From Halobaculum saliterrae (GTDB lineage: Archaea > Halobacteriota > Halobacteria > Halobacteriales > Haloferacaceae), in NCBI RefSeq assembly GCF_009831625.1, contig NZ_WUUS01000007.1, positions 124,001-188,000 of the forward strand: a stretch of DNA of 64,000 nt. Reading direction: 5' to 3'. Under the pieces are notes generated by a model, which was given only the letters and a program-made list of their open reading frames with translations, searched no databases and had not been told where the DNA came from. The translations under genes and the position numbers were made by a program. Positions 1 through 64,000 of the stretch are shown one piece after another (position 1 is the first letter of the stretch; every line of letters begins with the position of its first letter).

Positions 1-21
1 AAGCAGGATCGTATCGAGCAT
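1..21 (-). CDS. Start of a minus-strand gene, possibly a universal stress protein (partial)
   Basis: Only seven codons lie in the window, reading M-L-D-T-I-L-L on the minus strand from an ATG at 21-19. A Shine-Dalgarno-like GGAGG lies just before it (about 26-30) and an AT-rich TATA-like stretch (AATAATAAG on the minus strand) at about 47-55, the spacing expected of a haloarchaeal promoter. The opening residues resemble the first beta strand of UspA-type proteins (compare the complete copy ending at 17913, which begins MYDEILVPTDGS), but seven residues cannot prove the family. It is divergent from the gene starting at 273. Confidence 0.45.
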
Positions 22-69
22 CACTCCTCCGTACACGTCGCACCGACTTATTATTTCCCTGACATAGAA

Positions 70-100
70 GTAACCGGGTTACGCCCGCGTTACCGTTACC
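70..100. promoter_or_regulatory. Cluster of four GTAACC/GGTTAC hexamers in a divergent intergenic region
   Basis: Bases 70-82 form a perfect inverted repeat, GTAACC-G-GGTTAC. They are followed by two direct copies of GTTACC at 89-94 and 95-100. The cluster lies between the minus-strand start at 21 and the plus-strand TATA-like element at about 168-176 (CTATATAGT). Its position suggests an operator acting on one or both divergent genes. The regulator is unknown. Confidence 0.4.
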
Positions 101-272
101 TTGGAACCCGTAGAAGACTCTCAGGGGCAGGTATCTCGAACTCGCCCTCGGTCCAGCGACCGTGGCGTTCCTATATAGTCAGAATTCTATCAATGGATCG
201 AGGAGCCGCGACGGTCGCGACCCGACCGCCGGTGGCGACGGAGGTTTCCCCGTCCGGCCCCACCAGTCACCC

Positions 273-713
273 ATGTACACGGGGCGAACCGAGCAGCCGT
301 GTTGCCTGTGTGATTCCCCGGAAACGGCCGCTCGGATCGACATCCCGCCGCGAGCGGTTCAGTTGATGAAACACTCCGACCCGATCGCTTGGCGGGACAT
401 CGTCGGTGAGGTGTCGATCCACTTCTGTGAGTCCGACTGGGAGACGGTCACGGACCTCGTCGTCGACCTCGGCATGAACCCGCTCTCGCGGTGTAACGTC
501 GCACGGGCGTCCTTCGACCTGCGCGAGGACTTCGAGGCGCTGTTGAACGACACCCGCGACGAGCCCGATCAGACCGAGTTGGAGGCGCGGATGCTCGCGG
601 ACGCGGAGGAGACGCTGGCGGCCGTCGACGACCCGATGACCGAGGAGCGGGCCGTCGTCGAGGCGCACGTAGTGATCGACTCGCTGGCCGAGTTCGGCGT
701 CGCGTCGGCGTGA
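273..713 (+). CDS. Small Cys-containing haloarchaeal protein, function unknown
   Basis: This 146-residue acidic protein has a C-C-x-C cluster at residues 10-13 and an H-x-C pair at 50-52, which together could hold one zinc ion; another Cys is at 74. The rest is predicted mixed alpha/beta with an acidic helical C-terminus. I chose the ATG at 273 because it keeps the N-terminal Cys cluster; the frame is open further upstream to 162 but that part looks non-coding, and an ATG at 366 would remove the cluster. A TATA-like CTATATAG lies about 100 bp upstream, implying a leader of about 75 nt. I do not recognise a named family. Resemblance to other halobacterial proteins with a similar metal site is an impression only. 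Confidence 0.6.
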   Translation: MYTGRTEQPCCLCDSPETAARIDIPPRAVQLMKHSDPIAWRDIVGEVSIHFCESDWETVTDLVVDLGMNPLSRCNVARASFDLREDFEALLNDTRDEPDQTELEARMLADAEETLAAVDDPMTEERAVVEAHVVIDSLAEFGVASA

Positions 714-809
714 CGAGCGCTCGGTCGTGTCGGACGATTGGTGTGTCGATGTGGGTGCACGTCGGTGATAGGCTTTTATCGGTGCCCGATGTATCACACC
801 CGAGACCAG

Positions 810-1529
810 ATGTCACTCCGTGGGGTTATCGACGCCGTCAAGGGTCGGGAGAAGCGCCTGACGGTGTTCGATCCGCCGAACGACGACGCGGTCGCGGAAC
901 TTCGCGAGTACTTCGCCTCCCAGGCCGTCCGGATCGAGGAGGGCACCACCGACAGCGGTCTCTCGGGATACGTCGTGCTCTCGGACGAACACGACGACGA
1001 AGTGCTCGCAGCCGTCGACCTCCGGCACCTCGAGGGTGACGTCGCGGTCGGGCCGGGCGAGGAGTCCGCGTTCGCACCGATCCTCGAACACCTCGACGGG
1101 ACGACGTTCACCTCCTACGACATCCCACGGATGATGGCGGCGACCCGGGAGATGGAGGACCGCGCGTGGCGCGTGGGGTCGGGTGAGCTCCACGCCGGGT
1201 TCCAACGCGTCGAGGCGATCCGCGCGCAGAAGGGCGTCTACGAGGACCTCGCGACCGAGGACATCGACGTCCACGCCTACTGTGCCCCGAGCGACGACGC
1301 GCCCGATATCGAGGGCGTGTCGATACATCAGGAGGACACCGACGAGATCCGGCGCTCGTGGTTCGTCGCGTTCGACGGGGGCGGCGACCCCGCCGACGCC
1401 TGTCTGCTCCTCGCCGAGGAGCGCGGCGAGCCCGACGACCGCCGATTCTACGGGTTCTGGACCTACGAGCCGACCACCGTCGCGACGGTGATCGACCACC
1501 TCCAGGAGGCGTACGCGATCCCCGCGTAG
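810..1529 (+). CDS. DICT sensory domain-containing protein
   Basis: The 239-residue product matches the halobacterial DICT-domain proteins (DICT is a sensory domain described in diguanylate cyclases and two-component systems). The N-terminal part (about 1-45) opens MSLRGVIDAVKGREKRLTVF, and the most typical block is the stretch around residues 98-130 with the motif SYDIPRMMAATREMEDRAW. There is no kinase, HTH or output domain, so it is probably a stand-alone sensor or partner protein in the cytoplasm. The ATG at 810 is preferred over an in-frame ATG at 789 because a TATA-like CTTTTATC at about 772-779 would place the transcription start near 800. It is monocistronic. The ligand is unknown. 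Confidence 0.7.
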   Translation: MSLRGVIDAVKGREKRLTVFDPPNDDAVAELREYFASQAVRIEEGTTDSGLSGYVVLSDEHDDEVLAAVDLRHLEGDVAVGPGEESAFAPILEHLDGTTFTSYDIPRMMAATREMEDRAWRVGSGELHAGFQRVEAIRAQKGVYEDLATEDIDVHAYCAPSDDAPDIEGVSIHQEDTDEIRRSWFVAFDGGGDPADACLLLAEERGEPDDRRFYGFWTYEPTTVATVIDHLQEAYAIPA

Positions 1530-1574
1530 CGTTCCGTCGCGATCGGCGACTCCCGGACGCGGTCCGGTTTCACA

Positions 1575-1606
1575 CAGATTATATGCGTCCCTGACTGAAC
1601 GTTCAG
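1575..1606 (+). promoter_or_regulatory. Promoter of the surface protein/MMPL operon with an overlapping palindrome
   Basis: A TATA-like element (GATTATATG) lies at about 1577-1585, some 30 bp before the start codon at 1616. Directly downstream, at 1595-1606, is the perfect 12-bp palindrome CTGAACGTTCAG, extended by two more matching base pairs on each side after one mismatch (1592-1609). It would cover the expected transcription start. TetR-type repressors often control RND/MMPL pumps from such sites (family knowledge); no repressor gene adjoins it here, so the regulator is an inference. Confidence 0.55.
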
Positions 1607-1615
1607 ACAAGACCG

Positions 1616-3169
1616 ATGTCACGCCGCCCACAGACGCTTGTGATCGCAGCACTACTGATCCTCTCCGCGGTCGGCGCGGGGTTCGTCGGGGTCGCCACCG
1701 CCGACGAGGACCCCCGGTTCGAGACGGACGTGTCGGAGCCGGTGCTCCAGCCCGGGACGACCCAGGAACTCACCGTCGAACTCACGAACGACGCCGCCGA
1801 CCGCGACGACGACGTCGAGCCGGCGCTCGACGTGAACGCCACGGTCGGGGATATCGACGGGATCGACGTGCTCTCGGCCACCAGGGAACTCGGCCGAATG
1901 AGCGACAGCGCCACCCGATCGGTGACGGTACAGATCGACGTCGCGGCCGACATTCCCGGCGGGGAACACCGGGTCCCGATCACCGTCAAGTACCGCGACG
2001 AGGACGACGAGGACGAGGTGCTCACGACGACGGTGTACGCGACGGTCCGCGTGCAGGAACGCGCTCGGTTCCAGCTCGAGGACGTCGAGTCGGCCGCCCC
2101 GGTCGGCGGGTCGGGCACCGTCGCGGTGACGGTTCGCAACGTCGGCGGGGAGTCGGCCCGGAACGCGGTGCTCGCGCTCCAGTCGGGCAACGACGACCTC
2201 ACCTTCGGTCGCTCCGCGAGCGCGCGTCGGTTCGTCGGCACGCTCGGCCCGAACGAGACCCGGACCGTCGAGGTCGACGCGTCGCTCGTCGAGTCGGCCG
2301 AGACGCGTGAGTACGCCGTCGACGCGACCGTCGAGTACGAGGCCGAGGGCGGCGCGTCGGCCACCTCGCGTTCGCTCTCGTTCGGCGTGGTTCCGCTGCC
2401 CGAACAGGCGTTCGGGGTCGACGACCTCGCAAGCACCCTCCGGGTCGGCGAGGAGGGACAGGTAACCGGCACCGTGACCAACACCGGCGAGCAGACCGTG
2501 ACGAACGCGGTCGTCCTGTTCGAGACGACGAACCCGAACGTCTCGCCGCTGGAGTCGGAGGTCGCCGTCGGAACGCTCGAACCGGGCGACTCCGCCGAGT
2601 TCGCGTTCGACATCGAGGTGTCGGACGCCGCCGAGGCGGGACCCCGCCAGTTCACGCTGCGCGTCCAGTACCGAGACGACGAGGGAACCCAGCGGACCGG
2701 CGACTCGATCGACGCGCCGGTCTCGATCGCCGAGTCGCGCGACGAGTTCGACGTGAGTGCCGTCAACGGGACGGTCGAGGTCGGGAGCGGCGGGACGTTC
2801 AGCCTCGAGGTGACGAACAACCTCGAGGAGACGATTCGCGACGTGTCGGCGAAGCTGTTCCTCGACGCGCCGCTGTCGTCCGGGGACGACGAGGGGTTCA
2901 TCGACGCGATCGAGCCCGGCGAGACGAGGGAGGTGACGTTCGACCTCTCCATGGCCGGCACCGCGACCGCCGGCAAGACGTACCCCGCGAGCGTCGACTT
3001 CCGATACGAGACCGACGACGGTGACACCCTGCTCTCGGACACGTACAGGGTGCCGGTCGAGGCGGCCGAGCCGAGCGGGGACGGCCTGCCGGTCGGCGCA
3101 ATCGGGATCGCGGCGGTCGTCGTGGTCCTCGGGATCGGCGTCGCCGTCTACCTCCGGCGCAACAGATGA
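1616..3169 (+). CDS. COG1361-type surface protein with CARDB/NEW3-like repeats
   Basis: A 517-residue secreted, membrane-anchored protein. A signal peptide is visible: basic MSRRPQ, a hydrophobic core of about 20 residues, then a likely cleavage after ATA near residue 29. The mature part is made of several Ig-like beta-sandwich repeats rich in Asp/Glu, Thr and Val, with recurring phrases such as VTVRNVGGES, VTNTGEQTVTNAVV and VTNNLEETIRDVSA, as in COG1361 S-layer-like and CARDB/NEW3 domains. A C-terminal membrane helix (about 490-512) ends in RRNR, so the repeats face outside. Its stop overlaps the start of the MMPL transporter by four bases, indicating one operon and joint function, probably as an extracytoplasmic partner of the pump. 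Confidence 0.8.
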   Translation: MSRRPQTLVIAALLILSAVGAGFVGVATADEDPRFETDVSEPVLQPGTTQELTVELTNDAADRDDDVEPALDVNATVGDIDGIDVLSATRELGRMSDSATRSVTVQIDVAADIPGGEHRVPITVKYRDEDDEDEVLTTTVYATVRVQERARFQLEDVESAAPVGGSGTVAVTVRNVGGESARNAVLALQSGNDDLTFGRSASARRFVGTLGPNETRTVEVDASLVESAETREYAVDATVEYEAEGGASATSRSLSFGVVPLPEQAFGVDDLASTLRVGEEGQVTGTVTNTGEQTVTNAVVLFETTNPNVSPLESEVAVGTLEPGDSAEFAFDIEVSDAAEAGPRQFTLRVQYRDDEGTQRTGDSIDAPVSIAESRDEFDVSAVNGTVEVGSGGTFSLEVTNNLEETIRDVSAKLFLDAPLSSGDDEGFIDAIEPGETREVTFDLSMAGTATAGKTYPASVDFRYETDDGDTLLSDTYRVPVEAAEPSGDGLPVGAIGIAAVVVVLGIGVAVYLRRNR

Positions 3170-5709
3170 GCGACGAGGGGATCACCGCCGCGGTCGCCAC
3201 GGAGATCACGGAGCGTCCCGGGCGGATCGTCGCGGCGTTCCTGCTGCTCACGCTGGTGTTCGCCGGCGGACTGGCGAACGTCTCGACGGCCGCCGGCACG
3301 GAGCAGTTCACCTCGGGGATCCCCGCCGAGGAGGCGCTGTCGGACATCCAGCGGGACTTCGGGCCGTCGTTCGCCGACGACACCGGCTCGACACAGCTCG
3401 TCCAGCGGGACCGGAACGTCCTCTCGAAGCCCGCGCTGTTGCGGATGCTCGAGGCGCAAGACCGGCTTCAGGAGACGGACGGCCTGCGCGTGGTCGGGGT
3501 GTCGTCCCCGGCGGCGACGATCGCGCGGACGATCGACCCGAACGCGACCACGACCGAGGCGCAGATCCGTACGCTCGAACGGTCGACCCCCACGGAGATC
3601 GATCGGGCGGTCCGCGAGAACGCGGACAATCAGGCGTTCACCGGCGGCGTGTCCGACGACTTCAACGCGAAGTCGGCGTCGGCGTCGGCCACGATCGGCG
3701 TCGTGACCCACGAGATACCCGGCGCGGGAAGCGGCGGCGCGGCCGCCGGGCAGAGCGGCTCCAGCCCGCTGACCGACATCCAGCTCCGGAGCCAGCGCGT
3801 CGTCGACACCGTCGGCGGCGACATCACGGTCTTCGGGTCCGGGATCATCTCCGCCGAGTTCTCGTCGGTGATCACCGACTCGCTGCTCATCGTCACCCCC
3901 GCGGCGGTCCTGCTGATCATCGGCTTTCTGATCGTCGCCTACCGCGACCTCATCGACCTCCTGTTGGGGTCGTTCGCGCTGCTGTTGGCGGTCGTGTGGA
4001 CGTTCGGGTTCCTCGGGCTCGTCGGGATCCCGTTCAGCCAGATGATGATCTCGGTGCCGCCGCTGCTGCTCGCGGTCGGGATCGACTTCGGCATCCACGC
4101 GGTGAACCGGTACCGTGAGGACCGGGAGGACGGCCACGGCGTCGTTGACGCGATGGACCTGGCGGTCCGGCAGCTCCTCGTGGCGTTCTTCATCGTGACG
4201 GGGACGACGGTCATCGGCTTCCTCGCGAACCTCACGTCCGACCTCACGCCGATCCGGGAGTTCGGTCTGGTCGCGGCCGCGGGCATCCTGTTCACCTTCC
4301 TCCTGTTCGGGATCTTCCTCCCGGCCGCGAAGGTGCTCATCGACCAACGTCGCGACGCCATTCCCATCCCGACGTTCTCCCAGACGCCGCTCGGCGCCGA
4401 GGGGAGCGGACTCGCGAGCGTGCTCCGCGTCGGCGTCTCCGTCGGCGAGCGCGCGCCGCGGGTGTTCCTCGCGCTCGTGGTCGTCCTCACGGCGGTCTCG
4501 GGCGGCTACGCGGCGGGGATCTCCACGTCGTTCTCGCAGGAGGACTTCCTGCCGCCGGAAGAGACGCCCGACTACCTGCAGGAACTCCCCGAGCCGTTCG
4601 CTCCCAGCGACTACTCGGCCGTCGCGACGCTCAACTTCCTCGAGGAGAAGTTCACCGCGAGCCAGGGCGGGTCGGTCACGATCTACGTCGAGGGCGACAT
4701 GGAGGACTCGACGAGGCTCGAGGAGATCCATCGGATGGGGAAGGATCCGCCGAGCACGTTCGTCTCGGAGGGCCGGCGTGCGGAGTCACAGAGCATCGTG
4801 ACGGTGATCCGGCAGCGCGCCGCGTCGGACCCCGAGTTCCGCCGGCTCGTGAACCGCAACGACCGGAACGCGAACGGTATCCCCGACGACAACCTCGGGG
4901 AGATCTACGACTACCTGCTGTCGTCGTCCTCGCGCGATCGGGCGCTGCAGTACCTCTCCGAGGACCGACGGAGCACGCAGGTGGTGTACTCGACGGAGGC
5001 CGACGCCGACCAGTCGGCGGTGACGGCCGACGGACGCGCGGTCGCCGACCGCTATCGGGACACGAGCGGCGTCGCGGTCGCGACCGGCAGCACCGTGGTG
5101 TTCGCCGCCGTGTCGGACCTGATCTTCGTCTCCGCCGTCCAGAGCCTCGCCGTGGCGCTGTCGCTCACGGTGGTGTTCCTGGTCGTCATCTACGGCGTGA
5201 TCGAGGGCCTGCCGTCGCTCGGCCTCGTCAACACCGTCCCGATCGTCGTCTCGGTCGCGCTCGTGGCGGCGACGATGCGGCTCGCCGGCATCGCGTTCAA
5301 CGCGTTCACGGCGACGATCCTCTCGCTGACGATCGGGCTGGGGATCGACTACTCCGTTCACGTCGTCCACCGGTTCATCGACGAGCGCGGCGAACACGAC
5401 CTCGTCACCGCGCTGGAGCGGACCGTCCGGGGAACCGGGGGCGCCCTCCTCGGGAGCATGCTCACGACGACGACGGGCATCGGCGTCCTCGTGTTCTCGG
5501 TGTTGAGCATCCTCGGACAGTTCGGGACGCTCACGGCGCTGTCGATCCTCTACTCGTTCCTCACGTCGATGCTGGTGCTCCCGTCGGCGCTGGTGGTCTG
5601 GGACGGGCTCAGGGGTCACGACCCCGACCGCCCGGTCGACACGGGCTCCGGGCTCTCGGTGTCGTTCCTCGACGGCGACGAGGGACCGGAGCCGACGGCC
5701 GCCGACTGA
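3166..5709 (+). CDS. MMPL/RND family transporter
   Basis: The 847-residue product has the internally duplicated RND layout. Each half has one membrane helix followed by a large extracytoplasmic loop (about 35-235 and 455-640) and then a cluster of membrane helices (about 235-400 and 645-820). The helix-4 motifs with the conserved Asp of the proton pathway are present in both halves: GIDFGIHAVNRYRED and GLGIDYSVHVVHRFIDE. This resembles archaeal MMPL proteins, proton-driven exporters of hydrophobic compounds. The start overlaps the upstream COG1361 gene (ATGA). It is convergent with acylphosphatase, 31 bp away. The substrate cannot be told from sequence; lipids, drugs or envelope components are possible. 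Confidence 0.85.
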   Translation: MSDEGITAAVATEITERPGRIVAAFLLLTLVFAGGLANVSTAAGTEQFTSGIPAEEALSDIQRDFGPSFADDTGSTQLVQRDRNVLSKPALLRMLEAQDRLQETDGLRVVGVSSPAATIARTIDPNATTTEAQIRTLERSTPTEIDRAVRENADNQAFTGGVSDDFNAKSASASATIGVVTHEIPGAGSGGAAAGQSGSSPLTDIQLRSQRVVDTVGGDITVFGSGIISAEFSSVITDSLLIVTPAAVLLIIGFLIVAYRDLIDLLLGSFALLLAVVWTFGFLGLVGIPFSQMMISVPPLLLAVGIDFGIHAVNRYREDREDGHGVVDAMDLAVRQLLVAFFIVTGTTVIGFLANLTSDLTPIREFGLVAAAGILFTFLLFGIFLPAAKVLIDQRRDAIPIPTFSQTPLGAEGSGLASVLRVGVSVGERAPRVFLALVVVLTAVSGGYAAGISTSFSQEDFLPPEETPDYLQELPEPFAPSDYSAVATLNFLEEKFTASQGGSVTIYVEGDMEDSTRLEEIHRMGKDPPSTFVSEGRRAESQSIVTVIRQRAASDPEFRRLVNRNDRNANGIPDDNLGEIYDYLLSSSSRDRALQYLSEDRRSTQVVYSTEADADQSAVTADGRAVADRYRDTSGVAVATGSTVVFAAVSDLIFVSAVQSLAVALSLTVVFLVVIYGVIEGLPSLGLVNTVPIVVSVALVAATMRLAGIAFNAFTATILSLTIGLGIDYSVHVVHRFIDERGEHDLVTALERTVRGTGGALLGSMLTTTTGIGVLVFSVLSILGQFGTLTALSILYSFLTSMLVLPSALVVWDGLRGHDPDRPVDTGSGLSVSFLDGDEGPEPTAAD

Positions 5710-5740
5710 GGGCATCGCGGTCGGCGCTCCGGCCCGGCCG

Positions 5741-6049
5741 CTATCGACGGATCGTGAACCCCTCCTCCCCGTCCGGTTCGCCGTGCTCGACCGCGACGTC
5801 CTCGACGAGCGCGCTCGGGCTTCCGGTGTGGCACCACTCGACCAGTTCCTCGACGGCGTCGCGGGATCCCTCGAACACCGCCTCGACGCGCCCGTCGTCG
5901 AGGTTGCGAACCCAGCCGTCGACGCCCCGTTCGCGCGCGGCGTCGCGAGTGTTCGCCCGATAGAACACTCCCTGTACTCGCCCGGACACGAACACGTGTG
6001 CGCGGACCCGGTCCGTCGCGTCGCCGGTCGTTCCCGTGTCGTCGCTCAT
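5741..6049 (-). CDS. Acylphosphatase
   Basis: A 102-residue protein of the normal acylphosphatase length (about 90-100) plus a short acidic N-terminus. It carries the signature VSGRVQGVFYR with the catalytic Arg at residue 31, and GWVRNLDDGRV with the catalytic Asn at residue 49. The enzyme hydrolyses the carboxyl-phosphate bond of acylphosphates in the cytoplasm. The ATG at 6049 starts the protein about 13 residues before the first strand (RVRAHVFV); the frame is open further upstream but that part has no family similarity. It is convergent with the MMPL gene and divergent from the EamA gene. It is a single-gene unit. Confidence 0.92.
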   Translation of the reverse strand: MSDDTGTTGDATDRVRAHVFVSGRVQGVFYRANTRDAARERGVDGWVRNLDDGRVEAVFEGSRDAVEELVEWCHTGSPSALVEDVAVEHGEPDGEEGFTIRR

Positions 6050-6270
6050 ACCCGTCGGTGGGCGACCGAGGGTCGAAAAGCCGGCGGCCGTTCGCCGGCC
6101 GTCCGTGGGTCGGGACGCGAGCACGTCGGAACCGCGCTGGCGGAGGCGCTCCCGTGACGACCGCCACGACGTGCCGGAACCGCGAACCATTCAACCCCAC
6201 GGCGACACGCTCCCGACGAGATGTCTCCACGGATCCGACTTCGAACCGATCCCGTCACCCGGATCGGATC

Positions 6271-7176
6271 GTGAGCGACCCGGTCGGAGGCCGCCGGTAC
6301 GTGGCCGCGCTCGCGCCGCTCGCGGCGTCGGCCATCTGGGGCGGGATGTACGTCGTGAGCAAGTGGGGGTTCGACCTGATCCCGCCGCTCACGCTCGGGT
6401 TCCTCCGCGTCGTCGTCGGCGCCGTCGCGCTGTACGCGGTCGTCCATGCCCGTGGCGTCACGGTCGACCGGGCGGACTACCGGGGGTTCGCCGTCCTCGG
6501 CGGGTGGGTGGCCGTCACTATCGCCAGCCAGTTCCTCGGCACGGAGTTGACGAACGCCAGCCAGGGCTCGCTGTTGACGGTGCTGACCCCCGTCTTCACG
6601 GTCGTCCTCGGCGCGGCGGTGCTCGGGGAGGAGGTGACCCGGCGGTCGGCCGGGGGGATGGCGCTCGCCGCCGCCGGCACGCTCCTCGTGCTCGCCGGGC
6701 AGTACGACCTGACGCGTCTCGGCGGCGCGAGCGCGGCCGGAGTGGGCGCGCTCGTCCTCGCGAGCCTCGCGTGGGCCGGCTACACCGTTTGGGGAGTGCC
6801 GCTCGTCCGCAAGTACTCGGCGCTCACGGCGGCGACGTACTCCTGTCTCGCATCCCTGCCCGTGCTGGCGGTACTGTCGGCCGCGGAGCTGGCGGTGCGG
6901 TCGCCGCCGCTCGCGGCGATGGCGTCGCCGGGCGCGCTGCTCGCCGTCGCGTACCTCGGCCTCGGCTCGACGGCTGCGGCGTGGTACCTCTGGTACAAGG
7001 GGCTGGAGACGGTGTCCGCGGGCACCGTCGCGGCGTTCTTCTTCGCCCAGCCACTCGTCGGCGCGGCGCTCGGCGCCGCGCTGCTCGGGGAGGCGATCGG
7101 GCCCTGGTTCGTCGTCGGGGGTGCGACGATGGCGGCGGGGATCTGGCTGGTGAGCACCGCCGCCGACGGGATCTGA
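6271..7176 (+). CDS. EamA-family (DMT) transporter
   Basis: The 301-residue product has ten predicted membrane helices in two repeats, typical of EamA/DMT exporters. Family-like motifs are IWGGMYVVSKWG in helix 1 and LTNASQGSLLTVLTPVFTVV in the first half, with a matching TVSAGTVAAFFFAQPLVGA in the second half. I chose the GTG at 6271 (VSDPVGGRRYVAALAPL), which puts helix 1 close to the N-terminus; the frame is open to 5998 but that part lies opposite acylphosphatase and has no membrane segment. Related proteins export amino acids, metabolites or nucleotide sugars; the substrate here is unknown. Confidence 0.85.
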   Translation: MSDPVGGRRYVAALAPLAASAIWGGMYVVSKWGFDLIPPLTLGFLRVVVGAVALYAVVHARGVTVDRADYRGFAVLGGWVAVTIASQFLGTELTNASQGSLLTVLTPVFTVVLGAAVLGEEVTRRSAGGMALAAAGTLLVLAGQYDLTRLGGASAAGVGALVLASLAWAGYTVWGVPLVRKYSALTAATYSCLASLPVLAVLSAAELAVRSPPLAAMASPGALLAVAYLGLGSTAAAWYLWYKGLETVSAGTVAAFFFAQPLVGAALGAALLGEAIGPWFVVGGATMAAGIWLVSTAADGI

Positions 7177-7424
7177 CCGGCGGCGGCGTGCGAGCCATCT
7201 CGACGCCGGCGGCTCGACGTGGGCTGACAGACGACGGCGTCGCCACGTGTCGGTTCCCCGGCGCGTGCCGTCGCACACCCGCTCCCGCGCCGGGGCCGCG
7301 GTCAGCGCATCGGGACGTGTGGTCCCGGCATCGGATTTGAACCCTCGCCGGCGACCGCCGTCGCCTCCCTTCGGGGCCGGTTCGGGACCGAGGGAGTCTT
7401 GGGCACAGCCACGGACGGTCCGGT
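7177..7424. other. 248-bp spacer holding a tRNA-3'-end-like fragment
   Basis: No convincing gene is seen. On the minus strand, bases 7351-7319 read like the last part of a tRNA: GGTTCAAATCC (T-loop with B-box core) followed by a stretch ending GGGACCA. The T-stem outside the core does not pair, the acceptor arm is one base short, and no matching 5' half lies in range, so this is at most a relic or an attachment-site-like remnant. Confidence 0.35.
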
Positions 7425-8786
7425 ATGGACCTGTTCGGAACCGCCGGCATCCGCGGCGACGTCACCGAGCGCGTCACGCCGGAGCTCGTCCTCGACGTGG
7501 CGCGGGCGCTCGGCGATCACGCCCGTGAGGCCGGCGACCGGGAGTTCGTCGTCGGACGGGACGGGCGCGTCACCGGCCCCGCGTTGGCGGCCGCCGCCGA
7601 GGCGGGCCTCGCGTCGGCGGGCGCAACGGTTCGCCGGATCGGTCAGGTGCCGACCCCGGCGCTGGCGTTCGCCTCGCGAGGGCGCCGCGGCGTCATGCTC
7701 ACCGCCTCGCACAACCCGCCGACCGACAACGGCGTCAAGGCGTTCGTCGACGGCGTCGAGTACGGCGAGGCCGCGGAGACGGCAATCGAGGGGCGCGTTG
7801 CCGACGGCGTCGACCCGACCGACTGGGACGAATGGGGAGACGGCGTCGACGGGGACGTGCTCGACGCGTACCGCTCGGCGGTCGTCGAGTACGCCCGCGG
7901 GTTCGGTGCCGACCCCGAGGGCGTCCGCGTCGCCGTCGACTGCGGCAACGGGATGTCCGCGGTCGCGACCCCGCAGGTGCTGCGGGAACTGGGCGCCGAC
8001 GTGGTGACGCTCAACGCCACCGTCGACGGCCACTTCCCTGGACGCGAGTCGAAGCCGACGCCCGAGTCGCTGACGGACCTCCGGGAGTTCGTCCGCGACG
8101 GGGGCGCGGAGTTCGGCATCGGCCACGACGGCGACGGCGACCGGATCGTCGTCGTCGACGGCGACGGCGAGGTCGTCCACGAGGACACGGTGCTCGCGAT
8201 CCTCGCCGAGCGGTACGTCCGGGCGAGCGACGCCGCGGACCCGGTCGTCGTGACGACGCCGAACGCCTCGGGCCGCATCGACGAGCGCGTCGAGTCGGCG
8301 GGCGGGCGCGTCGAGCGCGTCGCGCTGGGATACCTCCACGACGGCATCGCGTCCGTTCGCGAGTCCGGCGGCGACGTGGCCTTCGCGGCCGAGCCGTGGA
8401 AGCACGTCCACACCGACTTCGGAGACTGGATCGACGCCGTCGCCAGCGCGGCGGTGGTGACTCGGCTCGTCGCCGAGGAGGGGCTGGAGGGGCTGCGAGC
8501 GCCCGTCACCGAACGACCGTACCGGAAGGTCAGCGTCGCCTGCCCCGACGACGACAAGGCCGCCGCGATGGACCGGCTCGCGGAGACGCTGCCGGCGGCG
8601 TTCCCCGACGCCGAGGTGGACCCGGAGTACGGCGTCCGGCTCACGTTCCCCGACGCCTCGTGGACGCTCGTTCGCCCGTCCGGCACGGAGCCGTACGTCC
8701 GCGTCTACGCGGAACACGACGACGTGGACCCGTTCGTCGAGGAGGTCGCCGGCGTCGTCGAGTCGGCCGTCGAAGCTGTCAGCTGA
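7425..8786 (+). CDS. glmM: Phosphoglucosamine mutase / phosphomannomutase family enzyme
   Basis: A 453-residue alpha-D-phosphohexomutase. Its motifs occur in the expected order: N-terminal DLFGTAGIRG, the phosphoserine loop MLTASHNPPTDNG with the catalytic Ser at 95, the metal loop GHDGDGDR with Asp 235, 237 and 239, and the C-terminal phosphate loop RPSGTEPYVRVYAE. Halobacterial members of this clade are usually annotated GlmM (glucosamine-6-phosphate to glucosamine-1-phosphate, on the route to UDP-N-acetylglucosamine for surface glycans), but phosphomannomutase activity cannot be excluded from sequence. The ATG at 7425 sits immediately before the conserved DLFGTAGIRG, so the start is secure. 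It is followed by its own spacer and the nucleoside importer genes. Confidence 0.85.
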   Translation: MDLFGTAGIRGDVTERVTPELVLDVARALGDHAREAGDREFVVGRDGRVTGPALAAAAEAGLASAGATVRRIGQVPTPALAFASRGRRGVMLTASHNPPTDNGVKAFVDGVEYGEAAETAIEGRVADGVDPTDWDEWGDGVDGDVLDAYRSAVVEYARGFGADPEGVRVAVDCGNGMSAVATPQVLRELGADVVTLNATVDGHFPGRESKPTPESLTDLREFVRDGGAEFGIGHDGDGDRIVVVDGDGEVVHEDTVLAILAERYVRASDAADPVVVTTPNASGRIDERVESAGGRVERVALGYLHDGIASVRESGGDVAFAAEPWKHVHTDFGDWIDAVASAAVVTRLVAEEGLEGLRAPVTERPYRKVSVACPDDDKAAAMDRLAETLPAAFPDAEVDPEYGVRLTFPDASWTLVRPSGTEPYVRVYAEHDDVDPFVEEVAGVVESAVEAVS

Positions 8787-8845
8787 GCCGACGCTCGCCG
8801 GGGCGATGCGACGATTTTAACCCCTCTTCCGTCGGGATCGCACGT

Positions 8846-10000
8846 ATGGACACTGACCGGTTCGACAGGCGGAAGTTCGTGAAAGGCGTCGGCGCGGCGA
8901 GCCTCGTCGGGCTCGCCGGCTGTTCGGGCGGCCCCGAGTCGGGCGGTTCCGACGGGGACTCGAACGGCGGCGGCTCCGACGGCTCCGACGGCTCGGACGG
9001 GTCCGACGAGACCGAGACGGAGACGGAGGCGTCCGGCTCGGAGACGACGAACATCGGGATGGTGTACGCGACCGGCGGGCTCGGCGACGGCTCGTTCAAC
9101 GACCAGGCCCAGACGGGGATCCAGCAGGCCGCCGACGAGTTCGACCTCTCGTACGACGAGTCCGAGCCCGACTCCGTGTCGCAGTTCAGCACCTACCAGA
9201 CCCAGTACGCGCAGTCGACCGACCCCGACTACGACCTCGTGTCGTGCATCGGCTTCCTGCAGGCGGACGCGCTCTCACAGACCGCGCCCGACTACCCAGA
9301 CCAGGACTTCATGATCGTCGACAGCGTCGTCGACGCCGACAACGTCCGCTCGTACACGTTCAAGGAACACGAGGGCTCGTACCTCGTCGGCCAGCTCGCC
9401 GGCCTGCTCACGAGCCGGTCGTTCTCCGCGGGCGACTCCTCCACCTCGGGCGACTCCACGAACGTCGGCTTCGTCGGCGGCGTCGAGTCCTCGCTCATCG
9501 CGAAGTTCGAGGCCGGCTTCACCGCCGGCGTCAAGGCCGCCAACGAGGACGTCGACGTCCAGACCACGTACACCGGCAGCTTCTCGGAGCCCTCCGCCGG
9601 CCAGGAGGCCGCGCTGTCGATGTACAGCTCCGGCGCCGACATCATCTACCACGCGGCTGGGAACACCGGCGTGGGGGTCTTCCAGGCCGCCCGCGACGAG
9701 GGCAAGTTCGCCATCGGCGTCGACCGCGACCAGTCGGTGACGACCGATTACCAGGACGTGATCCTCGCGTCGATGGTCAAGCGCGTCGACACCGCCGTCT
9801 ACAACGCCGCGGAGACGACCGTCAACGGAAACTTCGAGGGCGGCACGGCGACCAGCCTCGGTCTGGCCGAGGACGGCGTCGACATCGTCTACGGCACCGA
9901 ACTCGGCGACCAGATCCCCGACGAGGTGGCCTCGGAGGTCCAGTCGTCGCGCGAGGCCATCGTCGACGGCGAGATCTCCGTCCCCGACAGCCCCGAGTAA
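8846..10000 (+). CDS. BMP-family ABC transporter substrate-binding lipoprotein
   Basis: A 384-residue periplasm-facing binding protein. The N-terminus has a Tat motif RRKF (residues 8-11) and a lipobox LAGC with the lipid-modified Cys at 26, as usual for haloarchaeal solute-binding lipoproteins. An acidic Gly/Ser/Asp linker (about 27-60) follows, then the BMP fold starting TNIGMVYATGGLGDGSFND. Typical BMP features are the GDGSFND segment, GVGVFQAARD and a late IGVDRDQS. BMP proteins bind purine or other nucleosides (TmpC/PnrA and Med families). A TATA-like ATTTTAAC at about 8813-8820 suggests a leaderless transcript from 8846. It heads the importer cluster with the ATPase at 10176 and the permeases at 11803 and 13068. 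Confidence 0.9.
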   Translation: MDTDRFDRRKFVKGVGAASLVGLAGCSGGPESGGSDGDSNGGGSDGSDGSDGSDETETETEASGSETTNIGMVYATGGLGDGSFNDQAQTGIQQAADEFDLSYDESEPDSVSQFSTYQTQYAQSTDPDYDLVSCIGFLQADALSQTAPDYPDQDFMIVDSVVDADNVRSYTFKEHEGSYLVGQLAGLLTSRSFSAGDSSTSGDSTNVGFVGGVESSLIAKFEAGFTAGVKAANEDVDVQTTYTGSFSEPSAGQEAALSMYSSGADIIYHAAGNTGVGVFQAARDEGKFAIGVDRDQSVTTDYQDVILASMVKRVDTAVYNAAETTVNGNFEGGTATSLGLAEDGVDIVYGTELGDQIPDEVASEVQSSREAIVDGEISVPDSPE

Positions 10001-10175
10001 CCCTCTCCCTCACGCTCGCTGCGTGAGAACGGGGCGATCGTCGTGGACCGGACTCGAATCGATCTCTCGTATTCCACCGATACCGTGTGGTACATCGTCC
10101 GACTGTCCGAATTCCTGAACGGTCGTTCCGACGAAACGCGCCGTTTATCCCGTCCCCGCCGAAACGCTCGGTGAC
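10001..10175 (+). promoter_or_regulatory. Spacer with a hairpin after the BMP gene and a promoter for the ATPase gene
   Basis: The inverted repeat CTCACGC-TCGCT-GCGTGAG follows the BMP stop codon by about ten bases and may attenuate or end transcription. A TATA-like CGTTTATCC at about 10142-10150 lies roughly 30 bp before the ATPase start at 10176. The binding protein and the ATP-binding/permease part may therefore be separately transcribed, allowing more of the lipoprotein to be made. Confidence 0.45.
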
Positions 10176-11810
10176 ATGACGGAGGCCGTCCGCCTCGACT
10201 CGATAACGAAGCGCTTCCCCGGCGTCGTCGCAAACGACGACGTCACGCTCTCGGTCGAGCGGGGGACGGTCCACGCCCTCCTCGGCGAGAACGGCGCGGG
10301 CAAGACCACCCTGATGAACGTCCTCTACGGGCTGTACGAGCCGACCGAGGGTGACGTGTACGTCGACGGGGACGGCCTGACGTACGACGACGACGGCGCG
10401 GTCGCCGACGCGCCGCGACGGTTCGACTCCCCCGGCGACGCGATCGACGCCGGCGTCGGGATGATCCACCAGCACTTCATGCTTGTCGACCCGATGACCG
10501 TCGCCGAGAACATCACGCTGGGCAACGAGCCGCGCAAGTGGGGCGGCCTCGCCGTCGACCGCGACGCCTCCCGGGAGGCCGTACTGGAGCTGTCGGAGCG
10601 GTACGGCTTCGACGTGGAGCCGGACGCCCGCATCGAGGACATCGGCGTCGGCGTCCAACAGCGCGTCGAGATCCTGAAGGCGCTGTATCGCGGCGCGGAG
10701 GTGCTCATCCTCGACGAGCCGACGGCGGTGCTCACCCCGCAGGAGGTCGAGGACCTGTTCGATGTGCTCGAGGAGCTGACCGACGCGGGGAAGACGGTCA
10801 TCTTCATCACGCACAAGCTGGGCGAGGCGCTGGAGGCGGCCGACGAGGTGACGGTCCTTCGCGACGGGCGCAACGTCGGAACCGTCGGGACGGCCGACAC
10901 GACCCGCGAGGAGCTCGCGGAGCTGATGGTCGGCCGCGAGGTGATGCTGGAGACGGAGACGCCCCCCGCGACCCCGGGCGAGACGGCGCTCTCGGTCGAG
11001 GGCGTCACCGCCGTCGACGACCGCGACGTGGTGGCCGTCGACGACGTCTCCTTCTCCGTCCGCGAGGGCGAGGTGTTCGGCATCGCCGGCGTCGACGGCA
11101 ACGGACAGTCGGAGCTCGTGGAGGTCGTCACCGGACTCCACTCCCTCGAGGAGGGTCGCGTCGAACTCGCGGGGCGCGACGTGACGCACGCCTCTCGCCG
11201 GGAGCGGACCCGCGCGGGCATGGCGTACATCCCCGAGGACCGCCAGGACCGCGGGCTCGTGATGGACTTCGATCTCACGGAGAACGGCGTGCTCGGTTCC
11301 CAACACGACGCTCCGTTCGCCGAGCGCGGCCGCCTCGACTGGGACCGTGCCGAGGGGCACGCGAGCGAGATCATCGAGGAGTACGACGTCCGCCCCCCGG
11401 ACGCCGACGCCGAGGCGAAGTCGCTGTCGGGGGGCAACCAGCAGAAGTTCATCGTCGGTCGCGAGTTCTCGCGGGAGCCGTCGTGCATCGTCGCGTCGCA
11501 CCCGACCCGCGGGGTCGACATCGGGTCGACGGAGTTCATCCACGACCGGCTCGTCGACCTCCGCGACGAGGGCCGGGCGGTGCTTCTGGTCTCCTCGAAG
11601 CTCGACGAGGTCCGCGGGCTCTCCGACCGCCTCGCGGTGATGTACCGCGGCCGGATCGTCGACGTGGTCGATCCCGACGAGGTGACCGAGGAGCAGCTCG
11701 GGCTCATGATGGCCGGCGAGCGCCCCGAGGACGTCCCGCGCGCCGAGCGTGTCGCCGACGCCGGACCTCGTTCGCGAGACGACGCGGACGCGGAGGTGGC
11801 GGATGACTGA
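10176..11810 (+). CDS. Nucleoside-type ABC transporter ATP-binding protein (double ABC)
   Basis: The 544-residue protein contains two ABC domains, as in the RbsA/YufO group serving carbohydrate and nucleoside importers. Domain 1 has Walker A GENGAGKT (37-44), the unusual signature GVGVQQRVEILKAL and Walker B LILDEPTAVL. Domain 2 has a degenerate Walker A (GVDGNGQSE), a good signature LSGGNQQKFIVGRE and a Walker B altered to CIVASHPTRGVD, where the usual Asp-Glu is Ser-His. This asymmetry is normal for the group: one site is probably inactive. The C-terminal tail is acidic. The stop overlaps the next permease start by 8 bases, so the genes are co-transcribed. Confidence 0.9.
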   Translation: MTEAVRLDSITKRFPGVVANDDVTLSVERGTVHALLGENGAGKTTLMNVLYGLYEPTEGDVYVDGDGLTYDDDGAVADAPRRFDSPGDAIDAGVGMIHQHFMLVDPMTVAENITLGNEPRKWGGLAVDRDASREAVLELSERYGFDVEPDARIEDIGVGVQQRVEILKALYRGAEVLILDEPTAVLTPQEVEDLFDVLEELTDAGKTVIFITHKLGEALEAADEVTVLRDGRNVGTVGTADTTREELAELMVGREVMLETETPPATPGETALSVEGVTAVDDRDVVAVDDVSFSVREGEVFGIAGVDGNGQSELVEVVTGLHSLEEGRVELAGRDVTHASRRERTRAGMAYIPEDRQDRGLVMDFDLTENGVLGSQHDAPFAERGRLDWDRAEGHASEIIEEYDVRPPDADAEAKSLSGGNQQKFIVGREFSREPSCIVASHPTRGVDIGSTEFIHDRLVDLRDEGRAVLLVSSKLDEVRGLSDRLAVMYRGRIVDVVDPDEVTEEQLGLMMAGERPEDVPRAERVADAGPRSRDDADAEVADD

Positions 11811-13071
11811 CGCCGACGGGGGTGGATCGGACGACTCGGTCCCCGCTCGACTCCCTCGCGACCGGCTGTTCGACGCGCTCGACCGCCTCGTCGCCGCGAG
11901 CGCGACCGAGCGGCTGTTCATCTCGGGGTCGGCGCTGCTGCTCTCGGTGGCGATCGGCTTCCTCCTCATCCTCGTGGCGGGACGGATGACCTCGTGTGGG
12001 TCGGCGGCGTACTCGGTGTTCGGTGTCGGCTTCTGTTACGACCCGTTCGTGGTGTACGACAGCCTGTTCCTCGGCGCGTTCGGCGACTTCCTCGCGAACC
12101 CGCTCAACGGACAGTTCGCCACGACGATCTCGGAGACCACAGTCCTCGTGTTCACCGGGATCGCCGTCGCGGTGGCGTTCAAGGCCGGCGTGTTCAACAT
12201 CGGCGGGCAGGGCCAGCTCGTGTTCGGCGCGCTCGCCAGCGCGCTCGTGGTGTACGGGTTCTCCGGCGCCGTGTCGGGGCTCGTCGGCACGCTCGTCCTC
12301 GTCCCGTTGGGACTCGCAGTCGGCGCGTTCGTCGGGGGGATCTGGGGCGCCATCCCGGGCGCGCTGAAGGCGTACGCCGACGCCAACGAGGTGATCACGA
12401 CGATCATGCTCAACTTCGTCGCCACCTCGTTCGCGCTGTATCTCGCCTCGGGGCCGTTCAAGGCCCCCGACAGCTTCGCCAACCAGACGCGGACGCTGCC
12501 CGAGTACGCGCTGTTCCCGCAGCCGCTGTTCCCCGGGCGCACCGACGCCTCGCTGTTGGCGCTGGCGCTGGCGATCGCCGTCGCCGTCGGGATCGCGTAC
12601 CTGCTGCGCGGGACCTCGTTCGGCTACGACGTGCGAACGAGCGGCATCCAGCCGGAGGCCGCCGAGTACGGCGGCGTCAACGCCGCGCGGACGGTCGTCA
12701 CCTCGATGGCGCTGTCGGGTGCGCTCGCCGGGATCGGCGGCGCGGTGTACGTCCTGACGATCGCGGGGAACTTCCAGACCGGCGTGCCGGACTACGGCTT
12801 CGACGGCATCACCGTCTCCATCCTCGCCGGCAACAACCCGGTCGGCGCCATCGCGGCGGCGCTGCTGTTCGGCGTGCTGAAGTCCGGATCCATCGTCGTC
12901 GACGTGGGGACGGACGTGCCGCCGCAGCTCGTGGGCGTCCTCCGCGGGCTCATCGTCCTGTTCGTGGCGATGCCGGAGTTCTTCCGGATGATCGGCCAGC
13001 GCGTCGACGTGCGGGACCGGTTCGGGGGGAGTCGCGACGCCGTCGCGACCGACGGGGGTGAGGAGGCGTGA
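11803..13071 (+). CDS. ABC transporter permease, nucleoside-type (first)
   Basis: A 422-residue integral membrane protein of the BPD_transp_2 family (branched-chain amino acid/sugar/nucleoside permeases). After an acidic cytoplasmic N-terminus of about 45 residues there are eight to ten membrane helices. Family motifs include FKAGVFNIGGQGQLVFGALAS and ALSGALAGIGGAVYVL. The ATG at 11803 overlaps the ATPase stop; the frame opens earlier at 11749 but within the ATPase gene. It pairs with the second permease (overlap of four bases) to form the heterodimeric channel of the BMP-dependent importer. Confidence 0.88.
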   Translation: MTDADGGGSDDSVPARLPRDRLFDALDRLVAASATERLFISGSALLLSVAIGFLLILVAGRMTSCGSAAYSVFGVGFCYDPFVVYDSLFLGAFGDFLANPLNGQFATTISETTVLVFTGIAVAVAFKAGVFNIGGQGQLVFGALASALVVYGFSGAVSGLVGTLVLVPLGLAVGAFVGGIWGAIPGALKAYADANEVITTIMLNFVATSFALYLASGPFKAPDSFANQTRTLPEYALFPQPLFPGRTDASLLALALAIAVAVGIAYLLRGTSFGYDVRTSGIQPEAAEYGGVNAARTVVTSMALSGALAGIGGAVYVLTIAGNFQTGVPDYGFDGITVSILAGNNPVGAIAAALLFGVLKSGSIVVDVGTDVPPQLVGVLRGLIVLFVAMPEFFRMIGQRVDVRDRFGGSRDAVATDGGEEA

Positions 13072-14180
13072 GCGTCGTCGACGCCGTCGACGGGCTGGGA
13101 ACGCGCACGCGGATCGCGGCGGCGAGCGTGGGGGTCGCGCTGCTCGCGGCCGTCGGGATCGCGCTCGCCGGCCACGCCGACGTGTTGCTCGCCGTCCTCG
13201 CGCTGCTGTTCCAGAAGTCGACGCTCGCGGCCGCCCTTCGGCTGTCGGTGCCCATCGCCTTCGCCGCGTTGGGCGGCATCTTCGCCGAGAAGTCCGGCGT
13301 CATCAACATCGGGCTGGAGGGGCTGCTCATCGTCTCGGCGTTCGGCGGCGTGTACGTCACCTCGATCACCGGATCGGTGTGGCTGGGCCTCCTCGGGGGC
13401 GTGCTCGCCTCGTCGCTGCTCGCCCTGCTGTTCGCGATCGTCTGCATCGAGTTCCGCGCCGACCAGATCATCGCCGGACTGGCGATCTGGCTCATCGCGC
13501 TCGGACTCGCCCCGTTCGCCTCCACGGTCGTGTTCGGGTCGACGAACGCGAGCGCGGGCGCGACGTTCCCCGGCATCGATCAACTCCTCGCGAACACGGG
13601 GATCCCGGTCGTCTCGACGACGGTCGTCGCCGGACTGGAGGCGCTCGCGGGGATCCCCTTCCTCGGTGCGCTGTTCGAGGCGTCGCCGGTGGTGTACCTG
13701 ATGTTCGTCGCCGTCGCGGCGTCATGGTGGACGCTCAACCGCACCTTCTTCGGACGCTGGGTGCGCGCCTCCGGCGAGAACCCGAGAGCGCTCGACACGG
13801 CAGGCGTCGACGTCTCCCGGGTGCGCTACGCGGCGGTGATCCTCTCGGGCGTGCTCGCGGGGGTCGGCGGCGCGGCGCTGTCGCTGTCGCTCGGCCAGTT
13901 CGTCGGCAACGGCCCGACGATGGTCAACGGGAAGGGGTTCATCGCCATCGTGACGTACCTGCTCGGCAACTACAACCCGATCGGCGCGATGCTCTCGACG
14001 CTGCTGTTCGCGGGGCTGGACGCGCTTCAGCTGTCGCTACAGGGACAGAACGTGCTCGCGATCCCGCGCCCGCTCGTGCGGACCATCCCGTACGTGTCGG
14101 TCATCGTCGTGCTCGCGTTGTTCGGCCGGACGCGGCTGCCCGAGGCGGCCGGGGAGCACTACGAGTCCGGCGAGGAGTAG
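13068..14180 (+). CDS. ABC transporter permease, nucleoside-type (second)
   Basis: A 370-residue membrane protein of the same BPD_transp_2 family, with about eight to ten helices. The conserved stretch FAEKSGVINIGLEGLLIVSA is the counterpart of the FKAGVFNIGGQG region in the first permease, and GVLAGVGGAALSLSLGQF matches the second conserved block. The GTG start at 13068 overlaps the preceding stop as GTGA. It is the last gene of the importer operon. The substrate is probably nucleosides, inferred from the BMP-type lipoprotein and this paired permease layout. Confidence 0.88.
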   Translation: MSVVDAVDGLGTRTRIAAASVGVALLAAVGIALAGHADVLLAVLALLFQKSTLAAALRLSVPIAFAALGGIFAEKSGVINIGLEGLLIVSAFGGVYVTSITGSVWLGLLGGVLASSLLALLFAIVCIEFRADQIIAGLAIWLIALGLAPFASTVVFGSTNASAGATFPGIDQLLANTGIPVVSTTVVAGLEALAGIPFLGALFEASPVVYLMFVAVAASWWTLNRTFFGRWVRASGENPRALDTAGVDVSRVRYAAVILSGVLAGVGGAALSLSLGQFVGNGPTMVNGKGFIAIVTYLLGNYNPIGAMLSTLLFAGLDALQLSLQGQNVLAIPRPLVRTIPYVSVIVVLALFGRTRLPEAAGEHYESGEE

Positions 14181-14257
14181 CGTCGTCGGTTTATTTCGCG
14201 ACCGAACCGCGCTGTCCATCCGGCAGTTTCAGAACGAGGACAGCTTTGTTGTCGGTC

Positions 14258-14722
14258 GTGAACGTCTCAACCGCGCTCAAGTGGTCTGCGTACTATCACG
14301 TTCTGGCGTTCGGGGCCTCGTTGGTCGGGCTGGCCGTCGTCGCCGCCGGGCTGTTCCTCGGACTTGGCGACGCGGTCGCGGCGCTGTCGGGCGTCTCGCT
14401 CTCGCGACCGTCGAGTCTGACGGGCGTGCTCTCTGCCGTCTCCCCGGTCCCGCTGGTCGCCGGGGTCGCGGTGGGGCTGCTTCTCCGTCGCGTCGGTCGG
14501 ACGGCCGCGTTCCTCCGCGTCCAGAGCCGCGCCGTCGAGGAGGGGGTCGACCTCCCGGTGGAGGCGCTGTCGAGTCGCGTGAGCGACCGTGTCAGCGACG
14601 ACGTGGAGGCGGTCGTCGAGGGCGTCGCGGACGACGGGGGGACCGACTCCGTCGTGGGCGCAGCCGCCGAGGGCGGCTCCGAACGCGCTGAGACGGGCGT
14701 CGCCGACGGGGGATCGCACTGA
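14258..14722 (+). CDS. Small membrane protein, unknown function
   Basis: From the GTG at 14258 the product is 154 residues (begins VNVSTALKWSAYYHVLAF). Two to three hydrophobic segments can be seen (about 12-35 and 55-78), followed by an acidic helical tail of about 75 residues rich in Val, Glu and Asp that contains DRVSDDVEAVVEGVADD. A TTG at 14249 is an alternative start. The TATA-like GGTTTATTTCG at about 14190-14200 may be its promoter. I do not recognise the family; codon use (high GC at third positions) supports a real gene. Confidence 0.6.
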   Translation: MNVSTALKWSAYYHVLAFGASLVGLAVVAAGLFLGLGDAVAALSGVSLSRPSSLTGVLSAVSPVPLVAGVAVGLLLRRVGRTAAFLRVQSRAVEEGVDLPVEALSSRVSDRVSDDVEAVVEGVADDGGTDSVVGAAAEGGSERAETGVADGGSH

Positions 14723-14812
14723 CCGGCCGCGGACTGACGAGCTCCGGCCACGAACGGGCGTCCCGCGCGTCGAACGACTGGCTTTTTCACGACCCACGAC
14801 CGAAGTGGGACA

Positions 14813-16183
14813 ATGACCACCCACGAGCCCGACATCGTCGTGGTCGGCGCGGGGACGGCGGGCTGTTACGCCGCCGCCACGGCCGCCGAGGCGGGCCTCG
14901 ACGTCGTCATCGTCGAGCGGAAGGACGAGGAGGAGGCGGGCCACATCGCCTGCGGCGACGCGCTCAAGGGCGCCGACGAGTTCCCGGAGTCGATCCCGAA
15001 GCCGGAACTTGAGTCGGCGTTCACCAACACCGGCGTGGACCACGGGCGCTTCGAGATCCCGAGCCACGACACGGTGCTCGAGATCCCGATCCCGGGCGAG
15101 CTCGCTGTCATCGACCGCTGGGAGTACGGCCGGAACGTCATCGCGGGCGCCGAGCGCCGCGGCGTCGAGTTCCACTACGACACCGTCGTTCAGGACGTGA
15201 CCCAGACGGACGACGGCCGCGTGACGGGCGTCCGCGCCAAGCGGAAGGGCGAGGTCGTCGAGTACGACGCCGAGGTGACCATCGACGCCGCGGGTGCGCT
15301 GTCGATCCTGCAGGACAAGGCCGACCTCGCGGACGCGACGTTCGACACGAACGTGTCGTTCTCGCAGTTCTGCTCGGCGTACCGCGAGGTCGTCGAGGTG
15401 CCTGAACCCGTCGACTACGACGACGCGCTCGTGTTCAAGCCGACGAAGCGCGCGGCGGGCTACCTCTGGTACTTCCCGCGCACGGACACCGAGATCAACG
15501 CCGGTCTCGGCTTCCAGATGAACGAGGAGCCGATGAAGCTCGTCGACGACCTGAAGCAGGACCTCCGGAACCGTCCGGAGTTCGAGGGCGCGGAAGTGAC
15601 CGACAAACTCGGGGCAGCCCTGCCCACCCGCCGCCCGTACGACTCGGCGGTCGCGCCGGGGTTCATCGCCGCCGGCGACGCCGCCGGCCACGTCAACCCC
15701 ACCACCGGCGGCGGCATCGCGGGCGCCGCCTACGCCGGGAAGTACGCCGCCGAGCAGGCGGTCGAGGCCATCGACGCCGGCGACGTGAGCGAGGAGGCGC
15801 TGTGGCACTACAACGAGCGCGTGATGGGCCACTTCGGCTCCCGATACGCCGCCCTCGACGTGTACAACATCCTCTCGACGGCCGTCGACGTGGACGAGTT
15901 GATGGGCCTGCTCGCGTCGCTACCGGGCGAGAGCCTCGCGGAGGCGCTGTACTCCGGGAGCGCGTCGGTGAAACCGCGGCTCGTCGCCGAGGTGATCAAG
16001 GACAGCTACGGCCACTGGGGCCAGATCTGGGAGTTCTACAAGACGAAACGCGCCGCGGACGACCTGATGGACCACTACGGCCGCTACCCGACGCGACCCG
16101 GCGGGTTCGAGCCGTGGCGCGACGAGCGAGACCGGCTGATGGAGCAGGTGTACGACGTGACCGGCGCGGAGCCGAAGTACTAA
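14813..16183 (+). CDS. Geranylgeranyl reductase family protein (archaeal lipid biosynthesis)
   Basis: A 456-residue FAD-dependent reductase of the GGR family, which saturates the geranylgeranyl chains of archaeal phospholipids. The N-terminal dinucleotide-binding motif VVGAGTAGCYAA follows a short lead, the YLWYFPR segment belongs to the substrate region, and FIAAGDAAGHVNPTTGGGI is the second FAD motif common to this family. The C-terminal part, with DSYGHWGQIWEF, is typical of halobacterial homologues. A TATA-like GGCTTTTTCAC at about 14780-14790 suits a leaderless transcript from 14813. It faces the M20 amidohydrolase gene across a hairpin-rich spacer. Plant-type chlorophyll reductases share the fold but not the context. 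Confidence 0.88.
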   Translation: MTTHEPDIVVVGAGTAGCYAAATAAEAGLDVVIVERKDEEEAGHIACGDALKGADEFPESIPKPELESAFTNTGVDHGRFEIPSHDTVLEIPIPGELAVIDRWEYGRNVIAGAERRGVEFHYDTVVQDVTQTDDGRVTGVRAKRKGEVVEYDAEVTIDAAGALSILQDKADLADATFDTNVSFSQFCSAYREVVEVPEPVDYDDALVFKPTKRAAGYLWYFPRTDTEINAGLGFQMNEEPMKLVDDLKQDLRNRPEFEGAEVTDKLGAALPTRRPYDSAVAPGFIAAGDAAGHVNPTTGGGIAGAAYAGKYAAEQAVEAIDAGDVSEEALWHYNERVMGHFGSRYAALDVYNILSTAVDVDELMGLLASLPGESLAEALYSGSASVKPRLVAEVIKDSYGHWGQIWEFYKTKRAADDLMDHYGRYPTRPGGFEPWRDERDRLMEQVYDVTGAEPKY

Positions 16184-16243
16184 CCGACCACCTTTCGCGG
16201 GACCTCGCGCGCCTCCGAAAGACTCGGTCCGCTCGTCTTCCGT

Positions 16244-16415
16244 GTTCTCGTACGCCCCGATCACGAGAACTTCGGCGCGCTCGACCCCCGCCAACCCCCG
16301 TCGATGCTGGAGGAACGCGAAGCGTTCCTGCTGCTAACCAGACGCCGCAGGCGTCTGGTGACGCGGTCGGATCCTTCGAATCCGACTGCTGATCAGGATC
16401 GCTCTGCGATTCTGA
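16244..16415. repeat. Array of five consecutive hairpins between convergent genes
   Basis: Five inverted repeats lie one after another. (1) 16244-16251/16263-16270, GTTCTCGT, 11-base loop. (2) 16311-16318/16322-16329, AGGAACGC, loop GAA. (3) 16337-16346/16350-16359, ACCAGACGCC, loop GCA, perfect 10-bp stem. (4) 16366-16372/16380-16386, GTCGGAT, 7-base loop. (5) 16393-16402/16406-16415, ten pairs with one G-T, loop TCT. Three of the five have 3-base loops. The 317-bp spacer 16184-16500 has no other gene. It may be a bidirectional terminator, a structured RNA or a copy of a dispersed palindromic element; similar strings seem familiar from other haloarchaeal genomes, from memory only. Confidence 0.75.
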
Positions 16416-16500
16416 TGGCGATCAAAAGGCCGCTCGCTCGGGCCGAACGTTGGGACCGCGACGGGATCCGTATCCGAGCGTCCCGGCGTGAGGGCCCGCC

Positions 16501-17784
16501 TCAGGGACGTCGGTCGGCGATCTCGAGCACCGCGGCGGTGAGGAAGTCGACCCCGATGTCCAGCGACTCCTCCTCCACGTCGAAGGTGCTCGTGTGGTGC
16601 CCGCCGGGGTGGTCGGTTCCGACGCCGACGTAGCTCGCGTAGCCGCCGTTGTCCTGCACCGCCTGCATCATGTACGTCGCGTCCTCGCTGCCGCCGAGCT
16701 CGTCGCGCTCGATCACGTTCGTCACGCCGTCGACGTCGTCGGCGATCTCGGCGATCGGTCCGGCGAGCTCCTGATCGCTGGTCGCCGAGGGGGCCCGTCC
16801 CAGGGTCTCGATGTCCACGTCGACCTCGTGCATGTCGGCGGCCGACTCGATCACGGTCTCCGCCCGCTCGTCCATGTACTCCATCAGCTCGGTGGTGCCG
16901 CCGCGGACCTCGCCCTCGACGAACGACTCCTCCGGAATGATGTTCGTCGCGGTGCCGCCGCCGACGATCCCCGCGTTCACGCGGGTCGGCCCGTCGGCGT
17001 GACGGGAGATCCCGTAGAGGTTCTGGATGGCCGCCGCGGCGGCCTGCACCGTGTTGCGTCCCTGTTCGGGATGGCCGCCCGCGTGGGACGGCTCGCCCTC
17101 GAACTCCGCGAGGAAGTGTGAGACGGCAAGGAAGCCGTCGATGCCGCAGATGACCTCCCCGGTCGGGTGGTCGAGGCCGACGTGGGCCGCCAGGAAGTAC
17201 TCAACGTCGTCGATCAACTCGGAGTCGGCCATCGGCTTGCCGCCGACGATCTGCTCCTCGCCGGGCTGGAAGAACACCTTCAGCGTGCCTTCGAACTCCG
17301 AGGCGAGTATCTCGTCGATCAGCCCCAGCCCGAACGTCGCGTGGGCATCGTGCCCGCAGGCGTGCATGTACCCCTCGTGCTCGGAGCGGAACCCCTCCCC
17401 GGCGGGCGCGTGGTCGTCGCCGTCGTCGGACTCGAGGATCGGGAGCGCGTCGATGTCGACGCGGACGCCGATCACCGGGCCCTCGCCGCGTTCGAGCACG
17501 GCGACGGCGCCGGTGTAGCCGCCCTCGATCTCGGCGAGCACGTCCTCGCGCGCGCCGGCGTCGCGGGCGCGCTCGAACCACTCGTCGAGCTCGTCGTCGT
17601 CGGGGACGTTCATCCGCTCGCTTCCGAGGATCTCGGGGCCGTAGTGGATGGCGGTGAGATCCCGGGACTCCAGCTCGTCGACGATCCGGGCGGTGGTGTA
17701 GAACTCGCACCACGCCGGCTCGGGGTGACGGTGGAGGTCGCGGCGAAACGCCGACAGGTCCTCGTGAGCGACGGTCTGGCTCAT
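16501..17784 (-). CDS. M20-family amidohydrolase (AbgA-like)
   Basis: A 427-residue zinc peptidase-type enzyme of the M20/amidohydrolase family. Visible motifs are RRDLHRHPEPAW near the N-terminus, GVRVDIDALPI, the metal-binding HACGHDAHATFGLG, the catalytic/metal PGEEQ, and THNIIPE-like NIIPEESFVEGEVRG in the lid domain. The domain order (catalytic, lid with HAGGHPEQGRNTVQAAAAA, catalytic) is complete. A short insert around residues 55-85 resembles the subgroup of aminobenzoyl-glutamate hydrolase subunit A. It probably hydrolyses an N-acyl or N-aryl amino acid amide bond; the true substrate is unknown. It starts at the ATG at 17784 and stands alone. Confidence 0.85.
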   Translation of the reverse strand: MSQTVAHEDLSAFRRDLHRHPEPAWCEFYTTARIVDELESRDLTAIHYGPEILGSERMNVPDDDELDEWFERARDAGAREDVLAEIEGGYTGAVAVLERGEGPVIGVRVDIDALPILESDDGDDHAPAGEGFRSEHEGYMHACGHDAHATFGLGLIDEILASEFEGTLKVFFQPGEEQIVGGKPMADSELIDDVEYFLAAHVGLDHPTGEVICGIDGFLAVSHFLAEFEGEPSHAGGHPEQGRNTVQAAAAAIQNLYGISRHADGPTRVNAGIVGGGTATNIIPEESFVEGEVRGGTTELMEYMDERAETVIESAADMHEVDVDIETLGRAPSATSDQELAGPIAEIADDVDGVTNVIERDELGGSEDATYMMQAVQDNGGYASYVGVGTDHPGGHHTSTFDVEEESLDIGVDFLTAAVLEIADRRP

Positions 17785-17912
17785 ACTCGGGTGTCCGGGG
17801 CGTCGGGCTTAAACCCGTGTCTCGCGGAACGGTCGACCGGCTCGACCGCGTGTCCGATCGATCCGACCCCACACCGCGCGCTCACGGTCGACTCCGGCCA
17901 TCGCCGCCGCGA

Positions 17913-18359
17913 TCACTCCCCTCCGTTCTCGTCCGACCGCTCTCGGACCGTCAACACGGGTTGGTTCGCCGAGCGGACGACCCGCTCGGTCACCGACCCG
18001 AGGAGATACCGGTCGAGCCCACGCCGTCCGTGGGTCCCCATCACGATCATGTCGATGTCGTTGTCGTCGGCGTACTCGAGGATCGAGCGGTAGGCCGTGC
18101 CCGAGACGACCGACTCGACCACGGGCAACTCGGCGTCGTCGGCGGCCTCCGCGATACGGTCGACGGCGTCCTCACCCTCGGTCTCGAGCGCCTCGGCGAC
18201 GATGTCGGTCCCGGCCTCGATCGCCGAGTACGCGGTCGCGTCGACGACGTACAGCGCGTGTAGTCTCGCGTCGAAGCGGTCGGCGAGCGTCACGGCGTGC
18301 TCAACGGCCGCGGCGGCGGCGGGACTCCCGTCCGTCGGCACTAGGATCTCGTCGTACAT
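17913..18359 (-). CDS. Universal stress protein (UspA family)
   Basis: A 148-residue single USP domain. It begins MYDEILVPTDGSPAAAAAVE and has the ATP-binding class motif G-x2-G-x9-G-(S/T) in GTHGRRGLDRYLLGSVTERV, with the closing ANQPVLTV strand. ATP-binding USPs act as cytoplasmic stress-response proteins of varied role. It is a separate unit, in the same orientation as the M20 gene downstream and the small ORF upstream. Another full-length member is at 51436. Confidence 0.92.
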   Translation of the reverse strand: MYDEILVPTDGSPAAAAAVEHAVTLADRFDARLHALYVVDATAYSAIEAGTDIVAEALETEGEDAVDRIAEAADDAELPVVESVVSGTAYRSILEYADDNDIDMIVMGTHGRRGLDRYLLGSVTERVVRSANQPVLTVRERSDENGGE

Positions 18360-18443
18360 ACGGCTCCATCTACGGTCGCCAGTCGATAAAGTCGGCGGCC
18401 GGACAGGTCGGCGGGCGCGACGACATCCGCTCCCGATCCGCGG

Positions 18444-18770
18444 TCACTCGGCGTCGATCGAGGCGTCCGAACGGTTCGCGCGGACGGCGTCCTCACACGC
18501 CCGGAGGGCGTCGTAGCGGTCCTCGTCGTCCTCGATGTCGACCGACTCGACGACATCCCAGGCACCCCCGAGGAAGTCGATCCCCTTCACCCACGAGTCG
18601 GTCGCGACGAGCAACCCCTCGGCGCCGGCGTCGGCGGCGTTGGCCTCGGCGGCCTCGGAGTCGGTGTCGCTCTCGACGGCGACGGCGAGTTCGATCGAGT
18701 CGGCGCGGTTCAACGAGGCGATCTCGCCGTCGGCGAGCGGGCGACCCGGCAGGGATGCGACCAGCGACAT
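18444..18770 (-). CDS. Conserved-looking acidic protein, unknown function
   Basis: The 108-residue product begins MSLVASLPGRPLADGEIASL and contains the hydrophobic block LLVATDSWVKGIDFLGGAWD flanked by acidic linkers. The region around 30-50 is low-complexity (Asp, Ser, Glu, Ala), and the C-terminus is a charged helix. The frame stays open far upstream, but that part is opposite the Agl23-like gene, so the ATG at 18770 is the sensible start. No membrane helix or known motif is seen. I do not recognise the family. Confidence 0.6.
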   Translation of the reverse strand: MSLVASLPGRPLADGEIASLNRADSIELAVAVESDTDSEAAEANAADAGAEGLLVATDSWVKGIDFLGGAWDVVESVDIEDDEDRYDALRACEDAVRANRSDASIDAE

Positions 18771-18803
18771 ACCCGTCGGTCGGCGGTCGTACGGAATGAG
18801 CGT

Positions 18804-18843
18804 GTCGCATCGACGGGGCGACCGTCGCATCGACGGGGCGACC
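18804..18843. repeat. Two tandem copies of a 20-bp unit
   Basis: GTCGCATCGACGGGGCGACC occurs twice in direct succession (18804-18823 and 18824-18843) in the divergent spacer between the small acidic protein gene and the Agl23-like gene. It could be a regulatory repeat or simple replication slippage. Confidence 0.8.
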
Positions 18844-18953
18844 GTTTCCTCGCGGCGACCGTCCCGTCGGACCCCGGGACCGCGGGTCGACTCGGCGGCC
18901 TCGGACCGGGAGAAACCCGAAGACATACTACCGCGGCGGGGACACGCCCGGGT

Positions 18954-20618
18954 ATGTCCGACGGCGACGGCACCGGCGCGATGCGGTCGAGCGGGCTCGA
19001 CCGGACCGTCCTCGCGGTCGCGGCCGTCGTCGCACTGGCGCTCGTCGCCCGCCTCGCGTTCCTCGGGGGTCGACCGTTCCACTGGAGCGAGGGGCGCGTC
19101 GGCTACTGGACGCTCCGCTACCTCGATACGGGCGTGTACTCGTACCGGCCGGCTGCCGGCGGTCCGGTCGTGTACCTCGCGACTCGCTGGGCGATCGCCC
19201 TCCTCGGTACCTCCGACGCGGCCGCTCGCTCGGCCGTCGCGCTCGTCGGCGGGTCGCTCCCCGCGGCCGCGCTCCTGTTCCGGGGCCCGCTTCGCGACGA
19301 CGAGACGGTCGCGCTGGCGGCGCTGCTTGCGGGATCGCCGCTTCTCGTCTACTACTCGCGGTTCCTTCGCGGCGACGTGCTCGCGGCGGCGTTCGGTCTC
19401 GTCGTCGTCGGGGGAGCCGTCCGCCACCGAACGACTGGCGCTCGATGGCCGATCTATCTGGCGGCGGCGGCGCTCGCGCTCGCGCTCGGCTCCTCCGGGT
19501 TCGCGGTCGTCTACCTCCCGCTGTGGCTCGTCGCCGGCGCGCTCGTGCTCGACGAGGCGCGCGTCGAGGGGGCGCCGGCGGCGGCGCACGCGCGCCTCGC
19601 GGCCGGCGTCGCGTGGCTCCGTGCCGAGTCGACGATCCTCGCCCGCGCGCTGTTCGTGTTCCTCGGGGTCGCGCTGTTGGTGTTCGCCCCGCGCGGCGGC
19701 GGCACCGACCCCGGGCTGTGGAACCCCGCCACCCTGCCCGCGGCCGTCGCGTTCGCGTTCGTCGAGGCGCCGGAGCGGTTCGTCTCGCTCCGGTTCGCCG
19801 CGCGGCTGGCGCCGCCGGCCGACGGCAACTCGTTCCTCCCGGCGGTCGCCGGCTACGCCCGGACCCTCGTCGCGACCGCGTGGCCCGCGCTGGCGTTCGG
19901 GCTCGTCGGGTTCCTCCGGGACCGCTACAGCGACGACGCGCGCGGCGTGATCGGCTTCGGCGCGTACGCCGCCGGGTTCGGACTGCTCGCGTTCCCGATC
20001 GCCTCGATGGGTGTGGAGCCGTGGACGGCGGTCCACGTGGTCCCGCTGCTCGCGCTTCCCGGCGCCGTCGGACTCGCGTGGGTCGCGCGTGGGCTCCGGT
20101 CGTGTGGCCGGGCGAGCGACCCCGCGTGGCTCGTCGCGGCGCTGCTCGTCGCCTCCGCGGGCCTCGTCGGCTACGGCGCGACTGCCGCGGGCGTGTACGC
20201 GAGCCCCGAACCGGGATCCGAGTTCGCGCAGTTCGCCCAGCCGTCCGACGATATCGAGCCGATGCTCGCGGCCGCCGGCGCGGCGATCGCCGACGGCGAC
20301 GGCTCGGACGGTGCGGACGTGGCGTACGTCGGCGACCGGCTGTACACCGACCGTGAGTACGCGCTTCCACCGGTCGACCCCGCGGACCGCGACGCGTGGG
20401 GGGCGCGGCTCCCGCTCCAGTGGTACTTCGAACGGATCGACGCCGAGACCACGAGCGTGCGCACTGCCGCCGGGTTCGGCGCGGACGCACCCCCCGTCGT
20501 GGTCACGACGCCCGACCGCCGCGTCACGGTGAACACGAACCTCGGCGACGGCTATCGGCAGTACGACGTCCGTCTGGGGCTGTGGAACCGACAGGTCGTC
20601 GTGTTCGTCGAGCAGTGA
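18954..20618 (+). CDS. Agl23-like membrane protein (TIGR03663 family)
   Basis: A 554-residue polytopic membrane protein with about ten or more helices. The N-terminal segment RPFHWSEGRVGYWTLRYLDTG, after the first helix, is the marker of the TIGR03663 family, a glycosyltransferase-like (GT-C type) halobacterial family whose members are annotated as flippase-activity-associated Agl23 in protein glycosylation. The C-terminal soluble part (about 430-554) faces outside and contains LPLQWYFERIDAETTSV. The role in lipid-linked glycan handling is inferred from that family, not shown here. No other agl genes adjoin it. The ATG at 18954 gives the full first helix. Confidence 0.72.
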   Translation: MSDGDGTGAMRSSGLDRTVLAVAAVVALALVARLAFLGGRPFHWSEGRVGYWTLRYLDTGVYSYRPAAGGPVVYLATRWAIALLGTSDAAARSAVALVGGSLPAAALLFRGPLRDDETVALAALLAGSPLLVYYSRFLRGDVLAAAFGLVVVGGAVRHRTTGARWPIYLAAAALALALGSSGFAVVYLPLWLVAGALVLDEARVEGAPAAAHARLAAGVAWLRAESTILARALFVFLGVALLVFAPRGGGTDPGLWNPATLPAAVAFAFVEAPERFVSLRFAARLAPPADGNSFLPAVAGYARTLVATAWPALAFGLVGFLRDRYSDDARGVIGFGAYAAGFGLLAFPIASMGVEPWTAVHVVPLLALPGAVGLAWVARGLRSCGRASDPAWLVAALLVASAGLVGYGATAAGVYASPEPGSEFAQFAQPSDDIEPMLAAAGAAIADGDGSDGADVAYVGDRLYTDREYALPPVDPADRDAWGARLPLQWYFERIDAETTSVRTAAGFGADAPPVVVTTPDRRVTVNTNLGDGYRQYDVRLGLWNRQVVVFVEQ

Positions 20619-20870
20619 TCGGAACGCTGGGTAGTGGCTGACAGGCGGTCGCCGCCGAGCGGAAGTCGCCTCGGCAGTCAGTACACGCGACGGATGACCG
20701 CACGCGCGCACGGCTCCCGCCGTTCGCGCGGAGGCCCCGGTTCGTCGACCTCGCACCCGCTGACCGTCGCGCGGTGAGAGTCAGGTCACGGACGGGTGTG
20801 GTCCCGGTTTCCGAGAAAAACGTTCACGCCCGGCGTCGTCGGGTCGGGCTCGTCAGGTCCTCGCCGCCGG

Positions 20871-21827
20871 TCAGCGGAAGCCCATCGCCTCGATCTGCTC
20901 CTGATAGCGGTTGCGGATGGTGACCTCGGTGACCTGCGCCACGTCGGCGACCTCGCGTTGGGTCTTCTTCTCGTTGCACAACAGCGAGGCCGCGTAGATG
21001 GCGGCGGCGGCGAAGCCTGTGGGCGACTTCCCGGACAGCAGTCCCTGCTCTGCGGACACGTCGATGATCTCCGTCGCCTTCGCCTGCGTCTCCTCGCTGA
21101 GGCCGAGCGCGGAGGCGAAGCGCGGAACGAACTGCTTGGGGTCGACCGGCTTCAGTTCGAGGCCCAGTTCCTGAGAGATGTAGCGATAGGTCCGACCGAT
21201 CTCCTTCTGCTCGACGCGCGAGACCTCCGCGACCTCGTCGAGCGAGCGAGGGATACCCTCCTGCCGGCAGGCGGCGTACAGCGCCGCGGTGGCGACGCCT
21301 TCGATGGAGCGGCCGCGGATGAGGTCCTCCTTGAGCGCGCGGCGGTAGATGACGGAGGCGACCTCGCGGACCGACCGGGGAACGCCGAGCGCGGAGGCCA
21401 TGCGGTCGATCTCCGAGAGGGCGAACTGGAGGTTGCGCTCGCCGGCGTCCTTGGTGCGGATGCGCTCCTGCCACTTGCGGAGGCGGTGCATCTGGGAGCG
21501 CTTCTCGGAGCTCAGGGAACGCCCGTAGGCGTCCTTGTCCTTCCAGTCGATGGTGGTCGTGAGCCCCTTGTCGTGCATCGTCTCGGTCACCGGGGCGCCG
21601 ACGCGGGACTTCGACTGTCGCTCGGAGTGGTTGAACGCCCGCCACTCCGGCCCCCGGTCGATCTGGCGCTCGTCCAGAACGAGTCCGCAGTCGTCACAGA
21701 CCAACTCCCCCTGGTCCGCGTCCATCACGACGTCGTCGCTGGAGCACTCCGGACACGTGAGCTCCTCGTCCGACTGCGTCTCCGACTCCTCCGCTTCACG
21801 CTGTCGCTGTCGGCTCGGACCTTCCAT
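20871..21827 (-). CDS. tfb: Transcription initiation factor B (TFB)
   Basis: A 318-residue archaeal TFIIB homologue. It has an N-terminal zinc ribbon (CPEC...CDDC within residues about 25-45), the B-finger/linker region with [21 protein letters not shown], and two cyclin-like repeats (about 125-215 and 220-310) ending in a recognition helix region [18 protein letters not shown]. It bridges TBP-bound TATA DNA and RNA polymerase. The start at 21827 is supported by a TATA-like CTTAAATA on the minus strand at 21851-21858, about 27 bp upstream, which fits leaderless transcription. Haloarchaea usually carry several TFBs; which paralogue this is cannot be told. Confidence 0.95.
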
Positions 21828-22100
21828 TATAAGTCTTCTGTCGCGGCTCGTATTTAAGCCTTTGGCCGAGATCGATCGGTGGATTCGTCCCGAAGACACG
21901 CCGTATACGGGTGCATTGGGGGTTTCAGCGGTGGATGACGAACCGATAGGTATGTCACCCCCAGATCGACGGGTCGAGACGACACCGTCTGGGGCCGCCG
22001 GTCGCCGGCGGCGATCGGGACCCCCGCTCGCCCGGAGCCGACAGAGATAACTATAGAGCATACGCAAACGCTTTTGTATTACCAGATGTACTGATCGTGT

Positions 22101-22517
22101 ATGAGCACCCAGTCGTCCACGCACGTCCGACAGGCCGTCGCGACGGCCGAACCGGTCGACGTCGAGCCGGTCACCATCGACGCCGACGCCCTGCCCTCGA
22201 CGGCCCCCGGCGACCTCCGCGACCTCCGCGCGGCGCTGGCCGAGGAGGGGTACGTCCCCGCGGGCCTCCGCGTCGAGGCCGAGTTCGCCGCGGACTGTTC
22301 CATCGAGACGCAACGGGAGGCCGATCGGCTTCGCTCGCTGCTGCGGGCGGCGAGCCAACTCGGCGCCGGCGAACTCGTCGTCGAGCCCGGGTCGGTCGTC
22401 GACCCCGCGAAGGTCCGTCCCGCGCTGGACGCGCTGGCCGAGCGCGCCGACCGCGAGGGGGTCTCGCTGACGGTCGAGGGCGACGTGGCCGGCGGACGAG
22501 CCGGCGACGACGCCTGA
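22101..22517 (+). CDS. Partner gene of the METTL5-like methyltransferase, unknown function
   Basis: The 138-residue protein has no membrane segment. It begins [20 protein letters not shown], and a central part with [18 protein letters not shown] and [20 protein letters not shown] reads as mixed alpha/beta, closing in [16 protein letters not shown]. Its stop is only three bases before the start of the methyltransferase gene, so the two are almost certainly co-transcribed. The AT-rich stretch CGCTTTTGTATTACC at about 22068-22082 is a likely promoter. I do not recognise the family; a structural or substrate-binding partner of the enzyme is possible but unproven. Confidence 0.7.
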
Positions 22518-22520
22518 GGC

Positions 22521-23186
22521 GTGGCCAGCCGTCGCGGGCTGGAGGGCGAGCTGGCCGTCGTCGCCGGCTTCGCCGACCCGACCGCCAGCCTCGAACAGTA
22601 CCCCACGCCGGCGGACGTGGCCGCCCACGTCGTCCACCTCGCGGACCTCCGCGGCGACGTGGCCGACCGAACCGTCGTCGACCTCGGCGCCGGCACCGGC
22701 ATGTTCGCGCTCGGGGCGGCCCTCCGCGGCGCCGCCCGCGTCGTCGGCGTCGAGCTCGACGCCGGCGCGCTCGCGGTCGCCCGCGAGAACGAGCGGAGGG
22801 TCGGCGCCCGCACCGAGGTCCACTGGGTGTGTGCGGACGCGACGCGGCCGCCGCTCGCGCGCGGTCGGCTCTCCGCTGAGAGACCGATCACCGTGATCAT
22901 GAACCCGCCGTTCGGCGCCCAGACCGGGAACGAACACGCCGACCGCGCGTTCCTGGAGACGGTGGCCGACCTCGCGGACGTCTCGTACTCCGTTCACAAC
23001 GCCGGCAGCCGCGAGTTCGTCGAGTCGTTCGCCGCCGACGCCGGCGGCGAGGTGACCGACGCCTTCGCCGCGACGCTCACGCTCGACCGGACGTTCGACC
23101 ACCAGACGAGCGAGTCCGCCGACGTGGACGCGGAGGTCTACCGGATCGAGTGGGACCGCGACAGCGACAACGGCGGCGCCGACTGA
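22521..23186 (+). CDS. METTL5-like SAM-dependent N6-adenine methyltransferase
   Basis: A 221-residue class I methyltransferase. It shows the family's N-terminal [17 protein letters not shown]-binding motif [16 protein letters not shown] (about 53-67), an acidic end of strand 2 (VVGVELD, residues 74-80) and the catalytic NPPFG at 128-132, which is the Asn-Pro-Pro-Phe signature of N6-adenine methylases. The LEQYPTP plus NPPFG combination is that of archaeal relatives of METTL5, the rRNA m6A enzyme, so an rRNA target is likely but inferred. The start is the GTG at 22521, three bases after the preceding gene. Confidence 0.85.
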
Positions 23187-23268
23187 CTCGCCCACCGATC
23201 ACGATCGCTCGCCGACCACGATCGCGTCGGCGACGCGAGGGAGCCGATCGTCCTCCGTCGCGCGCGGA

Positions 23269-24978
23269 TCAGCCGTTTCGACCGCCGTACTGCTCTCTGG
23301 TTGCCACCCGAACCCGCGTCGGCGCCGTCGCGTTCCCGGCGGAGACGTTCCCCGTCACCTCGCCCGCCAGCGCGAACACGGCCCGGCCGTCGCGCACGAA
23401 CGTCAGCCCGTCGGCCTCGACCGTCTCGTTCTCGCCGGGGACCGGCGCGCGTACGGTGCTGTTCCCGCGCTCGACGAGCAGTTCGAAGCCGGACTCCGTC
23501 GGGACGACCGAGACGTTTCGCCCCTCGATCCGCGGCTCCGCGGTCGACGCGTTCGACAGGAACGCGAGGGTCGTCTCGTTTCCGTGCCTGAGCGTCACCC
23601 GGTAGGCGGCGCCGTCGCCGCCGACGGCCGTCCAGCCCCGGCGGTTGACGGTGACCGTCTCGCGCCAGCCGACCCCTCCGAGCACGACCCGCTGGCGACC
23701 CGCGAACGCGAGCCGTCCCTTCGAGACGGCGGTCGTCCACACACTCCGGTCGGGATTTCGGACGACGACGCCGGAGGTGGTGACGCTGGTCGACTCGCCG
23801 AACGCCTCCACGTCGATCACCGACACCATCCCGTTCTCGACGTTCTCGGCGTAGGTGACGCTGTACTCCCGCACCTCGACAGGGTCGCCGGGGAGCGGCT
23901 CGTCGCCGACGGCGACGAGGTTCACCGCCACCGCCGGCCCCGACAGCGCCGCGAGGACGACGAGCAGGACCGCGACCGAGCCGCGTCGCGGGGTGAGGTT
24001 CCGCAGCGCCTCGCGGACGCTGTCGGCCGCCGGCGCGTCCCGGTCCACCGCCAGCGCCGCAACGAGCACCGCCGCGAGCGCCACCGCCGCGAGGCCGATC
24101 CCGCGGAATAGGACGTACGTCTCGCCCCCACGGTACCAGTACACCGCCCACAGCGACTGCTCCACGCCCACGAGCAGTGCCCCCAGCGCGAGCCGTCGCG
24201 GCCGCGGGAGGTCGTCGCCGCGGGCGGCCGCGAGCCACGCCGCCGCGAGCGCGCCGACGAGCAGCCCGAGCGCGTGGCCCTGGATGGCGATGTCGGCCCA
24301 CCACGGCGTGATGTACGCCGATCGGCCGCTGGCCTCGACGACTGGCGAGGACAGCGCGCGGTAGGTCGTCGAGAGCAGTCCGGACGCCGAGAGCGCGACG
24401 ACCGTTCCCAGCGGGCGGTACACCAGCGCGGCGCCGACGAACGCGAAGACGACGCCCGAGAAGCCGATCACCGGGCCGAGCGCAAACGCGCCCGAGACGA
24501 GGCCGACGGCGACCGTCGCGGCGGGGAACAGGAGGAACGCGCGGACGTAGGGGGTGTCGCGGAGCGACCCGAACGAGGAACTGCCGCGCCGGCGCGGGAA
24601 GTGGCCGACGGCGTACTCGACCAGCGGCGCGACCGCGAGCGTTCCGAGGAGGTTGCCGAGGAGGTGTCCGGGACCCGCGTGGGCGAACCCGGAGACGGCG
24701 ACGCCCAGCGGCGCGAGGTACGACCACGCCCGGAACGGGATCACGACCGGGTCGTACCAGTGGTCCCAGCCGCCCTGCACGAACAGGTACACCGCGAGCA
24801 CCAGCGCCGCCACCGTGAGCGTCCCCCACGGGACGCCGAGGACCAATCGGTGGCGGACGGGCGAACCGCGGTTCGCGCCCGCGAGCCGGTCCAGCGCGAC
24901 GGTCGCGAGGACCGCGAGGACCGCCGCGAGCACGACCGCCGCGCGGGAGGCGAACGCGAGGTCGGGCGTGAGGTTCAC
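23269..24978 (-). CDS. Rhomboid-family intramembrane serine protease with a C-terminal external domain
   Basis: A 569-residue membrane protein, longer than typical rhomboids. Residues about 45-330 hold the rhomboid core: FAHAGPGHLLGNLLG (conserved His/Asn block), the catalytic Ser at 174 in IGFSGVVFAF and the catalytic His at 235 in IQGHALGLLVGA. About 15 kDa of beta-rich sequence follows the last helix (about 370-569), probably outside the cell, with phrases such as VTTSGVVVRNPDRSVW. Rhomboids cleave membrane proteins within the bilayer. The extra C-terminal domain is shared, from memory, with some halobacterial homologues; its role is unknown. It is convergent with the methyltransferase gene. 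Confidence 0.85.
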   Translation of the reverse strand: MNLTPDLAFASRAAVVLAAVLAVLATVALDRLAGANRGSPVRHRLVLGVPWGTLTVAALVLAVYLFVQGGWDHWYDPVVIPFRAWSYLAPLGVAVSGFAHAGPGHLLGNLLGTLAVAPLVEYAVGHFPRRRGSSSFGSLRDTPYVRAFLLFPAATVAVGLVSGAFALGPVIGFSGVVFAFVGAALVYRPLGTVVALSASGLLSTTYRALSSPVVEASGRSAYITPWWADIAIQGHALGLLVGALAAAWLAAARGDDLPRPRRLALGALLVGVEQSLWAVYWYRGGETYVLFRGIGLAAVALAAVLVAALAVDRDAPAADSVREALRNLTPRRGSVAVLLVVLAALSGPAVAVNLVAVGDEPLPGDPVEVREYSVTYAENVENGMVSVIDVEAFGESTSVTTSGVVVRNPDRSVWTTAVSKGRLAFAGRQRVVLGGVGWRETVTVNRRGWTAVGGDGAAYRVTLRHGNETTLAFLSNASTAEPRIEGRNVSVVPTESGFELLVERGNSTVRAPVPGENETVEADGLTFVRDGRAVFALAGEVTGNVSAGNATAPTRVRVATREQYGGRNG

Positions 24979-25102
24979 ACCGACGCTGTGGCCGGGTCGT
25001 ACTTGACCGTGCCGCCGCGGACCGTGTCGCGACGCGACCGGCCGTGGCCGTCCGGATGAGGACGATGTCGTGCCGGCGGCGGGACCGTCCTCCGGGACCG
25101 GC

Positions 25103-26281
25103 TCACAGCGTCCGCAACTCCGTCTGCGGCGGCACGACCCACTCGGTGCCCGAATCGGTGACCCGAACCATCTCCTCCTGCCCTACGTACCCCCACTCGG
25201 TCGCGACGCCCAACTCCATCGTGTACACCTCGCCCGGCCGCACCTCGTGGCGCGGGGCCTCGCCGTAGCGCTCCCATTCGGGGCCCAGCAGGGTGCCGCC
25301 GTCGTGAGCCGCGCGTCCGACCTGATGGCCGAAGGCGTGGTCGAACGCCGGCCACCCCCGCGAGGTGAGTTCCTCGCGCGCGGCTGTGTCGACCTCGTGA
25401 CCGACGGCACCCGCTCCGAGCACGTCGTGGCCGGCGTCGATGGCCGCCCGCACGTCACGGAACGCCTCGCGGAGCCCCTCGCTGGCCTCGCCGCGGACCC
25501 AGAGCCGCTGGATGTCGGACGCGTAGCCGTCGCGCCTGACCCCGAAGTCGACGTGCAGCAGTTCGCCCTCGTCGACGGTGTGATCGGCGGGGAGCGTGTG
25601 GCCGACCTCGCGGTCGCCCATGTGGACGGTCGGACAGTAGTCCCACGCCCACGCGGAGTCCAGTCCGCGGTCGGTCATCCGCTCGTGGAGGAAGTCGGCG
25701 AACTCCCGCTCGGTCGTCTCCGGGGTCCACGTCGCCGTCGCGGTCTGAAGCAGTTCCTCTGTCTCGGTGGCGGCCGCGCGAACGCGCTCGTACTCCGTCT
25801 CGGATTTCACGCCCCGGAGCCGCCGGATCAGGTCGCTCGCGCTCGTGAACTCGCGGTCGGGGAGGTACTCCCGAAGCTGGAGGAAGAGGCCGTGCGAGAG
25901 CCCGTCCGCGACCACGTCGTCGCGGTCGAAGTTGAGCGCGACGCGCTCGGCGCCCATGCCGTCCAGCACCTCCCGCAGCGGCTCGGCGATCGACTCGTTG
26001 TACGCCCGGACCTCGTGAACGCCCAGATCGCGGGCGGTGGGGGCGTCGTGGCGACCGAGCACGACCGCCGACGACTCGGGCCCGACGACGACCGCCGTCG
26101 GCCACACCACGTCGAAGCCGAGCAGGTACGGGAAGCAGGGCTCCGGGCTCACGTCCGTCTCGCGGCCGACGGAGAGCCACGCGTCCGCCTCGTCGCTGGC
26201 GGCGACCGCCTCCCGCGCGGCGGCCACCTTCTCCGCGACGACCGCCGCGTCGACTCCCTCGACCTCGCCTGCGTCGCTCAT
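25103..26281 (-). CDS. M24-family metallopeptidase (Xaa-Pro aminopeptidase-like)
   Basis: A 392-residue protein with an N-terminal creatinase-like domain (about 1-150) and a C-terminal pita-bread peptidase domain. Metal-ligand regions are visible: HVDFGVRRDGYASDIQR (Asp), the His in HAFGHQVGRAAHDGG, GEVYTMELGV (Glu), and YVGQEEMVRVTDSG (Glu). This layout matches proline-specific aminopeptidases that trim Xaa-Pro N-termini in the cytoplasm. The ATG at 26281 precedes SDAGEVEGVDAAVVAEK. It is 62 bases downstream of the menF stop on the same strand, so a joint transcript is possible though functionally unrelated. Confidence 0.88.
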   Translation of the reverse strand: MSDAGEVEGVDAAVVAEKVAAAREAVAASDEADAWLSVGRETDVSPEPCFPYLLGFDVVWPTAVVVGPESSAVVLGRHDAPTARDLGVHEVRAYNESIAEPLREVLDGMGAERVALNFDRDDVVADGLSHGLFLQLREYLPDREFTSASDLIRRLRGVKSETEYERVRAAATETEELLQTATATWTPETTEREFADFLHERMTDRGLDSAWAWDYCPTVHMGDREVGHTLPADHTVDEGELLHVDFGVRRDGYASDIQRLWVRGEASEGLREAFRDVRAAIDAGHDVLGAGAVGHEVDTAAREELTSRGWPAFDHAFGHQVGRAAHDGGTLLGPEWERYGEAPRHEVRPGEVYTMELGVATEWGYVGQEEMVRVTDSGTEWVVPPQTELRTL

Positions 26282-26343
26282 GCCGGCGGCTCGCGGCGAC
26301 GGCTGTTAGTCGTTTGGCAGGCGGCCGTCGGCGCCGGGAGCCG

Positions 26344-27696
26344 TCACGCGTCGCGCTCCAACTCGTCCATGATCGGTCGCACCTTCGGCTGGAGCTCGTC
26401 CCACTCGGCGTCGGGGTCCGAGTCGCCGACGATGCCGTTGCCGGCGAACAGCGTCGCCTCCCGGCCGCCGGCCACGCCCGAGCGGATGCCGACCGCGAAC
26501 TCGCCGTCGCCGGCGGCGTCGAACCAGCCGACGGGCGAGGCGTACCACCCGCGGTCCCACGTCTCCGTCTCGCGGATGGTCTCCAGCGCCGCATCGAGCG
26601 GCAGGCCGCCGACCGCGGGCGTCGGATGCAGCGCCTCGACGAGCTCGAGCACGTGTGTATCGCCGTCGAGGACGGCGTTGATGGGCGTCTGGAGGTGTTG
26701 GATGTTCGTGAGCTTGCGGACGCCCTGCTCACCCTCGCCGACCGTGCCGAACGCGTCCAGCTGTTCGCAGATCGTGTCGACGACGAGGCGCTGCTCGTGC
26801 TGGAGCTTGTCGGATTCGAGGAGCGAACGGGCGTGCTCGGCGTCCGTCTCGGGCGTGTCGCCGCGGGGCATCGACCCCGCCAGCGCCTCCGTCTCGACGA
26901 CCTCGCCCTCGCGGCGAACGAGCCGTTCGGGCGGCGGCCCGAAGAAGCCCTTCCCGCCGGTCGGCTGGACGAGGAACCGGTAGCACTCGGGGTAGGTGCG
27001 CCGCAGGCGACCCAACGTGTCGGGGATATCGACCTCGGCGCCGAGGTCGACGCGAAGTGCCGTCGCCAGCACCGCCTTCCGGAGGTCGCCGGCGCGGATG
27101 CGGTCGATCACGCTCGCCACCTGTGCGGTCCACTCCTCGCGGTCGACGAGCCACTCCGTACCGACGACGCCCGGCTTCTCGCTGCGGGCGCGCATCATCG
27201 GCAGGTCGTCGAGGCGGTCCCGGACGGCCGAGAGCGCGTCCGACACCCCCTCGGCGCTCACGTCGGGCCCGTACCGCGTCACGGTGAGGTACGTCCCGTC
27301 GTCGACGCGGGTGAGCTGGACGGCCGGGAGGGTGAACGCGGCCGCGGGGAAGCCCTCCCAGACGCCCGACGGGTCGTGGTCGGGACCGAACGCGAGGCCG
27401 CCGAAGACGCGGGGACGCGTCGCCGCGTGGCCGTCATGGTCGACCGACGAGAACAGCGTCTCGGCGTCGCGCCGCAGCGTCTCGAAGCGATCCGGGCCGT
27501 CCGCCGTGAGGCGCGCGGCCGCGCCGCCGCCGACCACCTCGAGGCCGTCGGGCGCGGCCCAGTGGATCCGGTGGCGGTCCCCGGCCGCGAGGAACGACCC
27601 GAAGGAGACGTCCGACACCTCGCAGCTCCGGCTCACCAGCGCCGCGTCCGCGTCGGGCACGAGCGCGGCACCGGCCTCGCCGTCCGGCGGGTTCAT
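26344..27696 (-). CDS. menF: Isochorismate synthase
   Basis: A 450-residue chorismate-utilising enzyme. The C-terminal chorismate-binding domain is complete: WTAQVASVIDRIRAGDLRKAV, AGSMPRGDTPETDAEHARSLL, KLQHEQRLVVDTI, TNIQHLQTPI and LHPTPAVGGLP followed by DRGWYASPVGW. It converts chorismate to isochorismate, the first committed step to menaquinone, the main haloarchaeal quinone. Anthranilate or aminodeoxychorismate synthases share the fold, but the arrangement of LHPTPAVGG and YASPVGW favours isochorismate synthase. The other men genes do not follow here. The start is the ATG at 27696. Confidence 0.88.
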   Translation of the reverse strand: MNPPDGEAGAALVPDADAALVSRSCEVSDVSFGSFLAAGDRHRIHWAAPDGLEVVGGGAAARLTADGPDRFETLRRDAETLFSSVDHDGHAATRPRVFGGLAFGPDHDPSGVWEGFPAAAFTLPAVQLTRVDDGTYLTVTRYGPDVSAEGVSDALSAVRDRLDDLPMMRARSEKPGVVGTEWLVDREEWTAQVASVIDRIRAGDLRKAVLATALRVDLGAEVDIPDTLGRLRRTYPECYRFLVQPTGGKGFFGPPPERLVRREGEVVETEALAGSMPRGDTPETDAEHARSLLESDKLQHEQRLVVDTICEQLDAFGTVGEGEQGVRKLTNIQHLQTPINAVLDGDTHVLELVEALHPTPAVGGLPLDAALETIRETETWDRGWYASPVGWFDAAGDGEFAVGIRSGVAGGREATLFAGNGIVGDSDPDAEWDELQPKVRPIMDELERDA

Positions 27697-27949
27697 TACC
27701 CGCGATAGGGACGGGGCGTCCTTTACGCCGTTGGTTCTGGAGGCCCCGCTGGCCGCACCGACGGGGGCTTCTCGAGACGCTCGCTCGGCCTCGCTATTCT
27801 CGGGGGCGATCCGACCGAGGACCCTCCGCCGGTTGTCGAGGCACTCACCTCGTTCGTGCCTCGGCCTCGCTGTGTTCGTGGGCGGCTCGGCACGGGACCT
27901 CGCCGCCGTCCTTCCGAGGCCTCGTTCGCTCCGCTCACTCGGCCTCGCT
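27697..27949. other. Low-complexity, repeat-rich spacer
   Basis: The 253-bp gap between menF and the oxidoreductase gene contains no convincing CDS. CTCGGCCTCGCT or a close variant recurs at about 27786, 27863 and 27941, and a strong hairpin, CGAGGCAC...GTGCCTCG, lies at about 27838-27864. Variants of CTCGTTCGCTCCGCTCACTCG, common in haloarchaeal intergenic DNA, are also present. I see no promoter motif for either neighbour here apart from the region just before 27696. Confidence 0.5.
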
Positions 27950-28552
27950 CTAGCTGTACCGCTCCTCCTCCCACGGGTTCGCGGTGTCGGAGTACCCCCG
28001 CTTCTCCCAGTACCCCCGCTCGGCCTCGGTGAGGAACTCCACGCCGGTCACCCACTTGGCGCCCTTGTACGCGTACTTGTGCGGTGTGACGACGCGCAGC
28101 GGTCCGCCGTGGTCGTCGGGCAACCGTTCCCCGTCGTAGTCGTAGACGAACATGACCTCCTCGCGGTCGCACTCCGACAGCGGCAGGTCAGTGGTGTAGC
28201 CGTCGAGCGCGTGGAACATGACCCACTCCGCGTCGTCGCGGACGCCCGCGAGCTCGGCCAGCTGCGGGAAGGTGACGCCGGCGAACTCGCAGTCGAACTT
28301 CGACCAGCCGGTGACGCAGTGGAAGTCCTGCCGCTGCGTCTCGGCGGGCAGATCGCGGAACTCGTCGTACGTGTACGTCAGCTCCTCGTCGACGGCGCCC
28401 CACACCTCGAAGCGCCAGTCGTCGCGGTGCCAGTCGGGCGTCCCCGACTTCGAGAGCACCGGGAACCGGTCGGTCTTCCGCTGGCCGGGCGGGAGTCGCT
28501 CGTCGGAGAACTCCTCGTAGAGGTCCGTGTGGTCGGCGACCTCGCTGCTCAT
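27950..28552 (-). CDS. Sulfite oxidase-fold molybdopterin-dependent oxidoreductase
   Basis: A 200-residue protein consisting of just the oxidoreductase molybdopterin-binding domain (SUOX fold), as in YedY/MsrP-like and archaeal sulfite-oxidase-like proteins. The molybdenum-ligand Cys is at 79 in DFHCVTGWSKFD. Other family blocks are LDGYTTDLPLSE, DDHGGPLRVVTPHKYAYKGAKW and GVEFLTEAERGYWE near the C-terminus. There is no signal peptide, so it is probably cytoplasmic. The ATG at 28552 leaves about 25 residues before the domain. The electron partner is not nearby. The substrate is unknown; sulfite is only one option. Confidence 0.85.
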   Translation of the reverse strand: MSSEVADHTDLYEEFSDERLPPGQRKTDRFPVLSKSGTPDWHRDDWRFEVWGAVDEELTYTYDEFRDLPAETQRQDFHCVTGWSKFDCEFAGVTFPQLAELAGVRDDAEWVMFHALDGYTTDLPLSECDREEVMFVYDYDGERLPDDHGGPLRVVTPHKYAYKGAKWVTGVEFLTEAERGYWEKRGYSDTANPWEEERYS

Positions 28553-28658
28553 ACACGCAACACCCGGCGCGCGCACCTGAGGCTGTCGGCTCCGGACGGG
28601 CCCCACGGTTCGTCGTGTTCGCGCGCGAAACCGCCCGGCGGGATGTCGCGTTAGACAA

Positions 28659-28706
28659 AGTTCCTTTTCTTGAGACGGAACTATTCAAGGATATTCCCCG
28701 AATATC
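28659..28706. promoter_or_regulatory. Two inverted repeats upstream of the RHH protein gene
   Basis: AGTTCC (28659-28664) pairs with GGAACT (28677-28682), and the perfect palindrome GATATTC-CCC-GAATATC occupies 28690-28706. Both lie about 30-80 bp before a very good TATA element (TTTTAAATAC, 28738-28747) serving the gene at 28771. Ribbon-helix-helix proteins bind short palindromes and often control themselves, so this is a candidate operator. Confidence 0.5.
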
Positions 28707-28770
28707 GGTTTCCACAGTCGTAAGCATCCCCCGCTGGTTTTAAATACTGCGTCCGTCAAGCCCCGCGTAG

Positions 28771-28986
28771 ATGCCGAAAGTCGAGATCACGGTCCCGGAG
28801 CACCTCGAGATGCAGATCGCCCAGATGGTCGAACAGGGGGAGTTCGTCAACCGAGAGGAGGCGATCGAGGAGCTGATCTCAACCGGGATGAAGGCGTACA
28901 AGACGAGCGGTCCGCAGGACAACGAGACGGATCCGGACTTCGAGGACGACGGGATGATGGGACACGAGGACGAGTACGTGTTCTAA
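28771..28986 (+). CDS. Small ribbon-helix-helix-like protein
   Basis: A 71-residue protein. The first 45 residues (MPKVEITVPEHLEMQIAQ, then GEFVNREEAIEELISTGMKAY) follow the strand-helix-helix pattern of CopG/Arc DNA-binding domains; the remaining 25 are acidic and disordered, ending GHEDEYVF. Very similar small halobacterial proteins exist (DUF7120, from memory). It is likely a DNA-binding regulator, possibly of its own promoter. The TATA element TTTTAAATAC ends 24 bases before the ATG, so the mRNA should be leaderless. It is divergent from the sulfite-oxidase-fold gene. Confidence 0.82.
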   Translation: MPKVEITVPEHLEMQIAQMVEQGEFVNREEAIEELISTGMKAYKTSGPQDNETDPDFEDDGMMGHEDEYVF

Positions 28987-29121
28987 GGCGGGCCGCCGCC
29001 GGCGCCGGAACCGTGCGGACGGAGCCGTTCACCGGGTGTCGGCGTCCGTCGTGCTCGGCGCCCATGGCGTGCGACGACCCCACGAACAACGCTTAACTCA
29101 CACAACAGCCAATCGACGGCC

Positions 29122-29400
29122 ATGCACAAGGACGAACTCCTCGAACTCCACGAACAGATGGTGACGATCATGGAGCACTTCTCCGAGCGCGAGGAGGTCG
29201 ACGAGACGCTGTTCGAGCCGTACCACGAGCTGAGCGTCGACCCCTCCCACGTCCACAAGTCCAAGAGCGAGCACAAACACGCCGTCTTCGTGCTCGGCAA
29301 CGCGCTCGCGTCGGCGATGTCGGAGGACGAGTTCTCCAACGCCGGCCGCGTCGGCAAGCGCATGAAGGAGCTCGCCGACGACGCCGAGTCCAAGCTCTGA
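29122..29400 (+). CDS. UPF0058 family protein
   Basis: A 92-residue helical protein that matches the archaeal UPF0058 family along its whole length (MHKDELLELHEQMVTIMEHF at the start, then HKHAVFVLGNALASAMSEDE and KRMKELADD). The function of the family is not known. It is small, soluble and acidic. A TATA-like GCTTAACT at about 29090-29097 precedes the ATG by about 28 bases. Its stop TGA shares one base with the ATG of the DUF4112 gene, so the two form an operon. Confidence 0.88.
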   Translation: MHKDELLELHEQMVTIMEHFSEREEVDETLFEPYHELSVDPSHVHKSKSEHKHAVFVLGNALASAMSEDEFSNAGRVGKRMKELADDAESKL

Positions 29401-29822
29401 TGGCGTCCATCGGCGTCGTCGGGTCGGATGGCGGGGATCGCTCGCTCGCGGACCGGTCGGCGGAGTCGCTGACGGCGACGCCCGCGGACGCCCGGCGCCT
29501 CGGGCGCGCCAGGCGCGTGGCGCACCTCCTCGACGACGCGGTCCGTCTCCCCGTCGTCGGCTACCGCGTCGGCGTCGACGCGCTTGCGGGCGTCGTTCCC
29601 GTCCTCGGCGACACCTTGGCAGCGCTGCTCGCGCTCCCCGTCGTCTGGGAGGCCTTCCGCCTCGGCGCCCGCAAGCGGACGCTCGCGCGGATGCTGCTGT
29701 ACGTCGGACTCGACCTGCTCGTGGGCTCCGTCCCGATCGTCGGCGACGTCCTCGACGCGGTGGTGAAGCTCAACCGTCGCAACGTCCGACTCCTCGAACG
29801 GGACCTGGCACGGCGTGACTGA
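29400..29822 (+). CDS. DUF4112 domain-containing membrane protein
   Basis: The 140-residue product carries the DUF4112 domain over residues about 35-135, with LLDDAVRLPVVGYRVGVDAL followed by the repeated glycine-proline segments GVVPVLGDTLAALLALPVV and VGSVPIVGDVLDAVVKLN. Two hydrophobic helices flank a basic loop (RKRTLARM). Membrane location is likely; function is unknown. It is coupled to the UPF0058 gene by a one-base overlap and is convergent with the cysteine synthase gene only nine bases away. Confidence 0.85.
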   Translation: MASIGVVGSDGGDRSLADRSAESLTATPADARRLGRARRVAHLLDDAVRLPVVGYRVGVDALAGVVPVLGDTLAALLALPVVWEAFRLGARKRTLARMLLYVGLDLLVGSVPIVGDVLDAVVKLNRRNVRLLERDLARRD

Positions 29823-29831
29823 CTCCTCCGC

Positions 29832-30812
29832 TCAGCCCGTCCACTCCTCGAAGTCCCGGTAGACGCCCTTCGAGAGGTATCGCTCGCTGGAGTCACAGAA
29901 CACCGTGACGACCGTGTCGTGGGGCGCGTCCACGTCGCCGTCGCGGATCTCCTCGGCGACCTCGATCGCCGCCAGCGAGTTCGCGGCCGCGCTGGAGGCG
30001 ACCAACTGCCCCTCCTCGCTGGCCAGCCGTGCCATCTCCTCGTGGACCGCGCGGTCGGAGATCGTCTTCAGGTCATCGATCTTCTCGGGATCGACCAGCT
30101 GGTTGGTGCTCACGTCGTGGGTGCCGATCCCCTCGGTCTTGTACTCGCCCTCCTCGGCGTCCTCGCCGAACAGGTCGCCGTACGTCGATCCCTCCGGCTG
30201 GACCCCGACGATCCGCGCGTCCGACCCCCGCTCGCGGGCGTAGTCGGCCATCCCCATCAGCGTCCCGCCGGTGCCCATGCCGGCGACGACGGCGCCGACC
30301 TCGCCGTCGAGCGCGTCGAACACCTCCGGGCCGGTCGTCGCGTAGTGGGCCTCGGCGTTGAGGGGGTTCGAGAACTGCTGGGGCACGACCGCGTCGTCGA
30401 GTTCCTCGGCGAGTTCGTGTGCGCGTTCGATGGCTCGGCCCATCCCGTCCTCGGACGGGGTGTTGACGACCTCGGCGCCGAGCGCACGCATGAGCTGTTG
30501 CTTTTCGACGCTGAAGCGCTCGGGGACGACGAACACCGCGTTCACGTCGAGTTGCCCGGCGGCGACGGCGAACCCGATCCCCGTGTTGCCCGCCGTCGGC
30601 TCGATGACGGTGCCGCCCGGGGAGATGGTTCCCTCCTCGAGCATCCGTTCGAGCATGTACGCCCCGATCCGGTCCTTCACCGACGCCCCGGGATTGAACG
30701 ACTCCAACTTCGCGTACACCGGCACCTCGTCGGGCGCGGCGTGCACCCGTACGAGCGGCGTCTCGCCGACCGTCTCCAAGACGGAGTCGAGGGGTTCGCG
30801 GTGGGTGGTCAT
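29832..30812 (-). CDS. cysK: PLP-dependent cysteine synthase family protein
   Basis: A 326-residue fold-type II PLP enzyme. The PLP Lys is at 46 in FNPGASVKDRIG, the substrate loop is PTAGNTGIGF, and the phosphate-binding Gly loop is AGMGTGGTLMG. These are the features of O-acetylserine sulfhydrylase/cystathionine beta-synthase-type enzymes; without a CBS domain it is most likely cysteine synthase, which makes cysteine from an activated serine and sulfide. The ATG at 30812 begins TTHREPLDSVLETVGETPLV, the usual family start; the ORF extends upstream through a tandem repeat that is probably not coding. Cystathionine beta-synthase activity cannot be excluded. Confidence 0.88.
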   Translation of the reverse strand: MTTHREPLDSVLETVGETPLVRVHAAPDEVPVYAKLESFNPGASVKDRIGAYMLERMLEEGTISPGGTVIEPTAGNTGIGFAVAAGQLDVNAVFVVPERFSVEKQQLMRALGAEVVNTPSEDGMGRAIERAHELAEELDDAVVPQQFSNPLNAEAHYATTGPEVFDALDGEVGAVVAGMGTGGTLMGMADYARERGSDARIVGVQPEGSTYGDLFGEDAEEGEYKTEGIGTHDVSTNQLVDPEKIDDLKTISDRAVHEEMARLASEEGQLVASSAAANSLAAIEVAEEIRDGDVDAPHDTVVTVFCDSSERYLSKGVYRDFEEWTG

Positions 30813-30900
30813 ACGCTGGCAACGATTGCCGACGAACACGTATCTTTCTATCCCGACGTGACCGCCGCCGGCCTCGCGCAGGTCGTCGTTCGTCACTCGT

Positions 30901-30971
30901 CGTTCGTCCGTCGTCGGCCGTCGCTCGGCGGGACCATCGTTCATCCGTCGTCGGCCGTCGCTCGGCGGGAC
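30901..30971. repeat. Two 34-bp direct repeats upstream of cysK
   Basis: Bases 30901-30934 and 30938-30971 are identical except for one base, separated by three bases (period 37). Each contains CCGTCGTCGGCCGTCGCTCG. A shorter related string, GTCGTTCGTCACTCGTCGTT, lies just before. The repeats lie 90-160 bp upstream of the cysK start, in the spacer before the downstream end of the coiled-coil gene. They may be slippage products or a regulatory array. Confidence 0.8.
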
Positions 30972-31010
30972 ATTCGCCCTCCGTCGACGGAACGGAGCCC
31001 GACGACCCCT

Positions 31011-31349
31011 TCAGTCGTCGCTCCCTGCGTCCGCCGGGTCGTCGTCGCCGTCGGTGCCGGCGTCGTCACCCGCCCCGCTCTCCCCGCCGGCGTCGGCCTC
31101 GTCGCCGTCGGGTGCGTCGAGGTCGTCGAGAACGGCGTCGACGTCGATTCCCTCCGCCTCGGCCAGCGCCTCGACGATGGCGCGCTGCTCGGCGAGGTCG
31201 CCCTCGAGCGACTCGACGCGTTCCTCGGTGCTCTGAACCGCGCCCTGCATCGCCTCCACGCGCTCGCGGATCTCGTTGACCTTCGCGTACAGCTTCTCGG
31301 CGATGTCGGCGACCGTCTGGAGCTTCTTGGCCGTGCTTCCGAGTCCCAT
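31011..31349 (-). CDS. DUF5798-like coiled-coil protein
   Basis: A 112-residue acidic protein. Residues about 8-70 form a clear coiled coil (KKLQTVADIAEKLYAKVNEI, then EERVESLEGDLAEQRAIVEA), and the last 35 residues are a disordered Asp/Gly/Ala tail. It resembles the halobacterial DUF5798 proteins that begin MGLGSTAKKLQ (recalled from memory). The function is unknown; oligomerisation is likely. The ATG at 31349 is chosen because that is the family start; upstream the frame lacks family similarity. It is divergent from the PRC-barrel gene. Confidence 0.78.
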   Translation of the reverse strand: MGLGSTAKKLQTVADIAEKLYAKVNEIRERVEAMQGAVQSTEERVESLEGDLAEQRAIVEALAEAEGIDVDAVLDDLDAPDGDEADAGGESGAGDDAGTDGDDDPADAGSDD

Positions 31350-31524
31350 ACCGACGAGTGTCGCGCGCCGCCCCTGTGCGTTGCGGTCCGTGGCCCGGCT
31401 TTCGCCGCTCCCTTGCACGGACGCCACACACGGCTTCGCCTGCGGCGACGCCCGGTTCGAGCGACGAGGACCCCTCCCGGTTCCCAGAAGACGTTAAGTG
31501 ACCGGGTACGAAGGACGGACCGTC

Positions 31525-31899
31525 ATGGTATCCGACACCACGCCCGTGACGGACCTCGCGAGCAAGGAGGTGTTCACGGCGGACGGCGCGCGCGTCGGCC
31601 GCGTGGCCGACGTGCTCGTCGATCTGGAGGCGGACGCGCCGGTCGCGCTCGCGCTGTCGGACGTCGCCGAGGGGACCGTCGGCGGGCTGCCCGCCGGCGC
31701 CGCCGGCGTGCGCGTTCCGTTCAGGCTCGTTCGGGGCGTCGGCGACGTGATCGTTCTCCGGAGCGCCGCGCGCGAGGCGGCGCTCCCGCTTCCCGGGGGC
31801 CGCGACGACGGATCCGGCGCCGGCGACGCCGACCCCGGATCCCGCGACGGCCGCGCCGCCGAGGACGGGCACGCGGAGGCCGACGACCCCATCGTCTGA
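31525..31899 (+). CDS. PRC-barrel domain protein
   Basis: A 124-residue protein. Residues about 8-85 form one PRC-barrel domain, with VTDLASKEVFTADGARVGRV and VGGLPAGAAGVRVPFRLVRG giving the beta-barrel. The rest is an acidic Gly/Asp tail. In archaea stand-alone PRC-barrel proteins include the CdpB cell-division proteins that work with SepF and CdpA; this one could be such a protein, but other PRC proteins bind rRNA-processing or photosynthetic partners. The TATA-like ACGTTAAGTG at 31490-31499 lies 26-30 bp before the ATG. SurE follows 40 bases downstream and has its own TATA-like element. Confidence 0.8.
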   Translation: MVSDTTPVTDLASKEVFTADGARVGRVADVLVDLEADAPVALALSDVAEGTVGGLPAGAAGVRVPFRLVRGVGDVIVLRSAAREAALPLPGGRDDGSGAGDADPGSRDGRAAEDGHAEADDPIV

Positions 31900-31938
31900 G
31901 GCGGCGTGCTTTTGCCGACGCCGACCGACCCGACCACA

Positions 31939-32763
31939 ATGAGCGCCAGCGACGACCCGCAGATCCTCCTGACGAACGACGACGGCATCGAGAGCCCCGG
32001 CTTTCGCGCCCTGTACGACGCCCTCTCGGAGATCGGCGAGGTCGTGGGCGTCGCGCCCGCGGACGACCAGTCGGCCGTCGGCCGGACGCTCTCGCGACGC
32101 GTCGAGGTACACGACCACGAGCTCGGCTACGCCATCGCCGGCACGCCCGCCGACTGCGCGGTCGCCGGGCTGGAGTCGCTGTGCCCGGGTGCCGACATGG
32201 TAGTCGCCGGCTGCAACAAGGGCGCCAACATCGGCGCGTACGTGCTCGGACGCTCGGGAACCGTCTCGGCGGCCGTCGAGTCGGCGTTCTTCGGCGTGCC
32301 CGCGATGGCCGTCTCGCTGTACGTCCCCGGCGGCAGCGGCGACGACTGGCGGCGGAAGGCCTCCGATATCGACGACTACCGGGGGGCGGCCGAGGCCACG
32401 CGCTACCTCGTCGAGCGCGCCCCCGACGCGGGCGTGTTCGACGAGGCGGACTACCTGAACGTGAACGCGCCGTGGGTCCCGGAGGGACGCGCGACCCGGA
32501 TGGAGGTCACGCGGCCCTCGACCCTGTACGACATGACCGCCGAGCGCGACGGCGACCACGTCGACCTGATCGACCGAACGTGGGACCGGATGGAGACGGG
32601 CGACATTCCCGACCCGGTCGGCACCGACCGCCGCGCGGTCGTCGAGGGCCGTGTCTCGGTGTCGCCGCTGACGGCGCCGCACACGACGCGCCACCACGAG
32701 GGGCTCGACGGGCTCGTCGACGGCTACGACCCGGGGGCGACCGCGCCGTCGGTCGAGGACTGA
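31939..32763 (+). CDS. surE: 5'-nucleotidase SurE
   Basis: A 274-residue SurE. The N-terminal metal motif LLTNDDGIESPG has Asp 14 and 15, followed by the Ser/Asn metal ligands in VVAPADDQSAVG-like APADDQSAVG and AGCNKGANIG, and the GRSGTVSAAVESAFFGVPA block. SurE dephosphorylates nucleoside 5'- and 3'-monophosphates and acts in nucleotide salvage and stress survival. The TATA-like TGCTTTTGCC at 31907-31916 and the ATG at 31939 fit a leaderless mRNA. The length is typical of the archaeal enzyme (about 260). Confidence 0.94.
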   Translation: MSASDDPQILLTNDDGIESPGFRALYDALSEIGEVVGVAPADDQSAVGRTLSRRVEVHDHELGYAIAGTPADCAVAGLESLCPGADMVVAGCNKGANIGAYVLGRSGTVSAAVESAFFGVPAMAVSLYVPGGSGDDWRRKASDIDDYRGAAEATRYLVERAPDAGVFDEADYLNVNAPWVPEGRATRMEVTRPSTLYDMTAERDGDHVDLIDRTWDRMETGDIPDPVGTDRRAVVEGRVSVSPLTAPHTTRHHEGLDGLVDGYDPGATAPSVED

Positions 32764-32838
32764 TCTCCCCTCGCCGTCAGGTGCCGCTGGCTGCCCGGGA
32801 TATACACGTTTATACGGCGTTCGGTCCCACTCCCGCGC

Positions 32839-32967
32839 ATGAATCCGCTGCCGCTCGCCGCCGAGTCCGGCTCCGAGGTCGCGCTTCCCACGACGCTCAC
32901 CGCGTCGGTCGTCCTGATAGTCAGCATCGTCGTCGTCGTCGTCTGGCTCGCGTACCTCTATCGCTGA
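32839..32967 (+). CDS. 42-residue single-helix membrane protein
   Basis: A short ORF encodes MNPLPLAAESGSEVALPTTL, then one strong membrane helix (about residues 21-40: TASVVLIVSIVVVVVWLAYL) and ends YR. A good TATA-like GTTTATAC at about 32808-32815 lies 25-30 bp before the ATG, the normal leaderless spacing, which favours a real gene. The N-terminus is acidic and probably outside. It is convergent with the CinA-like gene. It is too short to assign; toxin-like, assembly or regulatory small-protein roles are all possible. Confidence 0.6.
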   Translation: MNPLPLAAESGSEVALPTTLTASVVLIVSIVVVVVWLAYLYR

Positions 32968-33024
32968 GCGGCCCCCAGGCGACGCCGCGTTCCGCCGAGC
33001 GCCAACGCGCGCCCGGCCCCGCGC

Positions 33025-33735
33025 TCAGTCCTCGGTCGTCGGGGTCGACTCCGACACCTCGACCCGCTCGCGGAACCAGTCGGCCGCCTCCCGAACGAGC
33101 GTCTCGTCGGTGCTCGTGAACTTCACGCGGACGTTCTCCCCCGGATACGACCCCACGGCCACGTCGTAGCGCTGTCGGACCTCGGCGAGGCGGTCGAGCA
33201 GGCGCGACTCGGGCTCGCTCGTCTCGACGGTCGCGGTGTGGGGCTCGTCGCCGGCGAACTCGTCGGCGACGGACTCGAACATCGCCTGCATCTCCGGGGG
33301 CACGCCCGGGAACACGTACACCGACTCGATCACACAGCCCGGAGCGACGCCGACCTCGTTGTGAATGACTCGGGCGCCGGCCGGGAGGTGTGTGGTCCCC
33401 TCGGTGAGGTCGTCTGCCGCGTACCCTCCCTGCTCGGTGAGGTACGCCAGCGCCTCGTCGTTGGCCGCCAGGTCCACGCCGACGGCGGCGGCGACGCCGT
33501 CCATCGTCACGTCGTCGTGGGTGGGGCCGACGCCGCCGGTGACGAGCACGGCGTCGTAGGCGTCGCGGTACTCGCGGACGACGCCCGCGATGTCGTCGAC
33601 GCGGTCCGGGACCGTCGTCACGCGTTCGACGGCGACCCCCCGGGCCGTCAGCCGGCCGGCGAGCCACGAGGCGTTGGTGTTCACCGTGTCGCCCGCGAGG
33701 AGTTCGTCGCCGACGGTGACGAGTGCGACCTGCAT
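33025..33735 (-). CDS. CinA/MoaB-like molybdopterin-binding domain protein
   Basis: The 236-residue protein has the MoaB/MogA-type domain in residues 1-165: VTVGDELLAGDTVNTNASWL, VTGGVGPTHDDVTMDGVA and YVFPGVPPEMQAMFESV. This is the N-terminal half of CinA proteins (competence/damage-inducible protein A); the deamidase half is lacking, as in most archaeal members. Its true role in archaea is unclear: nucleotide or ADP-ribose pyrophosphatase and molybdopterin binding are both discussed for the family. The ATG at 33735 begins MQVALVTVGDE. The C-terminal 60 residues are a small alpha/beta extension seen in halobacterial relatives. Confidence 0.85.
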   Translation of the reverse strand: MQVALVTVGDELLAGDTVNTNASWLAGRLTARGVAVERVTTVPDRVDDIAGVVREYRDAYDAVLVTGGVGPTHDDVTMDGVAAAVGVDLAANDEALAYLTEQGGYAADDLTEGTTHLPAGARVIHNEVGVAPGCVIESVYVFPGVPPEMQAMFESVADEFAGDEPHTATVETSEPESRLLDRLAEVRQRYDVAVGSYPGENVRVKFTSTDETLVREAADWFRERVEVSESTPTTED

Positions 33736-33823
33736 GGATGTACGGGTGGTGGCTCGGTCTGATAAGTGCCGTGGCGCAGTAGGGAGGAGAGTTCGACGGG
33801 GCCGACCGGGATCTGCCTCGACG

Positions 33824-34900
33824 TCAGAGGTACCCGGCGTTGGGGAGCACCCCGAGGAACGCCAGCACCGCGACGACCAGCATCGCGATGGCGATCGCCA
33901 TCGCCGGCGGGTCGACGTGGGTCCCCGAGTGCGAGTACATGATCCGCTGGGTCACCTCGCCCAGCAGGCCGCTGACGACGCCGAAGGCGCCCGCGGCCAG
34001 CAGCGCGACGACGCTCCCGGCTATCGGATCGACGACGACCGCGCCGACGGCGCCGATGAGCGTGATGTGGTGGGTCACCGGGATCTTCTCGACGCCGAGC
34101 TGGAGGAACAGCAGGCTCATCGCCGAGATGGCGTACCCGAGGAAGATGCTTCCCGTCCGGATCCAGATGTACCCGCCGAGGATGCCGCCGACGAGCCCGA
34201 TCGTCGCGACGCCCGCCCACTTATACTGGTGGGGGAGCCACGGCTCGGTGGCGAGGCGCCCCTCGTGTTCCATCGGGACCTCGCCCCCGTCGGCGGCGGC
34301 GCGGGGCTCCTCGCGCTCGAACGGCGACATGTCGAGGATCCCCTTCCCGGCGGGACGCCCGACGAGCGGGTAGCCGAAGGCGACCCGCGCGATCACCGCG
34401 GTGAGCACGACCGACAGCGCGATCGTGTCGGTCGGCGTGCCGACCGCGACGCCGACCCGGTTGATGAGCATCCCGAGGACGCCGAAGACGGCGCCGACCG
34501 CCAGGATGTCCGGCTTCGTGCCGAACGCGTAGAGGATGTTCTTCCCGAAGTGGTAGTCCCATCCCTCCGGCTCCATCTCTGGGTACTTCTTGCCCGCGTA
34601 CGCCGAGGCGGCGACGCCGCCGGCGAAGGCGATGTGCGGGCCGGTGACCGCGCCGAACCCGATCACGCCGGTGACGCCGGCGGCGAGTTCGCCGGCGTTG
34701 ACCCCCGGAAGCGTCCCCAGCTCACGCTGGAGGATCGCCAGCCCCTCCCCGAGGAAGACGACGAACCCGGTGAAGATGAACGCCGGCAGCGCGCCGAGCG
34801 CGGCGCCGAACGCGCCGCCCGCGAGCGCGGTGATGAACAGCAGCAGGAACGTCTCCCACTCCATCCCGAGCAGCGGCACCTGCAGCAGTAGGTCGTACAT
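33824..34900 (-). CDS. Polytopic membrane protein in the glycerol operon, unknown function
   Basis: A 358-residue integral membrane protein with about nine or ten helices. The first helices contain FLLLFITALAGGAFGAALGALPAFIF and the gly-rich VTGVIGFGAVTGPHIAFAGG; the middle loop (about 195-235) is acidic. It starts three bases after the glycerol kinase stop (34904), so the two genes are one operon. In Haloferax a similar uncharacterised membrane gene follows glpK and has been proposed as a glycerol facilitator or transporter; I cannot verify that here. It has no aquaporin NPA motif, so it is not a classical GlpF. A role in glycerol uptake is inferred from context. Confidence 0.72.
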   Translation of the reverse strand: MYDLLLQVPLLGMEWETFLLLFITALAGGAFGAALGALPAFIFTGFVVFLGEGLAILQRELGTLPGVNAGELAAGVTGVIGFGAVTGPHIAFAGGVAASAYAGKKYPEMEPEGWDYHFGKNILYAFGTKPDILAVGAVFGVLGMLINRVGVAVGTPTDTIALSVVLTAVIARVAFGYPLVGRPAGKGILDMSPFEREEPRAAADGGEVPMEHEGRLATEPWLPHQYKWAGVATIGLVGGILGGYIWIRTGSIFLGYAISAMSLLFLQLGVEKIPVTHHITLIGAVGAVVVDPIAGSVVALLAAGAFGVVSGLLGEVTQRIMYSHSGTHVDPPAMAIAIAMLVVAVLAFLGVLPNAGYL

Positions 34901-34903
34901 CTG

Positions 34904-36436
34904 TCACTCCTCCGTGGCCCAGTCCAGCGAGCGTTCGATCGCGTCGCCCCAGCGGTCGTACATCGCGTCCACCTCCTCCGCCTCGCGCTCGGGGGTGAAC
35001 TCTCGGTCGACCTGCCAGTTCTCGCGCAGCTCGTCGACGGTGTCCCAGTAGCCGACCGCGAGGCCGGCGGCGTAGGCGGAGCCGAGGGCGGTCGTCTCGT
35101 CGACCTCCGGTCGGGCGATCTCCGTCTGGATGATGTCCGACTGGAGCTGACACAGGAAGTCGTTCTTCACCGCGCCGCCGTCGACGCGCAGCGTGGTGGT
35201 CTCGACGCCGGAGTCCGCCTCCATCGCCTCGGCCACGTCGCGGGTCTGGTAGGCGATCGACTCGAGCGTCGCCCGGACGACGTGTTCCTTTCGCGTCCCG
35301 CGCGTCATCCCGACGATGGTGCCGCGCGCGCGACCGTCCCAGTGGGGGGCACCCAGTCCCGTGAACGCCGGGACCATGTAGACGCCGTCGGTGGAGTCGA
35401 CCGATCGGGCCAGCTCCGCCGTCTGTGCGGCGTTGTTGATGAGGTCGACGTCCTCCAGCCACTCGATGGCGGCGCCGGTGACGAAGATCGACCCCTCCAG
35501 CGCGTACTGCACGGGCTCGCCGGACAGCTGGAAGCCGATGGTCGTGAGCAGGCCGTGGTCGGACTCGACGGCGTCCGTTCCGGTGTTCATCAGGTAGAAC
35601 GACCCCGTGCCGTAGGTGTTCTTCGCGTCGCCCTCGTCGAAGCACGTCTGCCCGAACATCGCGGCCTGCTGGTCGCCGAGCGCGCCCGCGACCGGGACCT
35701 CGGCGCCGAGGAAGCCGTCGGGGTCCGTGTACCCGTAGTACGACTCGTCGGACGACGGCCGGACCTCCGGCACCATCGACTCTGGGACGCCGAACTCGTC
35801 GAGCAGCTCGTCGTCCCACTCCAGCTCGCGGATGTCGTACAGCATCGTCCGCGAGGCGTTCGAGACGTCCGTGATGTGGTTGCCGGTGAGGTTGTAGATC
35901 AGCCAGCTGTCGATGGTCCCCATCAGCAGCTCGCCGGCCTCCGCGCGGTCGCGCAGGTCGTCGCCGCGGGACGACTGCAGCTTCAGCGGCTCGGCGTTGT
36001 CGAGGATCCACTCGGTCTTCGTCGCCGAGAAGTACGCGTCCGCCTCGAGGCCGGTCTTCTCCCGGATCCACTCGACCTTGTCCTCGTCCTGCAGTTCCTC
36101 GACGCGGTCGGTGGTGCGACGGTCCTGCCAGACGAGCGCGTTGTGGACGGGACGGCCGCTGTCGGCGTCCCATACCACGGTCGTCTCGCGCTGGTTCGTG
36201 ATGCCGATCGCGGCCAGCTGGCTCGCCTCCAGCCCCGCGTCGGCGAGCCCGTCCGTGACGACCGACTCCGTGTTCTCCCAGATCTCCGTCGGGTCGTGTT
36301 CCACCCATCCCGGCTCCGGATAGATCTGCTCGTGTTTCTCGTACGCGTTGGCGACGACCTGTCCGGAGTGGTCGAACACCATGAATCGCGTCCCGGTCGT
36401 TCCCTGATCGATAGCGCCGACGTACGTGTCTGCCAT
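34904..36436 (-). CDS. glpK: Glycerol kinase
   Basis: A 510-residue FGGY-family kinase of normal length (about 500). It begins MADTYVGAIDQGTTGTRFMV with the phosphate-binding loop DQGTTGTR, and has the substrate strand and QRETTVVWDADSGRP, then AGALGDQQAAMFGQ and the ATP-site block KNTYGTGSFYLMNTG. It phosphorylates glycerol to sn-glycerol-3-phosphate, the entry to the glp pathway encoded just upstream on the other strand. A Shine-Dalgarno GGAGG lies about ten bases before the ATG. It is cotranscribed with the following membrane protein gene. Confidence 0.97.
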   Translation of the reverse strand: MADTYVGAIDQGTTGTRFMVFDHSGQVVANAYEKHEQIYPEPGWVEHDPTEIWENTESVVTDGLADAGLEASQLAAIGITNQRETTVVWDADSGRPVHNALVWQDRRTTDRVEELQDEDKVEWIREKTGLEADAYFSATKTEWILDNAEPLKLQSSRGDDLRDRAEAGELLMGTIDSWLIYNLTGNHITDVSNASRTMLYDIRELEWDDELLDEFGVPESMVPEVRPSSDESYYGYTDPDGFLGAEVPVAGALGDQQAAMFGQTCFDEGDAKNTYGTGSFYLMNTGTDAVESDHGLLTTIGFQLSGEPVQYALEGSIFVTGAAIEWLEDVDLINNAAQTAELARSVDSTDGVYMVPAFTGLGAPHWDGRARGTIVGMTRGTRKEHVVRATLESIAYQTRDVAEAMEADSGVETTTLRVDGGAVKNDFLCQLQSDIIQTEIARPEVDETTALGSAYAAGLAVGYWDTVDELRENWQVDREFTPEREAEEVDAMYDRWGDAIERSLDWATEE

Positions 36437-36500
36437 TGGTGTGTCCTCCGTTCCGGGTCTCGCTCCCACGAGATCCCTTGCGACCAACCAACATAGTGAA

Positions 36501-36520
36501 CTATTATAAACGTTACTGAC
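36501..36520 (-). promoter_or_regulatory. Putative glpK promoter
   Basis: On the minus strand the AT-rich CGTTTATAATAG occupies about 36501-36512, the best TATA element in the 279-bp divergent region between glpK and the Orc-like gene. It lies about 70 bp before the glpK start, implying a leader of about 45 nt with a Shine-Dalgarno sequence, unlike the many leaderless genes here. No palindrome like the one before glpA is seen. Confidence 0.5.
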
Positions 36521-36715
36521 GAAGGGGGGACTGACAGTAAACAATGTGCCGACCACACTCGTCGACCGCCGCCGACCCGGCACTGGCGGACGTACCGTCG
36601 CGGGATCGACCCCGAGGCGGCCGCCCGGAAACCGGGTCGAGTAAAACCCCCGCCCCCGTAGGTGGCGCACCGACAGTATCGGACCGACGACCCCGTCGTC
36701 CGACACGCACGACCC

Positions 36716-37894
36716 ATGGACATCGAGACCCGAATCGCACGCCGCCAACGAACCGGTGACCGACGGCGCCTCGTGCTGGACGAGGAGGCGTTGAGCCCGG
36801 TGTGGCACCCCGAGGAACCGATCGGGCGGGGATCCCTGATCGAGCGCCTGCTCGATCACCTCGATCCGGTGTTCGACGGTCGGGCGCCGCCGAACGGATA
36901 CCTGTACGGGCCCGGCGGGGCCGGCAAGTCCGCCGTGACCCTCTCGCTCGTCGACCGGCTCGCGGAGACCCTGCCCTCGACGGGCGACGCGCTGTACACG
37001 ACCACCCGCGGGGCGAGCGCGCCCGGCGTCTCGTTCGTTCGGGTGGACCTCCGAACGGCCGACTCGGCGTTCGAGTTCCTCCACGCGGTGTTGAACGCGC
37101 TGACGACCGACTCCGTCCCGCGACGCGGCGTCGGCACCGACGAACTCCACGAGCGCCTGGAGCGGCGCGTACGCGGCGCGGGCCCGGTCGTGGTCGTCGC
37201 CGACCACGTGGGCGAGCCGGAGACCGTGGACGTGCCGACGGTGGCCGAGCGCCTCGAGGCCGTCGAGGGGACCTTCGCGTGGCTCGCCGTCGGCCGCGCC
37301 GACCCGGAGGAGGTGGGAGTGCCCGACGACGCGGCGGCCATCGAGGTGGAGCCGTACTCGCGCGCGACGCTCACCGATCTGGTCGCGTCCCGCGCCGACG
37401 CCGGCCTCGGACAGGGCGCGCTCGCGCACGGCGCGGTCCGACGCCTCGCGGAGTGGGCCGAGGGCGACGCCGGGGTCGCCCTCTCGGGGCTCCTCGGGGC
37501 GGTCGAGGCGGCGTCCGCGGACGGCGACGCGACGCTCGACGACGAGGCCGTCGAGTCGGGCATGGCGGCGGTTCCGTGGCCGTGTGTCCCGCTCGGGCGG
37601 GTGCTCGCGCTCCCGACGAACCGGGTGCGGACGCTGGTGTGCCTGGTCGACCTCGACCCGGCCGAGCGCGCACCGGTGGGGGACTGTGCCGCCCGGATCG
37701 CCGACCGGATCGACCTGACGGGGTCGACGGTGGAGCGGTTCCTCTACGAGCTCGCGGAGGCCGGGATCGTCGAACGCGTTCGCGTCGACGACGCCGACGG
37801 GCCCGGACGTCCCCCGAGCCGCGTGGACCCACGGTTCCCGACGCTGGCGTTCCGCCGGCTCGTCGGCCGCCGCGTGGACGAGGTCTCCGTCTGA
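36716..37894 (+). CDS. Cdc6/Orc1-like AAA+ ATPase with degenerate Walker B
   Basis: A 392-residue protein. Residues about 20-230 resemble the Cdc6/Orc1 AAA+ module: initial GRGSLIERLLDHLDPVF, Walker A YLYGPGGAGKS (65-72 core), and VRVDLRTADSAFEFLHAVLN. Where Walker B should have Asp-Glu there is VVVVADHVG (158-166), Asp-His, so ATP hydrolysis is doubtful. Residues about 300-390 look like a winged helix (TGSTVERFLYELAEAGIVERVRV). The gene lies between glpK and glpABC, and no origin repeats are visible near it. Halobacteria encode many Orc-like proteins; this one could regulate the glycerol genes rather than start replication, but this is inference. Confidence 0.75.
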   Translation: MDIETRIARRQRTGDRRRLVLDEEALSPVWHPEEPIGRGSLIERLLDHLDPVFDGRAPPNGYLYGPGGAGKSAVTLSLVDRLAETLPSTGDALYTTTRGASAPGVSFVRVDLRTADSAFEFLHAVLNALTTDSVPRRGVGTDELHERLERRVRGAGPVVVVADHVGEPETVDVPTVAERLEAVEGTFAWLAVGRADPEEVGVPDDAAAIEVEPYSRATLTDLVASRADAGLGQGALAHGAVRRLAEWAEGDAGVALSGLLGAVEAASADGDATLDDEAVESGMAAVPWPCVPLGRVLALPTNRVRTLVCLVDLDPAERAPVGDCAARIADRIDLTGSTVERFLYELAEAGIVERVRVDDADGPGRPPSRVDPRFPTLAFRRLVGRRVDEVSV

Positions 37895-37939
37895 CGGCGC
37901 CCGAAAATTCCGCTTGTCTGTTATCTACGATCACTAGGG

Positions 37940-37987
37940 GGTAATCGATAGCATAATGTCCGGCGGGTCCGTGTGTGTGACACACGG
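37940..37987 (+). promoter_or_regulatory. glpA promoter with a GTGTGT-ACACAC palindrome
   Basis: An AT-rich element (TAATCGATAGCATAATG, about 37943-37959) precedes the inverted repeat CCGTGTGT-GTG-ACACACGG at 37969-37987. The ATG of glpA is at 37997, ten bases beyond the palindrome, so a bound protein would cover the start of transcription. Haloarchaeal glycerol genes are repressed by the DeoR-type GlpR in known species; this is a candidate site, but no glpR gene is in the window. Confidence 0.5.
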
Positions 37988-37996
37988 AGTCATACT

Positions 37997-39796
37997 ATGA
38001 GCGAACGGACGGAGGTGCTCGTGATCGGCGGCGGGTCGACCGGCTGCGGCGTGGCGCGCGATCTCGCCACCCGGGGGGTCGACGTGACGCTCGTCGAGCA
38101 GGGCAACCTCACGCACGGGACGACGGGGCGGATGCACGGCCTCCTCCACAGCGGTGGCCGGTACGCGGTCTCGGACCAGGCCAGCGCCCGCGAGTGCATC
38201 GAGGAGAACCGGGTGTTGCGCGACATCGCGAGCCACTGCGTCGAGCTGACCGGCGGGCTGTTCGTGAAACGCCCCGAGGACACCGAGGAGTACTTTCAGG
38301 AGAAGCTGGAGGGGTGTCGCGAGTGCGGCATTCCCGCGGAGGTGCTCACCGCCGAGGAGGCGCGCGAGGTGGAGCCGTTCCTCGCGGGCGACATCGACAA
38401 GGCGATCCGGGTGCCCGACGGGGCGGTCGACCCGTTCCGCCTCTGTGTCGCCAACGCCGCCGACGCGGATGCCCACGGCGCGCGCATCGAGACGCACTCC
38501 CCGGTCACCGACGTGCTCGTCGAGGACGGGGAGGTCGTCGGCTGCGAGGTGACCCATGAATCGGGAGCGGGCAGGCGGGTCCACGGCCGCGAGGGCGGCA
38601 CCGAGGAGATCTACGCGGACCACGTCGTCAACGCGACGGGCGCGTGGGCGGGCCGTATCGGCGACATGGCCGGCGTCGACGTGGAGGTCCGCCCGAGCAA
38701 GGGCGTGATGACCGTGATGAACGTCCGCGAGGTCGACACGGTGATCAACCGCTGCAAGCCGAAGGGCGACGCGGACATCGTCGTTCCCCACGAGACGACC
38801 TGCATCCTCGGTACCACCGACGAGGAGGTCGAGGACCCGGAGGACTACCCCGAGGAGGCGTGGGAGGTGGACCTCATGATCGAGGAGCTGTCGAAGCTCG
38901 TGCCGATGCTCGACGGCGCCCGGACCATCCGCTCGTACTGGGGCGTTCGCCCGCTGTACGAGCCGCCGGGGACCGGCACCGAGGACCCGACCGACATCAC
39001 GCGGGACTTCTTCCTGCTCGACCACGACGAGCGCGACGACCTCCCGGGGATGACCTCCATCGTCGGCGGGAAGTTCACCACCTACCGGCTGATGGCCGAG
39101 CAGATATCCGACCACGTCTGCGATCTCCTCGGCGTCGACGCGGCGTGTACGACCGCCGAGGAGCCGCTCCCCGGCAGCGAGGACTTCTCGGTCCTGCGCG
39201 ACTACATGGACGAGTTCGGCCTTCGCTCGCCGATCGGCCGCCGGAGCGTCCAGCGGCTCGGCAGCCGGGCCGACGAGGTGCTGAAGACCGGCGAGGCGAA
39301 CCCCGTCGTCTGCCAGTGCGAGGCGGTCACCCGCGCCGAACTCCGGGACGCGATCGACCAGTCCGGATCGGACCTCAACGCCGTCCGCCTGCGAACCCGC
39401 GCCTCCATGGGCAACTGTCAGGGCGGCTTCTGTGCCCACCGGATGGCCAACGAACTCCACGCGGGCGGCGATTTCGACCGGCCGACCGTCGACGCGGCCC
39501 TCGACGAGCTGTGGCAGGAGCGCTGGAAGGGCCAGCGCCACGCGCTGTGGGGCGAACAGCTCTCGCAGGCGATGCTCAACCACCTGCTGCACGCGACGAC
39601 GTTCAACCGCGGGGGCCCCGTTCCGGAGGACTTCTCGGCGTTCGACGCCGGGGAGCGCGGCGGGGGGACGGAGCGGGCCGACAGCGACGGGGCGGGTGGC
39701 GCGACGGACGGGACCGCCGCCGACGCCGGCGTCTCCACGGACGGCGGCCGCGCGGCCGACCGGACTCCCGACGGGGGTGACGCGGGTGGCGATTGA
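37997..39796 (+). CDS. glpA: Anaerobic-type glycerol-3-phosphate dehydrogenase subunit A
   Basis: The 599-residue catalytic subunit. It opens [22 protein letters not shown] (FAD-binding, residues about 6-27) and has the substrate-domain block [18 protein letters not shown], the conserved [12 protein letters not shown] and [17 protein letters not shown]-terminal BFD-like [2Fe-2S] domain (about 440-500) has CQCEAVTR and MGNCQGGFC. The tail (about 560-599) is acidic and disordered. It oxidises glycerol-3-phosphate to DHAP and passes electrons through GlpB/GlpC. The ATG at 37997 matches the family start. It is the first gene of glpABC. Confidence 0.95.
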
Positions 39797-41105
39797 GTCG
39801 GACGTGGTCGTGATCGGCGGCGGTCTCGCCGGCGCGACGGCGGCGCTGTCGGCCGCACACGAGGGCGCGCACGTCCACCTGATATCCGCGAACGAGAGCA
39901 CGCTCCGGCAGGCGAGCGGCCTGATCGACGCACTGGGGTACCCGGACCCGGACGGCGACGCCGATCCCGATGGCTACGGCGGAGCCTCCGCGTCGGGGCC
40001 GTTGGTCGACCCGTTCGCGGGGATCGAGGACCTGCCCGAGCACCACCCGTACCGCGTCGCCGGCGCGGACGCGCTCCGCGAGGGGCTGGCGCTGTTCGAC
40101 GACGCCGTCGGCGACCTGTACCGGGGCGGTCACACCGATCGTAATGCGCTCGTCGCGACCACCTCCGGGCGCGCGAAGCCGACCGCTCGGTACCCGCGGA
40201 GCATGGCGCCCGGCGTCGTCAGCGACGAGCGCCCGACGCTCCTCGTGGGCTTCGAGGCCGACACCGAGTACGACGCCCCCCTCGCGGCCGAGCGCCTCTC
40301 GGCCGCGGGCGTTCCGTTCGACGTCGCGGGCGCGACGGTCGCGTTTCCCGGCGAGCACCGCGCGGATGCGACCGTTACCCGGCTCGCGCACGCGCTGGAG
40401 CGGGACGAGGACGCGGGCGAGGGACGGACGACCCGGCAGCGACTCGCGGACCGGATCCGTCCGCACCTCGGCGACGCCGAGCGCGTGGGGGTCCCGGCGA
40501 TGCTGGGCGACGAACGCGTCGAGGAGGTGCGCGCGGACCTCTCCGAGCGCCTCGACGCGGAGGTGTTCGAGGTGCCGACGGGACCGCCGAGCCTCCCGGG
40601 GATCCGGCTTGCGGATCGCCTGTTCGACGCGCTCGACGAGGCGGGCGTCTCGATGACGACGGGGACGCCGGTCGTCGACTTCGAGTCGACCGAGGGCGCG
40701 GACGACGAGCGGATCGACCGCGTCCTCATCGATCGCAACGGCGCGAGGATCCCCTACGTGGCCGAGCAGTACGTGCTCGCGACGGGCGGGCTCGTCGGGA
40801 AGGGGCTCGACTCGACGCGGGAGCGCGCGACCGAGGCGGTGTTCGGCTGTCACGTCCCACAGCCCGACGACCGGACGGACTGGTCGGCCGAGGGGGCGTT
40901 CGCGGACCACGCGTTCGCGCGCTTCGGGGTCGAACCGGACGGGACGATGCGACCGCTCGGGAGCGACGGCGAACCGGAGTACGAGAACCTGCGGGCGGCC
41001 GGCGGCGTCGTCGGCGGCGCGGACGTGGCGCGGGAGCAGTCGGCGAGCGGCGTCTCGCTCGCCACGGGGCTTGTCGCGGGCCGAACCGCGGCGGAGGAGA
41101 CATGA
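39786..41105 (+). CDS. glpB: Glycerol-3-phosphate dehydrogenase subunit B
   Basis: A 439-residue flavoprotein subunit. It begins [22 protein letters not shown] (FAD loop), ends near [15 protein letters not shown] and is normal for the GlpB/anaerobic GlpB family (about 420-440). I chose the GTG at 39786, giving an 11-base overlap with glpA; a GTG at 39777 is an alternative. GlpB carries FMN/FAD and links GlpA to GlpC. Its stop overlaps the glpC start (ATGA). Frame and codon use are consistent throughout. Confidence 0.92.
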
Positions 41106-42532
41106 GCGACACACACGACACACACGCTGACTGCGGCTGTGACGGCGGCGACGAGACGGAACCACCCGCGGCTGTCGACGGCGGTGCGGAGACCCCCGAG
41201 GACGCCGCCACGGACGGCGGCACAGTGGCCGAGTCGCCGGCGGGGACCGAGGGCGACTTCGAACCGGTCGACGTGTTCGAGGGCTCGGAGATGGACCTCC
41301 GGCCGGGCGCCGACTCCTGTTACAAGTGCACCTCCTGTGACACCTCCTGCCCGGTCGCGGAGGTGGACGACGACTTCCCGGGACCGAAGTTCCAGGGGCC
41401 CGAGCAGTGGCGCCTCAAGCGCAAGGAGGACACCGAGATCGACGACTCGATCACCGGCTGTTCCAACTGCATGCGCTGTGACGGCGCCTGTCCCTCGGAC
41501 GTGCCGCTGTCGCAGATGCACAACACCGCTCGAGGGGAGTACGTCGACAACCAGATGGACAAGCTCTCGCGGGAGTACCTCCGTAACCGTATCCTCGCGA
41601 ACTACGGCACGCTCGCGGCGGTCGGCTCGAAGGTGCCGCGGCTCACGAACGCGATCATGGGGAACTCGCTGGTCCAGAAGGTGAACGAGAAGGTGCTGGG
41701 CATCACCGCCGAGCGCGACTTTCCCGAGTTCGCCGACCAGACGTTCCGGAGCTGGTGGAAGGAACGGGGCGGCCCGAAGGTGGAAAGCGAGGACAACCGG
41801 ATCGCGTACTTCCACGGCGACTACGCAAACTACAACACCGTCGAGGTCGCGAAGGCGCTCGTTCGGGTGTACGAGGCGTTCGGCTACGAGATCCTCGTCC
41901 CCGACCAGCGCTGTTCGGGCACGCCGATGTTCGCCAACGGGATGCTCGACGACGCCCGTCGCTCGGCCGCCGTCAACGTCGAGAACCTCGGCGACGCCAT
42001 CGAGCAGGGATACGACGTGGTCGCCTCCTGCACGTCCTGCTCGATGGCGCTCCGACAGGAGTACCCCGAGCTGTTCGACTTCGAGGGCACCGAGACGGTC
42101 GCGGCCAACACCTACGACGCGCTGGAGTACCTCCTGATCAACGAGAACGTCATCGACCCGCTGAGCGAGGTCGACGCCGAGGACCACGACATCCCCGACT
42201 TCGCGTACCACGCGCCGTGTCACTCCCGCAACCAGGGGCTCGATCGACAGGCAGTGGAGCTGTTTCGCCACCTCGACGGCGTCGACGTGGAGGACGTGGG
42301 GGACTCCTGCTCGGGTATCTCGGGGACGTACGGCTGGAAGGAGGAGAAGTACGACTACTCGATGGAGATCGGCGAGGAGATGTTCGAACACATGGAGCAC
42401 GCGGAGGGCGAGACGGGCATGACCGAGTGTCCGACCTGCTCGATGCAGATGGAGCACGGCACCGGCTACGAGATCGACCACCCGCTGCAGGTGCTGGAGG
42501 CGGCGTTGGTCGACACCGACGTGACGGTGTGA
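41102..42532 (+). CDS. glpC: Glycerol-3-phosphate dehydrogenase subunit C
   Basis: A 476-residue iron-sulfur, membrane-associated subunit. After an acidic low-complexity N-terminus (about 1-70) come two 4Fe-4S motifs, CYKCTSCDTSCPV and CSNCMRCDGACPSD. The C-terminal two-thirds hold CCG-type Cys-rich repeats (SCTSCSMAL, HAPCHSRNQG, DSCSGISGTYG, CPTCSMQMEHG), as in HdrD/GlpC proteins that pass electrons to quinones. An early HADCGCDGGD is a short extra Cys/His cluster. It completes the glpABC operon; the electron acceptor is likely menaquinone. Confidence 0.93.
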   Translation: MSDTHDTHADCGCDGGDETEPPAAVDGGAETPEDAATDGGTVAESPAGTEGDFEPVDVFEGSEMDLRPGADSCYKCTSCDTSCPVAEVDDDFPGPKFQGPEQWRLKRKEDTEIDDSITGCSNCMRCDGACPSDVPLSQMHNTARGEYVDNQMDKLSREYLRNRILANYGTLAAVGSKVPRLTNAIMGNSLVQKVNEKVLGITAERDFPEFADQTFRSWWKERGGPKVESEDNRIAYFHGDYANYNTVEVAKALVRVYEAFGYEILVPDQRCSGTPMFANGMLDDARRSAAVNVENLGDAIEQGYDVVASCTSCSMALRQEYPELFDFEGTETVAANTYDALEYLLINENVIDPLSEVDAEDHDIPDFAYHAPCHSRNQGLDRQAVELFRHLDGVDVEDVGDSCSGISGTYGWKEEKYDYSMEIGEEMFEHMEHAEGETGMTECPTCSMQMEHGTGYEIDHPLQVLEAALVDTDVTV

Positions 42533-42543
42533 GGGACCAGCGA

Positions 42544-42600
42544 GTCGGGTCCGACCGCCGTCGGGTCCGACCGTTGCCGGTTCTGACCGCCGTCGGATCC
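42544..42600. repeat. 16-bp tandem repeat (about 3.5 copies) after glpC
   Basis: Copies start at 42544, 42560, 42576 and 42592 with GTCGGGTCCGACCGCC as the best unit; the third copy is diverged and the fourth partial. It lies directly downstream of the glpC stop at 42532 and upstream of the thioesterase gene. Each unit contains the short palindrome CGGGTCCGACC-like core, so it could affect termination. Confidence 0.7.
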
Positions 42601-42701
42601 CGGCTCGAGACGGCGAACGGGCCGGGCGCGTCGACGCCGGAATCGGAACCGGAGCGTGAACCGGGGAACAGGCATACCCATCTCGGTCGTGAGCCTCATA
42701 C

Positions 42702-43142
42702 ATGGCGACGATCAGCGGCACGTACATCGAGAACCGCGAGCGCGTCCAGCCCGACGACGTGAACAACTACGGTACCGCCCACGGGGGGAACGTCGCCAAG
42801 TGGATGGACGAGGTCGGCGCGATGTCGGCGATGCGCCACGCCGGCGAGACGTGCGTCACCGCGCGGATCAACCGGCTGGACTTCGAGCGACCGGTCCCCA
42901 GAGGGGACATCTGCGTCATCGAGTCGTACGCGTACGCGACCGGCCGTACGTCGATCCGGGTGCGCCTGCGCGCCTACCGCGAGGATCCCCGGACGGGCGA
43001 GCGAGAACAGACGACGGAGTCGTACTTCGTGTTCGTCGCCGTCGACGACGACATGCGCCCGACCGAGGTGTCGGACATCGCCGTCGAGTCCGACCGCGGT
43101 CGCGAACTTCGCGAGGAGGCGCTCGCCGGCGAACAGGAGTGA
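42702..43142 (+). CDS. Acyl-CoA thioesterase (hotdog fold)
   Basis: A 146-residue hotdog-fold protein of the acyl-CoA thioester hydrolase (YciA/BACH-like) family. The catalytic/substrate region is the motif NNYGTAHGGNVAKWMDEVGA (about 21-40), followed by HAGETCVTARINRLDFERPV and IESYAYATGRTSIRVRLRAY. It would hydrolyse acyl-CoA thioesters, with chain-length preference unknown. The start at 42702 puts the hotdog helix at the usual position. It is convergent with the arsenite pump gene. Confidence 0.85.
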   Translation: MATISGTYIENRERVQPDDVNNYGTAHGGNVAKWMDEVGAMSAMRHAGETCVTARINRLDFERPVPRGDICVIESYAYATGRTSIRVRLRAYREDPRTGEREQTTESYFVFVAVDDDMRPTEVSDIAVESDRGRELREEALAGEQE

Positions 43143-43270
43143 TCGACTGCCGCGAGGCCCGACGGGTTGACCGCCGACGTGCGCGTGCTCGTCGACGGCG
43201 GGGCGGGACCTGACGACTTGACCGCCGGGGCGGGACCGTCGAACAACCTGTCGTCGTCGGGACGAGGGGC

Positions 43271-44431
43271 TCAGTCGTCGGTCAGCGATTCGGCTCGGGT
43301 CGTTCCTCGCCCGTCGTCGCGACCCGTCCAGTCGAAGCGGCGCTGGAAGTACAGCGCGACGTTGACCAGCGCGAGCAGCACCGGCACCTCGATGAGCGGG
43401 CCGACGACCGTCGCGAACGCGACGCCTGAGCCGACGCCGAAGACGGCGACGGCGACGGCGATCGCGAGCTCGAAGTTGTTCGAGGCGGCGGTGAACCCGA
43501 TGGCCGTCGTCGTCGAGTAGTCCGCGCCCACGCCGCGGCCCATCCCGAAGCTGACGAGGAACATCACGACGAAGTAGATCGTGAGCGGCACCGCGATCAG
43601 GAGTACGTCGACGGGGGAGGAGACGATCGCGCCGCCCTGCGTCGCGAACATCACGATCACCGTGAACAGCAGCGCGACGAGCGTCAGCGGGTCGACCCGC
43701 GGGACGAACTCGTCCTCGTACCACGCCTCGCTCTTGACGCGAGTTCCGATGTAGCGGCTCAGGAATCCCGCGGCGAAGGGGATCCCGAGGAACACGACGA
43801 TCGCCTCGACCACCTGCATGGGCGTGATGTCGAACGTCGTGATGCCGGCGACGAGCGACTCCATCCCGAGTACGGGCGGGAGGACGAGCGCGAAGAACCA
43901 GACGTACAGCCCGTAGGTGACGATCTGGAACAGGCTGTTGAACGCGACCAGCCCGGTGACATACTCTGTCGATCCGTCCGCGAGTTCGTTCCACACGAGC
44001 ACCATCGCGATACACCGGGCCATCCCGATGAACACGAGTCCCAAGAAGTACTCGGGGCGCGCCGGCAAGCCGGGGACGACGCCGCCGAAGAAGACGACCG
44101 CGAGCCCGAACATCAGCGTCGGGCCGATGAGCCAGTTCTGCACGAGGCTCAGGCTGAGCACGCGCCAGTTGCTGAAGACGGTCCGCAGCCGCGAGTAGTC
44201 CGCCTTCGCCAACGGCGGATACATCATCGCGATCAGCCCGATCTCGACGAGATGGAGGTCCTGTATCGGTCCCGTCACCGACGGCGCGACAAACCCGAGG
44301 CCGACACCGATCGCCATCGCCCCGAAGATCCAGACGGTGAGATACTTGTCGAGGAAGTCCATCGACCGCGGGTCGCCGCAGGCCTCGCAGCCACAGTCCG
44401 GGCCGTGTTCGTGGGCGTCGGCGTTACTCAT
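43271..44431 (-). CDS. Arsenite efflux transporter Acr3
   Basis: The 386-residue product has ten predicted helices and the Acr3 marks: the Cys in FIGMARCIAMVLVWNELADG, conserved in arsenite pumps, FVAPSVTG near the first helix and SNNFELAIAVAVAVFG near the C-terminus. The N-terminal tail HEHGPDCGCEACGD is Cys/His rich and may bind metal. It exports arsenite from the cell. Its start overlaps the upstream arsR stop by 8 bases, so both are one operon. It acts with the arsenate reductase at 45641 for resistance to arsenate. Confidence 0.92.
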   Translation of the reverse strand: MSNADAHEHGPDCGCEACGDPRSMDFLDKYLTVWIFGAMAIGVGLGFVAPSVTGPIQDLHLVEIGLIAMMYPPLAKADYSRLRTVFSNWRVLSLSLVQNWLIGPTLMFGLAVVFFGGVVPGLPARPEYFLGLVFIGMARCIAMVLVWNELADGSTEYVTGLVAFNSLFQIVTYGLYVWFFALVLPPVLGMESLVAGITTFDITPMQVVEAIVVFLGIPFAAGFLSRYIGTRVKSEAWYEDEFVPRVDPLTLVALLFTVIVMFATQGGAIVSSPVDVLLIAVPLTIYFVVMFLVSFGMGRGVGADYSTTTAIGFTAASNNFELAIAVAVAVFGVGSGVAFATVVGPLIEVPVLLALVNVALYFQRRFDWTGRDDGRGTTRAESLTDD

Positions 44432-44822
44432 CGCGAACGCTCCCGTCGAGAACCGTCACCAGCGCGACGGCGCGGTTGGTCGCGCGGTACTTCTTCCACC
44501 GGCCGTCCTTGCGCCCCTCGACGAGCCCGGCGTCGACGAGCGCCGAGAGGGCGTGACTGAGGCCGCTCTCGCTCACGTCGACGATCGCGTTCAGTTCACA
44601 GACGCACAGTTCCTCACGCGCGGCAACCAGAACGCGCACGAGGCTGTACCGCGTCTCGTTCGCCAGCGCCGAGAGGACGTCCAGTTCGGTCTCGACCTGC
44701 GAGTCCTCGAGTGCGGCCTCGAGCGTCCCGAGTTCGTCGAGCCGGCGCTCGACGTCCTCGCTGCGACACTCCCCGAGTTCGTCGTCGAGGTACCGGCGGA
44801 GTCGTTCAGTGGCTTGTGCCAT
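44424..44822 (-). CDS. arsR: ArsR-family repressor (first)
   Basis: A 132-residue winged-helix protein. It shows ELCVCELNAIVDVSESGLSHALSALVDAGLVEGRK: the metal-binding Cys pair C-x-C of the arsenic-sensing ArsR group followed by the recognition helix. An N-terminal helical extension of about 50 residues (ERLRRYLDDELGECR) is typical of halobacterial members. It would repress the acr3 operon until As(III)/Sb(III) binds. The ATG at 44822 is followed on the upstream side by the shared 18-bp operator-like element (44831-44848). It is translationally coupled to acr3. Confidence 0.9.
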   Translation of the reverse strand: MAQATERLRRYLDDELGECRSEDVERRLDELGTLEAALEDSQVETELDVLSALANETRYSLVRVLVAAREELCVCELNAIVDVSESGLSHALSALVDAGLVEGRKDGRWKKYRATNRAVALVTVLDGSVRDE

Positions 44823-44830
44823 CGAATGAC

Positions 44831-44848
44831 GATTGAAAACACATTCAA
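44831..44848 (-). promoter_or_regulatory. Putative ArsR operator upstream of arsR-acr3
   Basis: The 18 bases GATTGAAAACACATTCAA begin eight bases before the arsR start codon. They form the inverted repeat ATTGAA-N6-TTCAAT when extended to 44849 and differ at three positions only from the element at 46513-46530 before the second arsR. The site overlaps where TBP or the transcription start should lie, so repression by occlusion is likely. Confidence 0.72.
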
Positions 44849-44999
44849 TTAGTTATTTCGCTACGGATCTGGAACCGGGACGGATGTCGGTCCGGCAAGC
44901 GGCTACCGTCGCGTGAAAATACGATAGCTGTTCCGGACGGCTGGGCGGAACACACGTTCCGTTCGATTGCCAACCTATCGAACCGGATCGTGACCGGAG

Positions 45000-45284
45000 T
45001 CAGTCGTCCGTCACGACCGGTCGACGGGTGGAACGAGTCCGGGAGTCCGAACGGTCGGAGGGCTCCGCTTCCCGCGGCGCATCCGCTCGGGAGTCGGCCG
45101 CGTCGTACGCGGCGTAGGTACTCTCACCGGACTGCGTACTCGTGATCGAGTGGACACCACCCTTCGGCCGCGTGTCGGCGTAGAGTCCGTCCTCAACCGT
45201 CTCGTCGTCCGCAACCGTCTCGTTCGACGTGATCGCGAACAGCACGTCGAACGGCTTCCCAAGGTTCTCGGTGAGTCCGGTCAT
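45000..45284 (-). CDS. Hypothetical small acidic protein
   Basis: A 94-residue protein starting MTGLTENLGKPFDVLFAITS. The first 60 residues look ordered (FAITSNETVADDETVEDGLY, STQSGESTYAAYDAADS); the remainder is charged and probably disordered (Arg/Asp/Ser). High third-position GC supports coding. An AT-rich TTAATTTACT on the minus strand at about 45309-45320 may be the promoter. I do not recognise the family. It lies between the two arsenic modules but nothing ties it to arsenic. Confidence 0.55.
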   Translation of the reverse strand: MTGLTENLGKPFDVLFAITSNETVADDETVEDGLYADTRPKGGVHSITSTQSGESTYAAYDAADSRADAPREAEPSDRSDSRTRSTRRPVVTDD

Positions 45285-45640
45285 GTTCTCTACCGGCTAA
45301 TTGAACAGACAGTAAATTAAGGGTTCCGAACCCGGATCGGACAGATCCCGTTTTTGCCGGCCTCCATCGATATATAATGGACTTTAACGGAGGATGCCGG
45401 TCAGAGAGCGTCGTCTTTTGGTTGATGGATACCAAAATTGGCTTCCCTGTCGGGCGAGCGGTGTGCTCGGCTCGTTTACCGTTGATCGGCGTGGGTCCGG
45501 TCCGATCTCGCCGATGCGGTCGGTGGCCCGTTCGACGACGTATCGAGCGAAGGACGGCGGGACACGTCACTCCTCCGGCACCGTTGACCCTGCGGCGGGC
45601 AGTCACGGCGAGTAGCCCGCGGCGGACGGGTCGATGCGGG
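45285..45640. other. 356-bp spacer with an orphan plus-strand promoter-like element
   Basis: No convincing gene. On the plus strand CGATATATAATGG at about 45368-45380 is one of the best TATA-like elements in the window, and a short ORF starting at 45394 (73 codons) has poor codon bias. Two small hairpins (GGGTT-CCG-AACCC and GGATC-GGACA-GATCC) at about 45331-45350 precede a TTTTT run. A short RNA is possible. Confidence 0.4.
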
Positions 45641-46105
45641 TTACTCGTCCGCCCCGGTCGTGTTCGCCGACGCGTCGCCCTCGTACTCCCCCAACGCCTC
45701 GTCGAACAGCGCGACCACCTTCGACTCGATCTCGTCGCGGATCGCCGCCACCTCCTCGGGCGACTTCCCGTCGGGGTCGGCGAGCGCCCAATCGCGCGCC
45801 TCCACGGAGTCCGAAAGCGAGATCGTCGAACAGCCCATGGTGGCGACGTAGTCGTATTCATTGAGTTCCGCGTCAGTCACCTCCCGCGGCGTCCGCCCGG
45901 ACACGTCGAGCCCGACCTCGGCCATCGTGTCGACGACCTCCTCGTGAACGTGATCCGCGGGGTGGGTGCCGCCGGTGAGGAGCTCGACGCGGCCCTCCAG
46001 CCCGCGACGTTCGACCTCGCGCTCGGCGAAGGCGTACGACATCTGCGAGCGACCGGCGTTCTGGACGCAGACGAACGCGAGTTTGACCGGGTCGTCTTCG
46101 CTCAT
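45641..46105 (-). CDS. arsC: Arsenate reductase of the low-molecular-weight phosphatase type
   Basis: A 154-residue LMW-PTP-fold protein. The P-loop is CVQNAGRSQM (Cys 13, Arg 19, Ser 20), with the conserved GTHPADHVHEEVVDTMAEVG and the DPDGKSPEEV loop. The CxxNAGRSQ type with the thiol-active form reduces arsenate to arsenite for export by Acr3; plain phosphatase activity is an alternative. The ATG at 46105 overlaps the upstream arsR by four bases, forming an operon. The C-terminal tail is acidic and disordered (GEYEGDASANTTGADE). Confidence 0.88.
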   Translation of the reverse strand: MSEDDPVKLAFVCVQNAGRSQMSYAFAEREVERRGLEGRVELLTGGTHPADHVHEEVVDTMAEVGLDVSGRTPREVTDAELNEYDYVATMGCSTISLSDSVEARDWALADPDGKSPEEVAAIRDEIESKVVALFDEALGEYEGDASANTTGADE

Positions 46106-46506
46106 TCGTCCACCTCCCGAGTCGAATCCAGCGCGGCCAACAGCGCCTCCGCGCGGTCGGTGCTGTCGTAGTACCGCCACTTCCCCTCCTTTCGGCGTGC
46201 GAGCAGGCCCGCGTCCGTCAGCGTCGAGAGCGCGTGACTCACGGCCGACTCGCTCACGTCCACCAGCGGCTCCAGCTCGCAGACGCACAACTCGCCGTCG
46301 GCGGCCGTGAGCAGGCGCGCCAGCCGGTAGCGCGTGCCGCTCCCGAGGGCGGAGAGCGCGTCGAGGTCGCGCCCCTCGTCCGCCTCGTCGACGCGGGCGG
46401 TCGCCTCCAGTTCGTGGAGGGCCGCCAGCCTGTCGTTCACGTCCGCCGCACAGCACTCGCCCACCTCGTCGGCGATGAGCCGTTCGAGCCGCTCCGTCGT
46501 TGCCAT
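46102..46506 (-). CDS. arsR: ArsR-family repressor (second)
   Basis: A 134-residue ArsR protein, paralogous to the one at 44424. It has ELCVCELEPLVDVSESAVSHALSTLTDAG with the C-x-C arsenic-sensing pair and the recognition helix, and a helical N-terminal extension that includes ECCAADVNDR. It probably represses its own operon with arsC. The start is the ATG at 46506; a possible upstream ATG at 46530 lies within the operator element and is less likely. The two repressors are alike enough to share a site, and their upstream elements are nearly identical. Confidence 0.9.
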   Translation of the reverse strand: MATTERLERLIADEVGECCAADVNDRLAALHELEATARVDEADEGRDLDALSALGSGTRYRLARLLTAADGELCVCELEPLVDVSESAVSHALSTLTDAGLLARRKEGKWRYYDSTDRAEALLAALDSTREVDE

Positions 46507-46512
46507 ACAAAC

Positions 46513-46530
46513 GATTGCAAAACCATTCAA
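46513..46530 (-). promoter_or_regulatory. Putative ArsR operator upstream of arsR-arsC
   Basis: GATTGCAAAACCATTCAA lies six bases before the arsR start codon and matches 15 of 18 positions of the element before the other arsR (44831-44848), in the same orientation and spacing. This supports a common operator recognised by one or both repressors. Confidence 0.72.
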
Positions 46531-46941
46531 ATGAGTGTGTCGGTCCAGTCGGCGTGACGCGACGAGAGGCCCGGAGGCGTTCCAGACCGTCGAGAACCAT
46601 CAGGGACGTTCAGGTGAGTGGACCGAAAAGTACGGACGCCGCCGTGGCGGGTGGTGCCGTCCGAGCGGCACGAGACGGTTCCGTTCCAGTTCGCTCTCGA
46701 CGTGCGGCCCGGCGGTCACCGGATCAGTGAGTCGGTGGCCGCCTCCGCTCGTGCACGTCGCGTTCGCCGCCCCGTTCGCGTGTTCGGGACCACCATCGGT
46801 TACGCTCGCTTCCCCCTCGATCGCTGTCACGGTCTCACTCCGTTCGACCGCGTTCGGTTCCCTCCAGCGACCTCGTGGTGCTCGTCGCCGAGCGGTCCCG
46901 TGCCGATCCGCCGACCGCCCGGGCCGCCCCGTCCGCTCGCC
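46531..46941. other. 411-bp spacer without a gene
   Basis: Between the ArsR operator and the downstream end of ileS I see no ORF with convincing coding character. GC-rich direct and inverted fragments such as CTCGCTTCCCCCTCGATCGCT are present, but no clear promoter or RNA. Confidence 0.45.
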
Positions 46942-49900
46942 TCAGTCGTCGGCGGGCGGCTCCGCCTCGACGCGCGCGACGCCGATGGTGACGGCGACCC
47001 CCTCGACGGTCCACTCCTCGACGAGGTCGAAGTCCGCGTCCTCGTCGTCGACGAACGCGTCCGCGCGCGTCTCCTCGGCGACGTACTCGCGGTGGTCGTC
47101 GACGAAGCCGGCGACGCGGTCGTCGGCCACGTCCAGCGAGACGCGGATGCGCTCGTCCACCGCCAGATCCAGTTCCTTGCGCATCTCCTGGATCCGGCGG
47201 ACCACGTCGCGGGCGTACCCCTCGGACTCGACGTCCTCGGTGAGCTCCGTGTCGACGTAGACCGTTCCGGAGTCGAACTCGGCGCTGACGACGCCCTCGG
47301 GCGCCTGCGAGTGGAAGGTGACCATGTCGTCGTCCAGTTCGTACACCTCGCCGTCGACCTCCACCGCGAGGCGGCCGCTGGCCTCCAGATCGGTACGGGT
47401 CGAGCCCCGGATGGCGGCCATGACCTCCTGCGCGTCGCCGCCGAAGGCGGGGCCGAGTTTCGACATCTCCGGCTCGGCGACCTCGACGAGTTCGCCGTAG
47501 GAGTCGACCACCTCGACCGACCGGCTGTTGACGCGCTCGGCGAGCAGGCTCCGAAGGTTCGACACAGACTCGCGGGTCGCCCCGTCGTCGCTCTCGACGA
47601 CGACGCGCGTGACGGGCCAGCGGAGCTTCCGCTCGGCGCGCTGGCGTGCGTTCGCGGCCGCCTCCTCCACGTCGCGGAGGACGGCCATGTCCGTCTCCAG
47701 CTGTTCGTCGCGGAGGTCGTCGTCGACCCCGGGATACGCGAGCTGGTGGACCGTCGTCGCCTCGCCGTCGAGGTGCTGGTACATCCGCTCGGTGAGGTAC
47801 GGCGCGTACGGGGCGAGCAGCCGCGTGACCTCCCCGAGCACGGTCGCCATCGTGTCGTAGGCGGCCCGCTTGGAGGCGCTGTCCTCGTCCTCCCACATCC
47901 GCTCGCGGATCGCCTTCACGTAGAAGCGCGACACGTCGCCCGTGACGAAGTCGAGCAGCGCGTTGAGCGCGTCGTCGACCTCGTAGTCGTCCCACGCGTC
48001 GTCCATCTCCGCCTTGACGGTCTGCAGGCGGGAGAGCACCCACTCGTCGACGACCTCCAGATCGGCACCGTGCACGTCGGGGTCGGCCGGATCGTAGCCG
48101 TCCAGCTCCATGTACGGCAGCGGGAAGCGGAACACGTTCCAGAGGATGTTGAGCGTCGACTGCATCTCGTGGAGGCCGTCCCACTCGAACGCGAGGTTCT
48201 TCTCCTGCTGCTCGTGGCTGAGGAGGTAACACCGCAGCGGGTCGCGACCGGCGGCGTCGATGGCCTCCTCGGGTTCGACGATGTTGCCCTTCGACTTGGA
48301 CATCTTCGAGCCGTCGCCCATCGTCGTGAAGCCGTGCATCAGCACTTCGTCGTACGGCGACTCGCCGAGGGCGGCGGTGCCCATCCCGAGCTGCGACCAG
48401 AACCACCCGCGGGTCTGGTCGTGCGCCTCGATGATGAGGTCCGCGGGCCACAGCTCCTCGAAGTCCTCCTCGTCGCTCGGGTAGCCGATGGTGCCGAGGC
48501 TCGCGACCGAGGAGTCGAACCACACGTCGAACACGTCCGGCACGCGTTCGTAGGTGGTCCCGCCCTCGGTGATCGTCAGGTCGTCGACCGACGGCCGGTG
48601 GAGGTCGATGCTCGCGGGATCGATCTCCTGGTCGACGCGCTCCGCGAGTTCCTCGCGCGTGCCGATCACGATCAGGTCCTCGGCGTCGTACGTCTCGGCG
48701 TCCTCGGGCACCCAGATCGGGAGCGGGATCCCCCAGTAACGCTGCCGAGAGACGTTCCAGTCGGGCGCCTCCTCGACGAAGTTACGGAAGCGGCCCTCGC
48801 GGGCGGAGTGTGGATGCCACTCGGCGTCGTCGATGTTGTCGAGGAGTTCGTCCTTGATCTCGGTGATCCGGATGAACCACTGGTCGGTCGCGAGGAAGAC
48901 GATGGGCGTGTCACACCGCCAGCAGTGACCGTAGCTGTGTTCGTGGGTTTCCGACGCCAGCAGCAGGCCCTTCCCGTCGAGGTCCGCGATGATGTCGTCG
49001 TTGGCGTCGCGGACGAACTCGCCCGCGTACTTGCCGCCCGCCTCGGTGTAGACGCCGTCGCCGCCGACGGGGCAGAACGGCTCCAGCCCCAGTTCCTCGC
49101 CGCGCTCGAAGTCCTCCTGTCCGTGGCCGGGCGCGGAGTGAACGAGCCCGGTGCGGTCGGCCTCGACGTACTCGGCGGTGTACACCTCGCCGGCGCCCTC
49201 GAAGCTCGGGTGCTCGGGAACCTCCTCTGCGAGCGGGTGGTCGTACTCCCAGCCGACCAGTTCCTCGCCCGAGTGCTCGGCGACGACCTCGTAGTCGTCG
49301 TAGCGGCCGCGCGAGAGGGCGTCCTCGACGGTGGATTCGGCGAGGAACAGCGTCTCCGTCTCCCCGCCCTTCGTGGCCTCGACCTCCTGATAGGTGAGGT
49401 CGGCGCCGACGGCGATGAAGGTGTTCGCGGGGATGGTCCACGGGGTCGTCGTCCAGATCACGAGGTGACCGTCGCGGTCGCGGAGGGGGAACTTCACGTA
49501 GATCGAGGGGGACTCGATCTCGTCGTACTCGACCTCGTTGTTGGCGATGGCGGTTTCACACCGTGGGCACTGCGAGATGGAGCGTTTGCCCTGCTCGACG
49601 AGGCCGCGCTCGTGGACCTGCTGGAGCGCCCACCACGCCGACTCCATGTACTCCGGCTCGACGGTCTGGTACGGGTCGTCCCAGTCCATCCAGGCGCCGA
49701 TGGACTGGAAGTCCTCGTCCATGTTCTCGCGGTTGCGGACGGCGAACTCCCGGCACTCCTCGATGAAGTTCTCCATGCCGAACTCCTCGATGTCGCGCTT
49801 GGTCTCGAAGCCGAGCTCCTGCTCCACCTTCGTCTCGATGGGGAGCCCGTGCATGTCGTAGCCGGGGCGGTCGGTCACGTCGTGCCCCTGCATCCGCGTG

Positions 49901-50115
49901 TACCGGATGACGGTGTCCTTGAGGGTCTTGTTCCAGGCCGTCCCCAGGTGCATCTGCCCGGTGGTGTACGGCGGGCCGTCAACGAAGAAGAACGAGGGAT
50001 CGTCGGCGTGTGCCTCCTTCGTCGCCTCGTAGGCGTTCGTCTCGTCCCAGCGCTCGGAGACGGCGGCCTCCACCGCCTCCGGCGTGTACTGGTCCGAGAT
50101 GTCGCTGTCGTCCAT
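46942..50115 (-). CDS. ileS: Isoleucyl-tRNA synthetase
   Basis: The 1057-residue class I synthetase. The HIGH-type motif is HLGT at residues 56-59 (within VDGPPYTTGQMHLGTA), the KMSKS motif is at 604-608 (GDGSKMSKSKGN), and the C-terminal anticodon-binding and zinc-like domains are present. The editing (CP1) domain is represented by LVIWTTTPWTIPANTFIAVG. It ligates Ile to tRNA-Ile. Length and domain order are typical of the archaeal/eukaryotic form. The ATG at 50115 is a clean start. It is monocistronic and is convergent with nothing nearby. Confidence 0.97.
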   Translation of the reverse strand: MDDSDISDQYTPEAVEAAVSERWDETNAYEATKEAHADDPSFFFVDGPPYTTGQMHLGTAWNKTLKDTVIRYTRMQGHDVTDRPGYDMHGLPIETKVEQELGFETKRDIEEFGMENFIEECREFAVRNRENMDEDFQSIGAWMDWDDPYQTVEPEYMESAWWALQQVHERGLVEQGKRSISQCPRCETAIANNEVEYDEIESPSIYVKFPLRDRDGHLVIWTTTPWTIPANTFIAVGADLTYQEVEATKGGETETLFLAESTVEDALSRGRYDDYEVVAEHSGEELVGWEYDHPLAEEVPEHPSFEGAGEVYTAEYVEADRTGLVHSAPGHGQEDFERGEELGLEPFCPVGGDGVYTEAGGKYAGEFVRDANDDIIADLDGKGLLLASETHEHSYGHCWRCDTPIVFLATDQWFIRITEIKDELLDNIDDAEWHPHSAREGRFRNFVEEAPDWNVSRQRYWGIPLPIWVPEDAETYDAEDLIVIGTREELAERVDQEIDPASIDLHRPSVDDLTITEGGTTYERVPDVFDVWFDSSVASLGTIGYPSDEEDFEELWPADLIIEAHDQTRGWFWSQLGMGTAALGESPYDEVLMHGFTTMGDGSKMSKSKGNIVEPEEAIDAAGRDPLRCYLLSHEQQEKNLAFEWDGLHEMQSTLNILWNVFRFPLPYMELDGYDPADPDVHGADLEVVDEWVLSRLQTVKAEMDDAWDDYEVDDALNALLDFVTGDVSRFYVKAIRERMWEDEDSASKRAAYDTMATVLGEVTRLLAPYAPYLTERMYQHLDGEATTVHQLAYPGVDDDLRDEQLETDMAVLRDVEEAAANARQRAERKLRWPVTRVVVESDDGATRESVSNLRSLLAERVNSRSVEVVDSYGELVEVAEPEMSKLGPAFGGDAQEVMAAIRGSTRTDLEASGRLAVEVDGEVYELDDDMVTFHSQAPEGVVSAEFDSGTVYVDTELTEDVESEGYARDVVRRIQEMRKELDLAVDERIRVSLDVADDRVAGFVDDHREYVAEETRADAFVDDEDADFDLVEEWTVEGVAVTIGVARVEAEPPADD

Positions 50116-50295
50116 GCTCGGTGTGAACCGGCGCGAGGTTATCAAGTCGGTGGTCCTGTGGCGTCCGTTGCCGAGGCATGGGGAGCTGAGCGGAGCGGGA
50201 CCCGGACGTGAACGGGGAACGACGCGACCTGCGAACGGAGTGAGCGAGGTGGGACATCGAAGTACGGTAACCGGGATACGACACGGCCTCCGACC

Positions 50296-50538
50296 GTGGT
50301 AACGCTCTTCACGGCGGCCGACGACCACCGTGTCGTGTCCTCCATCGACGCGGTCAACGAGTTGCTCGCCGAGCGCCCCACGCTCTCGTTTGTGCTCTTG
50401 ATGACGGTTCCCGCGTTCGTGTACATCGCCGTCGGCATCGCGGACGGCCGATCCGTCGCGAGCGTCGCCCCCAGCGGGGCGACCATCGGTGCCACCTTCG
50501 CCGTCGTGACGACGGTCCTCCGCCGCGTCTTCGAGTGA
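50296..50538 (+). CDS. Small two-helix membrane protein
   Basis: An 80-residue ORF with two hydrophobic helices (SFVLLMTVPAFVYIAVGIADG and GATIGATFAVVTTVLRRVFE). GTG at 50296 is the first start; a GTG at 50335 (VSSIDAVNELLAERPTLS) would also give a sensible protein of 67 residues and may be more likely. The codon bias is good. No family is recognised. It lies between ileS and the acidic protein gene. Confidence 0.6.
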   Translation: MVTLFTAADDHRVVSSIDAVNELLAERPTLSFVLLMTVPAFVYIAVGIADGRSVASVAPSGATIGATFAVVTTVLRRVFE

Positions 50539-50616
50539 CCACGCTTTCCGCCCCGCGATCTCATCCGTGAGAACCACGGGAGAGCGTTCTTATCGCCGGA
50601 TCGGATACCCCCGTCA

Positions 50617-51294
50617 ATGAGCGACGCAGACGATCCGGACCCGGAGGACGACGCTCCCGACGAGGAGGGGCCGGTTCGGGACGTCGTCCGCGTCGACGGG
50701 CCGGAGTCGCCCGACGAGGACGCCGGGGACGACGAGGGGCCGCCGGTCGGTCGGGAGGGCGTGATGGACCCCGACGAGCTCGACATCCGCGGACGCGACG
50801 GCGTCGACGAGACGGACGACGGGCGATACGTCATCTCCACCGGCGGGGAGGATCAGGCCGACCCCCGCGACGACGTCCCCGGCGGGTCACGCGGGGCCGG
50901 CGGCGACCGCGACGGCGTGACCGGAGACGACGGGGCGGGCGCCACCGATCCGCCGGAGGACGCCGGCCCCGCCCCTGACGTGACCGGCACGGACGGATGG
51001 GCGGACGCGGCCGACTCCACGCGGGCCGCCTCGGTCGCGTCCGCGAGCCGCGACGCCGACGGCGACCCGCTGGACGCCGTCGTCGCGGAGCTGGACGCGC
51101 TCTCGGCGTCGCACGGGTTCGCGCTCGCGGTCGCCGCGGGCGGCGAGACGGACACCCTGCGGGTCGCCTCGGGCGACCCGACGGACACGCTCGCGACGGC
51201 GCTGCGGTGGTACGCCCGCCGCGTCAACCCCGACGAACCGGCCGAGGAGACGATCGCCGCGCTGCTTGCCTCGTCGGACCTCGACGTCCGGTAG
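50617..51294 (+). CDS. DUF7500-like acidic protein
   Basis: The 225-residue protein is extremely acidic in its first half. A conserved short motif, GVMDPDELDIRGRDGV followed by DETDDGRYVIST, is at about 48-75 and recalls the halobacterial DUF7500 proteins (from memory). Residues about 150-222 form a compact C-terminal domain: VVAELDALSASHGFALAVAA and ALRWYARRVNPDEPAEETIA. The middle is disordered. The TATA-like TTCTTATCG at 50585-50593 fits a leaderless mRNA starting at 50617. The function is unknown. Confidence 0.65.
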   Translation: MSDADDPDPEDDAPDEEGPVRDVVRVDGPESPDEDAGDDEGPPVGREGVMDPDELDIRGRDGVDETDDGRYVISTGGEDQADPRDDVPGGSRGAGGDRDGVTGDDGAGATDPPEDAGPAPDVTGTDGWADAADSTRAASVASASRDADGDPLDAVVAELDALSASHGFALAVAAGGETDTLRVASGDPTDTLATALRWYARRVNPDEPAEETIAALLASSDLDVR

Positions 51295-51435
51295 CTCGTC
51301 TCGGTTCGAGCCGTCGCCGCCGACCCGGGGGCCCGCGGTCGGCTCCCGACCCGGACAGCCGTCCGCACCGCACGCTCGGTTCCGTCACGTCTCGACCGCC
51401 CCGAAGCTTATGCGACAAGCGACTGTCGTGGACGT

Positions 51436-51855
51436 ATGATAGAACGCGTCCTCGTCCCGATGGACGAGTCCGAGACGGCCGAGCGAGCGCTCCGACACGC
51501 GCTCGAGGCCCATCCGGAGGCGGAGATCGTCGTCCTCCACGTCGTGGGCGAGCCGTCCGGGATGATGGGCGCGGCGGCGGGCATGGCCCTCCAAGAGGAC
51601 GCCGAGCAGGCGGCCGAGGACGCCGCGGACGACCTCTTCTCCCGGGCCGAGGAGATCGCGGCGGAGTACGACGCGACGGTCGAGACGGAGGTCGGTTGGG
51701 GAAACGCCGCCAAGGAGATCGTCAGGCTGGCTGAGGGGGTCGACCTGCTCGTGATCGGCGCCCACACGGGCGGGGTGGCCGAGCGACTGTTCGTCGGCAA
51801 CGTCGCGAGGAGTATCGTCCAGAACTCGCCGGTTCCGGTGACCGTCGTCCACTGA
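51436..51855 (+). CDS. Universal stress protein (UspA family)
   Basis: A 139-residue single USP domain. It begins MIERVLVPMDESETAERALR, the ATP-binding type motif is GAHTGGVAERLFVGNVARSI, and the ending NSPVPVTVVH strand is typical. It is likely a stress-response nucleotide-binding protein. The TATA-like AGCTTATGCG at 51402-51411 precedes the ATG by about 27 bases. It is a separate unit from its neighbours. Confidence 0.92.
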   Translation: MIERVLVPMDESETAERALRHALEAHPEAEIVVLHVVGEPSGMMGAAAGMALQEDAEQAAEDAADDLFSRAEEIAAEYDATVETEVGWGNAAKEIVRLAEGVDLLVIGAHTGGVAERLFVGNVARSIVQNSPVPVTVVH

Positions 51856-52025
51856 CGGGCCGTCCGGGGAGCCGTCGGTCACGCCGGCGACGCGACTGCT
51901 CGGGGTGCAGCGGACGTGGACCGTTGAACGTGGACCGTGACTGCTCCGGGTGCGCCTCGCGGTCGTGAACGCTCGAGGGAGCGGACGTGGAAAGCCGTAA
52001 GCCCCCGCCCTCCGAAGCCGGTGTC

Positions 52026-54329
52026 ATGAGCGACGACGAGGGGCTCGCGCTGACGGTCCGCGGCGCGGCCAAGCGCGACGCCGGGCGCGGAATCGCGCGC
52101 CTGTCCGACGCGACGATGAGCGATCTCGGGGTGTTGTCCGGGGAGACGGTCGTCATCGCCGGCGATCGCGAGACCGCCGCGAAGGTGTGGCCCGCGGGGA
52201 CCGACGCCGGGGACGGCGAGGTCCTCGTCGACGGCGAGACGCGCGCCAACGCCGGCGCCAAGATCGGCGAACAGGTCCGCGTGCACAAGGAACGCGTCGG
52301 CGAGGCGGACGCCGTCACGCTGACCGCGCCCGCCGCGCTCGACGGCGTCGACATCGACGACGACACGCTCGCGCGCGCTGCGAAGCGCGACCTGGACGGC
52401 CGCCCGGTCAGCGCCGGCGAGCAGGTCCGCATCCCGCACCTCGGCGGCAACGTGTTCGTCGTCGAGTCGACCCGGCCGGAGGGGCCGGTGCGGATCCACG
52501 ACGGGACCCGCGTCGCCGTCGAACGGCGCGACTCCGCGGGGACGACCGTCGCGGGCGACGACGGGAGCGGCGTGAACGCCTCCTCGTCGGGGACGGGTGC
52601 GTCGGTCGACCTCCCGACGCGCGACCGTCGAGCGGGCGAGGGGGACGGACGGCCCGGCGAGCGGGGGGCCGACGGCACCTCGCGGTCCGGTACTGGCGAC
52701 GCCGCCGGTCCCGCGGCGTCGACGCCGCCGGCCGGCGGCATCACCTACGAGGACATCGGCGGCCTCGACGAGGAACTCGATCTGGTACGCGAGACGATCG
52801 AGCTCCCGCTGTCGGAGCCGGAGGTGTTCGCCCGCCTCGGCATCGACCCGCCGAAGGGCGTCCTCCTGCACGGCCCGCCCGGTACCGGGAAGACGCTGAT
52901 CGCGAAGGCCGTCGCCAACGAGGTCGACGCGACCTTCATCTCGGTGTCCGGTCCGGAGATCACGTCGAAGTACAAGGGCGAGAGCGAGGAGAAGCTCCGC
53001 GAGATATTCGCGGAGGCGAACGAGTCGGCGCCCAGCATCGTCTTCTTCGACGAGATCGACTCGATCGCCGGGCAACGGGACGACGGCGGCGACATGGAGA
53101 ACCGGATCGTCGGCCAGCTCCTCTCGCTGATGGACGGGCTCGACGCCCGCGAGGACGTGATCGTCATCGGCGCGACCAACCGGGTGGACTCGATCGATCC
53201 CGCGCTCCGCCGCGGCGGCCGCTTCGACCGCGAGATCGAGATCGGCGTCCCCGGGGAGGCGGGTCGCCGGGAGATCCTGGAGGTGCACACCCGTCGGATG
53301 CCCCTCGCCGACGACGTGGACGTCGACCGCCTCGCCGCCCGGACGTACGGCTTCGTCGGCGCCGACATCGACTCGCTGACTACCGAGGCCGCGCTGACGG
53401 CGCTGCGCCGCGCCCGCCGCGACGACAGCGAGGTCGACCTCGCGACGGTGGAGGTGACCCGCGCGGACTTCGAGTCGGCGCTGGCGGCGGTCGAGCCGTC
53501 CGCGATGCGCGAGTACGTCGCCGAGCAGCCGGACACCACCTTCGACGACGTGGGCGGGCTGACGGAGGCCAAGAAGACCCTCGAACGCGCGGTGACGTGG
53601 CCGCTCACGTACGCGCCGCTGTTCGACGCCGCGGGCGCGGATCCGCCGACGGGGGTGCTGCTGTACGGGCCGCCCGGAACCGGGAAGACGCTGCTCGCGC
53701 GTGCCATCGCCGGTGAGTCGGAGGTGAACTTCATCGAGGTCGCCGGCCCGGAGCTGCTCGACCGCTACGTCGGCGAGTCCGAGAAGGCAGTCCGGGAGGT
53801 GTTCGAGCGTGCCCGACAGGCGGCGCCCAGCATCGTCTTCTTCGACGAGATCGACGCCATCGCGACGGACCGCGGCGGCATGGGTGACTCCTCCGGCGTG
53901 GGCGAGCGCGTGGTCTCGCAGTTGCTCACCGAGCTGGACCGCGCCAGCAGCAACCCGAACCTCGCGGTCATCGCGGCGACGAACCGTCGGGAGGCGCTCG
54001 ACGACGCGCTCGTGCGCCCCGGTAGGCTGGAGAGCCACGTCGAGGTACCGCTGCCGGACGTGGAGGGGCGCCGGAAGATCCTCGCGGTCCACACCGAGCG
54101 CACGCCGCTTTCCGAGGACGTGGATCTGGACGACGTGGCCGACCACACCGAGGGGTACTCGGGGGCGGAACTCACTGCCGTCGTCCGGGAGGCGACGATG
54201 CGGGCGGTCGAACGAGTCGCCGACGAGTTCGGCGACGAGGCGAACGACCACGCCGACGCGCTGTCGGTGACGATGGCGGATCTGGAGGCCGCGCTGGAAC
54301 GAGTCACCCCACAGTCGTCACGCGAGTGA
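52026..54329 (+). CDS. Cdc48/VAT-like AAA+ ATPase
   Basis: A 767-residue type II AAA ATPase. The N-domain (about 1-165) begins LTVRGAAKRDAGRGIARLSD, the double-psi barrel of VAT/Cdc48. After a disordered acidic linker (about 165-235) come two AAA modules, each with Walker A GPPGTGKT (near 284 and 558), DEIDSIAGQRD/DEIDAIATDRGG for Walker B and the second region of homology. It unfolds protein substrates, often ahead of the proteasome. The long acidic linker distinguishes it from the compact Cdc48 of other archaea. Haloarchaea have several Cdc48 paralogues; which one this is cannot be told. The ATG at 52026 is the family start. Confidence 0.9.
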   Translation: MSDDEGLALTVRGAAKRDAGRGIARLSDATMSDLGVLSGETVVIAGDRETAAKVWPAGTDAGDGEVLVDGETRANAGAKIGEQVRVHKERVGEADAVTLTAPAALDGVDIDDDTLARAAKRDLDGRPVSAGEQVRIPHLGGNVFVVESTRPEGPVRIHDGTRVAVERRDSAGTTVAGDDGSGVNASSSGTGASVDLPTRDRRAGEGDGRPGERGADGTSRSGTGDAAGPAASTPPAGGITYEDIGGLDEELDLVRETIELPLSEPEVFARLGIDPPKGVLLHGPPGTGKTLIAKAVANEVDATFISVSGPEITSKYKGESEEKLREIFAEANESAPSIVFFDEIDSIAGQRDDGGDMENRIVGQLLSLMDGLDAREDVIVIGATNRVDSIDPALRRGGRFDREIEIGVPGEAGRREILEVHTRRMPLADDVDVDRLAARTYGFVGADIDSLTTEAALTALRRARRDDSEVDLATVEVTRADFESALAAVEPSAMREYVAEQPDTTFDDVGGLTEAKKTLERAVTWPLTYAPLFDAAGADPPTGVLLYGPPGTGKTLLARAIAGESEVNFIEVAGPELLDRYVGESEKAVREVFERARQAAPSIVFFDEIDAIATDRGGMGDSSGVGERVVSQLLTELDRASSNPNLAVIAATNRREALDDALVRPGRLESHVEVPLPDVEGRRKILAVHTERTPLSEDVDLDDVADHTEGYSGAELTAVVREATMRAVERVADEFGDEANDHADALSVTMADLEAALERVTPQSSRE

Positions 54330-54393
54330 CGGCGGGAGGCGACGCAGCGACCGGCCCGTCGGGTCAGGACGAGCGCGACCTACGGAAACCGGT

Positions 54394-55112
54394 TCATCCG
54401 TCCGTCTCCTTCCACTCGTCCGGCTCGCCCTCCCGAAACTCGCCCTTCGCATGACGCTCCCGGGGCCAGAAGGCGACACTCAGCAGAGCGATGTAGAACA
54501 CGCCGACGACTGCGACCACGGCGACGCCGGGGACACGGCCGATCCCGGCGGTCGTAAGCCAGCCTTGTCCCGACGAGAACGCCGAGATCCTGAAGAGCCA
54601 TTTGACGAGTAACACGCCGAGCAACCCGAGATACACGCGCTTCAGCCGGTTCGCGAGCGCCTCGAGGAACGAGACCTTCAGGGTCGGCCTCCGATAATCG
54701 CTGTTCAGTTCCACCCGCCACTCGTGACTCCGACGCCCTCGGACGGATCGAGGACGTTCGCGAACAGGTTCTGCTGGAGGAGACGGACGCGCGAGCGAAA
54801 GAGGTCGTAGTCCCGGTAGCGTCGCGCCTCGACACCCAGAAAGATGGTGACGACGACGACCCCGACCAGCAAGATGTAGTGGGGGTTCCCGTCGCTCGAG
54901 AACGCCCACGTCAGGATCGCGGCCAACACGGTGACCGCCCACGTCGTTGTCTGGTCGAGGCGCTGGCGCCAGGTGCCCACTCGGTCGATCTCTCCGCGAT
55001 ACGCGTGGGCCATGACCGAACCGAGCCCCGAGTTGTCGTCGACCATCTCGCGGCCGATCTCCCGCCGGTCCGGCGTCGTCGGGTCGAACTCGTCGCCCCT
55101 CGGGTCAGCCAT
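54394..55112 (-). pseudogene. DUF2270 membrane protein split by a frameshift
   Basis: Two overlapping minus-strand ORFs, 55112-54705 (135 residues, MADPRGDEFDPTTPDRREIG to GVGVTSGGWN) and 54714-54394 (106 residues from GTG), together make one DUF2270 protein of about 235 residues. The first part contains VMAHAYRGEIDRVGTWRQRL, two helices and YDLFRSRVRLLQQNLFANVL. In the second frame the missing continuation SHEWRVELNSDYRRPTLKVS follows directly. Restoring the frame requires one base (or removing two) at about 54728-54735. This may be a real mutation, a sequencing error, or two coupled proteins. Confidence 0.7.
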
Positions 55113-55469
55113 ACCGAGGAGTCGGGTCCGCGTTCCATAAGCGGCGACAGTGATGGTATGTGCGCTGAAACCGATCGAGCACTACACTGACCGCGAACGG
55201 GGGCGAACTGGGCCACTGATCCGCCCGAAATCGCCACGCGGTAGCTGTCCCGACTCATGGACTCGATGAGTCCGCCTCACGAGTCGGTGGGCCTCCCGCT
55301 CGTCGCGCCGCTTCCGGCGAGCACCTCGAAGTCGAGGGAGTCGTCGGGTGCGTGGTACTCGGTCGACGGCGGTGTACGCGATGTGCTCACCGAGAATCAT
55401 CCCCGTCGAAGAGAATCGACGGTATAGAACGTTCTACCGAATATCGCGCCGCTATGAAGTTGAATGGAA
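55113..55469. other. 357-bp spacer with possible gene remnants
   Basis: No intact CDS. On the minus strand 55182-55400 is an open frame of 72 codons of poor bias, and another frame in the same place reads EYHAPDDSLDFEVLAGSGAT before a stop, which looks like an eroded fragment. A short palindromic pair, CTCATGGACTCGATGAG, lies at about 55255-55271. The tRNA-Trp gene follows. Confidence 0.35.
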
Positions 55470-55647
55470 TGGGGTCGGAGGGATTTGAACCCCCGATCGA
55501 CTGATATCTCCGGTCGGCACCTCGGTACTCCAGAGGGTCGTCGTCGCGTCCGATGATCAGTCGGACGCTCGGTATATCAGTCTGGAGTTCGTCACCGGGC
55601 GCGTTGCCTCTGGAGTCAGTCGCCATACCGGGCTTGGCCACGACCCC
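55470..55647 (-). tRNA. tRNA-Trp (CCA) with a 104-nt intron
   Basis: Exon 1 runs from 55647 to 55610 (38 nt) and exon 2 from 55505 to 55470 (36 nt). The acceptor GGGGTCG pairs with CGACCCC, D-stem GCCA with TGGC, anticodon stem ACTGA with TCAGT, T-stem GGGGG with CCCTC and T-loop TTCAAAT; the loop CTCCAGA gives anticodon CCA. Discriminator base A; CCA is not encoded. The intron starts after G37 and ends before A38, the usual archaeal site. CTCC of the loop pairs with GGAG at the intron end, leaving bulges AGA and ATA, a bulge-helix-bulge motif whose cuts reproduce exactly these exon ends. Confidence 0.93.
55506..55609 (-). ncRNA. Box C/D-like guide RNA within the tRNA-Trp intron
   Basis: The intron holds two stretches complementary to its own exons. 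CGACTGATC (55563-55555) pairs with tRNA positions 37-45 and places position U39 at the fifth base before a CGGA box D'-like sequence. TCTGGAGT (55534-55527) pairs with positions 31-38 and places C34 at the fifth base before CCGA, a box D-like sequence. These are the known targets of 2'-O-methylation guided by the intron of haloarchaeal tRNA-Trp. The boxes are degenerate from CUGA, and C/C' boxes are weak. Pairing was done by eye. Confidence 0.75.
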
Positions 55648-55740
55648 GTGCACCCATCACTATCCCGGAGCGCCGTAAAGGGATTTCGATCGGATCTCGC
55701 CCCTCCCGGATCGCTCCCGGACCGACCGGTCGTCCCCCGC

Positions 55741-55965
55741 TCACTCGCGGTCGGTCTCGCCCCACGAGCACTCCTGGCACTTGTATGCCGTCACGAACTC
55801 GGTGACGCTCGGCATGTACCCCACCGAGAGCACGTCGCCGCCGCAGTCGGGGCAGTCGCGGTCGGCGTCCTCGATCGGCTCGGCGTCCATCACGGAATCT
55901 CCCTCGACCAGTTCGGCGAGTCGCTCGGGGGTCACCATTCGCCCCTCGACGACGCGGTTGCTCAT
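55741..55965 (-). CDS. DUF5795-like zinc-ribbon protein
   Basis: A 74-residue protein with a C-terminal zinc ribbon: DCPDCGGDV and YKCQECSWGETDRE give four Cys. The N-terminal part reads MSNRVVEGRMVTPERLAELV, then EGDSVMDAEPIEDADRDCPD; the whole matches a halobacterial family I know as DUF5795. It is soluble and probably binds zinc; the function is unknown. The ATG at 55965 is 220 bases from the tRNA-Trp gene, with no shared promoter apparent. Confidence 0.82.
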   Translation of the reverse strand: MSNRVVEGRMVTPERLAELVEGDSVMDAEPIEDADRDCPDCGGDVLSVGYMPSVTEFVTAYKCQECSWGETDRE

Positions 55966-56044
55966 GGCCCGTGGTCGGCACCGGATCGGGTAAAACTCCC
56001 CGGTCCGGCGGGGTGCGGCGTCGGGGCGACGACGCGACGCCCGC

Positions 56045-57085
56045 TCACAGCCAGGGTTCGCGGGAGGGCTCGCCGTCGGAGTCGTCGTCCGTATCGTCCG
56101 TCGTCTCACCGGCCTCGGCGGAGTCGACGGGATCGATCCCCGCCGTCGGCGCCGTCGGCGAACTCCCGAAGGCGACGCCGGAGGCTGGTTCGTCGGCGGC
56201 GGCCGCGTCCGTCGCGGCGACCGCGCCGCCGTCCACCTCGTCGCCGCCATCGGTGGTCACGGCGCTGGCCGGCGTGTCGGCCCCCGAGTCCGAGGCGCCG
56301 TATCCGGCGTCGTCCGGCCCCGGACCCTCGGTCTCCGCCGAGTCGGCCGCGGCATCGGCGTTCGGGTCGTACGCGAACAGCGCCGTGACGACGAGCACGC
56401 CGAGCGCGACCGGCTGCTCCGTCGGGAGCAGCCCCAATACCGACAGCGAGAGGATCCCGAGGGCCACCGACGAGCCGAAGCGGAACCGATCGATGTCGAC
56501 GCGGCCCCGCAGGCGGTCACCGGCCACCGCGACCGAGAGGGCGAACGCGACGCCGACGCCCGCGGCCGCTCCGGCACGAGCGAGCAGGTCGGGGTTGAGC
56601 GTGACCGCCAACTCCGCGCCCGCCGGCTGGAACGACGCGATCAGGCCGAGGCCGATGATCGCCCCGGGACTGGGGAGGTACTCGCCGATCTCGGCGCTGG
56701 CGGTCTTGGCCGCCACCGCGAGGATCACGAGCCCGGCGAAGCGGTGGAACACGTCGGTGTTCAGCAGGCTCTGGATCGTCTCCGCCAGCGCCGCCTCCGC
56801 CATCGCCACCGGGACGAGCACGACGCCGAGCAGGAGGACGGAGACGGCCTTCTCACGGGGCGTTCCCTCCATCTCGGCGAGCACGACGGCCACGGTCGCA
56901 GAGCCGCCGAAGATGAGGAGGCCGGTCTCGATGATGCCGAACGGCATCGTGAGCGCGCCCGCGATGACGAGCGCCGGGAAGATGCCGTCGACCAGCGGCA
57001 GTCCCATGACGGTCGCGAGCAGTCGGGTCGCGCCGCCGACGCGCCGCTCCAGGCGGAGCGCGATCGGGTGTGCTGAGCTGCTCAC
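56045..57085 (-). CDS. DUF5794 membrane protein
   Basis: The 346-residue product has six to eight membrane helices in residues 1-245 (ATRLLATVMGLPLVDGIFPA near the start, FGIIETGLLIFGGSATVAVV and FQPAGAELAVTLNPDLLARA later). The last 100 residues are an acidic Thr/Ala/Asp-rich tail. It fits the halobacterial DUF5794 family. The start is the GTG at 57085 (VSSSAHPIALRLERRVGGAT). A small ORF on the same strand ends three bases before it. The function is unknown; a small-molecule transporter or membrane enzyme is possible. Confidence 0.8.
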   Translation of the reverse strand: MSSSAHPIALRLERRVGGATRLLATVMGLPLVDGIFPALVIAGALTMPFGIIETGLLIFGGSATVAVVLAEMEGTPREKAVSVLLLGVVLVPVAMAEAALAETIQSLLNTDVFHRFAGLVILAVAAKTASAEIGEYLPSPGAIIGLGLIASFQPAGAELAVTLNPDLLARAGAAAGVGVAFALSVAVAGDRLRGRVDIDRFRFGSSVALGILSLSVLGLLPTEQPVALGVLVVTALFAYDPNADAAADSAETEGPGPDDAGYGASDSGADTPASAVTTDGGDEVDGGAVAATDAAAADEPASGVAFGSSPTAPTAGIDPVDSAEAGETTDDTDDDSDGEPSREPWL

Positions 57086-57088
57086 GGC

Positions 57089-57292
57089 TCAGCGAGACGG
57101 CCCGGCATAACCCGAGACCGGACGGGAGTCTGGTGACGAACCGGAGTCGACGGACGCTCGGGCGGAGCAACGCGGGAGGCGTTCTCCGGTGCACCAGTCG
57201 AGCCCGCGTTTGAACGGAATAAATGTCGGGAGTGCAGCGTTGTCGCTCACTCGGCCGACGATACCCGTTGCAGTGCGGGACTCGAAGTCCAT
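57089..57292 (-). CDS. Possible 67-residue leader ORF before the DUF5794 gene
   Basis: The ORF starts at ATG 57292 with a TATA-like ATTAAGTC on the minus strand at about 57316-57323 (27 bases upstream), typical leaderless spacing, and ends three bases before the DUF5794 GTG. Its sequence (MDFESRTATGIVGRVSDNAA onwards) has mediocre codon bias and no known family. It may be a real small gene, or the 5' leader of the DUF5794 mRNA. Confidence 0.35.
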   Translation of the reverse strand: MDFESRTATGIVGRVSDNAALPTFIPFKRGLDWCTGERLPRCSARASVDSGSSPDSRPVSGYAGPSR

Positions 57293-57780
57293 ACTCCCAC
57301 TGTATCGCAGGTGAGACTTAATCGTTGCGTGGGACGTGCCCACACGGTACGAGCGAATCCTCGGCGATTTTTAAATATCGGTGCTACGGTTCTACGAGAC
57401 AATTCGATTTACTCCGTCATACCATCGATATCCGACCACGGATCGAGCAAGTATTGCTTCCCCGTTCCGGTCCCGATCCGGCCGTCCTCCCTCCCGCCGC
57501 GTCGACCTCGCTGGCGCCGTCCCCACTGGCGCGGATCTCGTTCTCTCGGTTGACGTTCCGCGCGGACGCTCGGGCACGGTCTCACCGTCGGGTGTGTCGT
57601 CGCTTCCGATCCTCGACAACGCACACTTCGGTGCACGGGCCCGTCAGTGTGCACCCCGGTGTACCACGACCGCCTTGGCGCGCGGAAACCACCACGAATC
57701 TGTACACGTCCGTGTGTTACTCACTGTCCAAGCGCCCCGATTCTCGCAACGCTTTTGCGGTGTCCCCGAACACCGTTGAT
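57293..57780. other. 488-bp gene-free region with a strong promoter-like element before guaB
   Basis: The frame continues open in guaB's phase, but codon bias is poor until 57781. On the plus strand TTTTTAAATAT at 57367-57377 is the strongest TATA-like element near guaB, yet it lies about 400 bp from its start. A second, weaker element CGCTTTTGCG at 57749-57758 better fits guaB itself. The upstream one may drive an RNA or a long leader. Confidence 0.45.
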
Positions 57781-59274
57781 ATGGCGAACGACGGATCCGA
57801 CGGAACTCCGTTCTCAGGGAAGCTCGAGGTACCGGAAGCGCTGACGTTCGACGACGTCCTGTTGCGCCCCAAGGAGAGCCGGGTCGAGCCCGACGAGGCC
57901 GACGTCTCCACGCGCGTCTCGTCCAACGTCGAGTTGACGATCCCGGTGCTCTCGGCGGCGATGGACACCGTCACCGAGTCCGAGCTGGCGATCGCGATGG
58001 CCCGCGAGGGCGGCCTCGGCGTGCTCCATCGCAACATGGACGTTGAGGAGATGGTCGCGGAGGTCGAGCGCGTCAAGCGCGCCGACGAGCTCGTGATCCG
58101 ACGCGAGAACGTCGTCACCGCCTCGCCGGACCAGACCGTCCGCGAGGTCGACGCGATGATGGAACGCGAGGGGGTCTCCGGCGCGCCCGTCGTCGACGAG
58201 GACGACGCCGTGCTCGGCATCATCTCCGGCACCGACATCCGCCCGTATCTGGAGGTCGGCGAGTCCGACGCGGTGTCGGAGGCGATGACCGACGAGGTCA
58301 TCACCGCCCCCGAGACCGTCGACGCCCGCGAGGCGCTCGAACTCATGTACGACCACAAGATAGAGCGCGTCCCCGTCGTCGACGGCGACGACCGCCTCGT
58401 CGGCCTCGTGACGATGCAGGGCGTGCTCGCGCGCCGCGAGCACACCGACGCCGCCCGCGCCGAGGACGGCTCGCTCCGCGTCGGCGTCGCCGTCGGCCCG
58501 TTCGAGGAGGAGCGCGCCGTCGCCGCCGACGAGGCGGGCGCGGACGTGCTGTTCATCGACTGCGCGCACGCACACAACCTCAACGTCCTCGACTCCGCGG
58601 AGGCCATCAAGGCCGAGGTCGACGCCGACGTGGTCGTCGGCAACGTCGGCACCCGGGAGGCCGCCGAGGCCGCCGTCGACTTCGCGGACGGGTTGAAGGT
58701 CGGGATCGGCCCGGGCTCGATCTGTACCACGCGCGTCGTGAGCGGGGCGGGCATGCCCCAGATCACCGCCGTCGCACAGGTGGCGGACGTGGCCGCGAGC
58801 GAGGACGTGCCCGTCATCGCCGACGGGGGGATCCGCTACTCCGGCGACGCCATCAAGGCGATCGCCGCCGGCGCCGACGCCGTCATGCTCGGCTCGTACT
58901 TCGCGGGCACCGACGAGGCGCCCGGCCGCGTCATCACGATGAACGGCAAGCGATACAAGCAGTACCGCGGCATGGGCTCGGTCGGCGCGATGTCGGAGGG
59001 CGGCGGCGAACGCTACCTCAAGGACGCCGAGGAGGACGAGGAGTTCGTCCCCGAGGGCGTCGAGGCCGCGACCCCGTACAAGGGACCGCTCTCGGGGGAG
59101 CTCCACCAGCTCGTCGGCGGCATGCGCTCGGGAATGGGCTACGTCGGCGCCGAGACCATCCCCGGGTTCAAGCAGCGCGCTGAGTTCGTCCGCGTCTCCC
59201 AGGCCGGCCAGACCGAGGGCCACCCGCACGACGTCACGATCACCGACGAGGCACCGAACTACAGCCCCGAGTGA
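57781..59274 (+). CDS. guaB: Inosine-5'-monophosphate dehydrogenase
   Basis: A 497-residue IMPDH. Motifs in order: [20 protein letters not shown] at the N-terminus, a pair of CBS domains (about 105-225), [17 protein letters not shown], the catalytic loop [13 protein letters not shown] with the active-site Cys, [20 protein letters not shown], and [17 protein letters not shown] with the flap. It converts IMP to XMP with NAD+, the first step to GMP. The ATG at 57781 starts [10 protein letters not shown], 24 bases after the weak TATA-like CGCTTTTGCG, suggesting a leaderless mRNA. No guaA lies next to it. Confidence 0.97.
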
Positions 59275-59595
59275 GGGTGACGCTTCCGAGGGCACGAACG
59301 GCGCGTCGCCAACGGTCGGGTCTCGCCGGACGGGGTCCCCGACTCGAACCGGGGCGGCTCGAACGCCGCTGAACTCCGTGACCGCGGTTCGATAGGCGGT
59401 CGGCGGGTCTCGGGTTCCTCGGCCGGTAGCCTTTCGACGGCGGTCGACGTAGGATCCGTCGGTGGCTGGTGGCCACCGCGGACTGAGGCACCACAGCGGG
59501 CTCGACGCGAGACCGTCGCCCGACCCACACCCGTTTTCCGATCGAATGTCCCGCATCGCATACGGTTAAGTACCCGGCGGTGACAACACCAATCG
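59275..59595. other. Spacer downstream of guaB with a tRNA-like string and a promoter
   Basis: No gene is seen. A minus-strand string CCCCGGTTCGAGTCGGGG (about 59356-59339) resembles a tRNA T-arm but no complete tRNA forms. Near the end, TACGGTTAAGTACCC (59561-59575) is a good TATA-like element preceding the ATG at 59596. Confidence 0.4.
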
Positions 59596-59730
59596 ATGGC
59601 CGGACGGCGTCGGTACGCTCGGACGTTCGCTCGACGCGGAGTGACCCGACCGGCATGCGGCAAGGGGAAACTTGTTGTCGGTTCGTCGGTCAACGACGGA
59701 CAGGCAGGGGGAATGCAACAGCATGAGTGA
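59596..59730 (+). CDS. Possible 44-residue ORF overlapping the response regulator start
   Basis: From ATG 59596, 29 bases after a TATA-like GGTTAAGTAC, a frame runs to TGA at 59728-59730 and overlaps the HalX gene start by eight bases. The product is Arg-rich at first (MAGRRRYARTFARRGVTRPA) and of poor codon bias. If the promoter is real and translation starts here, this would be a translationally coupled leader for the regulator; otherwise it is a 127-nt untranslated leader. Confidence 0.3.
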   Translation: MAGRRRYARTFARRGVTRPACGKGKLVVGSSVNDGQAGGMQQHE

Positions 59731-60379
59731 GGACACGGACGCCGCGGAGTCGGCCGGCGAGCGGCCGGTCGTCCTCGTGGTCGAGGACGAACCCGACCTC
59801 GCCGACCTGTACGCGGCGTGGCTCGGCGGTGACTACGAGGTCCGGACCGCGTACGGCGGGGAGGAGGCCCTCGAGGAGCTCGGCGACGGCGTCGACGTGA
59901 TCCTCCTCGACCGGCGGATGCCCGGCCTCTCGGGCGACGAGGTGCTCGACGAGGTGCGCGCCCGCGGCATCGACGCCCGCGTCGCGATGGTCACCGCCGT
60001 CGAGCCGGACTTCGACATCATCGAGATGGGGTTCGACGACTACCTCGTCAAGCCGGTCACCCGTGAGTCGCTGCTGGAGACCGTCGAGGGGCTGTACTCC
60101 CGCTCCACGTACGACTCGCGGGTACAGGAGTTCTTCGCGGTCTCCTCGAAGATGGCCGTCCTGGAGGCGGAGAAGGGGCGCGCCGCGCTCGAGGAGTCCG
60201 ACGAGTACGAGTCGCTCGAGGAGCGCGCGCGCGAGCTCCGGGAGGGCCTCGACGAGGACGTCTCCGGCTTCGGCGACGGGGACTTCGAGCGGGCGTTCCG
60301 CGACCTCGACGCCGACGGCGACGACGCGGACGACGACCTGTTCGACGAGGGCTTCGACGACGAGTTCGAGGACCTCTGA
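59723..60379 (+). CDS. HalX-type response regulator
   Basis: A 218-residue response regulator. The receiver (about 14-125) begins VVLVVEDEPDLADLYAAWLG, has the phosphoacceptor Asp 63 in VILLDRRMPGLSG and the conserved Lys 110 in DDYLVKPVTRE. The HalX domain (about 126-175), RVQEFFAVSSKMAVLEAEKG, is a halobacterial output module of unknown function. The acidic C-terminus is disordered. There is no DNA-binding domain, so output may be protein-protein. A Shine-Dalgarno-like GGGGGAATG lies before the ATG at 59723. No cognate kinase is next to it. Confidence 0.9.
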   Translation: MSEDTDAAESAGERPVVLVVEDEPDLADLYAAWLGGDYEVRTAYGGEEALEELGDGVDVILLDRRMPGLSGDEVLDEVRARGIDARVAMVTAVEPDFDIIEMGFDDYLVKPVTRESLLETVEGLYSRSTYDSRVQEFFAVSSKMAVLEAEKGRAALEESDEYESLEERARELREGLDEDVSGFGDGDFERAFRDLDADGDDADDDLFDEGFDDEFEDL

Positions 60380-60487
60380 ACGACGCCGGGCCGTCACGAC
60401 AGCGCGCGACCGCGCACGACCGCGCGCAGTCGCGACGGCGAGGGCAAACGACTGCAGTTCTCTCGGCGGCTCCGTGACCCGGATCGA

Positions 60488-61756
60488 CTACGAGAGGAAC
60501 CGTTCGATCCGCGCCATCGCCTCCTTGAGGTCGTCCAGTCCGGTCGCGTACGAGATCCGGATGTGGCCCTCGCCGCCGGCGCCGAAGGCGGTGCCCGGGA
60601 CGGCGGCCACGCCTTCCGCCTCCAGCAGTTCGGTCGCGAACGCGCGGGCGTCCCCGTCGGGTGCCAGCTCCGCGACCCGCGGGAACGCGTAGAACGCGCC
60701 GCCGGGCTCCGACACCTCGATGCCGAGCTCGCGCAGTCGCGAGACGACGTAGCGTCGCCGCCGGTCGTACTCCCGGCGCATCCGCTCGACCTCGTCGTCG
60801 CATCGCTCGATGGCCGCCAGCGCGGCGTGCTGTGCGGTCGTCGGCGCCGACAGCATCGCGTACTGGTGGACCTTCGTCATCGCGTCGATCGCCGCCTCCG
60901 GGCCCATCGCGTACCCCAGCCGGAGGCCCGTCATCGCGTACGCCTTCGAGAAGCCGTTGATGACGACCGTGCGCTCGCGCATCCCCGGCCGCGTCGCGAC
61001 CGACTGGTGGTCGCCCTCGTAGGTGAGCGCGGCGTAGATCTCGTCGGCGACGACGAGCAGGTCGTGCTCGCGACAGAACGCGGCGACGGCGTCCATCTCG
61101 TCGGCGTCCATCGTCGCGCCGGTCGGGTTGTTCGGGTAACACAACACCAGCACGTCCGCCTCGTCGGCGCCCGCCTCGCGCAGCGCCTCGGGCGTGAGCG
61201 CCCAGTCGTCCTCGTGGCGGGTGTGAACCGGAAGCGGCTCCCCGCCGGCGAAGCGAACGCCCGGCTCGTAGGAGACGTACGTCGGGGTCGGGAGCGCCAC
61301 GGTGTCCCCGGGGTTCACGAACGCCCGGAACGCCAGATCGACCGCCTCGGAGGCGCCGGTCGTGACGAGGACCTCCGAGTCCGGGTCGTACGACTGGTCG
61401 TACCGGGTGACGCGCCCGCTGATCGCGCGTCGGAGGGCCGGCATCCCTCGGTTGGCGGTGTAGCTGGTGCGGCCGCGCTCCAGCGAGTCGATCGCCGCCG
61501 AGCGCGCGGGCCACGGCGCGGTGAAGTCCGGCTCGCCGACGCCCAGCGAGATCACGTCGTCGCGGTTCTCCGCGACCTCGAAGAACTCGCGGATCCCGGA
61601 CGGCGGCACCGACTCGACGCGGTCGGCGGGCGCGAACCGTGCGGACTCCTCCCCGCCCTCCTCCTCCCCCGTCGGCGGGGACCCCTCGGCCGTGCCGCCG
61701 TCGGTCGCAGGTCGGTCGTCGTTCCCGGTTTCGTTCCCGTTCTCGTTGCCGCTCAT
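60488..61756 (-). CDS. Pyridoxal phosphate-dependent aminotransferase, class I/II
   Basis: A 422-residue fold-type I aminotransferase. The PLP Lys is at 271 in VVINGFSKAYAMTGLRLGYA; other landmarks are LGVGEPDF (substrate loop), YPNNPTGATM (PLP phenolate Asn) and a C-terminal GGAFYAFPRV. Amino- and keto-acid specificity cannot be read off; AspC-type enzymes are nearest. The first 40 residues are a low-complexity acidic extension, unusual for the family, which usually starts near FAPADRVESVPPSGIREFF. The ATG at 61756 overlaps the upstream Lrp stop as ATGA, which supports it. The pair is an operon, and the Lrp protein may regulate it. Confidence 0.88.
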   Translation of the reverse strand: MSGNENGNETGNDDRPATDGGTAEGSPPTGEEEGGEESARFAPADRVESVPPSGIREFFEVAENRDDVISLGVGEPDFTAPWPARSAAIDSLERGRTSYTANRGMPALRRAISGRVTRYDQSYDPDSEVLVTTGASEAVDLAFRAFVNPGDTVALPTPTYVSYEPGVRFAGGEPLPVHTRHEDDWALTPEALREAGADEADVLVLCYPNNPTGATMDADEMDAVAAFCREHDLLVVADEIYAALTYEGDHQSVATRPGMRERTVVINGFSKAYAMTGLRLGYAMGPEAAIDAMTKVHQYAMLSAPTTAQHAALAAIERCDDEVERMRREYDRRRRYVVSRLRELGIEVSEPGGAFYAFPRVAELAPDGDARAFATELLEAEGVAAVPGTAFGAGGEGHIRISYATGLDDLKEAMARIERFLS

Positions 61757-62244
61757 GGCGTCACGGAGAGCCGGTCGTCGTCGTCGTGATCGACGAAGCG
61801 GACTCCTCGCTCCTTGAACGTCTCCATCACGTAGTGGGTGACCGTCTTCGTCACCGCCGGCAGCGGCGCCACCTCCTCTGAGACGAACCGCGACACGTCG
61901 CCCATCGACGAACCGGAGACGTTGACCGCGAAGTCGTAATCGCCCGACATCAGCCGCAGCGAGTCGACCGCCGGCGACTCGGCGATCCGGCGAGCCACGT
62001 CGTCGTAGTCGGTCTCGCGGTCCAGCTCGACGTTCACCTCGACGACGGCGCTGACGCGTTCCTCGTCGGTGGCGTCCCAGTCGACGATCGCCGTGTAGCC
62101 GCGTAGAGCCCCCGACTCCTCCAACTCGCCGAGCCGCTCCTCGACGGCCGCCTCGTCCAGACCGGTCTGGCGGGCGAGGTCGGCGGTGGACTCGCGGGCG
62201 TCCGCAACGAGCGCGTCGATCAGGGATCGGGTAGCCTCGTCCAT
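61753..62244 (-). CDS. Lrp/AsnC-family transcriptional regulator
   Basis: A 163-residue protein. The N-terminal winged-helix/HTH (about 1-65) contains STADLARQTGLDEAAVEERL, and the C-terminal RAM domain (about 70-150) has the family pattern VSAVVEVNVELDRETDYDDV and RLMSGDYDFAVNVSG. It most likely senses an amino acid and binds as an octamer. The gene overlaps the aminotransferase by four bases, so regulation of that operon is a reasonable guess. The start is the ATG at 62244. Confidence 0.9.
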   Translation of the reverse strand: MDEATRSLIDALVADARESTADLARQTGLDEAAVEERLGELEESGALRGYTAIVDWDATDEERVSAVVEVNVELDRETDYDDVARRIAESPAVDSLRLMSGDYDFAVNVSGSSMGDVSRFVSEEVAPLPAVTKTVTHYVMETFKERGVRFVDHDDDDRLSVTP

Positions 62245-62383
62245 ACGTCTCGACTCGTTCGCCCGGGCAAAGCGGTTTCGCCCGGCGCGATATCAGCGAA
62301 CACGGCACACGATCCGCGCCGAAGGTCGAACGCCTCCGTCCGGATTCGAACCTCTCAAAGCCGAGAGTCACTCACGGACAGCC

Positions 62384-62809
62384 ATGAACTACATCGCCTG
62401 GTCGGTGCTGGCGCTGGCGGCGTACTCGTTCGTCGCGCCGCTGATGCGGCTGGCGACCGCCGGGGAGGGTGCGATCCCGAGCACGGTCGCCGCGTTCGTC
62501 GCCAACTCCGTGTTGGTCGTCGCGACCCTCGCGGTCATCGGCCTCACCGGGGACGGGATCGTCGAGCACCTCGCGGACCCACGGATGCGGTACGTGCTCG
62601 CGGCGGGCGCGTGCCTCGCGGTCGGCATCCTCGCGTACTACCGCGCGCTCGCGGTCGGCCGCGTGTCGATCGTCGCCCCCATCTTCGCCATGTTCTTCGT
62701 CCTCTCCTCTGCGGTCGGCGTCGTGCTCCTCGACGAACCCGTCACCGCCCGAAAGCTCCTCGGCGTCGGCTTCGCCATGGTCGCCGTCGTCCTCGTCGCC
62801 GGGGAGTGA
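62384..62809 (+). CDS. Half-size EamA/SMR-like membrane protein
   Basis: A 141-residue protein with about five helices, equal to one half of an EamA/DMT transporter. It begins MNYIAWSVLALAAYSFVAPL and ends LLDEPVTARKLLGVGFAMVA, the motif found at the end of each EamA repeat. Half-size members must dimerise to form a transporter. The frame upstream is open but non-coding in appearance. A complete two-repeat member is at 6271. The substrate is unknown. Confidence 0.85.
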   Translation: MNYIAWSVLALAAYSFVAPLMRLATAGEGAIPSTVAAFVANSVLVVATLAVIGLTGDGIVEHLADPRMRYVLAAGACLAVGILAYYRALAVGRVSIVAPIFAMFFVLSSAVGVVLLDEPVTARKLLGVGFAMVAVVLVAGE

Positions 62810-62929
62810 CCCCGTCGGCGCGGGTCCGACGAACCCGTCCGCGTCGACGCCGCGTTCGCCTCCACTTCCGTCGCCGTCCCCGTCGTGGCCGCGAACGTTT
62901 ATCGCCGATAGCGACACAGACGCCCCCGA

Positions 62930-63343
62930 ATGTCCGAGTCGGGACGGAACCCGGGGAGGGAGGACGGGAAGGGCGAGCGAACCCGTCGACGGTCGGTGCA
63001 GTGTCGACGGGCCGCCGCCCGCGTTCCCGATCCACCGCCCGGTACACGCCGAGGAACGGGGGAGGCCGGAGGCGACACATGGCCGGTCGAGGCGGTCGGC
63101 GTTGCTGTCGTGGTCGTCGTCGCCGCAGTCGTCGTCGCGGTCGCCGCTCAGGCGGCCGCCGCGGGTGCCGACGCGACCGTCGCCGCGTTCGCCCCGACGA
63201 CGCTGGAGTCGCTCGGCATCCGTGACTGGCTCGAATGGGTGGCGGCTGCGGGGACGGCGACGGCCGTCGTGAGCGGGCTGGTCGCCGTCGCGGTCGTCGC
63301 GTACGGCGTCGCACTGGCGGTCGTACGGGTCGCGGTCGCGTAG
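62930..63343 (+). CDS. Hypothetical membrane protein with an odd N-terminus
   Basis: A 137-residue ORF. Residues about 50-137 hold two clear hydrophobic segments (VEAVGVAVVVVVAAVVVAVA and VVSGLVAVAVVAYGVALAVV) around an amphipathic stretch with FAPTTLESLGIRDWLEWV. Residues 1-50 are Arg- and Pro-rich (KGERTRRRSVQCRRAAARVP) and do not look like a haloarchaeal protein, so the true start may be internal or the frame may have shifted. A TATA-like CGTTTATCG at 62897-62905 supports a start at 62930. Confidence 0.45.
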   Translation: MSESGRNPGREDGKGERTRRRSVQCRRAAARVPDPPPGTRRGTGEAGGDTWPVEAVGVAVVVVVAAVVVAVAAQAAAAGADATVAAFAPTTLESLGIRDWLEWVAAAGTATAVVSGLVAVAVVAYGVALAVVRVAVA

Positions 63344-63385
63344 CCTTTCAGCGGCCTTTTGTACGGTCGTGTCGATGTTCGAGAC

Positions 63386-63592
63386 ATGACCGACTTCGAG
63401 AAGGACGACAACGTCGTGCTGCACGACGAGCACAGCGAGTTCGACGGCGAGACCGGCACCGTGACGCAGGTGATGGAGACGATGTTCGGCGACGCGACCT
63501 ACACGATCAGCTTCGAGGAGGGCCAGGAGCAGGGCGTCCCCGCCGACGCGCTGGAGGCGGCCGACGGCGACGCGGACGACGACGAGGAGTAA
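63386..63592 (+). CDS. Small SH3-like (DUF1918-type) protein
   Basis: A 68-residue, strongly acidic protein. The core (about 5-55) EKDDNVVLHDEHSEFDGETG and DATYTISFEEGQEQGVPADA folds as a short beta-barrel reminiscent of DUF1918/KOW-like domains. It ends in Asp/Glu repeats. A TATA-like CCTTTTGTAC at 63354-63363 is about 28 bases before the ATG. The function is unknown; nucleic-acid or metal binding is possible. Confidence 0.75.
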   Translation: MTDFEKDDNVVLHDEHSEFDGETGTVTQVMETMFGDATYTISFEEGQEQGVPADALEAADGDADDDEE

Positions 63593-63777
63593 CCGACGCC
63601 TTCTGCGGTCGCGCTTCGCCGACGCCGTGGGAGTTCCCGCTCGACAGCGACGCCGGTGCCCCGACGATCAGGGGAGACCGGTTCGCGCCAGGAGGGGAAC
63701 GGAAGACGTCCCGGTTCGGTCCACGGCACCTCCGATGGGAGTCCAACGCTTTTCACCCCGACCCGCCTACCGGGAGT

Positions 63778-64000
63778 ATGAGCTCCGTTCCCTTCCACTA
63801 CGTCGATCTGCGGGCCTTCTGCTACGCCACGGAGGACGAGAAGCGCGTCACGGGCGCGTTGCGGACGTTCCTCCCCGAGGAGTTCGAGATCGAGCGCGTC
63901 GTCAACGCCGGCCACCACGGCGACCACATCGTCGTGCTCTCGGCGCGCGTCGAGCGCGCCGACGACGTTCGCCACGTGCTCTCGAAGCTGTCCGACCTGG
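63778..64000 (+). CDS. Exosome-associated RNA-binding protein, COG1325-like (partial)
   Basis: The first 74 residues (MSSVPFHYVDLRAFCYATED, then EKRVTGALRTFLPEEFEIER and HHGDHIVVLSARVERADDVR) match the halobacterial RNA-binding proteins of COG1325, predicted exosome subunits. The gene runs off the right edge, about half of the usual length being visible. A TATA-like CGCTTTTCAC at 63748-63757 suits a leaderless mRNA from 63778. Confidence 0.85.
   Translation, partial: MSSVPFHYVDLRAFCYATEDEKRVTGALRTFLPEEFEIERVVNAGHHGDHIVVLSARVERADDVRHVLSKLSDL

Follow-up and report, generated by a model that had tools for sequence, protein, structure and literature searches.

Few small repeats are as abundant in bacteria as palindromic repeats of the REP type. 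One group of them, the CGTC-tagged REPs of Di Nocera 2013, reportedly includes Neisseria dRS3 and Rickettsia RPE-4/6. REP, BIME and REPIN elements are short palindromes, grouped as pairs or arrays with defined spacers and lying mostly behind genes (PMC3733652, PMC3116915). Together with the CGTC-tagged REPs and the Rickettsia palindromic elements (RPE), they are the nearest described kinds (PMC3733652, PMC3116915, PMC10969869) to a haloarchaeal repeat unit found in a 64,000 nucleotide stretch of the Halobaculum saliterrae genome, hereafter the window. No archaeal description of this unit was found in the open full-text literature, subscription papers lying outside that search. We consider the unit to be, most likely, an archaeal mobile palindrome pair resembling REP, BIME and RPE, housed as cargo in a T-tract terminator scaffold, with the window holding a decaying copy.

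Hairpins and scaffold parts in the window

The hairpins lie in a 317 bp spacer between stop codons (16184-16500), flanked on the left by a + strand FAD-dependent oxidoreductase gene (TAA stop at 16181-16183) and on the right by a - strand M20 peptidase gene, the convergent arrangement that a first-pass annotation of this DNA had described. All five of the inverted repeats it reported in a row are present (5/5), and it was right about loops of 3 nt but not about their number, given as three; there are four such hairpins, the third counting only when one C-A mismatch is allowed. Their centres (16320, 16348, 16376 and 16404) follow a period of exactly 28 nt, and their loops read, in order, GAA, GCA, TTC and TCT. 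A coding origin of the array was rejected because 28 is not divisible by 3.

The four hairpins constitute two copies of a ~55 nt unit composed of hairpin a, a TGCTA linker, hairpin b and TGATG, all given here on the + strand. Unit 1 consists of hairpin a (16309..16331, GGAGGAACGC-GAA-GCGTTCCTGC, one G-G mismatch), the conserved TGCTA linker (16332..16336) and hairpin b (16337..16359, ACCAGACGCC-GCA-GGCGTCTGGT); in unit 2, hairpin a (16364..16388, CGGTCGGATCC-TTC-GAATCCGACTG) has one C-A mismatch and hairpin b (16392..16416, ATCAGGATCGC-TCT-GCGATTCTGAT) one G-T pair. Folded as single-stranded DNA, the 120 nt array core gives a z-score of -8.6, with an equally good fold in 0 of 200 shuffles, and the 261 nt region folded as RNA gives -3.5. 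In 20 Markov-random windows, no 84 nt stretch held three such hairpins. Elsewhere in the window, three overlapping and crowded triloop hairpin centres at 22003-22021 are probably a simple repeat.

The array is enclosed by parts of a larger structure, again on the + strand. The 5' arm of a long stem, P1 (16184..16213, CCGACCACCTTTCGCGGGACCTCGCGCGCC), directly follows the TAA stop and contains a weakened T tract, CTTT; its 3' arm (16274..16303) ends in GTCG, complementary to CGAC at 16185-16188, and is followed by an ATG (16304..16306) at the insertion slot. Beyond the slot, a conserved AAAAGG (16424..16429), which on the - strand reads CCTTTT, a T tract for transcription arriving from the right, precedes the 5' arm of a second stem, P3 (16430..16442, CCGCTCGCTCGGG), whose 3' arm is missing. 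Compared with the orthologous site L002 in genome G005, the window copy has an 82 nt gap that removes the P3 3' arm, and an extra hairpin pair of a second type in the P1 tip (16214..16273; hairpins 16217-16241 and 16244-16270), absent at L002. The latter hairpin, with an 11 nt loop, is the first of the five in the first-pass annotation; it thus belongs to this separate insert, along with the weaker hairpin beside it. With its P3 arm lost, T3 where T4 is usual, and a G-G mismatch, a C-A mismatch and a G-T pair in its stems, the window copy with its two tandem units is, to judge from its sequence, a decaying one. The second-type pair, GAAGACTCGCTCCGCTCGTCTTCC-GTG-TTCTCGTTCGCTCCGCTCACGAGAA, is itself a dispersed module that occurs in the tips of larger stems, in the window (16214-16273), at L004, and in the P3 tips of L006 and L039.

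Distribution and stem evolution of the unit

The block recurs widely. A query of 16190-16500 against 60 relatives matched all 11 Halobaculum genomes, as separable modules. At E<=0.1, R1, a covariance model of the hairpin pair (78 positions, 14 seeds), has matches in 24 of the 28 genera sampled from the family (137 of 170 genomes). Across the order it matches 133 of 243 haloarchaeal genomes at E<=1e-4. The window matches it at 16356..16433 on the + strand (E 8.5e-27) by construction, its sequence being one of the seeds. A phylum sample of 197 genomes contained R1 in 20, just one of them outside the order, the about 160 outside-order genomes sampled being probably mostly low-GC archaea and an imperfect control for composition. 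Arrays in other genera are longer, with alternating TGCTA and TGATG linkers. With 2-6 hairpins per array and many copies, the unit occurs, as REPs do, in ordered pairs and arrays dispersed outside genes. All copy numbers of unit and scaffold given here are to be read as "at least".

Of the 1699 stem pairs in 85 parsed forward units, 1660 are Watson-Crick (a proportion biased upward, the units having been chosen by a model that favours pairing), 23 are G-T and 14 are A-C. Most stem positions vary among two to four kinds of pair, and the linkers are constant, indicating that pairing, not sequence, is kept. With both recurrence and compensatory stem changes found, the refutation proposed in the first-pass annotation, namely a block without recurrence or compensated stems, fails on both sequence tests. 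Stems measure 9-11 bp, the first pair of hairpin a is G-C in 76 of 85 units, and loops are 3 nt long in 158 of 170 hairpins. GNA loops confer unusual stability on DNA hairpins, and 118 of 184 loops are GNA or its complement TNC (related copies included) against 23 expected from the loop letters. Where orthologous sites share a stem, a hand tally gave 3 identical loops, 5 exact reverse complements and 4 others, which hints at loop inversion in hairpin or cruciform processing, the comparisons being few and non-independent.

Because G-T and A-C pairs are rare and similar in number, selection on one RNA strand is argued against, and the likelihood of a DNA palindrome is no lower than that of an RNA. 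We regard as improbable the structured noncoding RNA that was among the first-pass suggestions, in which the array is a 3' UTR element or small RNA with a selected fold, acting in RNA as a protein-binding or stability element. The strong compensatory changes with constant linkers fit such an RNA, as does the location directly behind genes in one orientation. It sits poorly with wobble at ~1% without strand bias, with an array lying past a T tract where transcription should already be over, with in-frame copies inside conserved enzymes, and with a slot that many copies at comparable sites leave empty (see below). Nor does Rfam provide a match: the window region returned six chance-level matches, all under the gathering score, and five related loci returned zero. 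A tRNA and tmRNA search found none. A box C/D RNA, prompted by TGATGA near hairpin ends, was rejected on inspection, the motif not being kept across copies.

As a DNA element, the unit resembles REP, BIME and REPIN elements (PMC3733652, PMC3116915) in its paired or arrayed palindromes, compensatory stem changes, many copies and some intragenic occurrences. It differs from them in being archaeal, in its 3 nt loops, and in having conserved linkers and variable stems, as well as in lacking both a GTAG tag and a RAYT: to the left of the palindromes stands mainly TGTC or TGCT, to the right GATG, AATG or GACG, and no PF01797 match exists in this genome and several other carriers. The outer flanks of the 85 units read TGTC on the left in 30 and, as the reverse complement on the right, CATC in 49 and CGTC in 11. 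Dimers, heterodimers, some intragenic copies and the apparent lack of a dedicated transposase are shared with the CGTC-tagged REPs, and tags outside the dimers may be, but those, reported from bacterial phyla only, have an 8-9 bp stem starting with AT pairs and a 4-5 nt loop, whereas here 9-11 bp stems carry 3 nt loops, and neither AT first pairs nor the CCA tail is general. Since the GTAG tag, transposase and CGTC stem and loop tests all fail, we do not file the unit as a member of the REP or CGTC REP kinds.

The gene-end scaffold and its probable role in transcription termination

In Halobaculum the array has one fixed position within a scaffold that lies just behind genes. Alignment by eye of 45 copies revealed a common layout of stop codon, short gap, (C)CGAC or GAAC, CxCTTTT, the GC-rich stem P1, AAAACCC, GTCG or GTTC, ATG, slot, ATC or CC, AAAAGG and the stem P3 (CCGCTCGCTCG...CTCGCTCGCGG), which reduces to the formula: stop codon, 2-10 nt, T4, P1, AAAACCCGT[TC/CG]ATG, slot, AAAAGG, P3. 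The slot of the 77 Halobaculum copies holds two hairpins in 27 cases, four in 4 and none in 46, where the empty junction reads GTCGATG followed by ATCAAAAGG or GTTCATG followed by CCAAAAGG. Cargo number differs at orthologous genes, and the same genes carry the scaffold, with differing cargo, in up to seven species. The scaffold starts 2-10 nt after the stop codon in 62 of 77 copies and has a T4 tract in 65 of the 69 parsed, and the closing helix of P1 is GAAC/GTTC (51), CGAC/GTCG (17) or GAAT/GTTC (1), crossed combinations numbering zero. Some genera other than Halobaculum also have it. Terminal peptides suggest names for two of the genes in front of it: one putatively CDC48-like, the other ending in LETFRFK and reading like aCPSF1 (L006, L026, L030, L085, L224 and L251, in two genera). 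aCPSF1 is the archaeal termination nuclease. From about position 1710 of L003 a long tandem repeat, CACCGCGACAGCAACGCTACCGC, adjoins P3, and similar CACCGCNACCGC runs lie by other copies.

This scaffold probably ends transcription, because its T4 tract lies so near the stop codon and a T5C tract gives 95% termination in Haloferax volcanii (PMC7237163). Like the T-tract terminators found there by RNA 3' end mapping (PMC7237163), it presents a T stretch and then a C near the stop codon; unlike them, its T tract sits inside the long paired stem P1, with P1, array and P3 coming after it. The upstream gene's transcript would end at this T tract, and transcription in the antisense or convergent direction at the T4 of P3. 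A bidirectional insulator-terminator, also suggested in the first-pass annotation, agrees with the T4 so placed and with the A4 tracts, which are T4 on the opposite strand, but is not a general role, since only about half of the copies have a convergent right-hand neighbour (- strand in 19 cases, + strand in 17).

It might instead be supposed that the whole is an ordinary strong multi-hairpin terminator evolved in place, its copies alike through common gene descent and convergent selection. Retention of the scaffold at orthologous genes would agree with this, and hairpin clusters have been proposed as terminators in bacteria (PMC8355165). Yet the hairpins come after the T tract instead of before it, and such an origin leaves unexplained the precise slot, the differing arrays at orthologous sites, the identical 57 nt unit at non-orthologous sites and the unit inside coding sequences. 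For the array this reading is refuted by the MutS insertion described next, and for the scaffold it survives; as an account of the whole we hold it to be quite improbable.

Mobility and the question of a mover

The mutS gene of G009 contains a 57 nt in-frame insertion of a related unit that is absent in all seven aligned congeners (7/7), the flanks being 98% and 93% identical in G006; the unit is therefore mobile. An exact pair of empty and filled sites occurs at porB-like orthologs (L051 versus L034), and a 55 nt element with a 2 nt duplication fits both cases, with a boundary ambiguous by 1-3 nt. An identical 57 nt unit, loops included, stands behind different genes at three sites, two in G009 and one in G006. 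The unit is also found in frame within genes for FAA hydrolase, GH3, AFOR, an ABC transporter and a carboxyltransferase, in a single orientation and frame in the translations examined. These insertions in unrelated conserved protein genes, with MutS having empty congeners, liken the unit to RPE, which differ in being about 150 bp long and Rickettsia-specific, the present unit being about 55 nt and mainly extragenic. The first-pass idea of a dispersed palindromic mobile element is thus well supported by the many copies, the empty and filled sites and the in-frame insertions. Empty scaffold sites could also have arisen by deletion between the ATG repeats on either side, and it is the MutS case only, one filled against seven empty, that points clearly to insertion.

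Several loci deserve mention individually. A sensor kinase gene of G087 (L117, about 1500-1650) holds an intragenic four-hairpin array with a flanking ~18 nt imperfect duplication, AACGCCATTGAGCACGGC, and its first hairpin, CATTGAG-cacgg-CTCAATG, appears built from host sequence. In three genomes (L114, L203, L204) the unit occupies one place in a gene that resembles an IS1341-type tnpB, and an IS may carry it between species. The plasmid search yielded the window form nowhere and one diverged Halorubrum-like copy, an array between annotated genes of a Halomicrobium urmianum plasmid (L207; NZ_CP084091.1, about 284.8 kb). Viral copies were rejected, the 15 IMG/VR hits for the linker pattern having no surrounding hairpin pair and being ascribed to chance.

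A non-autonomous element of IS200/IS605 type, or one dependent on a RAYT, would have its hairpins acted on by a Y1 HUH transposase. The resemblance of hairpin pairs with conserved flanks to REPINs (PMC3116915) and the presence of Y1_Tnp genes in 22 of 35 haloarchaeal genomes speak for such an element; against it stand seven carriers without a PF01797 match, namely this H. saliterrae genome and G001, G003, G010, G015, G016 and G018, all with units or scaffold copies, as well as the lack of a GTAG tag and the report of TnpA-REP classes from bacteria only (PMC6006769). A Y1 transposase was accordingly rejected as the mover, and we deem such an element highly improbable. No mobilising enzyme was found, and no autonomous partner element was noticed at the retrieved loci; a dedicated enzyme is probably absent. 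A transposase-free spread of palindrome pairs across the haloarchaea, in which host replication or repair enzymes copy the folded hairpins, remaking both stem arms together, flipping loops and recruiting host sequence into new hairpins, is a speculative extension that we rate as unlikely.

The account we favour, a mobile palindrome pair in a terminator scaffold, can be put as follows. The scaffold is a gene-end structure which, in Halobaculum and some other genera, comes right after the stop codons of a fixed set of genes; it comprises the T4 tract, the stems P1 and P3 and the opposite-strand T4 tracts. Its cargo is at least one copy of the mobile ~55 nt palindrome pair, inserted at the one slot. 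The unit would spread as DNA, probably by way of a folded single-stranded or cruciform intermediate, leave a short duplication of 2-3 nt on insertion, and be tolerated chiefly behind genes and at times in frame within them. It works like bacterial REP, BIME and REPIN elements and RPE, without their known transposase.

How tagged REP families move without a transposase is an open question, which a haloarchaeal counterpart makes testable in a second domain. The system has genetically tractable relatives, sites that occur both empty and filled, in-frame insertions within genes and a landing slot that is fixed. It is relevant, too, to the marking of gene ends in haloarchaea, and the in-frame units give conserved enzymes short acidic, polar peptides.
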